Assembly (NCBI GenBank): GCA_019187485.1
Contig: JABAQR010000024.1
Span: 1-64,000, forward strand
Source of the DNA: Lysobacterales bacterium
GTDB lineage: Bacteria > Pseudomonadota > Gammaproteobacteria > Xanthomonadales > SZUA-5
Direction: 5' to 3'
DNA length: 64,000 nucleotides
The position numbers and the translations under genes are program-made. Of this stretch, positions 1-64,000 are shown one piece after another. A model generated the notes under the pieces. The model had not been told where the DNA came from. It saw only the letters and a list, made by a program, of their open reading frames with translations, and did not search any database. The first letter of the stretch is position 1, and each line of letters starts with the position of its first letter.

Positions 1-258
1 AAAGAATTGCTATCTATTGGGCAAAGTCTGAATGCGTGCCACTACACGCAAGTTTCCGAGAGTGACCCGTTGAGGCAGCTAAGTCATTGAACGGGCGAGC
101 ACGGGAGGTGGCTGGATGGACGCTTGGAGCTGGAAAGGTGTCGAACTCGGGTTGACCGTCTCCATGTCGGGCATCGACACATTCGGGCGGATCGCCAGGC
201 TCGGCGCCACCCGGGTGACTTTCGCCAGGCCCAGCGCCGACAGGATGCGGATCGGGAT
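1..258. other. Left-edge stretch without a supported gene
   Basis: No convincing complete gene is visible. On the minus strand, the reading frame of the amidase stays open after its TAA stop down to a TAG at 79-81, giving about 59 further codons with a plausible but unrecognised composition. No good start codon or ribosome binding site introduces that extension. It could be the remnant of a longer amidase C-terminus or simply a chance open frame in GC-rich DNA. Confidence 0.4.
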
Positions 259-807
259 TTACGCCATCCGCCGCGCCAGCCCGCAAGCCGCAAGCACCCG
301 GTCCCACGGGAACATCGGTCCAGGGTCGCGCTTGCGGCGCACGCGCAGCGTCGGATCGTCCTGCGCCGGCAACTCGCTGGTGTCCAGATCCTCGTGGCCG
401 GCGATGTTCGCGAGCGCGGGACAGCGGGTGCGCAGCTCGGCGATCAGCGCGATCAGCGCGTCGATCTGCGCGTCTGGGTATGGCTCGGTCATCTGCTGGT
501 GCTGCGAGTGCAGCCAGTCGGGCCAGCGCCCGGTGTTCACCAACTCGATGCCGATCGATTGCGGGTTCCAGCCGCGCGTATGGTGGGCGATGCGCGTGAC
601 CGGCACGTATTCTTCGCAGCGGCCGTCGCGGTCAATGTAGTAGTGGCCGCTGTTACCGCTGCCACTCGCGTACACCGTCCGTTCGCCATAGCGGCGCGCG
701 TGCGCCAGATCGGGCAGCTCGGTGCAGTGGATCACCACCAGCCGTACGTCGTCGATGCGGCGTGCTTCGAGGCGGTCGACATAGGGCAGCGGGTGGTTGA
801 GGTACAT
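259..807 (-). CDS. AmpD-like N-acetylmuramoyl-L-alanine amidase
   Basis: A 182-residue zinc amidase of the Amidase_2 (AmpD/PGRP) fold, expected to cut the bond between N-acetylmuramic acid and L-alanine in peptidoglycan or its recycled fragments. The zinc ligands are visible in the family pattern: His27 in VVIHCTE, a histidine in AHHTRGWN (residues 74-81) and Asp161 in DPGPMF. The IGIELVN strand (85-91) is also typical. No signal peptide is seen, which fits a cytosolic recycling enzyme, though the DPGP motif is shared with phage and secreted amidases. It is divergent from the hydrolase gene to its right. Identity as AmpD itself is not certain. Confidence 0.85.
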   Translation of the reverse strand: MYLNHPLPYVDRLEARRIDDVRLVVIHCTELPDLAHARRYGERTVYASGSGNSGHYYIDRDGRCEEYVPVTRIAHHTRGWNPQSIGIELVNTGRWPDWLHSQHQQMTEPYPDAQIDALIALIAELRTRCPALANIAGHEDLDTSELPAQDDPTLRVRRKRDPGPMFPWDRVLAACGLARRMA

Positions 808-938
808 GAATGCGCGCGAATCGGTCGGCTGCCGCTAGGATAGGACGCGCGGTGGTGTCGCGCGCCGCGTTCCTGCATGGTTTTCCTGCGGGAGCGCCGC
901 GCGCCGCGGCCGCATCCTCGCCTCGCACGGAAGCCCCG

Positions 939-1451
939 GTGTCCTCCCAGCCACGCGCCCATGTGATCCTCTCGCACGGCATGGAGAGCGGTCCTCAGGC
1001 GACCAAGGTCGCGCGTCTGGCCGCGGTCGCCGAATCGCGAGCTTGCAGCAGCGAGCGCGTCGACGATGTCGGCATCATCGATCCGCTACGGCGGCTCGAT
1101 CGCCTGCTGGCGAAGATCGACGCCGCTCCGCGGCCGCTGTTGCTGGTCGGCTCCAGCCTGGGCGCCTATGTATCGGGCCTGGCCTCCTTGCAGCGCGAGA
1201 TCGCCGGCTTGTTCCTGCTGGCGCCGCCGGTGCGCGTGCCGGGGGTGCCGGACTTGCAGGTGCGCGCGCGCCGGATCGTGATCGTGCACGGCTGGCGCGA
1301 CGAACTGATCGCGCCCGAAGAGGTCTACGCGTTGTCGCTGCACGCGCGCGCGACGCTGCATCTGTACGATGATGGCCACCGCCTGAGCGAGGTCGTGCCC
1401 TCGATCGAGCGCGACTTTGCGGCCTTCCTCGATCTGGTGCTGTCGGAGTGA
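939..1451 (+). CDS. Small alpha/beta hydrolase
   Basis: A compact serine hydrolase of about 170 residues with an intact catalytic triad: Ser73 in the nucleophile elbow GSSLGAY, Asp121 in GWRDELI and His147 in DDGHR. It resembles the small YqiA/DUF-type alpha/beta hydrolases, whose substrates are mostly unknown. The frame stays open back to an ATG at 810, only two bases from the divergent amidase start, so I prefer GTG 939, which leaves room for promoters and starts just before the first conserved strand; the start is uncertain. Its TGA overlaps the GTG of the downstream rRNA methylase gene, indicating translational coupling. Confidence 0.75.
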   Translation: MSSQPRAHVILSHGMESGPQATKVARLAAVAESRACSSERVDDVGIIDPLRRLDRLLAKIDAAPRPLLLVGSSLGAYVSGLASLQREIAGLFLLAPPVRVPGVPDLQVRARRIVIVHGWRDELIAPEEVYALSLHARATLHLYDDGHRLSEVVPSIERDFAAFLDLVLSE

Positions 1452-3580
1452 GCGCGCTGCCCTGGTTCGCCAGTTGTGCGCGCGGGCTGGAGCCGCTGCT
1501 GGCTCGCGAGCTCATCGAATTCGGGGCCTGCGAGGTGCGCGAGACCGTCGCCGGGGTGGCGTGCAGCGCGACGCTGGAACAGGGCTACCGGATCGGCTAC
1601 TGCGCGCGCCTGCCCAGTCGCTGGCTGCTGCGCCTGGCGGAGGTGGAACTCGAGGACTCCGAACAGTTGTACGCGGTCGCGCGCGCGCTGCCCTGGCACC
1701 GGCATTTCGGCAGCGGTGAGCGCTTCGCGGTGCACATCGCCGGCAAATCCACGCTGTACCGCGACAGCCGTTTCGCGATGTTGCGGGTCAAGGACGCCAT
1801 CGCCGATCACTTCCGCGAGCACGAGGGCGCTCGACCGTCGGTCGATGCCGAATCTCCGGATGCGAGGGTGCATGTGGTGCTCAAGGGCGCGCACGCGGCG
1901 ATTTCGCTGGACCTGGTCGGCGGCGCCCTGCACGAACGCGGTTACCGCCAGCCCGGGCACGACGCACCGATCAAGGAGAACCTTGCGGCCGGCCTGCTGC
2001 TGCGGTCTGGCTGGCCGCAGATCGCTGCGGCCGGCGGTGCCATCGTCGACCCCTTCTGCGGTGGCGGCACGCTGTTGGTCGAGGCGCTGTGGATGGCGGC
2101 AGCCGTTCCGGCGCAATGGCTGCGCGTGCATTTCGCCTGGGAACGCTGGCGCGGTCACGATGCCGCGCTGTGGGAGCGCGTGCGCAATGCCGCAGATGCC
2201 GCCGCACAGGCCGGAATCGAAGCGTTGCAGTTGCGTGCTTTCGGCAGCGATTCCGATCCGGCCGCAGTCCGTCTGGCGCGGGCGCAGGTGCAGGCGGCGC
2301 GCGTGGCCGGATGCTGCCAGTTGCAAGTGCTCGACGCGCGCAGGCTCGTCGTGCCGGCCGGCCGCGAGCTCGGCCTGGTGACCGCCAACCTGCCCTACGG
2401 TGAGCGCCTCGGCTCCGAGCGCGAACTGATGCCGCTACACCGCGAGTTCGGGGCCGCGTTGCAGCACAGCTTCGGCGACTGGCGCTTCGGTCTGCTCGCC
2501 GGCAGCGAGGCGCTCGCGCGCGCCACCGGGCTGCGCGCCGACAAGGTGCACAAGCTCCTGAACGGCGCGATCGAATGCCTGCTGATCACCGGCGGCGTGC
2601 AGGCTGCCACCGAACGCAGCGAAGGTCCGCCGCGCTTCCGCAGCGCCGGCGCGGAAATGGTCTACAACCGCATCTGCAAGAACCGCAGACGCCTGCAACG
2701 CTGGCTGGCGCGGGAGCGCATCGAGTGTTATCGCGTCTACGACGCCGACCTACCCGAATACGCCGCCGCGATCGACGTCTACGGCGACCGTCTGCACATC
2801 CAGGAATACGCGGCGCCAGCCGACATCCCGCTCACGAAGACGCAGGAGCGTCTGCGCGATCTGGTCCACGCAGCGACCCGCGCCTACGACTTTCCGCCCG
2901 AGCGCGTCTACCTGAAACAGCGCCGCAGCCAGTCGCCGGATGCGCAGTACCGACGCCGGGATCAGAGCGGCGAGTTCTTCGTCGTCGCCGAGGCCGGCGC
3001 ACGCTTCGAGGTCAACCTGCAGGACTATCTCGACAGTGGGTTGTTCCTCGACGGTCGTCGGATCCGCGAATGGATCGGTGCCGCTGCGCGCGGGCTGCGC
3101 TTTCTCAATCTGTTCTGCTACACCGGCTCGGCCACGGTCGCCGCCGCACTCGGCGGCGCGCGCGCGAGCGTCGGCGTGGACCTGTCGCCGACCTACATCG
3201 GTTGGGCCGAGCGCAATTTCCGACTGAACGCTCTGGATCTGCGTCGCCACCGTCTGGTGCAGGACGACGCGGTCCGCTGGCTGGCGCAGTGTCGCGAGAC
3301 TTTCGACCTGATCTACGTGGATCCGCCGACCTTTTCGAACTCCAAGCGTACCCCCACGGTGTTCGACGTGCAGCGCGATCACGCGGCGCTGCTGCGCGCG
3401 GCGCTGCGATGCCTGGCACCGGGTGGACGCGTGCTGTTCGTCTGCAATCTGCGCCGTTTCAAACTCGACCCCGCACTCACCGGCATCGCGCTGATCGACG
3501 AGGTCACCGCGGCCAGCATCCCGCCCGATTTCACCCGCGACCCGCGCATTCATCACGCGTACTGGTTGCGACAGCGGTAG
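1448..3580 (+). CDS. rlmL: Bifunctional 23S rRNA methyltransferase RlmKL
   Basis: A 710-residue fusion of two SAM-dependent methyltransferases. The family makes m2G2445 (RlmL half) and m7G2069 (RlmK half) in 23S rRNA domain V. The N-terminal part has a THUMP-like region followed by a methylase core with a GGGT SAM loop (FCGGGTLLVEAL) and catalytic NLPYG. The C-terminal half has its own SAM-binding region (FCYTGSATVAAA) and a YVDPPTFSNS motif. Length matches the gammaproteobacterial fusion (about 700 residues). GTG start overlapping the stop of the upstream hydrolase gene. High confidence for the family; positions of modified bases are taken from E. coli. Confidence 0.95.
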   Translation: MSALPWFASCARGLEPLLARELIEFGACEVRETVAGVACSATLEQGYRIGYCARLPSRWLLRLAEVELEDSEQLYAVARALPWHRHFGSGERFAVHIAGKSTLYRDSRFAMLRVKDAIADHFREHEGARPSVDAESPDARVHVVLKGAHAAISLDLVGGALHERGYRQPGHDAPIKENLAAGLLLRSGWPQIAAAGGAIVDPFCGGGTLLVEALWMAAAVPAQWLRVHFAWERWRGHDAALWERVRNAADAAAQAGIEALQLRAFGSDSDPAAVRLARAQVQAARVAGCCQLQVLDARRLVVPAGRELGLVTANLPYGERLGSERELMPLHREFGAALQHSFGDWRFGLLAGSEALARATGLRADKVHKLLNGAIECLLITGGVQAATERSEGPPRFRSAGAEMVYNRICKNRRRLQRWLARERIECYRVYDADLPEYAAAIDVYGDRLHIQEYAAPADIPLTKTQERLRDLVHAATRAYDFPPERVYLKQRRSQSPDAQYRRRDQSGEFFVVAEAGARFEVNLQDYLDSGLFLDGRRIREWIGAAARGLRFLNLFCYTGSATVAAALGGARASVGVDLSPTYIGWAERNFRLNALDLRRHRLVQDDAVRWLAQCRETFDLIYVDPPTFSNSKRTPTVFDVQRDHAALLRAALRCLAPGGRVLFVCNLRRFKLDPALTGIALIDEVTAASIPPDFTRDPRIHHAYWLRQR

Positions 3581-3746
3581 CGGCGATGGCGGTGTCCTCG
3601 CCGACTTGCGGCATTGCGGATGGCCGCGGCGCTCCGGCGTCAAAACCCTGAACGCGCATGGGCGCTCCTCGGTTTTTCACCCTCGATTCAGCCCATCGGC
3701 GTACGCTCGTCCCGGCAACCCGCGGTGCGGGCGTGGAGGGGCGACG

Positions 3747-4295
3747 ATGCGTACCTGGGCTTGGATTCTGGCGTTGGCACTGGCGGGCTTTGCGGATCAT
3801 GCGAACGCGGCAGACTGGTCGGTCGGCTGGTCCGACCGTGGCCGCGGTGGCGAATGGTTCATCGGCTACGACCGTCACGGCGACCATGGGCATACCAGTT
3901 TCGGATGGTCGGTACCTGGTTGGCGTTACTTCGGCGACGGCTACGGCCCAGGCTACGCGTATGGCCGTGGATACGGATACGGCAATGGTTACGGCTACCG
4001 CGCCACCTGGAATGCCATCGGTTATCGCCGCCTCTGGGATTGCCATTACGACTGTGGCTATCGCCACGCTTACCACGCCCCGGCCTACGGCTACGGCTAC
4101 GGCTATCGCTTCCGGAGCACGGACTGGCGCCATCCGGACCACGGTCATCGGTACGGGCGCTGGGATCGCCATGATCGCTACGATCGCCACGATCATCGCG
4201 CCTATCGCCATTCGCGTTACGAGCCCGAGTACCGGTATCGCCGCGATGGCCATGGCGAGAGCGCCTGGGAACGCGCACGTCGGCACGTCGATTAG
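3747..4295 (+). CDS. Exported Gly/Tyr/His-rich low-complexity protein
   Basis: A protein of 182 residues whose function I do not recognise. It begins with a clear signal peptide (MRTWAWILALALAGFADHANA, cleavage before ADW). The mature part is first Gly/Tyr-rich, with GYGYGxGYGY runs around residues 70-90 and 110-125, then strongly charged with HDRYDRHDHR-type repeats to the end. Two Cys (LWDCHYDCGY) lie in the middle. The ATG at 3747 has a GAGGGG Shine-Dalgarno eight bases upstream and directly precedes the signal sequence; the frame is open further upstream but without these signs. Such composition suggests an envelope or secreted metal-binding or structural protein, but this is inference from composition alone. 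Confidence 0.7.
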   Translation: MRTWAWILALALAGFADHANAADWSVGWSDRGRGGEWFIGYDRHGDHGHTSFGWSVPGWRYFGDGYGPGYAYGRGYGYGNGYGYRATWNAIGYRRLWDCHYDCGYRHAYHAPAYGYGYGYRFRSTDWRHPDHGHRYGRWDRHDRYDRHDHRAYRHSRYEPEYRYRRDGHGESAWERARRHVD

Positions 4296-4632
4296 CCCAT
4301 CTTTGCCACCCAAAAATACCTTTCAGAACAGTACATTGGGTGGCTTCCCCCGGCGTGGGGCACTACAGGATGGCTTTCGCAGGCCGCGTTCTGGGCGGAC
4401 GTGGCGCTTCCTGATGCCGCCGGGTTTGTGGTCGAGACCGAGAGCCTGGTAGATCGCGGCGGTGGCGGGCTGCGCACTGGTGTTCGAGCGCTTGCGCCGG
4501 CCGCGCTGGCGCGCCCCGCGGGCGCGCCTGGCGACGGCGGCCGACCTCGGGCAGTGCTGACTTCCGGCGGTTGAGCGGCGCGCACCGGTCCCGTACAGTC
4601 GCGCGCCCCAATCGCCGCCGCCGCACATCCCG
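4296..4632. other. 337-bp intergenic gap
   Basis: This gap separates the Gly/Tyr/His-rich exported protein from the S46 peptidase gene. Minus-strand frames of about 100 codons cross it, but they have Arg/Pro/Ala-rich shadow composition, no ribosome binding site and no recognisable motif. The first 50 bases after the stop are relatively AT-rich (poly-A and T-rich stretches) and may hold a termination signal. The segment just before 4633 has no clear Shine-Dalgarno. I see nothing else definable. Confidence 0.5.
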
Positions 4633-6795
4633 ATGAAGAAGGGGATCCTCGCCACGCTGCTGGCCATGTGCACCCAGGTCCACGCCGTCGAAGGCATGTG
4701 GCAGCCGCACCAGTTGCCGGCGATCGAAGCGCAGTTGCGCGAGGCTGGCATCGCGGTCGACCCGAAGCAGTTGTCGGACCTGACGCGCTACCCGATGAAC
4801 GCGGTCATCAGCCTCGGCTTCTGCACCGCTTCCTTCGTCTCGCCGATGGGGCTTGTGGTCACCAACCACCACTGCGCCTACGGCTCCATCCAGTACGCGT
4901 CGACGCCGGAACGCAACCTGCTCCAGCAGGGCTTCCTGGCGAACACCCTCGGCGAGGAGCTGCCGGCGGAGCCGACGCTGCGCATCTGGGTGACCGAGTC
5001 GATCCGCGAAGTCACCGACCAGGTGCGCGCCGGGCTCGAGGACACCCAGGACGGCGCTGCGCGCTTCGATGCGATCGACCGCGCGCAAAAGACCCTGGTG
5101 GCGCAGTGCGAGGCCGACAAGAGCTACCGCTGCCAAGTCCATGTGTTCCACGGCGGCGCCCAGTACTTCCTGGTCCGCCAGTTGCAGATCCGCGATGTGC
5201 GCCTGGTGTACGCGCCGGCCTCGGCGATCGGCCGCTTCGGTGGCGATGTCGACAACTGGATCTGGCCGCGCCACACCGGCGATTTCGCCTACTACCGCGC
5301 CTACGTCGGCCCGGACGGCAAGCCCGCGGACTACAGCGAAGCGAACGTGCCCTACCGCCCGAAAGCGCACCTCAAGGTGCAGCCAGCGGGCCTCGAGGAA
5401 GGCGATTTCGCGATGATCGCCGGCTACCCGGGTCGCACCAACCGCTACCGGCTGTCGGAAGAAGTCAGCGATGCGATCGAGTGGCAGTACCCGAAGCTGA
5501 TCGAGCGCCTGCGTGCCGCGCTCGCCATCATCGACGAGCAGACCCGCGGACGTGAGGACGCGGCGATCAAGTACGCGAGCAACGTTTCCCAGCTCAACAA
5601 TGCGCTGAAGAACTACCAGGGCAACCTCGACGGCTTCCGCAAGATCGACGCGGTCGCCGCCAAGGCCGGAGAGGAGCGGCGCATCCTGGAGTGGGCCGCC
5701 GCGCATGACCAGGCCGCCGGCATCGCCGGCTTCGAGGCGCTGAAGGCGCAACTGGCGCAGCAGCGCACCACGCGCGAGCGCGACCAGTTGCTGACGCTGC
5801 TGGACGGCATGCCGCTGTACGCGGCGGCACGCGACCTCAACCGGCTGGCGATCGAGCGCGAAAAGGAGGACGCCCTGCGCGAGGCCGGCTACCAGCAGCG
5901 CGACGAGCCGCGCCTGCAGGGACGTCTGCAGCAGCTCGACCGGCGCTGGGATCCGCAGGTCGACCGAGCGTTGATGCAGTGGCTGCTCGGCCAGTTCATC
6001 GCCCTGCCGCAGGCCGAACGCATCCCCGAGCTCGACCGCTGGATTGCCGGCGGCGAGGGCGAGGCGACCGCCGGGCAGCTCGCCGCGCGCCTCGATGCGC
6101 TCTACGCCGGAACGCAGTTCGCAGACGCGGACAAGCGCATGGCCTGGTTCAACGCGAAGCGGCGCGAGATCGAATCCGCGGATGACAGCGCGTTGGCCTT
6201 CGCGCGCGCCTTGCTGCCGGCGGTGCTGCGCATCGAGGCGGAGACCCAGCAGTTCCAGGGCGAGGAGACCCGCAACCGCCCCGCCTGGATGGCCACGCGC
6301 ATCGCCTACGCGCAGGCACAGGGTCGCGAGTTGTACGCCGACGCGAACGCCTCGCTGCGCATTACCTTCGGCAATGTGCAGGGCTATGTGCCGCGCGATG
6401 GCGTGCGTTACGAGAGCTTCACCGACCTCGCCGGCATCGTCGAGAAACACACGGGCAGCGATCCCTTCGATGCGACCGCGCACCAGCTCGACGCGATCCG
6501 CGAACGCCGCTTCGGGCCGTATGCAGTGGATGGCAGCGTACCGGTCAATTTCGTCGCCGACCTGGACATCACCGGTGGCAATTCCGGCTCGCCGGTGCTG
6601 AATGCACGCGCCGAACTGGTCGGGCTGGCCTTCGATGGCAATTACGAGGCGATCAGCTCCGGCTGGTTGTTCAACCCGGTGCTGACCCGCACCATCGGCG
6701 TCGACGTGCGCTACATGCTGTGGGTGATGGACGCCGTCGACGGCGCCCAGCGCCTGCTCGAAGAGATGGGGTTGAAGCCGGCGTTCGGGCGTTGA
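4633..6795 (+). CDS. S46-family dipeptidyl-peptidase (DPP7-like)
   Basis: A 720-residue chymotrypsin-fold exopeptidase of MEROPS family S46, which removes dipeptides from peptide N-termini in the periplasm and feeds peptide catabolism. Residues 1-18 form a signal peptide ending VHA. The triad is visible: His80 in TNHHCAYG, an Asp in GGDVDNW (residues 205-207) and Ser651 in GGNSGSP. Gly669 in FDGNYE sits where DPP7 has Gly (hydrophobic P1 preference) and DPP11 has Arg (acidic P1), so I infer DPP7-type specificity. Length (about 710-720) is normal. S46 enzymes occur mainly in Bacteroidetes and Lysobacterales, which supports the taxonomic reading. Confidence 0.93.
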   Translation: MKKGILATLLAMCTQVHAVEGMWQPHQLPAIEAQLREAGIAVDPKQLSDLTRYPMNAVISLGFCTASFVSPMGLVVTNHHCAYGSIQYASTPERNLLQQGFLANTLGEELPAEPTLRIWVTESIREVTDQVRAGLEDTQDGAARFDAIDRAQKTLVAQCEADKSYRCQVHVFHGGAQYFLVRQLQIRDVRLVYAPASAIGRFGGDVDNWIWPRHTGDFAYYRAYVGPDGKPADYSEANVPYRPKAHLKVQPAGLEEGDFAMIAGYPGRTNRYRLSEEVSDAIEWQYPKLIERLRAALAIIDEQTRGREDAAIKYASNVSQLNNALKNYQGNLDGFRKIDAVAAKAGEERRILEWAAAHDQAAGIAGFEALKAQLAQQRTTRERDQLLTLLDGMPLYAAARDLNRLAIEREKEDALREAGYQQRDEPRLQGRLQQLDRRWDPQVDRALMQWLLGQFIALPQAERIPELDRWIAGGEGEATAGQLAARLDALYAGTQFADADKRMAWFNAKRREIESADDSALAFARALLPAVLRIEAETQQFQGEETRNRPAWMATRIAYAQAQGRELYADANASLRITFGNVQGYVPRDGVRYESFTDLAGIVEKHTGSDPFDATAHQLDAIRERRFGPYAVDGSVPVNFVADLDITGGNSGSPVLNARAELVGLAFDGNYEAISSGWLFNPVLTRTIGVDVRYMLWVMDAVDGAQRLLEEMGLKPAFGR

Positions 6796-6832
6796 GAACG
6801 CTCAAGACGGCGAACCCGCAAGAGGTCCGCGT

Positions 6833-6887
6833 GGTTCCTGGTGGTTGTTGGCCGGGAAAGGCGGAGACCCGGGCTCCACCAGAAACC
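6833..6887. repeat. Degenerate hairpin between S46 peptidase and permease
   Basis: A 12-base arm GGTTCCTGGTGG (6833-6844) is matched by CCACCAGAAACC (6876-6887), complementary at 11 of 12 positions, around a 31-base loop. The left arm sits in a GGTT-rich, heptad-like stretch similar to the left arm at 41038-41063. It may be a decayed member of the mirrored tandem-repeat elements described at other gaps, or an ordinary transcription terminator without a T-tract. Confidence 0.35.
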
Positions 6888-6951
6888 AGGTGCCGGGAGC
6901 CAACGACCGAGCTGCAATCAGACAACGCCACTTCTACCCGACCCGAACCTC

Positions 6952-8217
6952 ATGCCGAAGGCCCAGTATCCGCACGAACTCGCCAACTGGGCGCTGGTCA
7001 GCGTGGGCCTGGGAGCGGTCGAAGGGGCGGTGGCGGCTGCCTGGGTCAAGGCGCGCCATGGCGAGGCTGTCGCACCGTGGTTGGGGGATCTCGCGGTGGC
7101 GCTGGTCGCCGGGGCACCGGCCTTCGCCAACATCGCGAGTTTCCTGTTCGCCGCGCACCAGTTGGGGCGCGACAAGATCGCATGGACGGTACGCTGGCAG
7201 ACGCTGACGTTGCTCAGTGTGGGCCTGCTCGCGGCGGTGCCTGCGGGTGTGGGCGGTCTGCTGCTGGCGGTGCTGCTGGTGATCCTGGCGCGGATTGGCT
7301 GGGTCGGCGTGATCACCCTGCGCGCAGTGGTCTGGCGCCGCAATTTCCCGGACGCGGCGCGGGCGCGCCTGGCTTCACGGCTGTCGGCGCTGAATGCCCT
7401 GCTGATGGCCGCCAGCGGCGCCTCGCTGGGCTGGTTGATCGGGCATGCGCCGGGCTGGATTCCAGCGTATTTCGCGGCGGTCGGAGCCATCGGCCTGATT
7501 GGCGCCTGGCGCTACCGGCGCTTGCGTCTGCGCGGCCACGCCCTGCTGCGCGCGCGCGAGCTGGCGGCGCGCGCGGACGCCGACCTCAAGCCCTCGCTCG
7601 CCTCCTTCCGCAAGGTGCTGGCGAACGACCCGGTCTACCGCCGCTACATGCAAAGCATGTTCGTGTTCGGGTCCGGCAACCTGATGCTGCCGGCGCCCTT
7701 GCTGATCGTGTTCGGCGAGCGCCTGGGGCTGACGCCCTTCATGCAGGTGCTGTTGCTCGGGACCTTGCCGCTGGTGGTGCTGCCGGTCGCGATCCTCGCC
7801 TGGGCGCGCTACTACGACCGTGTCCACATCATCGAATTCCGCAGCGTGCATGCGTGGAGCTTCGTGGGTGCCAGCGTCGCCTTCTTCGCCGGCTGCGTCG
7901 GCGGTGGCCTGGCGTGGCTGCTCGCCGGGTCGATCCTGCTCGGCATTGCCTACGCCGGTGGTCAGCTCGGCTGGAACCTCGGTCACAACGATTTCGCGAG
8001 GCCCGAGCAGGCGGCGCTGTACATGGGCGTGCACGTGACCCTGACCGGCATGCGCGGTCTCGCTGCCCCGCTGGTTGGCGTCGTGCTCTACCGCGGCGTC
8101 GAGGAACTCTGGCCGGGCCACGGCGAGTGGTCGCTGATCGTGCCGGTACTGTTGAATGCGACTGGTGCGCTGAGTTTCATCCGGCTGCGGCGGGCGTACC
8201 GGCGGTCGCGCGTGTGA
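6952..8217 (+). CDS. Major-facilitator-like permease
   Basis: A 421-residue polytopic inner-membrane protein with about 12 hydrophobic segments in two halves separated by a charged loop (around residues 185-225, RYRRLRLRGHALLRARE). This is the MFS layout, but no subfamily signature or substrate motif is recognised. ATG 6952 is chosen because membrane segments start soon after it; the frame is open for 37 low-quality codons upstream. Its TGA overlaps the GTG start of miaA (GTGA), so the two are probably translationally coupled, although no functional link is known. Confidence 0.75.
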   Translation: MPKAQYPHELANWALVSVGLGAVEGAVAAAWVKARHGEAVAPWLGDLAVALVAGAPAFANIASFLFAAHQLGRDKIAWTVRWQTLTLLSVGLLAAVPAGVGGLLLAVLLVILARIGWVGVITLRAVVWRRNFPDAARARLASRLSALNALLMAASGASLGWLIGHAPGWIPAYFAAVGAIGLIGAWRYRRLRLRGHALLRARELAARADADLKPSLASFRKVLANDPVYRRYMQSMFVFGSGNLMLPAPLLIVFGERLGLTPFMQVLLLGTLPLVVLPVAILAWARYYDRVHIIEFRSVHAWSFVGASVAFFAGCVGGGLAWLLAGSILLGIAYAGGQLGWNLGHNDFARPEQAALYMGVHVTLTGMRGLAAPLVGVVLYRGVEELWPGHGEWSLIVPVLLNATGALSFIRLRRAYRRSRV

Positions 8218-9155
8218 CGGCGCCGTCCCCACTCCTTTGTCTGGTCGGCCCCACCGCCGTCGGCAAGACCGCGCTGGCGCTGGAGTTGGCCGGGCGTCAC
8301 GCGGCGGAGATCGTGTCGGTGGATTCCGCGCTCGCCTACCGCGGCATGGACATCGGCAGCGCCAAGCCCGGCCCGGCCGAGCGTGCGCGCGTGCGCCACT
8401 GGCTGATCGACGTGCGCGAGCCGACGCAGCCGTGGTCGGCTGCCGAGTTCGTCGCCGAGGCCGAGGCCGCGATCGCCGACATCGAGGCGCGCGGACGGCG
8501 ACCGCTGCTGGTCGGCGGCACCATGCTGTACCTGCGCGCGCTGCTGCAGGGGCTGTCGCAACTGCCGGCGGCCGATCCGGCGATCCGCGCCGAGCTCGCC
8601 GCCGAACTGGCGGCGCGCGGAGCGACCGCACTGCACGCAGACCTGGCGCGCGTGGATCCGGTCGCGGCCGCGCGCATCCACCCCAACGATCCACAGCGCT
8701 TGCTGCGCGCGCTCGAGGTCTGGCGCCAGACCGGCAGGCCGTTGAGCGCTCTGCAGGGCGCGTGGAAATCCGCGCCGCGGCGGCCGGGGCTGCTGCTGGC
8801 GCTGGCGCCGGCCGACCGCGGCCTGCTGCACCGGCGCATCGCCGAGCGCTTCGACCAGATGCTCGCCGCAGGCTTCCTCGACGAGGTGCGCGCGCTGATG
8901 GTGCGTCCTGGCGTGCACCGCGAGCTGCCGGCGATGCGTGCGGTCGGCTACCGCCAGGCCTGGGGACACCTGGCCGGCGAATACGACCTCGTGCGTTGCC
9001 GCGAACTGGCGATCCACGCCACCCGCCAGCTCGCCAAACGCCAATTGACCTGGCTGCGCGGCACGCCGGGCGTGGCGTGGTTCGACCCCACCGATCCGGC
9101 GCAACGGGCGGCAGCGCTTGCGCGCGCCGCTGCGGCGCTCGATTGCGTGCGCTGA
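8214..9155 (+). CDS. miaA: tRNA dimethylallyltransferase MiaA
   Basis: A 313-residue enzyme that transfers dimethylallyl from DMAPP to N6 of A37 in tRNAs reading UNN codons. The P-loop GPTAVGKT lies at residues 12-19, followed by VDSALAYRGMDIGSAKP (DSxxxYRxMDIGtaKP family signature), the GGTMLYLRALL motif and the C-terminal AVGYRQAW and ATRQLAKRQLTWLR motifs that bind tRNA and DMAPP. GTG start overlaps the stop of the permease gene. It is followed by hfq and hflX, the classic gammaproteobacterial miaA-hfq-hflX order. The long open frame extending to 6720 upstream is a shadow of the permease gene. Confidence 0.97.
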   Translation: MTAPSPLLCLVGPTAVGKTALALELAGRHAAEIVSVDSALAYRGMDIGSAKPGPAERARVRHWLIDVREPTQPWSAAEFVAEAEAAIADIEARGRRPLLVGGTMLYLRALLQGLSQLPAADPAIRAELAAELAARGATALHADLARVDPVAAARIHPNDPQRLLRALEVWRQTGRPLSALQGAWKSAPRRPGLLLALAPADRGLLHRRIAERFDQMLAAGFLDEVRALMVRPGVHRELPAMRAVGYRQAWGHLAGEYDLVRCRELAIHATRQLAKRQLTWLRGTPGVAWFDPTDPAQRAAALARAAAALDCVR

Positions 9156-9254
9156 TACACTGGGAATCGTCCGCGGCTTGCATGCCGGCCGGTGCCCGCT
9201 GCGCCCCGGGGCCGCGGAAGGACCAAGACCAACAATAAACACGAGAGGGCTTGC

Positions 9255-9512
9255 ATGTCCCGCGGTCATTCACTCCAGGATCCCTTCCTGAATGCGTTGC
9301 GGCGCGAACGTGTGCCGGTGTCGATCTACCTGGTCAATGGCATCAAGTTGCAGGGTCAGATCGAGTCCTTCGACCAGTTCGTCGTGCTGTTGCGCAACAC
9401 CGTCAGCCAGATGGTCTACAAGCACGCCATCTCGACCGTCGTGCCGGCGCGCAATGTGCGCATCACCGAGACCGGTGGCCACGAAGGCGGCGACGGCGAG
9501 CACGGGAGTTGA
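9255..9512 (+). CDS. hfq: RNA chaperone Hfq
   Basis: An 85-residue Sm-like protein that forms a homohexameric ring and pairs small RNAs with mRNAs. Sm1 (residues 20-42, with [19 protein letters not shown]) and Sm2 ([13 protein letters not shown]) are intact, including the proximal-face residues QDPFLN near the N-terminus and KH in Sm2. The short C-terminal tail is Gly/Glu/His-rich ([12 protein letters not shown]), shorter than in E. coli (102 residues) but usual for Lysobacterales. ATG 9255 is preceded by GAGAGGG. The upstream 99-bp gap after miaA can hold an hfq promoter. Confidence 0.98.
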
Positions 9513-9515
9513 AGC

Positions 9516-10844
9516 TTGTTTGAGCGATCTCGGCGCGGCGAGAAGGCGCTGCTGGTCCAACCGCGCCGCCACGGGGTCGATTTCGATGCCGCGGCGAGCG
9601 AGTTCCGCGAGCTCGCGCGCTCGGCCGGCGCCGAAGTTGTCGCCGAGCTCGTTGCGCGCGTGGACCGGCCGCATCCGGCGCTGTACGTCGGCACCGGCAA
9701 GGCCGAGGAGGCGAAACTGCTGGTGCAGACCAGCGGCGCCGACCTGGTGCTGGTCAACCACCAGCTGACGCCGATCCAGGAACGCAACCTCGAGAAGTTG
9801 CTGGAGTGCCGCGTGGTCGACCGCGCCGGCCTGATCCTCGACATCTTCGCGCAGCGCGCGCGCAGCCACGAGGGCAAGCTGCAGGTGGAACTGGCGCAAC
9901 TGCAGCACATGGCCACGCGCCTGGTGCGCGGCTGGACCCACCTCGAACGCCAGCGCGGCGGCGCGATCGGCCTGCGCGGTCCCGGCGAGACCCAGCTCGA
10001 GACCGACCGCCGCTTGCTCGCCGAGCGCGTCAAGATCCTGAAGGCGCGTCTGGAGATCGCCGTGCGCCAGCGCGAACAGGGGCGCAAGTCGCGCGAGAAG
10101 AGCGCGCTGCCGGCGATCGCATTGGTCGGATACACCAACGCCGGGAAATCGACGCTGTTCAACGCACTTGCGCGCTCTTCGGTGTACACGGCCGACCAGT
10201 TGTTCGCAACCCTGGATCCCACCGTGCGCCGGGTCGGCGGTTTCGCCTTCGGTGCGGTCACGCTTGCCGACACGGTCGGATTCGTATCCGAGCTGCCGCA
10301 CGAACTGGTCGCGGCCTTCAAGAGTACCCTGACCGAGGCGCGCGAGGCCGATCTGCTGTTGCACGTGATCGACGGTGCCGACCCGCTGATGCCCGAGCGC
10401 ATTGCGGAAGTCGAGGCGGTGCTGACCGAGATCGGCGCCGGCGAGCTGCCGCAGATCCAGGTGGTCAACAAGATCGACCTGACCGGTGCGCAGCCGGCCG
10501 TGGAAGCGCAGGACGGTCGCATCCGCGCCCGCGCCTACCTGTCCGCCGTCACGGGCGCCGGTCTCGACGGCCTGCGCGCGGCGATCGAAACCGAGTTCGG
10601 GGCCGAGCGTGTGCACCGCCAGTTGCGCCTGGGCTATGCCGATGCCGGCCTGCGCGCGCGCCTGATCGCGCTCGGCGCGGTGCGCGCCGAGGCCGACCTC
10701 GCCGGCGAGGGCTGGCAGGTGGAGGTCGATCTGCCGCGTCGGCTGGCTCTGCAACTCGCGGCGCTGCCGGGTGCCCAGGGCGAGCTGGTGCGGTCGCAAT
10801 TGCTCGCCGAGGTGACGCATGAACAGCGGGAACACGCGCGATAG
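9516..10844 (+). CDS. hflX: Ribosome-associated GTPase HflX
   Basis: A 442-residue GTPase of the OBG-HflX group; the family binds the 50S subunit and splits or rescues stalled ribosomes under stress. The N-terminal HflX domain has the glycine-rich GTGKAEE and NHQLTPIQERNL motifs, followed by a linker (RGPGETQLETDRR). The G domain starts near residue 205 with G1 GYTNAGKSTLFN, then LDPTVRR (G2), DTVGFV (G3) and NKID (G4). A TTG start four bases after the hfq stop fits best; no upstream ATG is available. Part of the hfq-hflX-hflK-hflC run. Confidence 0.96.
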   Translation: MFERSRRGEKALLVQPRRHGVDFDAAASEFRELARSAGAEVVAELVARVDRPHPALYVGTGKAEEAKLLVQTSGADLVLVNHQLTPIQERNLEKLLECRVVDRAGLILDIFAQRARSHEGKLQVELAQLQHMATRLVRGWTHLERQRGGAIGLRGPGETQLETDRRLLAERVKILKARLEIAVRQREQGRKSREKSALPAIALVGYTNAGKSTLFNALARSSVYTADQLFATLDPTVRRVGGFAFGAVTLADTVGFVSELPHELVAAFKSTLTEAREADLLLHVIDGADPLMPERIAEVEAVLTEIGAGELPQIQVVNKIDLTGAQPAVEAQDGRIRARAYLSAVTGAGLDGLRAAIETEFGAERVHRQLRLGYADAGLRARLIALGAVRAEADLAGEGWQVEVDLPRRLALQLAALPGAQGELVRSQLLAEVTHEQREHAR

Positions 10845-10916
10845 GTTATTTTCGGCAGTTCCCTTGTGCTTTCGTCGCTGTGGCCTCCATTCCCTGGCGA
10901 CACCCTGAACGCAATC

Positions 10917-10935
10917 CGGGCCGCTGGACGGCCCG
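10917..10935 (+). promoter_or_regulatory. Hairpin just upstream of hflK
   Basis: CGGGCCG (10917-10923), loop CTGGA and CGGCCCG (10929-10935) form a perfect 7-bp stem ending about 14 bases before the hflK ATG. It has no T-tract, so it is not a standard terminator. It could reduce read-through from hflX or mask the hflK ribosome binding site; function is inferred only. Confidence 0.4.
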
Positions 10936-10949
10936 CGCGGAGTGAGTAG

Positions 10950-12041
10950 ATGGCCTGGAACGAACCCGGCGGCGGTCGCCGCAATCCCTGGGGCGATGGC
11001 GGTGGCGGAGGCGGCAAGAACCAGCCGCCCGACCTGGAGGAGATGCTGAAGAACCTGAAGCAGCGCATCGCCGGGATCTTCGGCGGCCGCAGCGGCGGCG
11101 CTGGCCGGCACGGTGGCGATGTCCCGATCGGCACCGGCGGCCTCGGCTGGTTGATCCTGGGCCTGCTGGCGATCTGGGTGGTGGTCGACTCCTTCCACGT
11201 CCTCGACCAGCGCGAGCGCGGCGTGGTGCTGCGCTTCGGCAAGGCCGACCGCATCCTCGAGCCGGGTCCGCGCTTCACGCTGCCGCGGCCGATCGAGCGT
11301 GTCGAACGCGTCGACGTCACCCAGGTCCGGTCGATGAGCAGCCGCGTGGCCATGCTGACCCGCGACGAGAACCTCGTGAACATCGACTTCGCAGTGCAGT
11401 ACACCGCCGCCGACGCCGAAAAGTTCCTGTTCCGCGTGCGTGATGTCGAGGAGACCCTGGCGCAGGTCGCCGAAGCAGCGGTGCGCCAGGTGGTCGGCAG
11501 CCGCACGCTGGACGATGTGCAGGTCGGCAATCGCCTGGAGTTCACCTCCGAGGCGCGCACGATCATGCAGAAGCTGCTGGACTCCTACGAGGCCGGCATC
11601 AGCGTCAGCATCGTCAACTTCCAGGACGTGATGGTGCCCGAGCAGGTCAAGGACGCCTTCGACGACGCGATCAAAGCACGCGAGGACGAGCAGCGGGTCA
11701 TCAACGATGCGCGCGCCTACGCCGCCGACGTCGTGCCCAAGGCCAACGGCCGCAAGGCGCGCGTGCTCGCCGAGGCGAATGCCTACAAGGAATCGGTGGT
11801 GGCCAGAGCGCAGGGCGACGCCCGTCGCTTCACGCTGCTCGCCGAGCAGTACCGCGCCGCACCCGAGGTCACCCGCAAACGCCTGTACCTGGAAACCATG
11901 CAGGAGGTGCTGTCGAAGTCGCCGAAGATCCTGATCGACGGCGACAAGGGCAACAACATGCTGTACCTGCCGCTCGACAAGCTGGTGCCCCCGCCCCCGG
12001 AGCGCACTGGCGCTTCGGCGAGCGGCGGCGAGGGACGCTGA
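10950..12041 (+). CDS. hflK: HflK, subunit of FtsH-modulating HflKC complex
   Basis: A 363-residue SPFH/band-7 protein. With HflC it forms the large periplasmic cage around the FtsH protease and modulates turnover of membrane proteins. The N-terminus is Gly/Asn-rich and hydrophilic (residues 1-60), as usual for HflK, then comes one membrane segment at about 63-82 (GWLILGLLAIWVVVDSF). The SPFH domain follows (QRERGVVLRFGK... up to about 250), then a helical coiled region with KARVLAEANAYKE. The stop is one base from the hflC ATG, so the two are co-translated. Confidence 0.96.
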   Translation: MAWNEPGGGRRNPWGDGGGGGGKNQPPDLEEMLKNLKQRIAGIFGGRSGGAGRHGGDVPIGTGGLGWLILGLLAIWVVVDSFHVLDQRERGVVLRFGKADRILEPGPRFTLPRPIERVERVDVTQVRSMSSRVAMLTRDENLVNIDFAVQYTAADAEKFLFRVRDVEETLAQVAEAAVRQVVGSRTLDDVQVGNRLEFTSEARTIMQKLLDSYEAGISVSIVNFQDVMVPEQVKDAFDDAIKAREDEQRVINDARAYAADVVPKANGRKARVLAEANAYKESVVARAQGDARRFTLLAEQYRAAPEVTRKRLYLETMQEVLSKSPKILIDGDKGNNMLYLPLDKLVPPPPERTGASASGGEGR

Positions 12042-12042
12042 G

Positions 12043-12903
12043 ATGAAGAACCTGATCCTGCCTTTCGTGGTCCTGGCACTGGTGCTGCTCGGCGCCAGCC
12101 TGTTCACCGTGCGCGAGGACCAGTACGCCGTGCTGTTCCGTCTCGGCGAGATCCAGCGCACCGATTTCAAACCCGGCCTGCACTTCAAGATGCCGCTGGT
12201 CAACAACGTCATCAAGTTCGACCGCCGCATTCTCTCGCTGGACACCCAGCCGGAGCGTTTCCTGACCAGCGAGAAAAAAGACGTGCTGGTCGACTCGGTG
12301 GTCAAGTGGCGCATCGACAACGTCAAGGACTACTACACCGCGACCCGCGGCGACGAGTTGCGCGCGCAGCAGACGCTGGGCCAGATCGTCAAGGACCGCA
12401 TGCGCGACGAGTTCAACAAGCGCACGCTGCAGCAGGTCGTGGCCGACCAGCGCGACGAGATGATGGCGAACCTGAAGAAGGCTTCGAATGCCTCCGCGGC
12501 GGCGCTCGGCATCACCGTGGTCGACGTGCGCATCAAGCGCATCGACCTGCCCGAGCAGGTCACCGACGCGGTCTTCCAGCGCATGCGTTCCGAGCGTGCG
12601 CAGGTCGCCAATGCGCTGCGTTCCAAAGGTGCCGAGGTCGGTGAGCGCGAGCGCGCCGAGGCCGATCGCAAGGTCGCGGTGATCCTCGCCGAGGCCGAAC
12701 GCGACGCCCAGCGCGTCCGCGGCGAGGGCGATGCGCAGGCGGCCGAGATCTACGCCAGGGCTTACGGTTCCGACGCCGAATTTTATGCATTCCACCGCAG
12801 CCTGGAAGCCTATCGTCACAGCTTCAAAGCGCAGGGCAATGTGCTCGTGCTCGATCCGGATTCGGAGTTCTTCGAGTACTTCAACAAGGACCAGCGACCC
12901 TGA
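12043..12903 (+). CDS. hflC: HflC, partner of HflK
   Basis: A 286-residue band-7 protein starting with a membrane segment (residues 3-20, LILPFVVLALVLLGASLF) and the SPFH core (VREDQYAVLFRLGEI, DFKPGLHFKMPLVN). A long helix follows (RSERAQVANALRSKGAEVGERERAEADRK), then the ARAYGSDAEFYAFHRSLEAYR segment characteristic of HflC. It partners HflK around FtsH. It starts one base after the hflK stop and is followed by the DUF2065 gene as in many gammaproteobacteria. Confidence 0.96.
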   Translation: MKNLILPFVVLALVLLGASLFTVREDQYAVLFRLGEIQRTDFKPGLHFKMPLVNNVIKFDRRILSLDTQPERFLTSEKKDVLVDSVVKWRIDNVKDYYTATRGDELRAQQTLGQIVKDRMRDEFNKRTLQQVVADQRDEMMANLKKASNASAAALGITVVDVRIKRIDLPEQVTDAVFQRMRSERAQVANALRSKGAEVGERERAEADRKVAVILAEAERDAQRVRGEGDAQAAEIYARAYGSDAEFYAFHRSLEAYRHSFKAQGNVLVLDPDSEFFEYFNKDQRP

Positions 12904-12932
12904 GCGCGTCCGCAGCGGTCTGAGCGTCGCCG

Positions 12933-14517
<1,585 letters not shown>

Positions 14518-14616
14518 GCGGGCGGGGCGGCCTCGAAATCGCCTTGGCGTGGAAAGCGGCGGCACGGGAGCGCCGCCCTCCGACAGCCTGCGATCCGGCG
14601 AGCTTTGGCGGAACTC

Positions 14617-17600
14617 TCAGAACTCGAAACGCCCGCCCAGGTTCAGGGTGCCACGGTCGAAGTCCTCATTGCCGAAAGTGTGGCGGTAGGACAGGAAGGC
14701 CTGGCGGCCGCTGCCGAGCAGGTAGACGAAGCCGAGGCCGGCGGTGCCATAGCTGTCGTCGGATTCTTCCTCTTGCAGGCGGAACAGGCCGGCGCCGCTG
14801 CCGGAGAGCAGGCGCGCGTCGGCCCGGGCCTCATCGCCGCTTTGGCTGTTCAGCGAGAAATCGAACTGCGGCATCAGCACGCCCTTGCTGAGGCTGACCG
14901 CGCGCGCCACCTGTACGCCGACAACGAACTGGGTGCTGTTGAAGCTCTGCTCGCCGTAGCCGACGTTGAAGGCGCCGGCATCGCCTTCGTCGAAGGCGTC
15001 GATGTCGCTCTTGGTAAAGCGCAGGCCCGCGTTCGGGGTGACGCTCCAGGCGCCGTAGTTCAGGTGGTAGCCGATCGACGAGGCGATCGTGAACTGGGTG
15101 GCGTCGGTGTCGCCGCTGGCGGTGGCATCGAAGACGCTGCCGCCGAGGGCGAAGTGGATGTGTCGCGACAGGTCGAGGCTGCTGCTGCCGTAGCTCAGGC
15201 GCGAATCGACGTAAAGCCGATCGTTGAGGTAGTACGAGCCGTAGCCGGTGACCATCACGCTGTCGGCATCGACGTTGCTGTCCTCGTTGACGTCGGAACT
15301 GAAGCTGGCGAAGCCGAGCGCGCCGCCGACCACCGCGCGCGAACTGAGGCGGTAGTCGACGCCGGCGGTGATGCCGCGCGAATCGTAGTCCACGCCGACA
15401 CGACCGGCGCCGAGGTCGCGGTCCTGCTGACCGGTGGTGATGTTGCCGTTGACGAAGAATCCCCAGGGGCTGACCAGGCCGTTGTCCTCGCCGAAACCAA
15501 GCGCCGCCTGCAGTGCGTCGCCGACCAGTGCCAGCGGAATCGTCGAATCGCCAGTGGTGACGGTCAGGCCGGACAGGCTGAAGCCGCCGCCGCCGCGGCG
15601 CAACTCGTTGAGACGCGCGTCGACGTTGAAGAACTGGGTGGCTGCGATTTCGCGCAGCACCAGGGTCTGCGCCAGCACTTCGTCCGGCGCGATCTCGCGC
15701 AGCGCTTCGGTCACCTCGCCGGTGCGGCCCTCGTCGGCTGCGCGCACGATCTCGCGACAGGCGTCCGCGAGCGCACTCGCCGGATCGACGCACTCGGCGG
15801 CAAGCACCGGCACGGCGGCCGCGGAAGCCGGATCGACGGCGGCCGGGTCGAGCAGGTCGGCGAGGTCGTCGGCGGTGCGGTTGTTGACCGTCGTCTGCTG
15901 GGTGGATCGGTTGTTGGCCGGATTGCGGTCGCTGCTGGAGCTGCTGACCACGCCCTCGTTGCTGAGCGTCTGGCCGCTGGTCGGCGCGCGCACGGTGATC
16001 GTCACCGCGGCGCTGGCGCCGGCGGCGAGCGCGCCACCCAGTGCGCAACCGACGGCCTGGCCCGTGCGGGTGCAGGTGTAGCCGTTGCCGCTGGCGGAAA
16101 CGAAGGTGAGCGCGGCCGGCAGGGTGTCGCTCACCAGCACGCCGGTGGCGGCCTCCGGGCCGAGGTTGCTGACATTGAGCGTGTAGCTGAACTGCGCCGC
16201 GGCGCGCACCGGATCGGCGCTGTCGGTCTTGACGATCGCGAGGTCGGCGCCGCCGGACTGGTAGGCGACGACCACGCGGGTCGCATTGTTCGCGGTCTGG
16301 GGGTCACCGGTGGTCGACGAGACGGTCAGGTTGGCGTCGGCGACTGCGGTCGCACCCGGCCGGATCGAGGCCTGCGCGCGCAGTTCGGCGTTGCCGTTGA
16401 CCGGCAGGCCGGCGCGGTTGCAGGCGAACTGCTGGCCACTGACGCTGCAGGTCCAGCCGCTGCCGGACACGTCGCTGAGGGCGAAGGCGGGCGACAACGT
16501 GCCGTTGACGGTGGTCGCGGCGGCGGGATCCGGGCCGCTGTTGCCGACACCGATCTGCAGCTCGACCGCCTGCCCGGTCAGCACGCTCGGCGGCACCGCG
16601 CTCGCCGAGATCGAGAGGTCGGCCTGCGGCACCGGTGGCGGCGGCGGTTCGGTAGTGATCGTGGTTGCTTCGGTATCGGCGTTGTTGGTGGCATTGACGT
16701 CGACATCCGCCGAGTCGACCGTCGCGCGGTTGCTGATCGAACCCGCCTGCGCCGGCGCACGCACCTGCAGCAGCACGCTCGCGCTCGCGCCCGGCGCGAG
16801 TGCACTGGCGAGTGTGCAGGTGACCGTGGTGCTGCCTGCGCAGGTGAAGCCGGCGCCGCTGGCGTTGATCAGGGTCAGGCCGGCCGGCAGCGTGTCGGTG
16901 ACGACCACACCATTGGCGGCGCTGTCGCCGATGTTGCGGACCTCGAGCGTGTAGGTGAAATCGCTGCCGACCTGCACCGGGTCGATGCTGTCGGACTTGA
17001 CGATCTCGAGGTCGACATTCGCCGGCGGCCGCGACACCACATTGACGGTCGCGGAAGAGACGATCGGCGTGCTCGTCGATTGCGAAGTCAGGCGCGCGAT
17101 GTTGTCGATGCTGCGTGGCGTCGACGGCGCGCGCACCTGGATGTCGAAGCTCGCCGAGGCGCCGGGCACCAGCGCGCTGCGGCGACAATCGACTGCGTTG
17201 CCGATGACGCTGCAGTTCCAGCCGGCGCCGGCCGCGGAGAGCACGCCGACCCCCGCGGGCACGTCGTCGCTGACGATCAGGCCGGATTCGGTGCTGCTGC
17301 CGTCGTTGCGGACGCTGATGGTGTAGCGGAAATCGCTGTCGGTCACCACCTGGCTGGCGCTCGCGGACTTCTGCAGGACCAGCCGGGAGGGCGCAGCGCC
17401 AGCATTCACCTGCAACGGCCAGCTGCGCACGATCGGATAGCCTTCGGGCGCGTTGGCCCCCGGTGCGCTGGCGTCGCCGTGCAACTCCTGGCAGGTCAGC
17501 AGCGCGGTCACCTGGGTGGCTCGCACCTGGGCGAGCAGGTTCAGGTCCTGCGGCGTGGTGCTGGCGCCGATGAAATTCAGCGTGATGCCCTGGAAGCCCG

Positions 17601-18258
17601 AGAAGGTTCCGGGCACCGACTCGTTGCTGAGCGAGCACTGGCCGAACCTGGTGGTTGCGGGCGCGCCGGTACCGGCGCCGCCGGCCGGTGTGGCGCGGAT
17701 CTGGGCGCTGGCGTTGCTGCCGATCAGGCCGCCGGAGGGCTGGAACACGATCGTGGTGCCGGGCGTCGGCACGAAACTCAGGGCGGGCGGGACCGGCACC
17801 GTGCCCGCCGGGCAGTTCAGTGGCCAGGAACGGATCGGACCGGTGGACCCGGCCGGCGACTCGTTGCACGACAGCGTGGCCGTGCGCGGGCTCGCGCCGG
17901 CCACGCAACTCAGGCTGATCGGGTTGGGCGCCGAAGTCGGCGTGAAGGACTGGTTCAGCGGATTCGCATTGAAGAAGCCCGCTTCGGCGCCGAGGATGGT
18001 GCATCCCAGCCCGACCGTGGCGATCGAACCGGAGCCCATGCCGCCCATCGGGGTGACCAGGATCTGGCCGCTGCCGGTGCTGCCGACATTGGTGACGCCG
18101 GTCAGGTTGACGGGCATGCCCGGCATCGGCGCGTAGCTCAGCGTCGGCGGAAAGACATTGCCCTCCTGCGCGAGCGCGGCGGTGGCGACGGCGGCGAGCG
18201 TGGCGGCGCGGGCCAGTTGAACCAGGGCTCGGCGGGCGAAGCGCGCGGACAGGGGCAT
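14617..18258 (-). CDS. Autotransporter with Cys modules and DUF11 repeats
   Basis: A 1,213-residue type V secreted protein. Residues 1-30 are a signal peptide (ending AALAQ). Residues about 31-290 contain two copies of a Cys-bearing module beginning PPTLSYAP / PPALSFVP with an atPaGGaGtGa core and ending WPLNCPAG or WPLQV. Residues about 293-780 hold four DUF11-type repeats, each with a Y/F-xYTLxVxN strand and a vtDtLPAG motif. A linker rich in Asp/Ala follows, and from about 926 to the end a 12-strand-type autotransporter barrel ends in the outer-membrane signature GGRFEF. ATG 18258 is preceded by AGGAG and the signal peptide; 29 upstream codons lack support. Role unknown, probably adhesion or surface display. 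Confidence 0.88.
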   Translation of the reverse strand: MPLSARFARRALVQLARAATLAAVATAALAQEGNVFPPTLSYAPMPGMPVNLTGVTNVGSTGSGQILVTPMGGMGSGSIATVGLGCTILGAEAGFFNANPLNQSFTPTSAPNPISLSCVAGASPRTATLSCNESPAGSTGPIRSWPLNCPAGTVPVPPALSFVPTPGTTIVFQPSGGLIGSNASAQIRATPAGGAGTGAPATTRFGQCSLSNESVPGTFSGFQGITLNFIGASTTPQDLNLLAQVRATQVTALLTCQELHGDASAPGANAPEGYPIVRSWPLQVNAGAAPSRLVLQKSASASQVVTDSDFRYTISVRNDGSSTESGLIVSDDVPAGVGVLSAAGAGWNCSVIGNAVDCRRSALVPGASASFDIQVRAPSTPRSIDNIARLTSQSTSTPIVSSATVNVVSRPPANVDLEIVKSDSIDPVQVGSDFTYTLEVRNIGDSAANGVVVTDTLPAGLTLINASGAGFTCAGSTTVTCTLASALAPGASASVLLQVRAPAQAGSISNRATVDSADVDVNATNNADTEATTITTEPPPPPVPQADLSISASAVPPSVLTGQAVELQIGVGNSGPDPAAATTVNGTLSPAFALSDVSGSGWTCSVSGQQFACNRAGLPVNGNAELRAQASIRPGATAVADANLTVSSTTGDPQTANNATRVVVAYQSGGADLAIVKTDSADPVRAAAQFSYTLNVSNLGPEAATGVLVSDTLPAALTFVSASGNGYTCTRTGQAVGCALGGALAAGASAAVTITVRAPTSGQTLSNEGVVSSSSSDRNPANNRSTQQTTVNNRTADDLADLLDPAAVDPASAAAVPVLAAECVDPASALADACREIVRAADEGRTGEVTEALREIAPDEVLAQTLVLREIAATQFFNVDARLNELRRGGGGFSLSGLTVTTGDSTIPLALVGDALQAALGFGEDNGLVSPWGFFVNGNITTGQQDRDLGAGRVGVDYDSRGITAGVDYRLSSRAVVGGALGFASFSSDVNEDSNVDADSVMVTGYGSYYLNDRLYVDSRLSYGSSSLDLSRHIHFALGGSVFDATASGDTDATQFTIASSIGYHLNYGAWSVTPNAGLRFTKSDIDAFDEGDAGAFNVGYGEQSFNSTQFVVGVQVARAVSLSKGVLMPQFDFSLNSQSGDEARADARLLSGSGAGLFRLQEEESDDSYGTAGLGFVYLLGSGRQAFLSYRHTFGNEDFDRGTLNLGGRFEF

Positions 18259-18308
18259 CGGGCGACTCCTCTTTGCTGCGCCTCGCGGCGCTATTTGGCC
18301 GGATTGTA

Positions 18309-18333
18309 ACGTCGATCGGCGGCGAATCGACGT
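18309..18333. promoter_or_regulatory. Inverted repeat upstream of autotransporter gene
   Basis: ACGTCGAT (18309-18316) and ATCGACGT (18326-18333) form perfect 8-bp inverted arms around a 9-bp spacer, 51 bases upstream of the autotransporter start. The flanking 18340-18420 stretch is unusually AT-rich for this window and likely carries the promoter. On the minus strand a TACAAT lies immediately downstream of the repeat and could be a -10 hexamer, but no good -35 is evident. The palindrome is a candidate operator. Confidence 0.45.
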
Positions 18334-18471
18334 AGTTGCGCACAAATTTTGAGGAAGATTCTTCGCTTTGATCTACAAGTCCATGTTTTTGATCGACCTG
18401 AACTCGCAGGCGTTTATTGAAGTCACGCGGAGATCGCGAAAGGTGAGCACCGGCGAGCTTGCGCAAACTGC

Positions 18472-19326
18472 TCAAGTGCTGATGCGCTGACCCATCCGCA
18501 CGCGCGCTCCGGCAGTCAGTGCGTTGTCCCAGGCCGGCAAGTCGGCGCCGGTGAGCAGGATCACGGTGGAGCCCATGTTGAAGCGCCCGAGTTCGGCGCC
18601 GATCTCGAAGGTGGGGGCATTCGCGCCGCTGTACTCGCGCACCCGCACCTGGTCGGCGTAGGGCGGAGTGACCTCGCCGTCGAACACGGTCTCGATGCTG
18701 GACACGAAGATCGCGCCGACCAGCACCACCGCGAGTGGGCCGTGCGCGGTCTCGAACAGCAGCGCGAGGCGCTCGTTGCGGACGAACAGGCGCGGGATCG
18801 ACTCGGTGGTCCACGGGGCGACGCTGAACAGGCGCCCGGGAACATGGATCGCGCGCACCAGGCGTCCGCCGCAGGGCGCGTGCACGCGGTGGTAGTCGCG
18901 CGGCGACAGGTAGATGGTCGCGAAGCCGCCACCTGCGAACAGCGCCGCGTCCGCATCGCGGCCGCCGAGCAGTTCGGCGACGGCGTAGTCCATGCCCTTG
19001 GCCTGGACGATGCGACCATCGCTGATCGGCCCGATCTGCGAGATCGCCCCATCGGCCGGGCACACGAGCGCGCCGTCGGCGGCCTCGATCGGCCGCGCCT
19101 GCGGTTTGAGCGCGCGCGTGAAGAAGGCATTGAAGCTCGCATAGGACTCGGGATCGGGATCGAGCGCTTCGCCGAGGTCGATGCGGTAGGCGCGCGTCAG
19201 CGAGCGGATCAGCAGGCGCTTCCAGGGGCGCCAGGTCCAGCGCGTGGCGTAGTAGACGATGCGCGACAGCAACTGGTGCGGCAACAGCAACTGCAGGGCG
19301 ACGCCGAGATCGCGGCTGAGCGACAT
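18472..19326 (-). CDS. psd: Phosphatidylserine decarboxylase proenzyme
   Basis: A 284-residue proenzyme that converts phosphatidylserine to phosphatidylethanolamine at the inner membrane. The self-cleavage site is FNMGST, with Ser253 expected to become the pyruvoyl group; most relatives have LGST, so Met before Gly is a mild variation. Other conserved parts are FFTRALKPQARPI, VCPADGAIS, the LSPRDYHRVHAP motif with catalytic His residues, and a short C-terminal alpha chain. ATG 19326 follows two bases after the stop of the SCO1-like gene, so they are likely co-transcribed. The 145-bp gap before the autotransporter stop of transcription shows no strong terminator. Confidence 0.95.
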   Translation of the reverse strand: MSLSRDLGVALQLLLPHQLLSRIVYYATRWTWRPWKRLLIRSLTRAYRIDLGEALDPDPESYASFNAFFTRALKPQARPIEAADGALVCPADGAISQIGPISDGRIVQAKGMDYAVAELLGGRDADAALFAGGGFATIYLSPRDYHRVHAPCGGRLVRAIHVPGRLFSVAPWTTESIPRLFVRNERLALLFETAHGPLAVVLVGAIFVSSIETVFDGEVTPPYADQVRVREYSGANAPTFEIGAELGRFNMGSTVILLTGADLPAWDNALTAGARVRMGQRIST

Positions 19327-19328
19327 GG

Positions 19329-19976
19329 TTACTCCGGGGCGTTCTGGATCAGCAGCGCGAGGTCGGCGGCGATCACGTCCGCGCGCTGCGGCGGGCGCAT
19401 CTGCCCGACCAGGCGTCCTTGCGGATCGATCAGCAGCAGCGAGGCGCTGTGGTCGATGCTGTAGTCCCCCGGGCCGCCGGTGCCCGGGACTTTTTCGTAG
19501 ACCACCCAGAGCGCGCGCGTCAGCGCCTGCAACTGCTCCTGGGTTCCGGTGGCCGCCTCGAAGGCCGGGTCGAAGAAGTGCACGTAGGCGCCGAGCTTGT
19601 CCGGCGTGTCGCGTTCGGGATCCACCGAGACGAAGCTGACCGCGACCCTGGCGTCCGGATGATCCTTGCGCAGCGCCGCCAGCGCCGCCTTGGCGGTCGC
19701 GAGCGTGGTCGGGCAGACATCCGGGCAATGCGTGAAGCCGAAGAACAGCAGGCGCCAACGTCCGCGCCAGTCGGCCTGCGTCAGCGCGCTGCCGTCGTCG
19801 CGCTGGAGCCTGAAGTCCGGCAGCGGGCGCGGTTCCGGATAGAGCAGGGTCCCGGCCAGCGGCAGGGCATGCGTGCCCGGCGAGAATACGATCCGGCTCG
19901 CGACATAGCCCGCCACCGCCGCGAGCAGCGCCAGCGCCGTGATGATCCACGGCAGTCTGCGTTCGAGATTGGTCAT
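19329..19976 (-). CDS. SCO1/SenC copper chaperone
   Basis: A 215-residue thioredoxin-fold protein anchored by an N-terminal membrane segment (residues 10-28). The copper site is intact: Cys84 and Cys88 in HCPDVCP and His177 in YSIDHSAS. The family delivers copper to the CuA centre of cytochrome c oxidase or acts as a thiol reductant. It is upstream of psd with a two-base gap and divergent from prmB across a tandem-repeat element. ATG 19976 is preferred over an ATG eight codons upstream because it directly precedes the basic/hydrophobic anchor. Confidence 0.92.
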   Translation of the reverse strand: MTNLERRLPWIITALALLAAVAGYVASRIVFSPGTHALPLAGTLLYPEPRPLPDFRLQRDDGSALTQADWRGRWRLLFFGFTHCPDVCPTTLATAKAALAALRKDHPDARVAVSFVSVDPERDTPDKLGAYVHFFDPAFEAATGTQEQLQALTRALWVVYEKVPGTGGPGDYSIDHSASLLLIDPQGRLVGQMRPPQRADVIAADLALLIQNAPE

Positions 19977-19989
19977 GGGGGGAGTATAG

Positions 19990-20145
19990 GAGCGGGGCAC
20001 GGGGCACGGGGCACGGGAAGCACTCGCGCGGGATTGCTGCCTACGTCATGCGCCGGTTGCATGCGCCTGCACGTCGACATGCGAGCTTCCCCGTGCCCCG
20101 TGCCCCGTGCCCCATGCTCCATGCCCCATGCCCCGTGCCTCGCTT
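19990..20145. repeat. Mirrored heptad element A (unit GGGGCAC)
   Basis: The left arm at 19994-20021 is three GGGGCAC units followed by GGGAAGC. The right arm at 20085-20113 is its reverse complement with only one extra base. The right arm continues with degenerate heptads (ATGCTCC, ATGCCCC, ATGCCCC, GTGCCTC) to 20135. The loop is 63 bases. The element fills the gap between the divergent SCO1-like gene and prmB, and its right array runs into the region where prmB could start (in-frame GTG 20107 and ATG 20128 lie inside the heptads). Confidence 0.85.
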
Positions 20146-20181
20146 CTGCCCGATCTCGCTAGTGCGCTCTCCACGCCTTCG

Positions 20182-21150
20182 ATGCGAACATCGGCGCAGT
20201 CCTCCACCGGGTGCCGCGCCTTGACCGACGTGCTGCAGAGCGTCTGCGATTTCATCCGCTACGCGACCAGTCGCTTCAACGCGGCCGGGCTGGTGTACGC
20301 CCAGGGATTCGACAGCGCGCTCGACGAGGCCAGCTACCTGGTACTGACCACGCTGCACCTGCCGCACGATCTGCCGCCGGCCTATGCCAGTGCGGTGCTG
20401 CTGGCGGAGGAGCGCGCGCTGCTGCTGGAACGGATCCGGCGGCGCGTCGACGAGCGCGTGCCGGTGGCCTACCTGACCGGCGAGGCCTGGTTCGCGGGCA
20501 TGGCCTTCAAGGTCACCCCGGATGTGCTGATCCCGCGCTCGCCGATCGCCGAGCTGGTCGAGCGCGGTTTCGAACCCTGGGTCGCCGGGCGCACGCCGGG
20601 GCGCGTACTCGACCTCTGCTGCGGCTCCGGCTGCATCGGCATCGCCATCGCGGCGCACCTGGCGGATGCGCAGGTCGATCTCGTCGACCTGTCCGATGCC
20701 GCGCTGGAACTGGCGCGCAGCAACGCCGCCGACCACGGGGTCGGCGACCGCGTCGAGATCTTGAAGTCCGACGGACTGCGGGGGCTCGGCGGTCGTCGCT
20801 ACGACCTGATCGTCGCGAATCCTCCCTATGTGGGCGAGTCCGAGTACGCGGCGCTGCCGCCGGAGTTCGCGCACGAGCCGCGGCTCGCGCTGGTGTCCGG
20901 CGAGGACGGCCTGGACCTCCCGCTGCAGATCCTCGCCGGCGCCGCCGCCCACCTCGAGGAGTACGGCCTGCTGGTCCTGGAGGTGGGCGCCTCGGAACAG
21001 GCGCTGGTCGAGTGCCTGCCGGAGGTGCCGTTCACCTGGGTCGAGTTCGAGCGCGGAGGTTCCGGTGTGGCCGTGCTCGATCGCGAGGCGCTGCTCGCGC
21101 ACGCCGCCGACTTCGGCGACGCGCTCGCCGCGCGCGGGCTGGCGCCGTGA
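20182..21150 (+). CDS. prmB: Ribosomal protein uL3 glutamine methyltransferase PrmB
   Basis: A SAM-dependent enzyme that N5-methylates a glutamine of ribosomal protein uL3 during 50S assembly. The HemK/PrmB signature is present: [14 protein letters not shown] (SAM loop), and NPPY in [11 protein letters not shown], the catalytic motif that holds the substrate Gln. The N-terminal helical domain ([12 protein letters not shown]..., [22 protein letters not shown]) matches PrmB rather than PrmC. The start is unclear: ATG 20182 gives 322 residues, TTG 20221 gives 309 and fits E. coli (310) best; earlier starts fall inside the heptad array. The stop overlaps the aroC GTG. Confidence 0.93.
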
Positions 21151-22253
21151 GCGGCGCCAACAGCTTCGGTCGCAGCTTCTGCGTCACCACCTTCGGCGAG
21201 AGCCACGGGCCGGCGATCGGCTGCGTGATCGACGGCTGTCCGCCGGGCGTGCCGATCGCACCGGAGGATTTCCGCGCCGACCTCGACCGCCGCGCCACCG
21301 GGCGTTCGCGCCACACCAGCCAGCGCCGCGAGGCCGATGAGGTGGAGATCCTGTCCGGTGTCTACCAGGGGCTCAGCACCGGCACGCCGATCGCGCTGCT
21401 GATCCGCAACACCGATGCGCGCAGCAAGGACTATGGCGAGATCGCCGAGCGTTTCCGGCCCGGCCACGCCGACTACACCTACTGGCACAAGTACGGCATC
21501 CGCGACCCGCGCGGAGGCGGGCGTGCGTCGGCGCGCGAAACGACCCTGCGCGTGGCCGCGGCGGTGCTCGCGAAGAAGCTGCTGACGCAGCGCGGCATTC
21601 GCGTCCAGGGCTGGCTGTCCGGCCTCGGGCCGTACGCGCCGGCGCGGATCGTGCGCGACGCGGTCGAGCGCAACCCGCTGTTCTGGCCCGATCCGGAACA
21701 GTTGCCCGAACTCGAAGCCTTCCTCGACGGCCTGCGCAAGAGCGGCGACTCGATCGGCGCGCGCCTGACCGTGATCGCGGAAGGGGTGCCTGTGGGTCTG
21801 GGCGAGCCGGTCTACGGCAAGCTCGACGCCGAGATCGCCGCCGCGCTGATGTCGATCAATGCCGTCAAGGCGGTCGAGATCGGCGATGGCGCAGACGTCT
21901 GCGGCCAGCGCGGCAGCGAGCACCGCGACGAGCTGACGCGAGCCGGCTTCCTGTCGAACCACGCCGGCGGCATCCTCGGCGGCATCTCCACCGGCCAGGC
22001 AATCATCGCCCACGCGGCGATCAAGCCCACCTGCAGCATCCTCGTGCCCGGGCGCACGCTCGACGTGCACGGAAACGAGGTCGAGATCGTCACCAAGGGT
22101 CGCCACGACCCCTGCGTCGGCATCCGCGCGGTGCCGATCGTCGAGGCGATGCTCGCGCTGGTGCTGGTCGACCACCTGCTGCGCCACCGCGCGCAGTGCG
22201 CCGACGTGCCGCCGCAGCAACCGCTGGTGCCGGCAGATCCCTTCCTTCCCTAA
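21147..22253 (+). CDS. aroC: Chorismate synthase AroC
   Basis: A 368-residue enzyme that eliminates phosphate from 5-enolpyruvylshikimate-3-phosphate to give chorismate, using reduced FMN. Signatures are [19 protein letters not shown] at the N-terminus, [32 protein letters not shown]-type segment and [13 protein letters not shown]. Active-site His residues in ESHG and RPGHAD are present. The GTG start overlaps the prmB stop (GTGA), so the two are coupled. Chorismate also feeds the trp genes 15 kb downstream. Confidence 0.97.
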
Positions 22254-22270
22254 GACCCCTGACACACCCC

Positions 22271-23299
22271 ATGAGCGAGCAGCGCAAGTTCAAGGTCGCC
22301 GTCGTCGGCGCCACCGGTGCGGTTGGCACCACGATGCTGGAGATCCTCGCCGAACGCGAGTTCCCGGCTTCCGAGGTTGTGCCGCTGGCGAGCGAGCGCT
22401 CGGCCGGCAAGCGCGTGAAGTACGCCGGGCAGTCGCTGGTGGTGCGCGACCTCGACAAGTACGACTTCGCGGGTGTGCACATCGCGCTGTTCTCGGCCGG
22501 CGGTTCGATCTCCGCCGTGCACGCGCCGCGCGCGGCTGCGGCCGGCGCGATCGTGGTCGACAACACCAGCCAGTTCCGCTACGAGGACGACATCCCGCTG
22601 GTGGTCAGCGAGGTCAACCCGCACGCGATCGCGCGCTACAAGGCCCGCGGGATCATCGCCAACCCGAACTGCTCGACGATGCAGATGCTGGTGGCGCTGG
22701 CGCCGATCCACCGCGCCGCCGGCATCGAGCGCATCAACGTCGCCACCTACCAGTCGGTGTCCGGCGCCGGCCAGAGCGGGATCGAGGAACTCGGTCGGCA
22801 GACCGCCGCGCTGCTGAACTTCCAGCCGATCGAGCCGAAGAAGTTCCAGGCGCAGATCGCCTTCAACCTGATCCCGCAGATCGACGTCTTCATGGACAAT
22901 GGCTACACCAAGGAAGAGATGAAGATGGTGTGGGAGACCCAGAAAATCCTGGAGGACCCGTCGATCCGCGTGAACCCGACCGCGGTCCGCGTGCCGGTGT
23001 TCTACGGCCACAGCGAGGCGGTGCACCTGGAGACGCGCGAGAAGCTGGGCGCTGCGCAGGCGCGCGCGCTGCTCGAAGCGGCCCCCGGCGTGGTCGTCGT
23101 CGACGAGCGTCGCGCCGGCGGATATCCGACGCCGGTCACCCACGCGGCCGGCCATGATCCGGTATACGTCGGGCGCATCCGCGAGGACTTGAGCCATGCA
23201 AATGGACTGGCGATGTGGATCGTTGCCGACAACATTCGTAAAGGGGCGGCCCTGAACGCTGTGCAGATTGCGGAACTATTGGTAAAAGGCCACCTGTGA
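22271..23299 (+). CDS. asd: Aspartate-semialdehyde dehydrogenase
   Basis: A 342-residue NADPH-dependent enzyme that reduces aspartyl phosphate to aspartate semialdehyde, at the branch to lysine/diaminopimelate, threonine and methionine. The GATGAVGTTM nucleotide loop is at residues 13-22, the catalytic Cys is in ANPNCSTMQ, and the QSVSGAGQSG and GHSEAVHLE motifs are present. ATG 22271 lies 18 bases after the aroC stop. The gene order aroC-asd-fimV is typical of Lysobacterales. Confidence 0.97.
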   Translation: MSEQRKFKVAVVGATGAVGTTMLEILAEREFPASEVVPLASERSAGKRVKYAGQSLVVRDLDKYDFAGVHIALFSAGGSISAVHAPRAAAAGAIVVDNTSQFRYEDDIPLVVSEVNPHAIARYKARGIIANPNCSTMQMLVALAPIHRAAGIERINVATYQSVSGAGQSGIEELGRQTAALLNFQPIEPKKFQAQIAFNLIPQIDVFMDNGYTKEEMKMVWETQKILEDPSIRVNPTAVRVPVFYGHSEAVHLETREKLGAAQARALLEAAPGVVVVDERRAGGYPTPVTHAAGHDPVYVGRIREDLSHANGLAMWIVADNIRKGAALNAVQIAELLVKGHL

Positions 23300-23393
23300 T
23301 CTATAGTTACGTTCGCCTTATAAGGTCGTTTCGAGTTTTCGTGACCTAATACGCGGCCATGACTAGAAGCCGCACTGCCCCCGGGGGAGCTCC

Positions 23394-26234
23394 ATGAAAG
23401 GACCGCGCAAGACACTTCTGGCCAGCAGCATCCTCGCCATCCCATCGCTGGCGCAGGCTTTGGGGCTGGGTGGAATCGAGGTGAAGTCCGGGCTCAACGA
23501 GCCGCTGGACGCCGAGATCCAGGTCATCCAGGCGGCCCCGGGGGAGGCAGACGGACTGGCGGTGGCGCTCGCCAGCGCGGACGACTTCGCCCGCGTCGGC
23601 ATCGACCGTGCGCGCATGGAGATGCCGCTCAACTTCGCGGTGTCCAAGGGTGCCAACGGCCAGGCGGTGATCAAGGTCACCTCCTCGGCGCCGATCAAGG
23701 AGCCCTTCCTGAACTTCCTGCTCGAGGTCAACTGGTCGAAGGGCCGACTGCTGCGCGAATACACCGTGCTGCTCGATCCGCCGGTCAGCGCGCCCTCGAG
23801 CGGTAGTCAGGTGGCGACCGCCCCGCTGCGCGACACCGCGCCGCCGGAACCCGCGGCACCGAAGCCCGAGCCGGTGCCGGAACCCGAGCCGCCCAAGCCC
23901 GCCGAGCCGGTCGCTGCGGCGCCGGTGCAGCCGGCTCCAGAACCCGAGCCGGCCCCCGCACCCGAACCGACGCCTCCGCCGGAACCGGCTCCCGAGCCCG
24001 CCCCGGTGGCCGCGGATCCCACACCCGCTCCGGCGCCGGCCGCTCCCGGCGACTACGGCCCGATCGGGCAGGGCGAGACCCTGTGGGAAATCGCCCAGGC
24101 GACACGACCGGATGGTGTGACGGACATGAACAAGTTCATGGTCGCACTGCTGCGGATGAATCCGGACGCCTTCTACGAGCAGAACATCAACGCACTCAAG
24201 CGCGGTGCGATCCTGCGCATCCCGACCAACGACGACGTCGACGCGATCGCTGCCAGTGAAGCCGCCGAGGCCGTGCGCGGGCAGAACGAGATCTGGCGCG
24301 GCTACCAGGCGGCGCAGTCGGCAACGCCCACCACGCTCGCAGATGCCGGAGCCAGCGAGTCCCTGCGCACGCCGTCGACCGGCACCAGCAGCAGCGGTTC
24401 GCGTCTGGAACTGCTGCCACCACGCGCCGGCGACGATCAGGGCGCCGCGGACCGTCCGGGCAACGCCGCACTCGAGCGCAGCGGCGAGGAGATCAAGAAT
24501 CTGCGCGGCGACCTCGCCCGCGCCAGCGAGGATCTCGAGAGCTCGCGTCAGGAAGTGAGCGAACTGCGCTCGCGCGTGACCGACCTCGAAAAGATCAAGC
24601 GCGACCAGGACAAGGTGCTGTCGCTCAAGAACGACGAGTTGAAGGCGCTGCAGGCGCGCGCGGCGGACCTCGAGAAGCGCATCCGTGAACTCGAGGCGAG
24701 CACGGCTTCGGCGCAGCAGGCCGCGGATAGCGCACTCGCCGAAGCCGCGGCAGCCGAGGCCGCGCGTCGGGCCGCAGAAGAGGCCGCCCGGCAGGCCGCC
24801 CAGCGGGCCACCGATCCGACGCCTGCCGAAACTCCAGGCGAGCCACATCCCGTGGACACGGCCCAGCCCGCGGACACGACCGAGCCGATGCCGGCGGACG
24901 CCGCAGTAGATGCCGGAGAGCCGGCCGAACCGGCCGACTCCACCGGAACGCCGATCGACGCTTCCGAGCCCGTACCGACCGACACGACCACGCCGACCGA
25001 CACGACCACGCCGACCGACACGACCACGCCGACCGACACGGCCACGCCAACCGACACCGCCACGCCAACCGACACCGCCGCGACCACTCAGCCGGTCAGT
25101 GAGCCTGCTTCGATCGAACCGGCACCGGTTCAGCCGGCGCCCGAGCCGGCCGCCGGTGGCGGTATGTTCTCGAATCCGTGGGTTCTGGGAGGCATCGGCG
25201 CAGCGGTGCTCGCTTTGTTCGGGCTGCTGTTCGCGCGCCGCAAGAAGCCGGCGCATGAAGAACCGACCGGCCCGAGCTTCGCGAACGAGGTGACCGAGTC
25301 CGGGCAACACCCGGCGTTCCGCATGCCCGGGCCGAAGGTCGAAGTGGATGCGGGCGACGCCGAGGAAGAGGCGCTGCTCGACCAGGTCGCGATGAATCCT
25401 GCCGACCTGCGTCATCGCCTCGACCTGTTGCGCCTGTATCACAAGCGCGGCAACGCCGGCGAGTTCGAGAACGCGGCGCGCGCGCTGCGGGGGCAGATCG
25501 CCAGCGAGGACCAGCCGGAATGGAAGGAGGCCGCGCGCATGGCGGCAACCATCCTGCCCGGACACGCGATGTTCGCGGTGCGCGACGACATCCCCGAGGT
25601 CAGCTTCGAGGAGCCGGCGCCGGCCAAGTCGGCGTCGGATTCCTTCGACGGCGGTCTCGACATCGCCTCCTTCGAAGAGCCCGCCGCGGCGGCGCCGGTC
25701 AGCGCGCCCGCCAGCATGCAAGTTGCGGCCGAACCGAACTTCGACTTTGACTTCGATCTGGATGCGCCGACCCAGGCGGTCGAGCCGGTCAAGCCGGCGC
25801 CCGCACTTGCTCCGGCTCCGCCCAAGGCCGAGGCGCTGAGCTTCGATTTCGACATCGATCTGCCGGCAGCGGCGCCCGCAGCCCCGGCCGCGCCGGCTCC
25901 AGCCGCTGCAACGGCAGCGACCAAGGAGGAGTTCTCGCTGGATCTGCCGGAGATCGACTTCTCCACGATGGAAGCACCGAAGGTGGTCGCTCCCGTGGTG
26001 GAAATGCCGAAGCCGACCGAACCGGCTCCCGCCGCCGCGGCGAACGTGGACGACGAACTCGGCGACCTTGGCGTGTTCGGCGACGATGCGGTGGCGACCA
26101 AGCTGGACCTGGCTCGCGCCTACATGGACATGGGCGATCCGGATGGCGCGCGCAGCATGTTGGAGGAGGTGATCGGCGAAGGCAGCAATGCGCAGCAGGA
26201 CGAGGCGCGCAAACTGCTGGCCACGCTCGGCTGA
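23394..26234 (+). CDS. fimV: FimV-like inner-membrane hub protein
   Basis: A 946-residue FimV homologue; the family organises the cell pole, type IV pili and twitching motility. A signal peptide (residues 1-22) is followed by the FimV N-terminal domain (GLGGIEVKSGLNEPLDAEI to about 125), a Pro/Glu-rich stretch, a LysM-like segment (about 218-280, GPIGQGETLWEIA), coiled-coil (about 365-470), a Thr/Asp/Pro linker, a membrane segment near 600-620 (VLGGIGAAVLALFGLLF) and a cytoplasmic acidic part. The C-terminal TPR-like FimV domain has KLDLARAYMDMGDPDGAR. It sits between asd and glpK; truA follows 10 kb on rather than directly. Confidence 0.93.
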   Translation: MKGPRKTLLASSILAIPSLAQALGLGGIEVKSGLNEPLDAEIQVIQAAPGEADGLAVALASADDFARVGIDRARMEMPLNFAVSKGANGQAVIKVTSSAPIKEPFLNFLLEVNWSKGRLLREYTVLLDPPVSAPSSGSQVATAPLRDTAPPEPAAPKPEPVPEPEPPKPAEPVAAAPVQPAPEPEPAPAPEPTPPPEPAPEPAPVAADPTPAPAPAAPGDYGPIGQGETLWEIAQATRPDGVTDMNKFMVALLRMNPDAFYEQNINALKRGAILRIPTNDDVDAIAASEAAEAVRGQNEIWRGYQAAQSATPTTLADAGASESLRTPSTGTSSSGSRLELLPPRAGDDQGAADRPGNAALERSGEEIKNLRGDLARASEDLESSRQEVSELRSRVTDLEKIKRDQDKVLSLKNDELKALQARAADLEKRIRELEASTASAQQAADSALAEAAAAEAARRAAEEAARQAAQRATDPTPAETPGEPHPVDTAQPADTTEPMPADAAVDAGEPAEPADSTGTPIDASEPVPTDTTTPTDTTTPTDTTTPTDTATPTDTATPTDTAATTQPVSEPASIEPAPVQPAPEPAAGGGMFSNPWVLGGIGAAVLALFGLLFARRKKPAHEEPTGPSFANEVTESGQHPAFRMPGPKVEVDAGDAEEEALLDQVAMNPADLRHRLDLLRLYHKRGNAGEFENAARALRGQIASEDQPEWKEAARMAATILPGHAMFAVRDDIPEVSFEEPAPAKSASDSFDGGLDIASFEEPAAAAPVSAPASMQVAAEPNFDFDFDLDAPTQAVEPVKPAPALAPAPPKAEALSFDFDIDLPAAAPAAPAAPAPAAATAATKEEFSLDLPEIDFSTMEAPKVVAPVVEMPKPTEPAPAAAANVDDELGDLGVFGDDAVATKLDLARAYMDMGDPDGARSMLEEVIGEGSNAQQDEARKLLATLG
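24978..25085 (+). repeat. Six 18-bp tandem units inside fimV
   Basis: Six consecutive 18-base units (first ACCGACACGACCACGCCG) encode the hexapeptide series TDTTTP, TDTTTP, TDTTTP, TDTATP, TDTATP, TDTAAT. The first three units are nearly identical and the later ones have diverged. Because 18 is a multiple of three, copy-number change would alter the length of the FimV periplasmic linker without breaking the frame. Confidence 0.9.
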
Positions 26235-26378
26235 GCCCGCTTGGAGTCGCGACATCGTCGATGCCGGGCGACCGGTTTCGATATGGGTTAGGGCAATCGG
26301 CCTGCGGTCGCTGGTGGCGCGGGCCAGCAAGGTCGCGGCGAGCCGCGTCCGGGTTCACCGAATCGTCGAAGGCCGGTC

Positions 26379-27860
26379 ATGTCGCTGATCCTCGCCCTCG
26401 ATCAAGGCACGTCCAGTTCGCGCGCCCTGCTGCTCGACGGGAGCGCGCGCGTGCTCGCGGTCCACAGCGAACCCTTCGACTGCGATTACCCACAACCGGG
26501 CTGGGTTGAGGTCGACGCCGAGCTGCTGTGGCGGACGCAGTTGCAATCGATCCACGGCGTACTCGCCCAGGCCGAAGTGCGGGTCGGCGACATCGATGCG
26601 ATCGGCATCACCAACCAGCGGGAAACCGTCATCGCCTGGGATCGCCTCGTCGGTACGCCGCTGGGGCCGGCGATCATCTGGCAGTGCCGGCGCACGCAAT
26701 CCATGTGCACTGAGTTGCGTGATCGCGGCCTCGACGAGTCGATCCGTATCCGCACCGGCCTGGTGGTGGACCCCTATTTCTCGGCCAGCAAGATGCGCTG
26801 GATGCTCGACCATTGGCCGCATGCGCGGGCACTGGCGGCACGGGGCAGGCTGTGCCTGGGAACCGTGGATGCCTGGTTGACCTGGCGACTCTCCGGCGGC
26901 GCGGCTTTCATCACCGACGCCAGCAACGCCGCACGCACCATGCTGTATGCGCTCGATGCGGGCGATTGGGATCCCTGGTTGCTGGATCTGTTCGGGATTC
27001 CGCGCGCATGCCTGCCGAGGGTGGTCGATTCCGCCGGTCGGCTGGCCATGACCGCGGAAGGCGTATTCGGTGCCCGCGTACCGATTGGGGGGCTCATCGG
27101 CGATCAGCAGGCGGCCTTGTTTGGTCAGGCTTGTTTTGCACCCGGCATGGCCAAGAACACCTACGGTACGGGCTGTTTCCTGCTGCTCAACACCGGCCAC
27201 GAGCGCGTGCACTCGCGACACGGCCTGCTGAGTACGGTGGCCTGGCAGCTCGACGGCACTCGCAGTTACGCGCTGGAGGGCGCGGTGTTCGTCGCCGGTG
27301 CACTCTTGCAGTGGCTGCGCGATGGACTCGGACTGATCGGCCATGCTGCGGAAAGCGAAAGTCTGGCGCGCAGCGTGGCCGACAGCGGTGGCGTGCACGT
27401 GGTGCCGGCTTTCGCCGGCCTCGGTGCGCCATACTGGGATGCGCAGGCGCGTGGCTTGATCTGCGGACTGACGCGCGGCAGTACACGCGCCCACATCGTG
27501 CGCGCGGCGCTCGAAGCCGTGGCCATGCAGAACGTCGATTTGCTCGACGCGATGCGCATGGACTTTGCCGGCGAACTCGCCGAACTGCGCATCGACGGCG
27601 GCATGAGCGTCAACGACTTTTTGTGTCAGTTGCAGGCGGATCTGCTCGGGCTGGCCGTGTGCCGGGCGCAGCAGACCGAGAGCACCGCACTCGGCGCCGG
27701 GCTGCTCGCGGGTTTGGGGGTCGGTTTGTGGCGAAGCCTGGACGACCTTGCCACGCGCTGGGTTTGCGAGCGCCGTTTCGAGGCCGGGCTGGACCCATTC
27801 GAACGGGGCCGGCGCATGCAGGACTGGCGGCGCGCGGTGGCACGCGCGCGCAGCGGCTGA
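26379..27860 (+). CDS. glpK: Glycerol kinase GlpK
   Basis: A 493-residue FGGY-family kinase that phosphorylates glycerol to glycerol-3-phosphate. The N-terminal ATPase motif LALDQGTSSSRALL, the substrate-binding NQRET, WQCRRT and GVIGDQQAALFGQ-like GLIGDQQAALFGQ, the GTGCFLL motif, and the C-terminal IDGGMSVNDF are present. Length is normal (about 495-505). No glpF or glpD is adjacent, so it is a stand-alone gene here. A 144-bp gap after fimV can carry its promoter; the ATG has an imperfect ribosome binding site. Confidence 0.96.
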   Translation: MSLILALDQGTSSSRALLLDGSARVLAVHSEPFDCDYPQPGWVEVDAELLWRTQLQSIHGVLAQAEVRVGDIDAIGITNQRETVIAWDRLVGTPLGPAIIWQCRRTQSMCTELRDRGLDESIRIRTGLVVDPYFSASKMRWMLDHWPHARALAARGRLCLGTVDAWLTWRLSGGAAFITDASNAARTMLYALDAGDWDPWLLDLFGIPRACLPRVVDSAGRLAMTAEGVFGARVPIGGLIGDQQAALFGQACFAPGMAKNTYGTGCFLLLNTGHERVHSRHGLLSTVAWQLDGTRSYALEGAVFVAGALLQWLRDGLGLIGHAAESESLARSVADSGGVHVVPAFAGLGAPYWDAQARGLICGLTRGSTRAHIVRAALEAVAMQNVDLLDAMRMDFAGELAELRIDGGMSVNDFLCQLQADLLGLAVCRAQQTESTALGAGLLAGLGVGLWRSLDDLATRWVCERRFEAGLDPFERGRRMQDWRRAVARARSG

Positions 27861-27897
27861 GCGGCTCGTCGCAGGACCCGGTCCGTGAAGGATGAAA

Positions 27898-27919
27898 CGC
27901 CGGCCATGCATGGCCGGCG
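27898..27919. repeat. Perfect 22-bp palindrome after glpK
   Basis: The sequence CGCCGGCCATG followed by CATGGCCGGCG is a perfect palindrome without a loop, 37 bases after the glpK stop. It could act as a hairpin terminator for glpK, but no T-tract follows. A dimeric protein binding site is the alternative. Confidence 0.5.
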
Positions 27920-28113
27920 CGGGCTGGCGAGTTCAGGATGAACTCGTCCAGACCCAATTGGTTTTTCCTGGTCGTGCGGGCAGGCCGCGCAAGCGTCGGT
28001 GGCGGCCTTGCACTGCCGCAATTGCAAAGGACGCTGCATCGTACGAAAGCATGTCTTGAACTCTGCCACGACAGGGCGCAGCGTACGCACCGGGTATCCG
28101 TGGTTCGCGCACG

Positions 28114-29436
28114 ATGAGCATCGACGACGACGACGAAGCCCTGCTGTTGCTCGAAGACGATCAGACCGGTACGGACCCCGGCTGGAAGATCCTGATCGTC
28201 GACGACGAGCCGGCGATCCACGAGGTCACCACCCTGGTGCTGGGCGGCGTGCGCTTCCAGGAGCGGCGCCTGGCTTTCCTGCATGCCTACAACGGCGAGG
28301 AAGCGCGTCGGGTGCTGGCCGAGAATCCCGACATCGCGGTGGTGCTGCTGGATGTCGTCATGGAAAGCGACGACGCCGGCTTGCGCCTGGTGCGCCATAT
28401 CCGCGAGGAGGCGCGCAACGAGCGCGTGCGCATCATCCTGCGCACCGGTCAGGCCGGGCAGGCGCCGGAGCGCCAGGTGGTGCTGAACTACGACATCAAC
28501 GACTACAAGGAAAAGACCGAGCTCACCGCGCAGAAGCTGTCGACCGCGGTGATCGCCGCGTTGCGCGGCTACAAGGCGCTGCTGCAACTCGCCGACCTCA
28601 ACCGCGAATTGGAAGCCAAGGTGGCGCAGCGCACCGAGGAGTTGCGGCGCGCGAATGCGCGCCTGCAGCAGTCGCTGGCTGCGCTCGAACTCGGCGAACG
28701 CGCCGGACGTCGCGTGCAGTTCAAGTTGCTGCCACCCGCGCAGTGGCGCCACGGCGATATCCGGTACAGCCATGCGCTGATGCCTTCCGAGTTCATGAGC
28801 GGGGATTTCGTCGATTATTTTGCGATCGACGCCCACCGCGCCGGCTGCTACGTGGCCGATGTCTCCGGGCATGGCGTCGCTTCGGCCTTCGTCACCGTCT
28901 ACTTGAAGCGCTTCATGGCGGGTGCGCTGGAGGCATACCGGTTGGGGCAGCCCTCGCACATCGTCGATCCGGCAATGTTGCTGGCGCAGCTCAACCAGGA
29001 CTTGCTGCGCGAACGTCTCGGCAAACACATCGCCATCTGGTACGGCGTGTTCGACCACGACGCGAATCGCCTCAGTTGCGCCAACGCCGGTGCGATCCCC
29101 TATCCCTTGCTGGCGGATGCCGAAGGCACGCGTTTCCTCGATGCCAAAAGCTCCCCAGCCGGCTTATTCGACAGTTCCAGCTACCGCAATCAGCTGTTGT
29201 CGCTGGCGCCGCAGTTTCGTCTGTTGCTGTGCTCGGATGGTGTGCTCGAACTGATGCCCGAAGCCGGTGCCGACGCCCGCAACGAGCGTCTGCGGGAGTG
29301 GCTGCATCCGGCCAGTCCCGGCTTGCCGGCGCTGCTCGCCGATCTGCGCATTCGCGCCGACGAAGCGCATCCGGACGATCTGGCGCTGCTGCTGGTGGGT
29401 CGCGACGTCGTCGAGGCGAGGCCGTCGTCCGGATGA
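28114..29436 (+). CDS. Response regulator with PP2C/SpoIIE phosphatase output
   Basis: A 440-residue two-domain regulator. Residues about 22-150 form a receiver domain: acidic VDDEP pocket, phospho-acceptor Asp80 in VVLLDVV, and an NDYKEKTELTAQKL segment typical of the receiver found in DUF3369-type regulators. A coiled linker follows (about 160-205, RTEELRRANARLQQ). Residues about 205-430 are a PP2C-type serine phosphatase domain of the SpoIIE kind with GDFVDYFAID, DVSGHGVASA (Asp249) and a final DDLALLLV metal motif. Such proteins dephosphorylate STAS-domain antagonists in partner-switching pathways. Its stop overlaps the start of a STAS gene, which supports that role. Unlike HsbR of Pseudomonas it has no HATPase kinase domain. 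Confidence 0.9.
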   Translation: MSIDDDDEALLLLEDDQTGTDPGWKILIVDDEPAIHEVTTLVLGGVRFQERRLAFLHAYNGEEARRVLAENPDIAVVLLDVVMESDDAGLRLVRHIREEARNERVRIILRTGQAGQAPERQVVLNYDINDYKEKTELTAQKLSTAVIAALRGYKALLQLADLNRELEAKVAQRTEELRRANARLQQSLAALELGERAGRRVQFKLLPPAQWRHGDIRYSHALMPSEFMSGDFVDYFAIDAHRAGCYVADVSGHGVASAFVTVYLKRFMAGALEAYRLGQPSHIVDPAMLLAQLNQDLLRERLGKHIAIWYGVFDHDANRLSCANAGAIPYPLLADAEGTRFLDAKSSPAGLFDSSSYRNQLLSLAPQFRLLLCSDGVLELMPEAGADARNERLREWLHPASPGLPALLADLRIRADEAHPDDLALLLVGRDVVEARPSSG

Positions 29437-29930
29437 GTCCGGTCATCGGTCACGCGCTGGTCGACGGAACCGCCTACCTGAGACTCGCAGGCGAGTTGCG
29501 TCACGACAACGTCGCCGCGCTCGAATTGCTGATCGAACACTGGTTCGGCAGTGAGGCGCCGGTTCCGCGTGCGTTGGTGATCGATCTCGGCGCGGTCGAC
29601 TTCCTGGACAGCACGGCGCTCGGTCTGCTCGCCGCCTGCCTGCGCGAGGCGCGCGCGCACGGACTCCCGCAACCACTGGTGTTTTCCACGCAGGCGGACA
29701 TCAACGCGCTGCTGCGCGGACTGCGTTTCGACGAATACTGCGGGATCGTCGAGCGCGCCGGCGACGCTGGACCGCCGGTTGCGACGTTGGCCACGTCGGC
29801 CGACGATCCCGCCGTGCAGAGCAGTGCCGCCACCATTCTGCGCGCGCACGAGGCGCTGATCGAGCTGCACGAGGCGAACCGGGTGGCCTTCCAGCCGGTG
29901 GTCGACTTGTTCAAGGCGGAGCTGCGCTGA
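29433..29930 (+). CDS. STAS-domain anti-sigma-factor antagonist
   Basis: A 165-residue protein with an N-terminal STAS domain (about residues 5-105). The phosphorylatable position is in VDFLDSTALG, Ser60/Thr61, matching SpoIIAA-like antagonists. The C-terminal 60 residues are an extra, mostly helical tail of unknown role. ATGA overlap with the REC-PP2C phosphatase gene implies tight co-expression: phosphatase activation would give unphosphorylated STAS protein able to bind its partner. The cognate kinase or anti-sigma factor is not in the window. Confidence 0.88.
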   Translation: MSPVIGHALVDGTAYLRLAGELRHDNVAALELLIEHWFGSEAPVPRALVIDLGAVDFLDSTALGLLAACLREARAHGLPQPLVFSTQADINALLRGLRFDEYCGIVERAGDAGPPVATLATSADDPAVQSSAATILRAHEALIELHEANRVAFQPVVDLFKAELR

Positions 29931-29947
29931 ACCCGCGGGCTGCCGGT

Positions 29948-30616
29948 TCAGTACGCCAGCGGCGGTGGTCCCCACCAGACCAACAGCGCCACCGCGCCGG
30001 CACACAGCACGAACAGTGTCGGCGCCAGCCACGGCGCGGCCCAGCGTGCATCCGCGCCATCGCTGCGGGTCTTGTGGCCGTGCAGCATCGGTGTCAGCAG
30101 GTCTTCGCGGCGTTTCAGCCAGTAGCCGGCGATTGCGACGACGTGCAGGGCGACCACTACCAGCAGGATCTGCTGCCCGAGGTGGTGCCAGTCTGTCCAG
30201 CGCTCGCTGGCGACGCTGGAAATCCGTTCCGACAGCGGTCCGTACCACTCGATTTCGTCGTTGCTGAAGAGCCCGCTGATCGCCTGCGCCAGCAGCAGGG
30301 CCAGCATCGCCAGCACCGCCAGGGCGCCGAGCGGGTTGTGCCCCAGGGGCGCGGGCGTGGTGCCGCGCAAGTAGGCGTAGAGCTTCCGTGGGCCGCGCAC
30401 GAAGTCGGAAAAGCGCGCGTGCTCGCTGCCGACGAAGCCCCAGCCGATGCGGAACAGCACCAGCGTGAGCGTCGCGTAGCCGAACCAGAAGTGCCAGCGC
30501 ATCGTCAGCAGCCCGTATTCGCCGGTGGCGTAGAGCCCGGCCACGCACACGACCAGCGCCCAGTGCGTCAGACGCACCGGCCAGTCCCATACCCGGATGC
30601 GGCGTGGTGTGCTCAT
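29948..30616 (-). CDS. Cytochrome b561 family membrane protein
   Basis: A 222-residue di-heme b-type cytochrome with four central membrane segments plus a fifth at the C-terminus. Candidate axial His are in RLTHWALV (first segment), MRWHFWFGYA (second), and WHHLGQQILL and ALHVVAIAGYW later. It resembles the nickel-hydrogenase/b561 group that moves electrons between quinol and periplasmic partners. Its ATG overlaps the stop of the MurD2-like gene (ATGA), so the two share a transcript without an obvious functional link. Confidence 0.88.
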   Translation of the reverse strand: MSTPRRIRVWDWPVRLTHWALVVCVAGLYATGEYGLLTMRWHFWFGYATLTLVLFRIGWGFVGSEHARFSDFVRGPRKLYAYLRGTTPAPLGHNPLGALAVLAMLALLLAQAISGLFSNDEIEWYGPLSERISSVASERWTDWHHLGQQILLVVVALHVVAIAGYWLKRREDLLTPMLHGHKTRSDGADARWAAPWLAPTLFVLCAGAVALLVWWGPPPLAY

Positions 30617-32013
30617 GTCCCAAGCCCCTCGATGCGTTCCTCTGTGGGTTCCAGACCAGCCAGGCGCGCGAAGGCGCGGCCGCGTTCGGCGTAGTCGCCG
30701 AACTGATCGAAGCTCGGCGCGCCCGGTGAGAGCAGCACGACGCCGCCGGGAGGCACCAGCGCGTGCGCCGCCGCGACGGCCTCGTCGAGGGTCGCGACCA
30801 GTTTCAGCGCTGGCCGCCGCTCTTCCGGCAATGCCGCGATCGTCTCCTCGATCCGCGCGTGGATGCGCGCGCCGTTCTGCCCCATCGCAACGACCCCGGC
30901 CGGCGGCTGCGCGGCGATATGGCGCGCGAACTCGCCCCAGTCCAGGCCACGGTCGAAGCCGCCCACCAGCACCACCGTCGGCGCCGGCGCGAGGCTCCTG
31001 AGCGCCGCCAGCGTGGCCTCCGGCGTGGTTGCGATGCTGTCGTCCACGTGGCGGATGCCCGCGCGTACTCCCACATGTGCGAGCCGGTGCGGCAGCGGCC
31101 TGAATTCGCGCACCGCGCGCAGCACCGAGCGCGGATCCAGGCCGAAGGCCTCGACCATGGTGAATGCGGCGGCGACGTTGCTGGCGTTGTGGGCGCCGGC
31201 GAGCTGGGTGTCGGCGAGCCCGATCACACGTTCCTCGTCGTGCCAGACCTCGGCGCCGCGTGCATGCCAGAAGCCGCGGTGGTTGAACAGTGTGCGTCGC
31301 TCGACACCGTCGGCGCGCTGCATCAGACGCGCATCGGCGGCGTTCAGCACCGCGAGATCGGCGGCGCCGGCGGTGAGCAGCTTGAGCTTGTCGCGATAGT
31401 AGGTTTCCTCGTCGCCGTGCCAGTCCAGGTGCTCGGGTGAGAGGTTCAGCACGGTCGCGATGGCCGGATGGCCGCCGAAGTCCGCCGCCTGGTAGCTGGA
31501 GATTTCGATCACCCAGTACTCCGGCTCGGGCTGCGGCTCCATCAGATCCAGCAGCGGCAGGCCGATGTTTCCGGCGAGCGCGGTGCGCGCGCCGCCGGCG
31601 CGCAGCAGGGCCGCAGTCAGTGCGCTGGTGGTGCTCTTGCCCTTGGTCCCGGTGATGGCGATGGTCTTGTCGTGACGGTGTTGGGCGAACCACATCGAGG
31701 TGCCGGAGATGAAACGGGTGCCTCGGAAATGCGCCCACTCCATCGCCCGGGCGTACCGATACGGACTGATGCCGGGCGACTTGATGACGATCTGGTAGGG
31801 GCCGAAGGTACCGGCCTGGATCTCCTCGGCGACTACCTCGACCATCGGATCGTGGCTGAAGTCCCAGGCCGCCGCTTCGGAGGGTGTGAGGATCACGCCA
31901 ATCTTCTTCTGCGGGAACAGCCCGCGCAGGAAGCGCAGGGCGGCCTGGCCCTCCTGGCCGTACCCCCAGACGGCGACCCTGCGCAACAGGAAGGCTTCGA
32001 GGCTGATGTGCAT
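30613..32013 (-). CDS. MurD2-like UDP-MurNAc-peptide ligase
   Basis: A 466-residue Mur ligase. The N-terminal Rossmann region has VAVWGYGQEG, the central domain has the ATP loop GTKGKSTTSAL near residue 121, then ISSYQ, LNLSPEHLDWHG and a carbamylated-Lys region YYRDKLKLL; the C-terminal domain has DDSIATTPEATLAAL. MurD adds glutamate to UDP-MurNAc-L-Ala. The divergent N-terminus and the absence of a mur/fts cluster suggest MurD2, the Xanthomonas enzyme that adds L-Glu and works with the epimerase MurL; no murL is visible here. Assignment between MurD and MurD2 is inference. Confidence 0.8.
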   Translation of the reverse strand: MHISLEAFLLRRVAVWGYGQEGQAALRFLRGLFPQKKIGVILTPSEAAAWDFSHDPMVEVVAEEIQAGTFGPYQIVIKSPGISPYRYARAMEWAHFRGTRFISGTSMWFAQHRHDKTIAITGTKGKSTTSALTAALLRAGGARTALAGNIGLPLLDLMEPQPEPEYWVIEISSYQAADFGGHPAIATVLNLSPEHLDWHGDEETYYRDKLKLLTAGAADLAVLNAADARLMQRADGVERRTLFNHRGFWHARGAEVWHDEERVIGLADTQLAGAHNASNVAAAFTMVEAFGLDPRSVLRAVREFRPLPHRLAHVGVRAGIRHVDDSIATTPEATLAALRSLAPAPTVVLVGGFDRGLDWGEFARHIAAQPPAGVVAMGQNGARIHARIEETIAALPEERRPALKLVATLDEAVAAAHALVPPGGVVLLSPGAPSFDQFGDYAERGRAFARLAGLEPTEERIEGLGT

Positions 32014-32100
32014 GAGCGTGCGGGCTGTCCTGGGGGCCGGATGATGCAGCGCGCCGGTGCTCGTTGGCAGCCCCCGCGACTGCTGCGGGGAGATGGCGAC

Positions 32101-32649
32101 TCAACAGTTCGGCTTGACCGGCTGCTCCTGGTAGCGCCGCACCGAGTCCAGGATCTCCTGCTTCGCGGCCTCGATGTCCTGCCAGCCCAGAACCTGGACC
32201 CACTTGCCTTTTTCGAGATCCTTGTAGTGCTCGAAGAAGTGCCGGATGCGCTCGCGGGTGTGTTCCGGCACGTCTTCCAGCGTCTGGAAATGGGCATAGG
32301 CGGAATAGGATTTCACGCTTGGCACCGCAATCAGCTTGGTGTCATCGCCGGCCTCGTCCCGCATCGCCAGCATGCCGATCGGGCGTACCCGGATCACCGA
32401 TCCGGGGATCAGCGGCAGCGGCATCACCACCAGCACGTCGGCGGGATCGCCGTCGCCCGACAGCGTGCGCGGGATATAGCCGTAGTTGCAGGGGTAGCGC
32501 ATCGGCGTGGTCAGCACGCGGTCGACGAAGATCGCCCCGGATTCCTTGTCCACCTCGTACTTGACCGGCTCGGCGTTCATCGGAATCTCGACGACGACGT
32601 TGACCTCGTGCGGCACATCGCGGCCGGCGGGGACGCGTTCCAGGCCCAT
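32101..32649 (-). CDS. ppa: Inorganic pyrophosphatase (family I)
   Basis: A 182-residue soluble pyrophosphatase that hydrolyses PPi to two phosphates and drives biosynthetic reactions. The signature DGDPADVLV with the three metal-binding Asp is intact, as are the KYEVDKESG and [10 protein letters not shown] segments and the C-terminal [12 protein letters not shown] 32649 follows a GGGAGAAC stretch and gives the normal length; 24 upstream codons are unsupported. Upstream of the MurD2-like gene on the same strand, divergent from serS. Confidence 0.96.
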
Positions 32650-32729
32650 GCGGGTTCTCCCTTGCTTGGCGATGGACGAGTATGCCTCCGAGGCGTGGGG
32701 CGGGCGCCGGTTTCCGGTCATGCGCCTGA

Positions 32730-34337
<1,608 letters not shown>

Positions 34338-34381
34338 CGGTCGCGCGCAGGATGGGGTGGGCTTTGCCCTCGCGGGCTGCC

Positions 34382-34427
34382 CGCCAAAAGCAGAAGGCCC
34401 GCGTGTGCGGGCCTTCTGCTTTTGGCG
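34382..34427. terminator. Bidirectional intrinsic terminator
   Basis: A perfect 21-bp stem (34382-34402 and 34407-34427) with a GTGT loop lies between the convergent serS and BAX-inhibitor genes. The stem has a GC-rich top (AGAAGGCCCGC) and an AAAAG / CTTTT base, so each strand ends with a short U-run. This is the strongest terminator in the window. Confidence 0.92.
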
Positions 34428-34454
34428 ATCGAGTGATGAGTCGCAACCGGCCTC

Positions 34455-35117
34455 TCAGTCCTCGCCGCTGAAGAAGGCGAACAACCGCATCAGATGCATG
34501 AACAGCACCCAGATGCTGCCGAGCAGGCTGGTTGCGACGACGATGTAGTTGGCTTCCGGATCGTGGATCAGCTGGCTGGTCTCCCACAGGATCGCGGCCG
34601 AAACCAGCAGCACCGCGGCGCCAGAGATCATCAGGCTGAGGATCGGCGTCTGCAGGAAGATGTTGGCCACGATCGCGCCCAGCATCACCAGGAAGCCCAC
34701 GAACAGGAAGCCGCCGAGGAAGTTGAAGTTGCGGCGCGAGACCAGCGCGTATCCCGACAACGAGAAGAAAATCACGCTGGTGGCGGCCAGCGCGTAGACC
34801 GGGATGTTCGCATCCATGCGCAGGTAGAAGCCGACGATGGGACCGAGGAGGTAGCCAAGGCCGGCCGCGTAGACGAAGGACAGGACCAGACCGGCCGGGC
34901 TGTTGCGCGTGGCGTTGATCGCGAAGGGCATGCCGATCATGAAGGCCAGGAACATCCAGACGTTGATCACACCGGCCTGGCTGGCGACCGCGTACCAGGC
35001 GCTCAGTGCGGACACGCCGAGGATCATCGTCAGCAGCAGATAGGCATTGCGAATGGTCTTGGTGGTTTCGATCGCAGCGACTGCGCCGCGGGTCAGCACT
35101 GGGGTGGCGGTCGACAT
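34455..35117 (-). CDS. BAX inhibitor-1 (YbhL/YccA-like) membrane protein
   Basis: A 220-residue protein with seven membrane segments, as expected for the Bax1-I/TMBIM family. The N-terminal NAYLLLTMILGVSALSAW segment, the GLGYLLGPIVGFYL stretch, and the LHDPEANYIVVATSLLGSIWVLFMHLMRLF-like end (LIHDPEANYI, then VLFMHLM) are characteristic. In E. coli, YccA interacts with FtsH; others may be calcium leak channels. ATG 35117 is preferred to an open upstream stretch of 33 unsupported codons. It is convergent with serS. Confidence 0.92.
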   Translation of the reverse strand: MSTATPVLTRGAVAAIETTKTIRNAYLLLTMILGVSALSAWYAVASQAGVINVWMFLAFMIGMPFAINATRNSPAGLVLSFVYAAGLGYLLGPIVGFYLRMDANIPVYALAATSVIFFSLSGYALVSRRNFNFLGGFLFVGFLVMLGAIVANIFLQTPILSLMISGAAVLLVSAAILWETSQLIHDPEANYIVVATSLLGSIWVLFMHLMRLFAFFSGED

Positions 35118-35228
35118 GGGAGGCTCCGTGGATGGGTGGGCCGATTGTACAGATGGACACAGTGGATGCGACCTGAAGTGAGAGTGGCGTCGATGCGCCT
35201 TGATCGCAAGCGTCACGCGGTTGCCGGT

Positions 35229-36332
35229 TCAGCCAGCACCAACTCCCAGTTCGCGCACGACCTCTTCGGCCAGCGCCAGACAGGAGGTCAACCCTGGCGA
35301 TTCGATGCCGAGGAGGTTGACGAGGCCGTCGATGCCGTGCACTCCCGGCCCCTGCACCAGGAAGTCGGCGGCAGGTTCGGCGGGTCCGTGGATCTTCGGA
35401 CGCACGCCGACGAAATCCGGCAGCAGATCCTCGTCGCGCAGTGCCGGCCACCATTGCCGCACCGATGCCGCGAATTCGCCGCGGCGGCTGTCGTCGAAGC
35501 GGTAGTCGACGGTCTCCACCCAGCGCATGTCCGGACCGAAGCGACAGCGGCCGGTGATGTCCATGCCGAGGTGCACGCCCAGGCTGGCAGCGCCGGGCAG
35601 CGGATAGATGAGGCGCGCGAACGGCACCTTGCCGCGCGCGTAGTAATAGTGGCCCTGGCCGTAGCGCTGCGGCGGCAGCGTTGCCGCCGGCAACGCATCG
35701 ATGCGCTGCGCCAGCGCGATGGCGCCGAGGCCGGCGGCATTCACCAGGCGCCGGCAGCGCAGCGGCCCATCGGCGGTCTCGACGCTGAACTCGCCGTTGG
35801 CGCAGCGCACCGCCTGCGCCCGGGTGCGACACACCAGGCGCCCGCCGTGGGCCTCGAACTCGCCGAGCAGGGCGGTGACCAGTTCCGGCACGTCCACGAT
35901 GCCGGTGTTCGGCGAATCCAGCGCAGCCACACAGCGCAGCGCCGGTTCAAGCCTCAGAGCCTGCGCTCGCTCCAGCCAGTGGAGCTCGACGCCGTTGGCT
36001 GCTGCGCGGATTTCGATCACGCGCAGCGCCGGCACATCCTCCTCGCGCGTGGCGACGATCAGCTTGCCGCAACGCCGGTGGGCGATGCCGCGCTGCGCGC
36101 ACAGCGCATACAGCAGTTCGAGTCCGCGCACGCAGCAGCGTGCCTTCAGCGATCCGGTCGGGTAATACATGCCGGCATGGATGACGCCCGAATTGCGGCT
36201 GGAGATGCCCTCGCCCGGACGGTCTTCTTCCTCCAGGATCAGCACCTCGAGTCCCGTCTGCGCCAGCGCGCGTGCGCACGCCAGTCCGACCACGCCGGCG
36301 CCGACCACCACGGTGTCGATGTCGATGGGCAT
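35229..36332 (-). CDS. FAD-dependent L-2-hydroxyglutarate oxidase-like enzyme
   Basis: A 367-residue DAO-type flavoenzyme. The N-terminal dinucleotide fold is VVVGAGVVGLACARAL, followed by SSRNSGVIHAGMYYP, a motif typical of LhgO/L-2-hydroxyglutarate dehydrogenase, and VNAAGLGA plus a C-terminal GLVNLLGIESPGLTS flavin motif. Members oxidise L-2-hydroxyglutarate to 2-oxoglutarate and pass electrons to the quinone pool; glycine or glycerol-3-phosphate oxidases are alternatives. It is 111 bp upstream of the BAX-inhibitor gene on the same strand. Confidence 0.87.
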   Translation of the reverse strand: MPIDIDTVVVGAGVVGLACARALAQTGLEVLILEEEDRPGEGISSRNSGVIHAGMYYPTGSLKARCCVRGLELLYALCAQRGIAHRRCGKLIVATREEDVPALRVIEIRAAANGVELHWLERAQALRLEPALRCVAALDSPNTGIVDVPELVTALLGEFEAHGGRLVCRTRAQAVRCANGEFSVETADGPLRCRRLVNAAGLGAIALAQRIDALPAATLPPQRYGQGHYYYARGKVPFARLIYPLPGAASLGVHLGMDITGRCRFGPDMRWVETVDYRFDDSRRGEFAASVRQWWPALRDEDLLPDFVGVRPKIHGPAEPAADFLVQGPGVHGIDGLVNLLGIESPGLTSCLALAEEVVRELGVGAG

Positions 36333-36530
36333 GGCGCGCTCCGCTGCGAGTTGTCCCATTCTAGGAGCGTCGCACGACCCGTGATCCGACGGGCGTCCTT
36401 GCGGTGCGCATGAGCCAGGTGCGGGGCGGTTTCCCGGTTCGTGCGCGGCACCACCGGAATCCGAGCCGGCACCCCAGCGAATCGCGCTATCGTCGGCGCC
36501 CCGCGCGATTCCCGAGCCGTCCGACCGGAC

Positions 36531-37301
36531 ATGCCCCGCTACGCCATCGGCATCGAGTACGACGGCACCGAATTCCTCGGCTGGCAGACCCAGCACCAGG
36601 AGCCAACGGTGCAATCGGTGCTGGAGCGCGCGCTGGCATTCGTCGCCGACGAGAAAGTCGAGGCGGTCTGCGCCGGGCGCACCGACACCGGCGTGCACGC
36701 GCGCGGCCAGGTCGCGCATTTCGACTGCGCAGCCGAGCGTCGCGAGTACTCCTGGCTGATGGGCGTCAATTCGCGGCTGCCGGCGAGTGTCGCCTTGCGC
36801 TGGGCGCGGCCGGTGCGCGACGACTTCCACGCGCGCTACGCCGCGCGCAGCCGCGCCTATCGCTACCGAATCCTGCGCCGCGCCACCCGGCCGGCGCTCG
36901 ACAGCCGCCACGCCACCTGGGTGCGCGAGCCGCTCGACGTGCCGGCCCTGCGCGCCGCGATCCCGGCGTTGATCGGCGAGCACGACTTCACCAGCTTCCG
37001 CACCGTGGCCTGCCAGTCGCGCTCGCCGGTGCGCGACCTGCGCCGCATCGATGTCCGCGAGGACGGCGAGTTCCTCGATCTCGAGTTCGAGGCCAACGCC
37101 TTCCTGCACCACATGATCCGCAACCTCGTCGGCAGCCTGCTGGTGGTCGCCAGGGGCGTGCAGCCGCCGGACTGGATCGGGCGGGTGCTCGCCGCGCGCG
37201 ACCGCACGATCGCCGGACCGACCGCCCCCGCGCAGGGCTTGACCTTCCTCGCGGCCCGCTATCCCACCGAATGGGGACTGCCGCCGGAGCACACGCTGTG
37301 A
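36531..37301 (+). CDS. truA: tRNA pseudouridine(38-40) synthase TruA
   Basis: A 256-residue enzyme that isomerises uridines 38-40 in the tRNA anticodon arm. The catalytic Asp is in AGRTDTGVHARGQVAHF, and YDGTEFLGWQ, ARSRAYRYRI and NAFLHHMIRNLVG motifs are present. ATG 36531 gives the normal start (MPRYAIGIEYDGT). The stop overlaps the trpF GTG. truA-trpF-trpB-trpA-accD-folC is a conserved gammaproteobacterial run. Confidence 0.97.
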   Translation: MPRYAIGIEYDGTEFLGWQTQHQEPTVQSVLERALAFVADEKVEAVCAGRTDTGVHARGQVAHFDCAAERREYSWLMGVNSRLPASVALRWARPVRDDFHARYAARSRAYRYRILRRATRPALDSRHATWVREPLDVPALRAAIPALIGEHDFTSFRTVACQSRSPVRDLRRIDVREDGEFLDLEFEANAFLHHMIRNLVGSLLVVARGVQPPDWIGRVLAARDRTIAGPTAPAQGLTFLAARYPTEWGLPPEHTL

Positions 37302-37901
37302 AGCACGGAGTGCGCGTGAAGTTCTGCGGTTTCACCAACGTCGAGGACGTGCGCGCCGCGGTGGCGCTCGGCGTCGACGCGATCGGGCTGGTGTTCGTGC
37401 CGGCGAGCAAGCGACGGGTCGGCATCGGGCGCGCGCAGGACATCGTCGCCGCAGTGCCGCCTTTCGTGACCACCGTCGGCCTGTTCCTGGACGCGCCAGC
37501 GGACGAGGTCGCGCGCGTGCTCGCCGCGGTCCCGCTCGACCTGTTGCAGTTCCACGGCAGCGAGCCGCCGGAGCAGTGCGCGGCCTTCGGCCGCCCCTAC
37601 CTGAAGGCGCTGGCGATGGGGGATGGCATCGACGCCGTGGCCGCCGCTTCCCGCTATGCTGGCGCTCGCGGGATCCTGCTGGACGCGCACCGCAGCGGCG
37701 AGCAGGGTGGATCCGGGCTGCGCTTCGACTGGTCGCGGATCCCGCCGGAGTTGGCGCCGCGCATCGTGCTCGCCGGCGGGCTCGCGGCAGACAACGTCGC
37801 CGCCGCGATCGCCGCGGTGCATCCCTACGCCGTCGACGTCGCCAGCGGCATCGAATCGGCGCCCGGGCAGAAATGTCCGGCGCGCATGCAGGCTTTCATG
37901 A

Positions 37902-39146
<1,245 letters not shown>

Positions 39147-39167
39147 CGGCGGCGGCTGCGCCGCCGC

Positions 39168-39300
39168 AGTGAGTGGTGAGTGGTGAGTGGCAAGAGCCCG
39201 CACGATTCATCACCACGACTCACCGGACAGACAGGGCATGCGCCACGATGCGGCCCGCCGGCTTCTGCTACTCACTACTCACTACTCACTACTCACCGCT
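39168..39300. repeat. Mirrored heptad element B (units GTGAGTG / CTACTCA)
   Basis: The left arm has three GTGAGTG units (39169-39189) followed by GCAAGAGC. The right arm has GCTTCTG followed by four CTACTCA units (39268-39295). The arms pair along about 28 positions, with a G-T wobble recurring once per heptad. The loop is about 65 bases. The element sits between trpB and trpA, so it is probably transcribed with the operon and ends three bases before the trpA ATG. Confidence 0.8.
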
Positions 39301-39303
39301 TCC

Positions 39304-40119
39304 ATGCCCAACCGCATCGATACCCGCTTCGCCGCGCTGCGCGCCGCCGGTCGTCCTGGCCTGATCACCTTCACCACCGCTGGCGACCCGGATCCGGCGT
39401 TGACGGTCGACGTGCTGCACGCGCTGGTGCGCCACGGCGCGGACCTCGTCGAACTCGGCATGCCCTTCTCCGACCCGATGGCCGACGGCCCGGTGATCCA
39501 GCAGGCCAACGAGCGCGCGCTCGCCAGGCATGTCGGTCTCGCGCACGTGCTCGAGGCCTTGCGCGGCTTCCGTGCGAGCGACGCGGACACGCCGGTGGTG
39601 CTGATGGGGTATCTCAATCCGATCGAGCGCTACGGCTTCGAGCGCTTCGCGGTCGCTGCGGCGGCGGCTGGCGCCGACGGACTGCTGCTGGTGGATTGCC
39701 CGATCGAGGAATCGGCGGGCTACGAGGCCGTGCTGCAGCGCCTGGGCCTGCACCAGGTCTACCTGCTGGCGCCGACGACGCCACCGGAACGACGATCGCG
39801 GATCGCCGCGAAGGCCGGCGGTTTCCTCTACTACGTGTCCTTCAAGGGCATCACCGGCGCCGGGCACCTCGAGACCGCGCAGGCGATGGCCGCGCTCGAT
39901 GAATTGCGTGGCCTCTCGCAGGCGCCGCTCGCGGTCGGCTTCGGCATCCGCGACGCAGCCACCGCCGCGCTGCTCGGCGCGCACGCACAGGCGATCGTGA
40001 TCGGCAGCGTGCTGGTCGAACGCCTCGCCGACGCGCGCGACGCCAGCCAGGTCGACGCCGCAGTGGCATCATGCCTGCCCCCGATCCGCGACGCGCTGCA
40101 CGCCCTCCGCGGCGGTTGA
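39304..40119 (+). CDS. trpA: Tryptophan synthase alpha chain
   Basis: A 271-residue TIM-barrel subunit that cleaves indole-3-glycerol phosphate and channels indole to TrpB. The catalytic Glu is in [16 protein letters not shown] and the catalytic Asp region is [23 protein letters not shown] and GFGIRD are the phosphate loops. ATG 39304 follows directly on the right arm of repeat element B; no Shine-Dalgarno is visible, so the C/T-rich heptads occupy the place of a ribosome binding site. Confidence 0.97.
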
Positions 40120-40135
40120 CCAGGGGAACAGCCCG

Positions 40136-40174
40136 GCTCTTCCCTTTTCCTTTCCCTTTTCCTTTTTCCTCCCC
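40136..40174 (+). repeat. Polypyrimidine repeat before accD
   Basis: A 39-base run made only of C and T in CCCTTTTCCTTT-like units occupies the space immediately before the accD ATG. No purine-rich partner arm is visible upstream because trpA coding sequence ends 16 bases earlier. As with trpA, the position where a Shine-Dalgarno is expected is replaced by a pyrimidine repeat. It may be a one-armed relative of the mirrored elements. Confidence 0.7.
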
Positions 40175-40175
40175 C

Positions 40176-41033
<858 letters not shown>

Positions 41034-41043
41034 AGCGGTTGTC

Positions 41044-41359
41044 GGTTGCTGGTTGTCGGCAGCGAAGCTCGCCCGGCCGGCCGCGTAGCGAGTTCGAGTG
41101 AGTTAGTCACCGCGGGTCCGACCCGCGAGGGATGAAAGGTGGTCGCTCCGCCCAGGGGTGGAAAAGCGTTGGACGCAAAGGACGCAAAGGGGAAAAGAAA
41201 GGACGCAAAGGAGAGCGCAAGCAGAATCGTCCGCCCGCTCCTGCATTTCTTTGCGTCCTTTGCGTGCTTTGCGTCCACTGACCGGCGCTGCGATCAGCGC
41301 GTGATCTCAGGGCCGGGGCCAGCTCTTGGTTTCTTCGTAGCTGCCGACGACCGCCAACC
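41044..41359. repeat. Outer mirrored element D1 (GGTTGTC heptads)
   Basis: Three heptads GGTTGTC, GGTTGCT, GGTTGTC (41037-41057) begin four bases after the accD stop. The 20-base arm at 41044-41063 is complementary at 17 of 20 positions to 41340-41359, just upstream of folC. Short outer GAGC/GCTC edges extend the match. The arms enclose about 276 bases, including an 8-bp hairpin at 41111-41127 and the whole of element D2. This fills the 350-bp accD-folC gap, where no gene is seen. Confidence 0.65.
41171..41276. repeat. Inner mirrored element D2 (nonamer GGACGCAAA)
   Basis: The left arm has GGACGCAAA at 41171, 41180 and 41201, the third offset by a GGGGAAAAGAAA stretch. The right arm has TTTGCGTCC, TTTGCGTGC and TTTGCGTCC at 41250-41276. 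The loop is about 40 bases and itself has a short GAGAGCG/CGCTC pairing. The element is nested within the D1 arms. Confidence 0.85.
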
Positions 41360-41383
41360 CTTGCTCGCCGGATCGATCGCTTC

Positions 41384-42649
41384 ATGGCCGAACTGACCCG
41401 CTCCGACTCCCTCGCCGACTGGCTCCGCCATCTCGAAACGCTGCATCCGCGGGCGATCGACCTCGGGCTGGAGCGGGTGCGCGAGGTCTGGGAGCGGCTC
41501 GGTTCGCCGCGCCCGGCGCCGGTCTGCATCACCATCGGCGGGACCAACGGCAAGGGTTCGACGGTCGCATTCCTCGAGGCGATGCTGCGCGCCGCCGGGC
41601 ACCGCGTCGGCGCTTACACCTCGCCGCACCTGCTGCGCTACAACGAGCGCGTGCGCCTCGATGGCGTCGACGCGGCGGATGCGGACCTGGTGTCTGCATT
41701 CGCCGACATCGAAGCCGCGCGCGGCGAGGTGTCGCTGAGCTATTTCGAGTTCGGCACGCTCGCGGCCTTCCTGCTGCTGGAGCGCTCAGGCGTCGACGCG
41801 GCGATCCTCGAGGTCGGCCTCGGCGGACGTCTCGACGCGGTCAACCTCATCGACGCGGATGCCGCGGTGTTGACCAGTGTCGACCTCGACCACCAGGAGT
41901 ACCTGGGCGAAACCCGAGAACGCATCGGCTGGGACAAGGCGCACATCTTCCGTGCCGGGCGGCCGGCGATCGTCGCCGCCGTCGATCCACCGGCGAGCGT
42001 CTTCGCAGTCGCGCATGCGCTCGGTGCGGTCGTCCTGCGGCCACCGGAACCGCTGCCAGGTCAGGGCGAGTGGCGCTGCGCGCTGCCGGACGGCACGCTG
42101 CTGGGGCTTCCACCGCCGGCGCTGGTCGCACCTTGCCAGCGGCGCAACGCGCAGGCGGCACTGTGGGCCTGGCATGCGTTGCGTGCGCGCCTGCGCTTCG
42201 ATGCCGCCGCCGCCGCCCGCGGCGTGGCTCTCGCGCAGGTGCGTGGTCGCCTGCAGCGGCTCCCGCGCACGCCCGAGACCTGGGTGGACGTGGCGCACAA
42301 CCCGGAAGCGGCGCGCGTGCTGGCGGGCTGGCTGGCGGCTGATCCGCGGCGACGCAAGGTCGCGGTGTTTGCCGCACTCGCCGACAAGGACCTCGCCGGC
42401 ATCGTCGCGCCCTTGCGTCAGCATTTTCACGCCTGGGTCGTGCTCGACCTGCGCCCGGCCAGTCCGCGTGCCGCAGATCCCGCCGCGCAGGCCAGGGCGC
42501 TTGCCGCGTTGCTCGCCGGGGATCCGTGCATCGAAACCGCCGCCGACATCGCAGCCGCGCTCGCGCAGGCCGAGCGCCTCGCCGGCCCCGCCGGTCGCGT
42601 CGTGGTCTTCGGCTCCTTCTTCACCGTCGCCGCCGCCCTCTCGATGTAG
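41384..42649 (+). CDS. folC: Dihydrofolate/folylpolyglutamate synthase FolC
   Basis: A 421-residue Mur-ligase-fold enzyme that joins glutamate to dihydropteroate and to folates. The ATP loop ITIGGTNGKGSTVAFLEA, SPHLLRYNERV, LEVGLGGRLDAVN and VDLDHQEYLG motifs are all present, with C-terminal VAHNPEAARVLAGWL. ATG 41384 follows the D1 element. Length is normal. folC-SPOR-cvpA-purF continues the conserved order. Confidence 0.96.
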   Translation: MAELTRSDSLADWLRHLETLHPRAIDLGLERVREVWERLGSPRPAPVCITIGGTNGKGSTVAFLEAMLRAAGHRVGAYTSPHLLRYNERVRLDGVDAADADLVSAFADIEAARGEVSLSYFEFGTLAAFLLLERSGVDAAILEVGLGGRLDAVNLIDADAAVLTSVDLDHQEYLGETRERIGWDKAHIFRAGRPAIVAAVDPPASVFAVAHALGAVVLRPPEPLPGQGEWRCALPDGTLLGLPPPALVAPCQRRNAQAALWAWHALRARLRFDAAAAARGVALAQVRGRLQRLPRTPETWVDVAHNPEAARVLAGWLAADPRRRKVAVFAALADKDLAGIVAPLRQHFHAWVVLDLRPASPRAADPAAQARALAALLAGDPCIETAADIAAALAQAERLAGPAGRVVVFGSFFTVAAALSM

Positions 42650-42814
42650 CGGCGCCGTCTGCGGCGCGACCGCTGCGCGCAGCCTGGGCACCGGGCCGCA
42701 GGCGCTTGCGCAACCCGGACGCGCCACGAGGTTGTGCACCTGCGCCCGCGCGGGAGCCCGGCCACCACAACGCCTATACTCGCCGCCCATCGCCTGCACC
42801 CGACTCGAATTCCG

Positions 42815-43759
42815 ATGGACGATGCCCTCCGTCAACGCCTGGTTGGCGCGGCCGTGATCATTGCGCTCGCGGTGATCTTCGTGCCGATGCTGCTCGATTC
42901 CCCGGAGCCGTCGCAGCGCACGCAGCAGGTGGACCTGACGATTCCGCCGCGCACCGAGCCCGGCATGGAGACGCGCCGGCTGCCGCTCGACCCGGCGATG
43001 ACCGCGCCGCAGCCGGCCACGGAGCCGGTCGCGGCGGGTGCGAGTCCGGATGTCTCCGATCCGGTGCCGGCCGATGGCGGCATCGCCGCACTCGACACTC
43101 CGGCGGCGGCACCGCCGAAGCCGCAGCCTGCGCCCACCGCGGAGGTGCCCGCCAGGCCCGATCCGCCGAAGCCGGAAGCGCCGAAACCCGACGCCGCGAA
43201 GCCGCAGGTCGCCGCGGCGTCCTTGCCGCAGCCGGCCACCGGCGGCCGCTTCCTCGCGCAGTTCGGCAGCTACGCCGAACGCGCCAATGCCGAAGCGCTG
43301 GTGCGCGATCTCGCCAAGGCCGGTGTGCCGGCAACGCTCGAGACCTTGCCCGGGACTTCCGGGCGACCGCTGCACCGGGTGCGCTCGAAGCCCTACGCGA
43401 CGCGTGCCGAAGCCGACGCGGCGCGCCTGGGCGCGCAGCGCCAGATCGCCGGCCTCGCCAGCAGCGTGGTCGAACTGGCCGCGGCCGACGCCACCCAGTC
43501 GACGCCGGCGCGGCCGAACCTTTCGGGCTGGGCGGTGCAGGTCGGCGTGTTCACGCGCAAGGACGGCGCCGAGGAACTCGCCAAACGCTTGCGCGACGGC
43601 GGCTACGCGGCCTTCGTCGAACCCGTGAAGCTGGCCGGCGGCCAGACCAGCCACCGCGTGCGCGTGGGCCCCGAGGTGAAGCGCGAGAACGCGCAGCGGA
43701 TTCAGGGCGAACTCAAGAGCAAGTTCAAGCTCGACGCGCTGGTCGTCGCCCACCCGTGA
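42815..43759 (+). CDS. SPOR-domain cell-division protein (DedD-like)
   Basis: A 314-residue inner-membrane protein. One N-terminal membrane segment (residues 9-26, VGAAVIIALAVIFVPMLL) is followed by a Pro/Ala-rich spacer. The C-terminal half appears to contain two SPOR domains: one starting RFLAQFGSYAERANAEALV and a second starting WAVQVGVFTRKDGAEELAKRL. SPOR domains bind denuded glycan strands at the septum. DedD normally has one; two tandem copies is slightly unusual. It lies between folC and cvpA, the usual dedD position. Confidence 0.88.
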   Translation: MDDALRQRLVGAAVIIALAVIFVPMLLDSPEPSQRTQQVDLTIPPRTEPGMETRRLPLDPAMTAPQPATEPVAAGASPDVSDPVPADGGIAALDTPAAAPPKPQPAPTAEVPARPDPPKPEAPKPDAAKPQVAAASLPQPATGGRFLAQFGSYAERANAEALVRDLAKAGVPATLETLPGTSGRPLHRVRSKPYATRAEADAARLGAQRQIAGLASSVVELAAADATQSTPARPNLSGWAVQVGVFTRKDGAEELAKRLRDGGYAAFVEPVKLAGGQTSHRVRVGPEVKRENAQRIQGELKSKFKLDALVVAHP

Positions 43760-43799
43760 GCCATCGCGGCGACGGAGGTTGCCGGGCGGGGCGCGCGCA

Positions 43800-44336
43800 A
43801 TGAGCGGGATCGACTGGGCGATCCTCGCGATCGTCGGCCTGTCGACCGCGATCAGCCTCATTCGCGGCTTCGTCGCAGAGGCGCTGTCGATCCTGGTCTG
43901 GCTACTCGCGTTGTGGGTCGCGTTCCGCTTCACCGCACCCTTCGCCGAGGTCTTCCTGCGCGGCGTCGAGGTCGAGTCGATCCGGCTCGCGGCGGCGGCG
44001 ATCGTGCTGCTGGTCGGCGTGTTGCTGATCGGCGGCATGGCCGGTTGGCTGATAGGTCGCCTGCTGAAATCGACCGGCCTGTCGGGCACCGACCGCCTGC
44101 TCGGTGCGGTGTTCGGCGCGCTGCGGGGCGCGCTCACGGTGCTCGCGCTGGTGGTGGTCGCAAGCTGGACGCCGCTGTGCCAGGAGCCGTGGTGGACGGC
44201 GTCGCGGCTGTTGCCGGCCTTCGAACGGCTCGCCGTTCAGGCGCGTGTGTTCCTGCCCGAGGGCCTGCGTGCGATCATCGGCAGTTGTCGCGCCGAGGCC
44301 GCTGCTGCGGCCGCGCAGGCGCCCACCGCGCGCTGA
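43800..44336 (+). CDS. cvpA: CvpA family membrane protein
   Basis: A 178-residue protein with four hydrophobic segments and the family start [24 protein letters not shown]; the [18 protein letters not shown] segment is also typical. CvpA is needed for colicin V production in E. coli and affects envelope stress tolerance. ATG 43800 is preferred over a start seven codons upstream. It immediately precedes purF, the conserved partner. Confidence 0.93.
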
Positions 44337-44361
44337 TCGCGCCTTCCAGGACTTCCAGACC

Positions 44362-45846
44362 ATGTGCGGAATCATCGGCATCGTCGGCCGCAGCGAGGTC
44401 GCCACCGCGCTCTACGATGGCCTGACCGTGCTCCAGCACCGCGGCCAGGACGCCGCCGGCATCGCCACCTTCGACGGCCAGCGCCTGCACCTGTCCAAGG
44501 GCAACGGCCTGGTCCGCGACGTCTTCGACAGCGCCTCGATGGCGCGCCTGCGCGGCCAGATCGGCATCGGTCACTGCCGTTACCCCACCGCCGGCTCCGA
44601 AGGTGCCGCCGAGGCCCAGCCCTTCTACGTCAACTCGCCCTTCGGCATCGCGCTGGCGCACAACGGCAACCTGACCAACACGCGCGCGCTCAAGCGCGAG
44701 GTCTATGCCGAGGACCGCCGCCACATCAACACCGATTCCGACAGCGAAGTGTTGCTGAACGTGCTCGCGCACGAGCTGCAGGTGCAGGAGCGCCTGCGCC
44801 CGGAGCCCGAGCAGTTGTTCAAGGCGGTGGCCGGCGTGCACGCGCGTTGCGTCGGCGGTTACGCGATCGTGGCCCTCGTGCTCGGCTGCGGCATGGTCGG
44901 CTTCCGCGACCCGAACGGCATCCGCCCGCTGGTGATCGGTCGTCGCGAGGGCGCTGAAGGCACCGAATGGGCGCTCGCATCGGAGAGCGTCGCGCTCGAC
45001 ATCCTCGGTTTTCGGCTGGAGCGCGATGTCGCCCCCGGCGAGGCCGTGCTGATCACCGGGGACGGCCAAATGCTCGCGCGCCAGTGCGCGCAGCCGGCGG
45101 TGCATGCGCCGTGCATCTTCGAGTACGTCTACCTCGCGCGGCCGGATTCGATGATCGAGGACGTCTCGGTCTACAAGGCGCGCCTGCGCATGGGTGAGCG
45201 GCTCGCGCAGAAGATCCGGCGCCTGCGTCCGGAGCACGACATCGACGTGATCATCCCGATCCCGGACACCTCGCGCAGCGCCGCGATCGCGATGGGCAAG
45301 CTGCTCGGCATCGAGTATCGCGAGGGTTTCGTCAAGAACCGCTACATCGGCCGCACCTTCATCATGCCGGGACAGAAGGAGCGCGTGAAATCGGTGCGCC
45401 GCAAGCTCAATCCGATGGAGCTGGAGTTCCGCAACAAGGTGGTGCTGCTGGTCGACGATTCGATCGTGCGTGGCACCACCAGCAAGCAGATCGTGCAGAT
45501 GGCGCGCGAGGCCGGCGCGAAGAAGGTCTATCTGGCCTCGGCGGCGCCGCCGGTGCGCTACCCGAACGTCTACGGCATCGACATGCCGGCGGTGTCCGAA
45601 CTGGTCGCACACGGCCGCAGCGAGGCCGAGATCGAGGCCTTCATCGGCTGCGACTGGCTGATCTACCAGGACCTGCCGGACCTGATCGCGGCGGTCCAGG
45701 AAGGCAACCCGGAGCTGCAGCACTTCGACACCTCCTGCTTCTCCGGCGAATACGTCACCGGCCTCGGCGAGGGCTACCTGCAGCAGCTCGAACTGCTGCG
45801 CTCGGATGGCGCCAAGGAAAAGCGGCGCGACGTGGTGGTCGCCTGA
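44362..45846 (+). CDS. purF: Amidophosphoribosyltransferase PurF
   Basis: A 494-residue enzyme that makes 5-phosphoribosylamine from PRPP and glutamine, the first step of purine synthesis. Met1 is followed by the nucleophile Cys (MCGIIGIVG). The glutaminase motifs [18 protein letters not shown] and HNGNLTN and the PRPP loop [15 protein letters not shown] are intact. No propeptide is present. The frame extends far upstream into cvpA but the conserved N-terminal Cys fixes the start. Confidence 0.97.
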
Positions 45847-46027
45847 TCGGTCGTCCCGGTAGGTCACCTTGTCCGCAATGCGGACTACGTGGCAGCGGTC
45901 CCAAGATGGACTACTTCGCAGGGCCGCAAGGCGGACCACCCGACGCTGGCCGGTATCGCCCCGATGCACGGGCGCAGTCAGGCCGCAAGCATCGAATGAC
46001 CCGACTCGGAAACAGGGAGGCCAGGCA
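45847..46027. repeat. Imperfect direct repeats upstream of DUF455 gene
   Basis: The gap contains GTCCGCAATGCGGAC, a short hairpin, and two imperfect copies of a GGACTACxTxGCAGxG unit about 29 bases apart (near 45881 and 45909). The composition resembles decayed intergenic repeats. No promoter is obvious. Confidence 0.4.
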
Positions 46028-46840
46028 ATGGTCGAGGCGATCCACCACCGCCAGCTCGCCCGCGAATGCCTGCTCGAAGCCGACGTCGCCGCCAAGCTGG
46101 CGCGCACGGCGGTGGTATCCGCAGCCATCGCTTCCGGCGCCTGCCCGATCTCGCCCGAAGGCGGCCCCGCGATCGAACGCATCGAGCAGCCCGGCCGGCC
46201 GTCGCAGCCTGCGCTCGTGCCCCCGGCTCGGCTCGCGCAACGCAAGCTCCACCACCCCGAAGGCCGCGCCGCGCTGGTGCACGCGGTCGCCCACATCGAG
46301 TTCAATGCGATCAACCTCGCGTGGGATGCGGTCTACCGCTTTCCGGGCATGCCCGCAGCGTACTACCGCGACTGGGCCAGCGTCGCCGCGGACGAAGCGC
46401 GCCATTTCGCCCTGCTGCAGGCGCGCCTTGCCGAGCTCGGCCACACCTACGGAGATTTTCCGGCCCACGACGGCCTCTGGCAGATGGCCCTGGACACCGA
46501 CCACGATCCCTTGTTGCGCATGGCTCTCGTCCCACGCGTGCTCGAGGCACGCGGCCTGGATGTGACCCCGGGCATGATCGAACGGCTGCAGCGCGCCGGC
46601 GACGCCGCCACGGTGGCCTCGCTTGAAGTGATCCTGCGCGAAGAGGTGCGTCACGTCGCGATCGGCACACGCTGGTTCCGCCATCTCTGTGGTCAACGCG
46701 GCGAGGATCCGGTCGAGCTGTTCCCGCGCCTGCTGCGCGAGCACGCGGTGGTGCTGCGGCTGCCCTTCAACGAAGCTGCGCGAATGGCCGCGGGCTTCGT
46801 CGCGGAAGAGTTGTCCGCTTTGGCTGCGATCGCCCGTTGA
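46028..46840 (+). CDS. DUF455 ferritin-like protein
   Basis: A 270-residue protein of the DUF455 family with a predicted ferritin-like four-helix fold. Potential di-metal ligands are seen in HIEFNAINLAWD, ADEARHFALL and REEVRHVAIG, the EX(2)H pattern of di-iron proteins. ATG 46028 is preceded by an AGGGAGG Shine-Dalgarno and is preferred over 53 upstream codons that read through the repeat region. Biological role is unknown. Confidence 0.88.
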   Translation: MVEAIHHRQLARECLLEADVAAKLARTAVVSAAIASGACPISPEGGPAIERIEQPGRPSQPALVPPARLAQRKLHHPEGRAALVHAVAHIEFNAINLAWDAVYRFPGMPAAYYRDWASVAADEARHFALLQARLAELGHTYGDFPAHDGLWQMALDTDHDPLLRMALVPRVLEARGLDVTPGMIERLQRAGDAATVASLEVILREEVRHVAIGTRWFRHLCGQRGEDPVELFPRLLREHAVVLRLPFNEAARMAAGFVAEELSALAAIAR

Positions 46841-46974
46841 GAGGATTCCGAGGCCGCTCGCGTCTTTAACTCCCGTACAGGGCTGTGTTAGCCTTGTGCG
46901 GTGGGGTGCTGCGGCCGAGGGCGGCCGGCATCGCTATCGGGCGCGCAACTTCAACTCTTCTGAAGGACACCTCC

Positions 46975-47880
46975 ATGAATCACAAAGCTCTCCTGGGTAC
47001 GGCCATCGCCGCCGCGCTCATGTTCGGTGCGCAGGCCGCCTCGGCGTGCGTGATCAGCGCCTGGGCCCCGGTGCAGGCCGGCGGCTCCCAGGGCGTCTCG
47101 GCGGCCGATGCTGGCGATCCGACCGTTGGCGGCGGTCCGACTGCGGGTGGCTTCAAGCGCTACTCGGGCAGTTGCAGCCTGCGCGTGAATTCCGCCAATG
47201 GCGCCACCGGTCGCTATGTGCTGGACAGCACTCCCGGTGCCGAAACCAGCTACCGCGTGCGCTTCATGTACTTCACCGGCAACCTGAGCGGCACCGCCGA
47301 CATCTTCCAGGCGCGCAACTCGGGCGGCACCAACATCATCCGCGTGACCCATGACGGCACCAACATGTCCGTCAGCACCACCAGTGGGTCCACCGCGACC
47401 TTCGCGGTGAACGACAACGCCTGGTACACGGTCGAGCTGGCCTGGGCGTCCGCGGCGGGCACCGGTTCGCTGACCGGCACCGTCCGTGGTGCGGGCAGCA
47501 CGACCGCCGCCGGCACCATCAACATCACCGGCCTCAACAACGGCAGCGACCGCATCGATGAAGCTCGCCTCGGTCTCGCCGCCGGCACGCCCAACTTCAA
47601 CTCCACGGCGATCTACTTCGATGAGTTCGATTCGCGCCGGACGCAGAATCCCGGTCGTCTCTGCCGCGGCGACGCCGGCGGTGGTGCGGGCGGTGCGCCG
47701 GACGGGCTTCTGAACGTCTTCGACATCGGCGCCATGGTGGGTGAGATCCAGGCGCCGACGAACCCCGCGAATCTGGTCAAGGGTCAGCCGGACTTCAATG
47801 AGGACGGCATCCTGAACGTGTTCGACATCGGCACGATGGTGCCCGTCATCGTCGCAAACACCCCTTGCTCGGCCACCTAA
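46975..47880 (+). CDS. Exported protein with dockerin-like C-terminus
   Basis: A 301-residue secreted protein. Residues 1-23 form a signal peptide (ending AASA before CVISAW). The middle (about 40-225) has a beta-sandwich look of the LamG/concanavalin type, with YRVRFMYFTGN and YTVELAWA strands. The C-terminus carries two dockerin-like EF-hand repeats: PDGLLNVFDIGAMVGEI and PDFNEDGILNVFDIGTMV. The second has the DxNxDGxxNxxD calcium pattern; the first has an insertion before DG. A Cys pair flanks the module (RLC and TPC). GAAGGA precedes the ATG. It is the first of three exported-protein genes with small gaps; the next two look cohesin-like. Confidence 0.82.
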   Translation: MNHKALLGTAIAAALMFGAQAASACVISAWAPVQAGGSQGVSAADAGDPTVGGGPTAGGFKRYSGSCSLRVNSANGATGRYVLDSTPGAETSYRVRFMYFTGNLSGTADIFQARNSGGTNIIRVTHDGTNMSVSTTSGSTATFAVNDNAWYTVELAWASAAGTGSLTGTVRGAGSTTAAGTINITGLNNGSDRIDEARLGLAAGTPNFNSTAIYFDEFDSRRTQNPGRLCRGDAGGGAGGAPDGLLNVFDIGAMVGEIQAPTNPANLVKGQPDFNEDGILNVFDIGTMVPVIVANTPCSAT

Positions 47881-47898
47881 GATCCAGGAGCCACGGAA

Positions 47899-48345
47899 AT
47901 GAATCGCGCAATCCTGTTTGTCGCCGCCGCCTCGCTGATGGCGGTCGCTTCCACCGCGTCTGCGGGCAATGACCTCATCGTCGCATCGGCCAAGAGCGGT
48001 GCGACCGCTTTCTCGGCGGACGCGGTGCTCGATGGCGAGGCGGTGGGTCTGCAGTTCCGCATCAAGGTCGTCGGCGGATCCGACAAGACCCGTTTCATGC
48101 TCGACAACTGCCTGAAGAGCCTGCCGAAGACGCATCAGGGTACCTGCGGCGTCTCCTCGGACAAGTCGATAGTGACCGGCCTGGTCTACAGCCTGTCCAA
48201 CGCCAAGCTGCCTGCGGGTGTGTTCCCGCTGGGGACGGTGCACGTGACCTCGGGCGAAAAGGTGTCCTTCGAAGTTGTGGAGTTCCTGGTGGCAGGCGAT
48301 GCTGGCCGGCCGCTTGAAGCGGCGGTACAGAATGCCCTAAAGTAA
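47899..48345 (+). CDS. Small exported protein, possibly cohesin-like
   Basis: A 148-residue protein with a signal peptide (residues 1-22, ending STASA). I do not recognise it firmly. The mature part is rich in beta strands: VGLQFRIKVVGG, then GLVYSLSNAKLPAGVFPLGTVHV and KVSFEVVEFLVAGDAGRPLEA. This strand order, with a central hydrophobic xGxF strand and a final G-xx-L, resembles isolated cohesin domains seen next to dockerin proteins. Two Cys (LDNC and GTCG) could form a disulphide. It begins 18 bases after the dockerin-like gene with a GGAG site, so it is in the same operon. Confidence 0.7.
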   Translation: MNRAILFVAAASLMAVASTASAGNDLIVASAKSGATAFSADAVLDGEAVGLQFRIKVVGGSDKTRFMLDNCLKSLPKTHQGTCGVSSDKSIVTGLVYSLSNAKLPAGVFPLGTVHVTSGEKVSFEVVEFLVAGDAGRPLEAAVQNALK

Positions 48346-48383
48346 CGAAGTCAGTGGTTGCGCCCTTGCGTTAGGAGATAATA

Positions 48384-50105
48384 ATGAGAATGTTCAAGAG
48401 TTTGACGGCGGCGCTTGGCCTCCTGGCCCTCGCGGGTTCGGAGGCAGCGCTCGCCGGTGCGTGGACCATCGGTAACGGTTCCGGCAACGCCGGGACCCAA
48501 GTCACCGTTCCGGTGAACTTCGCCGGTGACGGCGTCACCATTTCCAGCCAGATCACGGTGTCGGTGGCGGCGCCGCTGTCGGTCGTCAGTGCAACTCCCC
48601 AGAATGGGCAAGCCTGCAGCGCGAGCGGCAACTCCGTGACCATCGTGCTGTTCTCGTTCAGCGCGCTGCCCGGCGCTGCCACGAACTACTGCAACATCAC
48701 GCTGGCGATCGCTACGGGTACTCCGGCGAGCCCGCCGACGCTGCCGGTCACCGGTAGCGCCCAGTTGTGCGCGATCTCCGGCGGTGGCGCGGCCCCGACC
48801 TGCACCGCGGCCAACGGTGCGATCACCGTCACCGGCGGTGGTGGCAACACCCCGCCGACCATCGCCTACAACCCGACGACTGGTACGACGATCAACTACA
48901 CCGGCGCCGGTACGGCCTCGTCGATCGTGGCCACGCCGAGCGGCGGTGCCGGCTCGGGCGCGGCGGCGACCACCACGGTCGGCGCGTGCACGATCTCCGG
49001 TGGTGGCGCTGCGTTCCCGACCACCAACATCGCGCAGCTGTCGTTCGTCGGCAATACCGTGACGCCGCAGAATATCGCGCTGCCGAACTGCGTCCCGCAG
49101 GCCGGCGGTGAGACCAACGCCACCTTGACCTGCCCCGAGTCTGCCGGTGGCGGCGCTGCGGTCAATCGCACCTGGCCACTGGTGTGCCCGCAGGCTGCGG
49201 TCGGGGCCACGCCGCCGACGCTGACGTACAACCCGGCCAGTGGATCGACCACCAACGTCAACGCCGGTAACAACCTGACCATCAACGTCGGCTGCCCGAA
49301 CGATGGCGCTGCTTGCGGCGGCACTGGATCGGGTTTGGGTGCGACTTCCCGCTTGAACACGTTGGTGGCGACCTACACCGGCCTTGCCAGCCCGGCACCG
49401 TCCATGCAGTGCAACTTCGTCACCGAAGGCGGCGCCGTGGTAGTGGCCCCGCTGGATTTCGTCGCGACCCAGGCTGACTCGGGCGACATCCGCTGCACTT
49501 GCCCGGTCAACTCGACGGGTCTTCCCACCGAGCCTTTCCAGGTCACGGTGCAGGAAAGCAGCCCGGCCAGCGGCGGCGTCACCGCCACGCGCACCTTCAA
49601 CATCACCTGCCAAGGCGCTCCGCCCCCGGCGTGCGGCACGATCAGCGCAAATCCGCCTTCTGGCACGCTGACGCTGACCAATGGTGGTGCGGCCACGCAG
49701 ATCATGCAGGCGGCTCTGGCCGGTGCCGGTGCGGGCGTCAGCCACACCGTCAACTGCTCGCTGAGCGGCGTGTCCTCTGGCACCGTGTTCACGATCACGA
49801 CCAGCCCGAGCCCGCTGACGCTGAACAACGTCACCACCACCGGGACGGTCAGCGCGAGCTGCACCAACTCCCTGCAGACCCAGGGCAGCGGTACGCTGAC
49901 CTGCACCTCGACCGCGAGCGGCGCCAGCGGCTGCGCATCGCTGAGCGCTCAGTACACGCTGCAGTGCCCGGGCGCTGGCGGTCCGCCGCCGGGCCCGCTG
50001 CCGTCGGTTCCGGTGCCGGCGCTGGGTGAGCAGGGTCGCATCCTGCTGGCCGCGCTGATGCTGCTGCTCGGCCTCGGCGTCGTCGGCTTCCGCATGCGCG
50101 GCTGA
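48384..50105 (+). CDS. Exported repeat protein with IPTL-CTERM-like tail
   Basis: A 573-residue protein. A signal peptide (1-22, ending ALA) precedes a cohesin-like domain (about 22-150: GNAGTQVTVPVNFAGDGV, then ITVSVAAPLSVVSATP). Two copies of a Cys-bearing module follow, starting PPTIAYNPTTGTT (about 153) and PPTLTYNPASGSTT (about 274), related to the autotransporter passenger; a third, more distant Cys-rich part ends near 530. The C-terminus has PVPALGEQGRILLAALM, a membrane helix and RMRG, which matches the IPTL-CTERM pattern of exosortase H substrates. A strong AGGAGATA site precedes the ATG. A terminator follows the stop. Confidence 0.82.
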   Translation: MRMFKSLTAALGLLALAGSEAALAGAWTIGNGSGNAGTQVTVPVNFAGDGVTISSQITVSVAAPLSVVSATPQNGQACSASGNSVTIVLFSFSALPGAATNYCNITLAIATGTPASPPTLPVTGSAQLCAISGGGAAPTCTAANGAITVTGGGGNTPPTIAYNPTTGTTINYTGAGTASSIVATPSGGAGSGAAATTTVGACTISGGGAAFPTTNIAQLSFVGNTVTPQNIALPNCVPQAGGETNATLTCPESAGGGAAVNRTWPLVCPQAAVGATPPTLTYNPASGSTTNVNAGNNLTINVGCPNDGAACGGTGSGLGATSRLNTLVATYTGLASPAPSMQCNFVTEGGAVVVAPLDFVATQADSGDIRCTCPVNSTGLPTEPFQVTVQESSPASGGVTATRTFNITCQGAPPPACGTISANPPSGTLTLTNGGAATQIMQAALAGAGAGVSHTVNCSLSGVSSGTVFTITTSPSPLTLNNVTTTGTVSASCTNSLQTQGSGTLTCTSTASGASGCASLSAQYTLQCPGAGGPPPGPLPSVPVPALGEQGRILLAALMLLLGLGVVGFRMRG

Positions 50106-50132
50106 TCGACCCAAGGTGCTGTAGCTTGAACC

Positions 50133-50158
50133 CGAAGGGGCCCGCGAGGGCCCCTTCG
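50133..50158 (+). terminator. Hairpin terminator after exported-protein cluster
   Basis: CGAAGGGGCCC (50133-50143) and GGGCCCCTTCG (50148-50158) form an 11-bp perfect stem with a GCGA tetraloop 28 bases after the stop of the IPTL-CTERM-like gene. Only a short GCGTTTG stretch follows, so the U-tract is weak. Confidence 0.8.
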
Positions 50159-50188
50159 GCGTTTGAGTCCCCGTTCATTTTCAAGTTT

Positions 50189-50284
50189 GGTGAGCGGCGC
50201 CGCCCAAGGAGAAGCGGCCACCGGGACGGCGGCCCTGGTGAGCGGCGCCACCCCGGAAGAATTGGCTGCCGGGACGGCGGCCCT
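50189..50284 (+). repeat. 48-bp tandem duplication
   Basis: Two adjacent 48-base copies, both beginning GGTGAGCGGCGCC and ending GGGACGGCGGCCCT, differ mainly in the middle. In one frame they encode a 16-residue repeat with the conserved ends LVSGA and GTAAL. Unit length is a multiple of three, compatible with a decayed or very small coding sequence. Confidence 0.8.
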
Positions 50285-50487
50285 TCAGATGCGCGTCGTT
50301 CGCGGCGCCGGAAGAGCTGCGCTCGCGAGCCGCTGCGGTTGTTCAGACGGCGAAGGACCCTGTCAGATCACGTCGCCCACCGATCGCCCTTGTGGATCGT
50401 GCCGGATGCCGAACTTGGCTCGCTAGACTCGGTCCCATCGCCCGCGAGCCCTTCCCGGTTCAACGCTTACGCCCTGGAGATCCCCGC

Positions 50488-52320
<1,833 letters not shown>

Positions 52321-52351
52321 AAGCGACGGTCGGGCCGCGAAACCGCTCCGC

Positions 52352-52906
52352 TCAGCCGCGTTGGTTGCGATCCCACAAGACCTCGCCGGCGCCGCCGCTG
52401 CGCGCGAGCACGCGCGCGATCACGAACAGCAGGTCGGAGAGCCGGTTCAGGTAGCGCAGCACCTCGGGCCGCACCGTTTCGACGCGCGCCAGCGCCACAC
52501 ATTCGCGCTCGGCGCGGCGGGTCACGGTGCGCGCAACGTGGCAGTGCGCGGCGGCGGCGCCACCACCCGGCAGAATGAAGTCCTTGAGCGGCGGCAACGG
52601 CTCGTTGAAGGCGTCCAGATCGCGTTCCAGCGCGTCGATGTCGCCGCCCTGCACCAGCGCCATGCCGGGGATGCACAGCTCGCCGCCGAGGTCGAACAAC
52701 TGGTGCTGCACGCGCCTCAGGCAGTGCACGACCGCCTCCGGAACGCAGTCCTGGGAGAGCACCACGCCGATGCTGCTGTTGGCTTCGTCGACGGTGCCGT
52801 AGGCGGCGACGCGCAGGCTGTCCTTGCCGGTGCGGCTGCCATCGCCGAGACCGGTGCTGCCATCGTCCCCGGTGCGCGTGTAGATTTTCGAGAGGCGGTT
52901 GCCCAT
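52352..52906 (-). CDS. PduO-type cob(I)alamin adenosyltransferase
   Basis: A 184-residue trimeric enzyme that adenosylates cob(I)alamin to coenzyme B12. The N-terminal ATP motif KIYTRTGDDGSTGLGDGSR, the VDEANSSIG segment and the C-terminal LNRLSDLLFVIAR with RARGGGEVLW-like end are the family signatures. Its ATG overlaps the stop of the DUF6580 membrane gene (TGATG), so the two are translationally coupled; this suggests cobalamin-related function for the neighbour. It is convergent with glmS. Confidence 0.95.
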   Translation of the reverse strand: MGNRLSKIYTRTGDDGSTGLGDGSRTGKDSLRVAAYGTVDEANSSIGVVLSQDCVPEAVVHCLRRVQHQLFDLGGELCIPGMALVQGGDIDALERDLDAFNEPLPPLKDFILPGGGAAAAHCHVARTVTRRAERECVALARVETVRPEVLRYLNRLSDLLFVIARVLARSGGAGEVLWDRNQRG

Positions 52907-53445
52907 CAGGCTGCGGCGAGGCCGCCCGGCTGGCGCCGCAGCAGGGCCATGCCGCCGAACAGCAGCACCGAGTACACCGCCATCCCGGCCAGGGTCCAGC
53001 CGAAGAATGGCAGCGCCAGCGTGTAGCACAGCACCAGGCCTGCGAGGTCCTGGCTGTAGTAGTGACCGGCGCCCATCGCCCACACGGCGAAATTGCTGAC
53101 GACGAAGAACACCGTCGCCGCCAGCAGCCCGTAGCCGCCGATGCGCACCGCCGAAGGTGCGGGGCCCAGACGCAGGCCGAGCCACACGTTGAAGGCGATC
53201 AAGGAGTAGATCACCGGCATGCCCGAATGCAGGCCGAGGATCAGGTCGGCGAGCGCCATCGCCAGCAGCGGCACCAGGAAGGCGAGCCGGCGGTCGGCCA
53301 GCCAGGCGCCGGCGAACAGCCCGATGGCCTCCACTGGCGTGAAATTCGGCGGATGCGGCAGCAGCCGCGAGAGCGCGGCGAGCACGATCAGCAGCATCAC
53401 CAGCGCGGTGCGCGGCGCGAGCCGCGGCGAGGTCTCGTTCGTCAT
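52906..53445 (-). CDS. DUF6580-like membrane protein
   Basis: A 179-residue protein with five or six hydrophobic segments. The start region LSRLLPHPPNFTPVEAIGLFAGAWLADRR is the hallmark of DUF6580, a family resembling the substrate-binding (S) components of ECF transporters. Stop/start overlap with the cobalamin adenosyltransferase gene suggests uptake of a corrinoid or related compound. No ECF energising genes are in the window. Function is inference from context. Confidence 0.75.
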   Translation of the reverse strand: MTNETSPRLAPRTALVMLLIVLAALSRLLPHPPNFTPVEAIGLFAGAWLADRRLAFLVPLLAMALADLILGLHSGMPVIYSLIAFNVWLGLRLGPAPSAVRIGGYGLLAATVFFVVSNFAVWAMGAGHYYSQDLAGLVLCYTLALPFFGWTLAGMAVYSVLLFGGMALLRRQPGGLAAA

Positions 53446-53511
53446 GGGTACGGTCCGGGGCAGGCGTGGATGCGAGGTCGCCAGCATAACGCAAGCGTCC
53501 GCCGCATCCGC

Positions 53512-54024
53512 TCACGCGCGCTTGCGCAGGGTGGCGTGCAGGTCGTTGGCGACGTTGCAGTAGTGCTTGAGACCGAAGGCGGTCTCGGCCTGCGGTTTCT
53601 TGAGCCAGTCCGGCCCCATCCAGAAGGCGTAGTTGAGGTCGAAGTCGCAGTGGATCGGGTAGTGCGCCACGCCCGCGGTCTCGCGCCACCGACGGTTGAA
53701 GTAGAAGTAGGAGGCCTCGCAGACCGGCGGCCACTGGTGGGTGGGATCCTGCACCGCGCCGTAGCTCTGCCAGTAGGGCGTGATGAACAGCGCCGTCGCG
53801 CCGGGTTTCATGACCCGCCACAGCTCGTCCATGAAGGCCATACGCTGCTCGCCGCTCAGGTGTTCGAAGAAGTGCGTGCAGCGCACTTCGTCCACGCTGT
53901 CGTCGGCGAAGGGCCAGGGCACGACGCGCAGATCGTGCACGAAGTCGGCACCGACATCGGCCGAGATGTCGACCCCGAGGAATCCCTCCGCCTTGCGGCT
54001 GCCGCAACCCAGGTCGAGCTTCAT
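53512..54024 (-). CDS. Class I SAM-dependent methyltransferase
   Basis: A 170-residue Methyltransf_11-type protein. MKLDLGCGSRKAEGFLGVD holds the SAM loop and acidic ribose-binding Asp; the motif HFFEHLSGEQR and VMKPGATALFITPYW are usual for small-molecule or sugar methylases. Substrate is unknown. It is divergent from a ubiH gene; the octamer array lies in between. Confidence 0.85.
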   Translation of the reverse strand: MKLDLGCGSRKAEGFLGVDISADVGADFVHDLRVVPWPFADDSVDEVRCTHFFEHLSGEQRMAFMDELWRVMKPGATALFITPYWQSYGAVQDPTHQWPPVCEASYFYFNRRWRETAGVAHYPIHCDFDLNYAFWMGPDWLKKPQAETAFGLKHYCNVANDLHATLRKRA

Positions 54025-54092
54025 GGCGCCTCCCAAAAGGCGCAGAGTCTACCCGCGGCCGCGACTTGCGACTCGAACGCGGGATCGTATGC

Positions 54093-54180
54093 TGCCCTCG
54101 TGCCCTCGTGCCCTCGTGCCCTCGTGCCCTCGTGCCCTCGTGCCCTCGTGCCCTCGTGCCCTCGTGCCCTCGTGCCCTCG
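54093..54180 (+). repeat. Eleven tandem copies of TGCCCTCG
   Basis: An uninterrupted 88-bp array of eleven identical 8-bp units fills the space between the divergent methyltransferase and ubiH genes and overlaps the 5' end of the ubiH frame. Since 8 is not a multiple of 3, copy-number change shifts the frame between an upstream ATG (54089) and ubiH. Within the array, GTG codons recur in every frame each 24 bases; the last one in the ubiH frame is 54172. Confidence 0.97.
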
Positions 54181-55401
54181 TCTGAAGCCCTCACACACGA
54201 TCTCGTGATCGCCGGCGGTGGCCTCGTCGGGCTCTCTCTCGCGCTGGCCCTGTCCGGTGCGGGGCTGCGCGTTGCGTTGGTGGATCGGCTGCCGTTGGAC
54301 GATACGGTGCGCGGGCCGGACGAACGCCATCTGGCGCTGTCGGAGTCCTCCTGTCGCATCCTGGAATCCGTGGGGGTGTTGCAGGCGCTCGGCGCCGACG
54401 CCGAGCCGATCCGCGGCATCCACGCCAGCAGTGCCGGCGAATTCGGCGCTGCGCGCTGGTCGGCTGCCGATGCCGGTCGGCCCCGTTTCGGCGTCGTGGT
54501 GCCGGCGCGGCGGTTGCTGGCGGCGATGCAGCGCGCGGTGCGCGCCTGCGGCGACATCGAACTGCGGGTGCCTGAGTCGATCACGCAGGCGTGGATCGAT
54601 GACGACGCGATCAAAGCACGATTCGAGGACGCCGGCGCCACGCCGCTGCGGGCGCGTCTGCTGGTGATCGCCGACGGCGCCGATTCGGCCTTGCGCACGG
54701 CCGCCGGCATCGGTGCGGAGTATCACGATTATGGCCGTCACGCGATCTGCTGCTCGTTGCGACCCGAGCGCGAACACGCGGGCATCGGCTACGAGCGGTT
54801 CACCCGGGCCGGTCCGGTGGCGCTGCTGCCGCAGGCCGGCGGACGCTGCGGTGCGGTCTGGGTCGTGCCCGCGGCGGACGCAGCGCGTTTGCTCGCGCTT
54901 GCGGACCACGACTACCTGGCCGAGTTGCAGGATGCCTTCGGTTACCGATTGGGGCGCCTTCGTACACCGGGTCCGCGCGTGGGTTATCCCTTGCGTCGGG
55001 TACTCGCGGAGCGGCTGACCGCGGCGCGCCGGGTGCTGGTCGGCAATGCGGCCCAGGCGGTGCATCCGGTGGGTGCGCAGGGATTGAATCTCGGCCTGCG
55101 CGATGTCGCGGCGCTGGCCGAGCGTCTGCGCACGGCACACGCCACGGGCCACGACCTCGGCGACGAGGCGCTGCTGCAGGGCTACGCGGCGGCGCGCGCA
55201 GCCGATCGCGCCGCCACCACCGGGTTCAGCCACGCGCTCGCGATCGGTACGACCCTGGAATCGGCGCCGGCACGCCTGCTGCGCACCTTCGCCTTGTTGA
55301 TGGCGGATCGCTGCGAGCCGCTGCGTGAGCATCTGCAACTCGGCGGCATGGGATTCCGCGGTGCCAGCGCCGCGTGGGTGCGGGCAGGCGCGCATGCGTA
55401 A
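54172..55401 (+). CDS. ubiH: UbiH-like FAD hydroxylase of ubiquinone synthesis
   Basis: A flavin monooxygenase of about 409 residues. The dinucleotide fold LVIAGGGLVGLSLALAL begins shortly after the tandem array; later motifs are ADGADSALR (the DG motif) and GNAAQAVHPVGAQGLNLGLRD, both diagnostic of the UbiH/UbiF/VisC family. UbiH hydroxylates C1 of the octaprenyl ring. The only in-frame start close to the fold is GTG 54172, inside the last repeats, and no Shine-Dalgarno is present. It overlaps the second hydroxylase gene by eight bases. Which ring carbon each of the two enzymes oxidises is not certain. Confidence 0.88.
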   Translation: MPSSEALTHDLVIAGGGLVGLSLALALSGAGLRVALVDRLPLDDTVRGPDERHLALSESSCRILESVGVLQALGADAEPIRGIHASSAGEFGAARWSAADAGRPRFGVVVPARRLLAAMQRAVRACGDIELRVPESITQAWIDDDAIKARFEDAGATPLRARLLVIADGADSALRTAAGIGAEYHDYGRHAICCSLRPEREHAGIGYERFTRAGPVALLPQAGGRCGAVWVVPAADAARLLALADHDYLAELQDAFGYRLGRLRTPGPRVGYPLRRVLAERLTAARRVLVGNAAQAVHPVGAQGLNLGLRDVAALAERLRTAHATGHDLGDEALLQGYAAARAADRAATTGFSHALAIGTTLESAPARLLRTFALLMADRCEPLREHLQLGGMGFRGASAAWVRAGAHA

Positions 55402-56590
55402 CGGTTCCTCGCTGGATGCGCTGATTGTCGGGGCCGGCATGGTCGGCGCCGCGCTGGCGCTGGGGTTGGCGCGCGCGGGCCTGCGCGTCGGCCTGATCGA
55501 GCCACATCCGCCCGTGCCGCCGAGCGCGACCGATCCGGTCGATTTGCGCGTGGTGGCCATCGCCCCGCACGCGCAGCGCCTGCTGGAGCGTCTGCGCGTC
55601 TGGCCGGAGATTGTGGCGGTTCGCGCTGCACCCTACGAACGCATGCATGTGCGCGATGCCCAGAGCGGCGCGAGCATCGATTTCGCGGCCGTCGACTATG
55701 GCTGGCCCTGCCTTGGTCACATCGTCGAGAACCGCCTGATTGCCGGCGCGTTGTGGCGCGCGTTGCAGGCCGAGGTGGACGTGCGCTTGCTGGCGGGAGA
55801 GCGACTGGACGGCTTCGAGGAGGATGCTGGTGGCCTGCGTGTGCGGCTCGCCGGCGGCAGCCGGTGGTCATCGCGGTTGTTGGTTGCCGCCGACGGCGCG
55901 GCCTCGCAGGTGCGCGAGCAATTGCTGATCGGCGTCGAGGGTGGCGGCCACGGCCAGAGCGGCCTGGTCGCCCACGTCGAGCCCGAGCGCAGCCTGGGAC
56001 GCCTCGCCTGGCAGCGTTTCCTGCCCTCCGGTCCGTTGGCGCTGCTGCCGCTGGCCGACGGGCGCTCGTCGATGGTCTGGACCTTGCCGAGCGCGCGCGC
56101 CGATGCGTTGCGGGTGGCGTCGGAGGGCGAGGTCGAGACTGCCTTGCTGCGCGCCAGCGACGGCGTCTGCGGACGCCTGCGACTGACGTCCGCACGCGCG
56201 ACTTTCCCCTTGCGCACGCAGATCGCACGGCGCTTCGCGCAGGGGCGCTGCATCCTCGTCGGCGATGCCGCTCACGTCGTGCATCCGTTGGCAGGGCAGG
56301 GCGTCAACCTGGGGTTCGCCGACGTCGCAGCCTTGCTGGCCGACGTGGAGGCAGCCCTGGCTGCGGGCGGCGAGCCGTTCGCAGATTCCAGGCTGAGCCG
56401 CTGGGGGCGCGCGCGTCGCAGCGAGGCGACCCTGGCGGGGCGTGCCTTCGGCGGCCTGAACCGGCTGTACGCGGTATCCGAAGGCCCGCTCGTGGCCGCA
56501 CGCAGCTTCGGTCTGCGCGCCGTCGATCGCCTGACTCCGCTCAAGCGCAGACTCGCCGAACGCGCCGCCGGCATTCTCGCCGCCGGTTGA
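55394..56590 (+). CDS. Second UbiH/UbiF/VisC family hydroxylase
   Basis: A 398-residue FAD monooxygenase paralogous to the preceding gene. The N-terminal ALIVGAGMVGAALALGLA, the AADGAASQVRE motif and the C-terminal GDAAHVVHPLAGQGVNLGFAD are intact. It probably acts at a different ring position (UbiI-like or UbiF-like). ATG 55394 overlaps the ubiH stop, as in the ubiH-visC pair of other gammaproteobacteria; the usual pepP neighbour is absent. Confidence 0.92.
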   Translation: MRNGSSLDALIVGAGMVGAALALGLARAGLRVGLIEPHPPVPPSATDPVDLRVVAIAPHAQRLLERLRVWPEIVAVRAAPYERMHVRDAQSGASIDFAAVDYGWPCLGHIVENRLIAGALWRALQAEVDVRLLAGERLDGFEEDAGGLRVRLAGGSRWSSRLLVAADGAASQVREQLLIGVEGGGHGQSGLVAHVEPERSLGRLAWQRFLPSGPLALLPLADGRSSMVWTLPSARADALRVASEGEVETALLRASDGVCGRLRLTSARATFPLRTQIARRFAQGRCILVGDAAHVVHPLAGQGVNLGFADVAALLADVEAALAAGGEPFADSRLSRWGRARRSEATLAGRAFGGLNRLYAVSEGPLVAARSFGLRAVDRLTPLKRRLAERAAGILAAG

Positions 56591-56780
56591 CCTACGCCAG
56601 CGACGGCGGTGGCATGCTTCGCACCGAAACGGTCGGGACGCGCCTAGCCCGCAAGCGGGGGATGCGACCATCATGGCCGGGGCAGGACGTTCCCGCCCGG
56701 TCCCGCCTGCGCTCGCGTCTTCGGGAAGGGACACGACGGTTCCGAAGGCATTCACGGCCACCTGGATGGGGACGACCACG

Positions 56781-57263
56781 ATGTCCAAGCTCGCCGACTT
56801 CCGTCTGCCCGGTATCGATGGCTGGGAACTGCCGCTGGATCGCTTCGAGGGTGAGGTGGTGCTGGTGGTCAACGTGGCGAGCCGTTGTGGCCTGACGCCA
56901 CAGTACGCCGCACTGGAAGCCCTGCACCGGCGCTACAACGACCGTGGCTTCCAGGTGCTCGGCGTGCCCTGCAACCAGTTCGCCGGGCAGGAGCCGGGCA
57001 CCGAGGCCGAGATCCAGCAGTTCTGCACGCTCAACTACGACGTCACCTTCCCGATGTCCGGCAAGGTCGAGGTCAATGGTCCCGGCCGTCACCGGCTCTA
57101 CGACTGGCTGGCCGGTCCCAAGGCGACGCATCCGGGAAACATCTCGTGGAATTTCGAGAAGTTCCTCGTGGGCCGCGACGGTCAGGTGCTCGCGCGCTTC
57201 GCGCCGACGGTCAAGCCGGACGCGCCGGAGCTGATCGCGGCGATCGAGCAGGCGTTGGGGTAG
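56781..57263 (+). CDS. Glutathione peroxidase family protein (Cys type)
   Basis: A 160-residue thiol peroxidase. The catalytic cysteine is in NVASRCGLTPQY (Cys rather than selenocysteine), with resolving-type PCNQFAGQEPG and the WNFEKFLV motif holding the active-site Trp-Asn pair. The family reduces hydroperoxides, usually with thioredoxin. ATG 56781 gives the normal length; a start at 56673 adds 36 unsupported residues. It is convergent with nth. Confidence 0.93.
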   Translation: MSKLADFRLPGIDGWELPLDRFEGEVVLVVNVASRCGLTPQYAALEALHRRYNDRGFQVLGVPCNQFAGQEPGTEAEIQQFCTLNYDVTFPMSGKVEVNGPGRHRLYDWLAGPKATHPGNISWNFEKFLVGRDGQVLARFAPTVKPDAPELIAAIEQALG

Positions 57264-57290
57264 GGTGGTCGCCACGCCAAGGCGTACGTT

Positions 57291-57923
57291 CTACGCCGAC
57301 TTCTCGCGGTACTCGCAGAGGTCGCGGATCGGGCATTGCGGACACTTCGGCTTGCGCGCGGTGCAGACGTAGCGACCGTGCAGGATCAGCCAGTGGTGGC
57401 AGTCGTGGCGAAACTCCGGCGGCACCACGCGCAGCAGGCACTCCTCCACCGCGCGCACGTCCTTGCCCGGGGCGATGCCGGTGCGGTTGCCGACGCGGAA
57501 AATGTGGGTGTCGACGGCGATCGTCGGCTGGCCGAAGGCGATGTTCAACACCACGTTGGCGGTCTTGCGACCGACGCCGGGCAGCGCTTCCAGTTCCTCG
57601 CGCTGCTGCGGAACCTCGCCGCCGTGGCGCTCCAGCAACAGGCGGCAGAGTTCGATCACATGCCGCGCCTTGCTGCGGTACAGGCCGATCGTGCGGATGT
57701 GGTCAGCGAGGCTTTCCTCGCCGAGCGCCAGCATTGCCTCGGGCGTGGCGGCCACCGCGAACAGCCGCCGCGTGGCCTTGTTGACCGAGACGTCGGTGGC
57801 CTGCGCGGACAGCACCACGGCGACCAGCAACTGGAAGGGGGTGGCGTACTCCAGTTCCGTCGTCGGCCGCGGATTCAGCTCACGCAGGCGGCGGAAGATC
57901 TCGCTGCGGTTGGCCTTGTTCAT
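57291..57923 (-). CDS. nth: Endonuclease III
   Basis: A 210-residue DNA glycosylase/AP lyase that removes oxidised pyrimidines. The helix-hairpin-helix LPGVGRKTANVV with catalytic Lys, the VDTHIFRVGNR segment with catalytic Asp, and a C-terminal 4Fe-4S loop (Cys spacing 6-2-5, CTARKPKCPQCPIRDLC) are complete. ATG 57923 gives the E. coli-like length (211). Confidence 0.97.
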   Translation of the reverse strand: MNKANRSEIFRRLRELNPRPTTELEYATPFQLLVAVVLSAQATDVSVNKATRRLFAVAATPEAMLALGEESLADHIRTIGLYRSKARHVIELCRLLLERHGGEVPQQREELEALPGVGRKTANVVLNIAFGQPTIAVDTHIFRVGNRTGIAPGKDVRAVEECLLRVVPPEFRHDCHHWLILHGRYVCTARKPKCPQCPIRDLCEYREKSA

Positions 57924-58030
57924 GACCGACGATCCCGTGCGCCAGCCCCGAGGACCGTGGGGTGGCTGCTCTTTCCGAACACTTGAGAGGTCGCAACACG
58001 CGGCCACTGACGGCCTCCCGGGCCCATTCC

Positions 58031-58056
58031 CTCGCGGGATGAACCCGCTCCCACAG
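58031..58056. repeat. REP-like palindromic element
   Basis: CTCGCGGGATGAACCCGCTCCCACAG between dnaB and nth has a GCGGG/CCCGC stem with an ATGAA loop and a CTCCCACA edge. In the other orientation it reads TGTGGGAGCGGGTTCATCCC, the type of REP sequence common in Pseudomonas and Lysobacterales. Only one copy is recognised in the window. Confidence 0.7.
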
Positions 58057-58090
58057 TCGGTCTCCGAGGTTGCGCGCGAAGCAGCGCCGC

Positions 58091-59458
58091 TCAACCATAC
58101 CCCTCGAACACGCCGCCCTCGCGCGCGATCGAGTCGAAGCGTGTGTACGGACCGCGGAACCACAGCTCGAGCGAACCGGTGGGCCCGTTGCGGTGCTTGG
58201 CGATGATGATTTCGGCGATGCCCTTTTTCGGCGATTCCTGGTTGTAGTACTCGTCGCGGTAGATGAAACAAATCAGGTCGGCGTCCTGCTCGATGGCGCC
58301 GGACTCGCGCAGATCGGCCATGATCGGGCGCTTGTCGGTGCGTTGTTCCAGCGAGCGGTTGAGCTGGCTCAGCGCGACCACCGGGACGTTCATTTCCTTG
58401 GCGATCGCCTTCAGATTGCGCGAAATCTCGCTGATCTCGGTGGCGCGGTTCTCGCGCGTGCCCGGCACCTGCATCAGTTGCAGGTAGTCGATCACGATCA
58501 GCGCGAGACCGTGTTCGCGCTTGAGCCGGCGCACGCGCGCGCGCAGCTCCGAAGGCGACAGCCCGCCGGTGTCGTCGATGAAGAGCTTGGCGCCGCTCAG
58601 CAGCGTGATCGCGCTGGTCACGCGCGGCCAGTCCTCGTCCGCGAGATCGCCGTTGCGCAAGCGCCGCTGGTCGACGCGTCCGAGCGAGGAGATCATGCGC
58701 AGCGCGAGTTGCGCCACCGGCATTTCCATCGAGAAGATCGCGACCGGCTGGCCGCTCTGGATCGCCGCGTGCTCGGCGATGTTCATCGCGAAGGAGGTCT
58801 TGCCCATCGACGGGCGTGCCGCGACGATCACGAGATCGCCCGGTTGCAGACCGTTGGTGGCGTTGTTCAAGTCGGCGAAACCGGTGTCGAGTCCGCTCAG
58901 GGTGCCCTTGTTCGAGTAGCGGTGCTCGATGGTGCGATAGGCCTCGCGCAACGCATCGGCCACCGGCACGAAGCTGCCGCGGCCGCGCTTGCCGCGCTCA
59001 CCGATGTCGAACACCAGCTTCTCGGCGCCCTGCAGCAGTTCCTCGCTGCCGCGCCCCTCGGGCTGTAACACGTCGTCGACGATCCGGGTACCGGCTTCCA
59101 TCAGTTGTCGCAGGATCGATTTCTCGCGGACGATTTCGGCGTAGGCGACGATGTTCGCCGCGCCTGGCGTGTTGTTCGCGATCTCGACGACATAGCCGAT
59201 CCCACCGGCTGCCTCGGTTTCCTCGCGTCGCTCCAGCCACTCGCCCAGCGTGACCGCGTCGCAGGGCTGACCCTTCTCCTTCAGCGCCGCGATTGCCTGG
59301 AAGATGATGCGGTGGTCGTGACGGTAGAAGTCTTCCGCGACGACCTTGTCGGAAATCTTGAAGTAGGCCTCATCGGAGAGCATCAGCGCGCCCAGCACTG
59401 CCTGTTCGGCGTCGAGCGAGTAGGGCGGGGTGCGGACGGAGTCGTGCAGGGAGGTCAT
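58091..59458 (-). CDS. dnaB: Replicative DNA helicase DnaB
   Basis: A 455-residue RecA-type hexameric helicase that unwinds DNA at the replication fork. The N-terminal domain (PYSLDAEQAVLGALML), the linker, Walker A ARPSMGKTSFAMN, the QLNRSLEQRTDKRP and DLRESGAIEQDADLI motifs and the C-terminal KHRNGPTG are canonical. No intein is present. ATG 59458 is preferred over a start 12 codons upstream. Downstream of the rplI block on the same strand. Confidence 0.97.
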   Translation of the reverse strand: MTSLHDSVRTPPYSLDAEQAVLGALMLSDEAYFKISDKVVAEDFYRHDHRIIFQAIAALKEKGQPCDAVTLGEWLERREETEAAGGIGYVVEIANNTPGAANIVAYAEIVREKSILRQLMEAGTRIVDDVLQPEGRGSEELLQGAEKLVFDIGERGKRGRGSFVPVADALREAYRTIEHRYSNKGTLSGLDTGFADLNNATNGLQPGDLVIVAARPSMGKTSFAMNIAEHAAIQSGQPVAIFSMEMPVAQLALRMISSLGRVDQRRLRNGDLADEDWPRVTSAITLLSGAKLFIDDTGGLSPSELRARVRRLKREHGLALIVIDYLQLMQVPGTRENRATEISEISRNLKAIAKEMNVPVVALSQLNRSLEQRTDKRPIMADLRESGAIEQDADLICFIYRDEYYNQESPKKGIAEIIIAKHRNGPTGSLELWFRGPYTRFDSIAREGGVFEGYG

Positions 59459-59510
59459 GGCTTCGATGCTGGGGCGAGCAGGTCCAAAGTTCAACGCGTG
59501 CGGGGCAGAA

Positions 59511-59641
59511 GCGGGGCTGGGGATTGGGGGCTGGGGCGCAAGGATCGAAGTCCCGTGCGCTGGGACCCGGCGCCCGCGCCGAAACAGGCACTCGCCATGA
59601 CCCGTCGCGATCGCGCCCCAGCCCCGAGCCCCCAGCCCCGC
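59511..59641. repeat. Mirrored element C (unit GGGGCTG)
   Basis: The left arm at 59511-59539 (GCGGGGCTGGGG, ATTGGGGG, CTGGGGCGC) is matched by 59612-59641, complementary apart from the centre of the arm. The loop is about 72 bases. The left array is preceded by GCAGAAGCG and the right one is followed by CTCTTGC. The element lies between dnaB and the rplI terminator. Confidence 0.82.
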
Positions 59642-59660
59642 TCTTGCTTTCCCCCAAAAG

Positions 59661-59692
59661 CAAAGCCCGCGCCCCCTCGCGGGGACGCGGGC
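59661..59692 (-). terminator. Intrinsic terminator after rplI
   Basis: Read on the minus strand, AGCCCGCG-T-CCCC, a GCGA loop and GGGG-G-CGCGGGCT form a 12-13 bp stem followed by TTTGCTTTT, 22 bases after the rplI stop. It should end the rpsF-rpsR-rplI transcript before the repeat element and dnaB. Confidence 0.85.
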
Positions 59693-59713
59693 TCCGGGGG
59701 ACGCAGTAGTGGC

Positions 59714-60163
59714 TCAGCTTTCCGGCTGGACCACCACCTTGACGGTGATGTGGACGTCGGCGTGCAGATGCACTTCGACGTCGAACTCCCCGACGCGGCG
59801 GATCGGACCTTCGCCCATGATCACTTCCGACTTCTCGAGCGGCAGGCCGGCGGCGGTGAAGGCCTCGGCGATGTCGCGCGGGCCGACCGAGCCGTACAGC
59901 TTGCCTTCGGTCGACGCATTCGCCTTGATCGTCACGGCCTGGCCTTCCAGGCGCTCCTTGCGCGAGCCGGCGGCGGCCAGCACTTCGTTGGCGCGCGCTT
60001 CGAACTCGGCGCGACGCTTTTCGAACTCGGCGACGTTGCCGGCGGTGGCCGGCACAGCCTTGCCGTAGGGCACGAGGTAGTTGCGGCTGTAGCCCGGCTT
60101 GACCTTGACGCGGTCGCCGAGGTTGCCGAGGTTCTTGACCTTCTGCAGCAGGATCACATCCAT
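59714..60163 (-). CDS. rplI: Ribosomal protein bL9
   Basis: A 149-residue 50S protein binding 23S rRNA near L1. The N-terminal domain has [30 protein letters not shown] with the signature GDxVxVKxGYaRNyLiP; a long helix and the C-terminal domain follow. Length is normal. Eleven bases after rpsR on the same transcript. Confidence 0.98.
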
Positions 60164-60174
60164 GGGTCAGTTCC

Positions 60175-60399
60175 TCAGTGGCTGTCGGTGTACGGGATCA
60201 ACGCGAGGAAGCGGGCACGCTTGATCGCGGTCGAGAGCTGGCGCTGGAAGCGCGCGCGCGTGCCGGTGATGCGGCTCGGCACGATCTTGCCGGTCTCGGA
60301 GACGTACTGGCGAAGCGTGTTCAGATCCTTGTAGTCGATCTGGGTGACGCCATCGGCGGTGAACTTGCAGAACTTCTTGCGGCGGAAGAAACGGGACAT
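60175..60399 (-). CDS. rpsR: Ribosomal protein bS18
   Basis: A 74-residue 30S protein that pairs with S6. [21 protein letters not shown] and [28 protein letters not shown] are fully canonical. It lies 24 bases after rpsF; priB, which separates these genes in E. coli, is absent. Confidence 0.98.
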
Positions 60400-60423
60400 G
60401 ATGGATCTCCTCTCGGGCGTCGA

Positions 60424-60843
60424 TCAGGCGCGCGCGTCGGCGCTGGAGTCGTCGTCGGAACCACCGGTGCCGACGGCCGTCGGGGAGTCGCCCGAATCGT
60501 CGTCGCGACGACGCGGCTTCTCGTCCTTGGTCTTCATGATCGGGCTCATCTCGGTGACCGCCTCGGCCATCTGCATGATGAGGTGGCGCAGTACCGCATC
60601 GTTGAAGCGGAAGGCGTCCTGCAATTCCTTGAGCGCACCGGCGGTGCACTCGATATTCATCAGGATGTAGTGCGCCTTCAGCAGGCGCTGGATCGGGTAG
60701 GCCAGCTGGCGGCGGCCCCAGTCTTCCAGACGGTGGATCTTGCCGCCGTCGCCTTCGATCATCGCGCGGTAGCGCTCGATCATCGCCGGCACCTGCTCAC
60801 TCTGGTCGGGATGGACCAGGAACACGACTTCGTAATGACGCAT
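60424..60843 (-). CDS. rpsF: Ribosomal protein bS6
   Basis: A 139-residue 30S protein. [19 protein letters not shown] and the [17 protein letters not shown] segment identify the family. The C-terminal tail (from about residue 105) is hydrophilic, [17 protein letters not shown], Asp/Ser-rich rather than the Glu tail modified by RimK in E. coli. It is the first gene of the rpsF-rpsR-rplI block. Confidence 0.97.
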
Positions 60844-60989
60844 GAGTATCCTCTCGGGGTAGTGCTTCCCGTCGATGCGGTGAAGCGAGGCGACCGCCCG
60901 GGGTTCCGGACGGGGCGCGGATTCTATGGGGTCTCTGGTCCACCGGCAAGGGCAAGTCTGAACTTGCCGCCCGCCACCCACGACCCACT

Positions 60990-61460
60990 TCAACCGCCCA
61001 CTTTCCCCTGCAGGTACAAAGGCTCGCCGAGCTGGTCGATCAGGCCGATCTGCGTCTCCAGCCAGTCGATGTGCTCTTCCTCGCTTTCGAGGATCCCCTC
61101 GAGCAGCTCGCGGCTGCCGTAATCGCGCACCGACTCGCAGTGGGCGATGGCGTCTTTCAGATCGGGAACCCCTGCTTCCTCCAGCTTCAAGTCGCAGGCG
61201 AGCATCTCGCGCGGGGATTCGCCAATCAGCAACTTGTTGAGTTTCTGCAGATTCGGCAGGCCCTCGAGGAAGAGGATGCGCTCAATCAGGCGATCCGCGT
61301 GCTTCATCTCGTCGATCGATTCCTTGTACTCGTGCTCGGCGAGCTCCCGGTAGCCGAAGTTGCGGAACATCCGCGAGTGCAGGAAATACTGGTTGATCGC
61401 CGTCAGTTCGTTGGCGAGGATCTTGTTGAGGCACGCGATGACCTTGGTGTCGCCTTTCAT
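60990..61460 (-). CDS. bfr: Bacterioferritin
   Basis: A 156-residue iron-storage subunit forming a 24-mer. Ferroxidase ligands are present: Glu18 in [10 protein letters not shown], Glu51 and His54 in DEMKHAD, Glu94 region LACDLKLEE, and Glu127/His130 in EEEHIDW. A Met in HSRMFRNFG is near the haem-binding site (Met52 is in the same DEMKHAD segment). bfd lies directly upstream on the same strand. Confidence 0.96.
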
Positions 61461-61580
61461 GGCCGGAATCCTGACTTGCGATCGCGGCGCGACCGGGTGC
61501 CGGATCATAGCCAGCGGGTACACCGAGAGGATGATTGCGAAGTGTTCGCTTTCGCGCCCGAAGGCGGGCGCCGACCCAGC

Positions 61581-61784
61581 TCAGGCCGCAACCCACTCGC
61601 GACGATGGTGAACGGCGGGGCCCGCGACTGCGTCGCGCAGCACTTCCTCGGCGACTTCGCTGCAACTGCCGCAGCCCGTGCTGCAGCCCGTGCTCATCGC
61701 CAGCTCGCCCAGCGTACGGATCCCGGCTTGTGCGGCGCGGTGGATTGCGGATTCGGTAACCCCGTTGCACAGGCAGACGTACAT
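61581..61784 (-). CDS. bfd: Bacterioferritin-associated ferredoxin Bfd
   Basis: A 67-residue 2Fe-2S protein that reduces bacterioferritin haem and releases stored iron. The four Cys have the family spacing: CLC near the N-terminus and CGSC after a CSTG stretch. The start MYVCLCNGVTE is canonical. A strong promoter with a Fur-like site precedes it, consistent with expression on iron starvation. Confidence 0.95.
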   Translation of the reverse strand: MYVCLCNGVTESAIHRAAQAGIRTLGELAMSTGCSTGCGSCSEVAEEVLRDAVAGPAVHHRREWVAA

Positions 61785-61814
61785 GGCGGTGTCCCATCTT
61801 CGTGTCCGGCCGCA

Positions 61815-61844
61815 AGCGTATTGGCAATGCGAATGGTTGTCAAT
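61815..61844 (-). promoter_or_regulatory. bfd promoter with overlapping Fur-like box
   Basis: On the minus strand, a perfect -35 TTGACA (61838-61843) is separated by 17 bases from TACGCT (61815-61820), a weak -10. The 15-mer TGACAACCATTCGCA (61828-61842) matches the Fur consensus TGATAATCATTATCA at 11 positions and overlaps the promoter, so iron-loaded Fur would block it. Confidence 0.65.
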
Positions 61845-62056
61845 TCCAAGCCGATTCGCAGCGGCATGCGTTCATCCTCGTGCGGGGCGTGCTCGCCCCG
61901 ATTGCGCAACCAGCGAGGCACGCGCCCGCAAGCGCGGTTCGGTCTGTTCCAGCCGCGACTTCGCGAGGGGTTTTTCCGGGGGAGCAGCGAGGCACGCATC
62001 GGGAGCGATGCGGGCATGCCCGCCGGAGCAAGGGCGGATTGGACCCGGCGGGCCCC

Positions 62057-62581
62057 TCAGCCGCGTGCGCTGCGCATCGCTGTTTGCGGTTCCTCGGCGA
62101 TCTCGGTTTGCCTGCGCGCCGCAGGTGCCAGATGGCGCAGCGCACGTTCGTAGACGCCGCGTTTGAACGCGACCACATGCTCCAGCGGATACCAGAAGTC
62201 GACCCAGCGCCACAGGTCGAACTCCGGGCGTTCGGTGCCGTCCAGACGCACCAGCGATTCGTCGGCCACCAGTTTCAGCAGGAACCACACCTGCTTCTGG
62301 CCGATGCAGACCGGCCGCACGTTGGTGCGCACGCAATGTCGCGGCAGGCGGTAGCGCAGCCAGCCGGGTGTCGCCGCGAGGATTTCGACGTGCTCGGCCG
62401 ACAGGCCGGTTTCCTCGAGGAGCTCGCGGTACATCGCTTCCTCGGGGGTCTCGTCGCTGTTCATGCCGCCCTGCGGGAACTGCCAGCCGTCGCGGCGCAC
62501 GCGGCGCGCCCAGAAGACGCTGCCGTCCCGCTGCATCAACACGATTCCCACATTCGGTCTGTAGCCATCCGGATCGATCAC
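62057..62581 (-). CDS. rppH: RNA pyrophosphohydrolase RppH
   Basis: A 174-residue Nudix hydrolase that removes pyrophosphate from mRNA 5' ends and triggers decay by RNase [16 protein letters not shown] at the N-terminus and the Nudix box [23 protein letters not shown]-type pattern (G...E...REllEETG) are complete, and QFPQGG precedes it. GTG 62581 has a GGAG site eight bases upstream and aligns with E. coli; TTG 62599 is a less likely alternative. The 272-bp gap to bfd holds the bfd promoter. Confidence 0.95.
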
Positions 62582-62820
62582 CCGGGCCGCTCCGTGCAAC
62601 TCCTTGCATGATTTTGCATTTCGCCCCGCGTCGCCACAAGAGGAGCGCAGCAGGGGTGCGACTCGCGATGGAGCGACGCCGGTGCGGAGAACGGATCCGT
62701 CTCGCCATGAGTCCTCTTCGCGCCTTGCCTCGACGCAAAAATCATCGGAACTCTGTTCAAGTCAACTACGGAACACCACACTAGAATCCCCGCATCGCCT
62801 CCAGGTACCGACGTTCGCCC

Positions 62821-64000
62821 ATGAGTCGCAGCGTGATAGCGGCGCTCGAGCCCGTGCCTTTCGCGCGGCTGCCGCAACTGGCCTTGCCGCCGCGTGTGCG
62901 TGCGCTCGTCGAAGGCGTTTTCCAGACCCTGCTGCCGGTCGTCGACCACGGGCTGGAGCGCGCACTCGACGAACTCGAGCGTGACCTTTCGGCACACGTC
63001 GAACGCATCCGGACCGGTGAGCAGCGCGATCTGGCAGTCGCCGGGCTGCGAGAGCTGCGGCGCCACCGCGACGGGTTCGTGCACTCGACGCGTTGCGCCA
63101 TCCAACGCTCACTGCTGGGCATGGTGCACGCAGGAACCGCCGCCGCGCTGGCCGCAGAGGAGGTTTGCGACAGCGTGTCGCCCGAGGAGCAGCTGATGCT
63201 CTCGCAGGTGGCCGCGCGTGCCGAGATCCGTGCGGGCCAGGCGATGCAGGAGCTTTGCTGGCGGCTGGCTGTGATCGCCGGACGCCCGCCCCTGGAAGTG
63301 GAAGCGGTGCCCACCGGTCCGCAGCAACTGTGCGTCGCGCTGGCCGTCGGTGCGCGTCGTTTCACGCTCGATCGGACCCACCGCATGGGTCTGTTTCGGC
63401 GCATCGACAAGACTTTGTTTGCCGAAGCGCGGGCGCTCTACCAAGCGCTCAATCGCTACCTCGTCGCGCATCGGGTGTACCCGAACCTGCGGATTGGCGG
63501 CCGCCCGGAACCGGCAACGACGTCCGCCAGCGAGCCCATTGTCGACATGGCGCAGGTGCTGGCTCCGTCGGTGCCGGGGACGGTTCCGGTGCCCTTGCCC
63601 GCAAGGCCCGTCATCCCGGAGCCCGATCCGCAGCCGATGGCCACGGCGAGTACGCAGCCGCCGTCGGCCGCGGAGTTGCCGCTCGATGTTCCGGTTGCGG
63701 GGCCGGCGCACGCTGTGCCGGCCGCGGCGTGGTCCGGACCGGCGCGGGCGCCGGTCGACCGACCGTTGGACCTGGAGTTCTTCCGCATGCTTCGCGAACT
63801 CGCCGGCGGCCGTCGGCGTGCTGCCGCGGGCAATGGCGACGAGGCGCGTTCGCGTCCGCTGGCCGATCGCTCCGAGTTGGTCCAGGCGCTGGGTGCGCTG
63901 CAACGGCAGCCGGTCGCAGCGAGGATGCTCGGGGTGCGACTGGACGGCGCCTACATCCGCCAGGAACTGCTCAATCAAATGCGCGCACGCACTGCCAGCG
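62821..64000 (+). CDS. DUF1631 family protein, 3' end outside window
   Basis: An open frame of 393 codons running off the right edge. Residues 10-230 are helical with many Leu/Arg, including HSTRCAIQRSLLGMVHAG; then a Pro/Ala-rich linker and another helical part (FRMLRELAGGRRR). The look and position match the long DUF1631 proteins (about 700-750 residues) of Lysobacterales and Pseudomonas, whose function is unknown. ATG 62821 is in line with a TAGAAT (62782-62787) that may be its -10. Divergent from rppH. Confidence 0.8.
   Translation, partial: MSRSVIAALEPVPFARLPQLALPPRVRALVEGVFQTLLPVVDHGLERALDELERDLSAHVERIRTGEQRDLAVAGLRELRRHRDGFVHSTRCAIQRSLLGMVHAGTAAALAAEEVCDSVSPEEQLMLSQVAARAEIRAGQAMQELCWRLAVIAGRPPLEVEAVPTGPQQLCVALAVGARRFTLDRTHRMGLFRRIDKTLFAEARALYQALNRYLVAHRVYPNLRIGGRPEPATTSASEPIVDMAQVLAPSVPGTVPVPLPARPVIPEPDPQPMATASTQPPSAAELPLDVPVAGPAHAVPAAAWSGPARAPVDRPLDLEFFRMLRELAGGRRRAAAGNGDEARSRPLADRSELVQALGALQRQPVAARMLGVRLDGAYIRQELLNQMRARTAS

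Follow-up and report, generated by a model that had tools for sequence, protein, structure and literature searches.

The window, a 64,000-nucleotide stretch of DNA from a member of the Lysobacterales, contains three adjoining genes (P1, P2 and P3) that probably encode a dedicated one-client surface display system. P1 (46975-47880, + strand) specifies a 301-aa exported protein with a ConA-like domain followed by a C-terminal dockerin, P2 (47899-48345, +) a 148-aa exported free-standing cohesin-like protein, and P3 (48384-50105, +) a 573-aa protein composed of a cohesin, an Ig-like stalk and an IPTL-type tail. The preliminary description of this DNA had proposed a three-gene exported cluster, and this holds: the three same-strand ORFs each begin with a Sec-type signal peptide, as read from the sequence, and their order is kept in relatives. 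The short intergenic gaps (18 bp between P1 and P2, 38 bp between P2 and P3), combined with a perfect 12-bp hairpin 3' of P3 read directly from the sequence (50132-50159, +), suggest a single operon, of which the hairpin is the probable end; a search for a sigma-70-like promoter at the cluster found none. The neighbours are a ferritin-like gene upstream (46028-46840), itself downstream of purF, and glmS downstream (50488-52320); a gene of ferritin-like fold separates purF from the cluster in several genomes of the same family as well as in the window. An antisense ORF (46951-48243) overlying P1 and P2 has a coding-like composition, the genome being high in GC. P1, P2 and P3 are nevertheless the real genes, because substitutions relative to relatives are biased towards the third position in the + frames (mismatches at codon positions 1/2/3: 93/72/137 for P1, 40/29/75 for P2 and 192/180/261 for P3) and the proteins are conserved, many genomes having orthologues arranged in the same sequence. 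The literature searched, which covered few subscription papers, yielded no description of this operon.

The C-terminus of P1 is a dockerin consisting of two F-hand repeats with loops of the D-x-N-x-D-G type (47620-47877, +), as established by a profile comparison with PDB dockerins, Pfam matches in orthologues and the symmetry of the repeats. A profile derived from 25 orthologues retrieves solved dockerins from the PDB (best E 2.6e-7), and Pfam Dockerin_1 matches 18 of 25 P1 orthologues, in support of the two dockerin-like repeats originally noted at the end of the first protein. The second calcium loop has a canonical sequence (DFNEDGILNVFD; 47791-47826, +), and the first one in the window copy (GDAGGGAGGAPDGLLNVFD) is degenerate, with an insertion. 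Taken alone, the window P1 reaches 13.5 bits against NCBIfam dockerin_GC (cut-off 29, i.e. sub-threshold), and single-sequence searches of Pfam, NCBIfam and PDB with the window proteins returned nothing over the cut-offs. In fact, such HMMs miss both the dockerin and the cohesins, so the first reading of the sequence had picked up what they overlook. Dockerin specificity is seated in the residues on either side of the last calcium ligand. At these residues the repeats are 82% identical within a protein and 20% identical between proteins, and none of 10000 permutations in a repeat-symmetry test reached the observed within-protein identity. Sequence symmetry of the repeats is described as crucial to dual-binding dockerins (PMC8063739), which the two near-identical, matched repeats of P1 would by analogy resemble.

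The N-terminal part of P3 (48459-48845, +) is a cohesin by both sequence profile and jelly-roll fold. It matches profile A2 at 8e-24, and all of the nine best PDB matches of the P3 N-terminus profile (19 sequences) are solved cohesins, all significant, headed at 6.8e-10 by the scaffoldin cohesin of Clostridium cellulolyticum (1g1k/2vn5), a member of the clostridial type I pairs. Pfam Cohesin matches 6 of 19 P3 orthologues (best 7.8e-15), and the window sequence by itself is sub-threshold at 13.5-15.4 bits (15.4 for the P3 copy; cut-off 24.1). The P3-type cohesin of one orthologue (L086) gave a confident model, whose best Foldseek matches are cohesins throughout (6kgf, 3.1e-11). P2, a family for which 33 members were collected, has a cohesin fold according to Foldseek and profile-profile comparison. 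Its AF2 model retrieves the type II cohesin 5k39_A (2.8e-5), 2bm3, 2jh2 and 5nrm_A, and hhalign matches its profile to that of the P3 cohesin (96.5%). On the other hand, Pfam Cohesin gave no match in any of 16 P2 members, all falling short of the curated cut-off, and the best PDB match of the P2 profile, the NagJ cohesin, is marginal (0.01). In two genomes (G011 and G013) the protein at the P2 position visibly resembles the N-terminal domain of the adjoining P3. The preliminary description had called both cohesins by eye, allowing that the folds might prove unrelated to cohesin; HMM and structure prediction bore out the calls for the second as well as the third protein.

The putative client, P1, starts with a signal peptide (46975-47046, +; MNHKALLGTAIAAALMFGAQAASA) read from the sequence and conserved in orthologues. 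The domain that follows (47047-47619, +) was modelled by AF2 (pLDDT mostly >90) as a ConA-like jelly-roll of the LamG/pentraxin/polysaccharide-lyase type. The nearest fold is that of the glucuronan lyase 2zzj (VIA Z 16.3), followed by PL7/PL14 alginate lyases and GH131 (Z 13-15); lectins, neurexin LG domains and pentraxins are among the further structural matches. The modelled likeness to polysaccharide lyases would reflect a shared jelly-roll fold, which by itself shows no function; judged by this fold, P1 appears to be a protein of the glycan-binding or glycan-cleaving type. A reading of P1 as a lipoprotein was rejected, given that the invariant Cys lies at a varying distance from the likely signal cleavage site; the presence of a second invariant Cys, a possible pairing partner of the first, disfavours it as well.

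Behind its cohesin, P3 continues into an Ig-like stalk (48846-50006, +), whose repeat unit is amplified in a relative (G004). There, locus L063 (G004:C49, 3-3088) holds at least 8.6 tandem copies (~90% match) of a 357-bp unit that corresponds to the P3-type stalk, within a P3-type protein that has an IPTL-like tail and has lost its N-terminus at the contig start. Elsewhere in the window (14617-18258, -), a 1213-aa exported protein contains repeats up to 42% identical to the P3 stalk unit, so that more than one surface-type protein of this genome makes use of the Ig-like unit.

P3 ends in a tripartite tail of the IPTL type (50007-50102, +; VPVPALGEQGRILLAALMLLLGLGVVGFRMRG), recognised by comparison with the tails of orthologues. 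The IPTL-CTERM-like anchor that the preliminary description had ascribed to the third protein is upheld in part: the P3 orthologues carry IPTL-type tails at their C-terminal ends (those of L072, L080 and L086 score over the cut-off of TIGR04174) and XrtH accompanies them, but the window tail itself has no match to TIGR04174 at E<=0.1. XrtH (TIGR04177), the cognate exosortase of IPTL-CTERM proteins (TIGR04174), is encoded in the window genome (E 2.2e-51, over the cut-off) and in 13 out of 13 further genomes, 12 of them with a dockerin-bearing P1 plus G085; in the search that took in the window's own genome, 48 of 61 genomes encode it. It is present in every near-complete module-bearing genome checked, and all 11 XrtH-less genomes with a completeness of 90% or more are without the module. 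Among the f2 genomes, both with the module encode XrtH, and seven others are without XrtH. A separate arrangement was seen in G085 (L122, G085:C5, 1632-2531), where a P1-type N-domain is directly joined to an IPTL-like hydrophobic/basic tail, with neither a dockerin nor a cohesin neighbour; to judge by this sequence, it is as if the docking step were bypassed.

Taken together, these features are consistent with the following mechanism. P3 would be exported and probably processed at its IPTL-type tail by XrtH, to stand on the cell surface with its cohesin at the far (N-terminal) end of the Ig-like stalk. P1 would be exported as a soluble protein, whose calcium-loaded dockerin docks onto the P3 cohesin, so that the jelly-roll domain would be displayed at the tip of the stalk; the near-identical repeats may permit docking in two orientations. 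P2, as a free secreted cohesin, may bind the same dockerin and would most likely modulate loading, be it as an adaptor, a chaperone or a competitor. The degenerate first calcium loop of P1 and the failure of the window tail to match the IPTL-CTERM model count against the display reading. A more specific version of it may be put forward tentatively: a single-client, two-part, XrtH-anchored tip assembly conserved in one order, in which the free secreted cohesin caps or competes and so regulates loading, and in which dockerin/cohesin specificity drifts between species as both dockerin faces stay matched.

The co-inheritance of the two modules was assessed across the order. P1 matches (E<=1e-8) were found in 74 of 298 Lysobacterales genomes, and 50 of these matches, in nine families, span both N-domain and dockerin; no full-length P1 was found outside the order among 370 genomes sampled across the class. 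By locus type, P2 and P3 are both present at 30 loci, P3 only at 13 and P2 only at 3; in the part of the order from which P2 is absent, P3 directly follows P1, and some relatives have the P1 N-domain without a dockerin. A cohesin gene lies downstream at 39 out of 43 dockerin-bearing P1 loci versus none out of 12 dockerin-less ones, counting only loci where the sequence extends 1.5 kb or more downstream (Fisher 4e-9, a descriptive value, as the loci are phylogenetically related and the counts overstate their independence). The remaining 4 dockerin-bearing loci with enough downstream sequence have no adjoining cohesin. That dockerin and cohesin are so strongly linked in these genomes is hard to reconcile with an explanation by which the F-hand repeats merely stabilise P1 via calcium, the cohesin-like domains being generic beta-sandwiches located nearby for other reasons. 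Such an explanation would accommodate the degenerate first loop of the window protein and the single-sequence scores under the cut-offs, but it leaves unaccounted for the symmetry of the dockerin specificity region and the fact that solved cohesins and dockerins are the leading matches of the family profiles; we regard it as very unlikely.

A different partner for the dockerin has also to be considered, namely P2, with which P1 would form a soluble secreted complex, leaving P3 as an independent surface protein with a ligand of its own. P1 adjoins P2, and structure prediction also speaks for this pairing. In the P1-P2 pseudo-complex, the window genes, which are in frame, were read through the TAA stop of P1 and folded as one chain by AF2 (mixed alignment rows with the cohesin only or P2 only, which fell on the wrong domain, were left out of the folding). 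The resulting model has a mean pLDDT of 84.8 and a pTM of 0.81, above the ceiling of ~0.70 that we estimate from the definition of pTM for an arbitrary placement of P2 relative to P1, and hence a defined mutual arrangement of P1 and P2 is predicted, which counts in favour of the display reading as well. The corresponding model of the L086 dockerin with its P3 cohesin, computed from a shallow alignment, gave a dockerin pLDDT of about 40-66 and a pTM of 0.59, a prediction too poor in its dockerin part to speak for or against docking. However, the 13 loci without a detected P2 retain the P1 dockerin, followed by P3. Moreover, once the P1 N-domain distance is allowed for, dockerin distances still correlate with those of the P3 cohesin (n=43, partial r 0.50). 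In one common set of 30 loci, the partial r of the dockerin distance is 0.60 with the P3 cohesin and 0.43 with P2, so that P3 is followed no less closely than P2; these correlations lend weak support, shared ancestry being removed from them only in part. Exclusive pairing with P2 is therefore considered unlikely. Least probable of all, in our judgement, is a cellulosome-like scaffold, in which a surface protein with multiple cohesins would bring together a number of secreted enzymes. The cluster does possess a cohesin, a dockerin and a surface tail, and the fold of the P1 N-domain is common to polysaccharide lyases, but a dockerin profile search largely refutes such a scaffold: of 16 other genomes checked, 15 encode no dockerin besides P1, almost every P3 protein found has a single cohesin, and no dockerin clients borne on enzymes were found. 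With usually one dockerin per genome, this is a one-client docking system and not a cellulosome in the usual sense, as the non-cellulosomal character originally assumed for the assembly implied. A second P3-like ORF in G005 (L065, G005:C117, 1-1814, -), cut by the contig end, does offer that reading some support, with at least 2 cohesins spaced by Ig-like units; by its sequence, it is a possible small scaffoldin. The sole further dockerin in the window genome, of a different type (VADIFYLINF/VADIFFIINY), forms the C-terminus of a secreted protein of 1637 aa that has a cohesin-like stretch in its interior (L100, G000:C37, 6161-11074, -).

The display system preferred here shares parts with several known ones. 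Unlike clostridial cellulosomes, from whose type I pairs the closest solved relative of the P3 cohesin comes, it usually has one dockerin per genome and no enzyme array, and in place of clostridial cell-wall anchoring it has an IPTL/XrtH-type tail in a Gram-negative host. Cohesins and dockerins outside cellulosomes are known in general, and were reportedly the subject of Peer et al. in 2009, as cited in PMC6030884. The cohesins of Archaeoglobus fulgidus (2xdh) and Clostridium perfringens NagJ (2jh2) are likewise modules outside cellulosomes, in contrast to which the present ones belong to a conserved dedicated operon that also specifies a stalk, a sorting tail and one more cohesin, which is free. 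The autonomous cohesins of Ruminococcus flavefaciens (4n2o; CohG of ScaG, 4wkz), which are among the Foldseek matches of the P3-type cohesin, are like P2 in their free-standing architecture, but unlike P2 they belong to a Firmicute cellulosome context. The C-terminal IPTL-type tail is common to P3 and the IPTL-CTERM/XrtH surface proteins, one of which forms the S-layer of the diderm Methylomirabilis lanthanidiphila and so is located at the surface (PMC8671808); P3 differs from the others in that the cohesin it displays would bring in another secreted protein. The earlier remark that such systems are little described in gammaproteobacteria is fair, albeit not absolute, as dockerin-like and cohesin-like ORFs have been noted in Saccharophagus degradans (PMC2386152).

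The role of cohesins and dockerins outside cellulosomes is a long-standing question, and the cluster offers a minimal natural case of it: a single operon in a Gram-negative host, with one or two cohesins, as a rule no more than one dockerin in the genome, and a likely sorting enzyme that is known. Single gene deletions could test the non-cellulosomal role directly, and the dockerin repeats, which change fast but stay matched within a protein, provide many species-specific pairs in which orthogonal docking may be studied and possibly used. If true, the display reading would give IPTL/XrtH-anchored surface proteins a concrete task, the recruitment of a second secreted protein. Overall, a connector of the cellulosome style is probably used here to display one protein and not an enzyme set.
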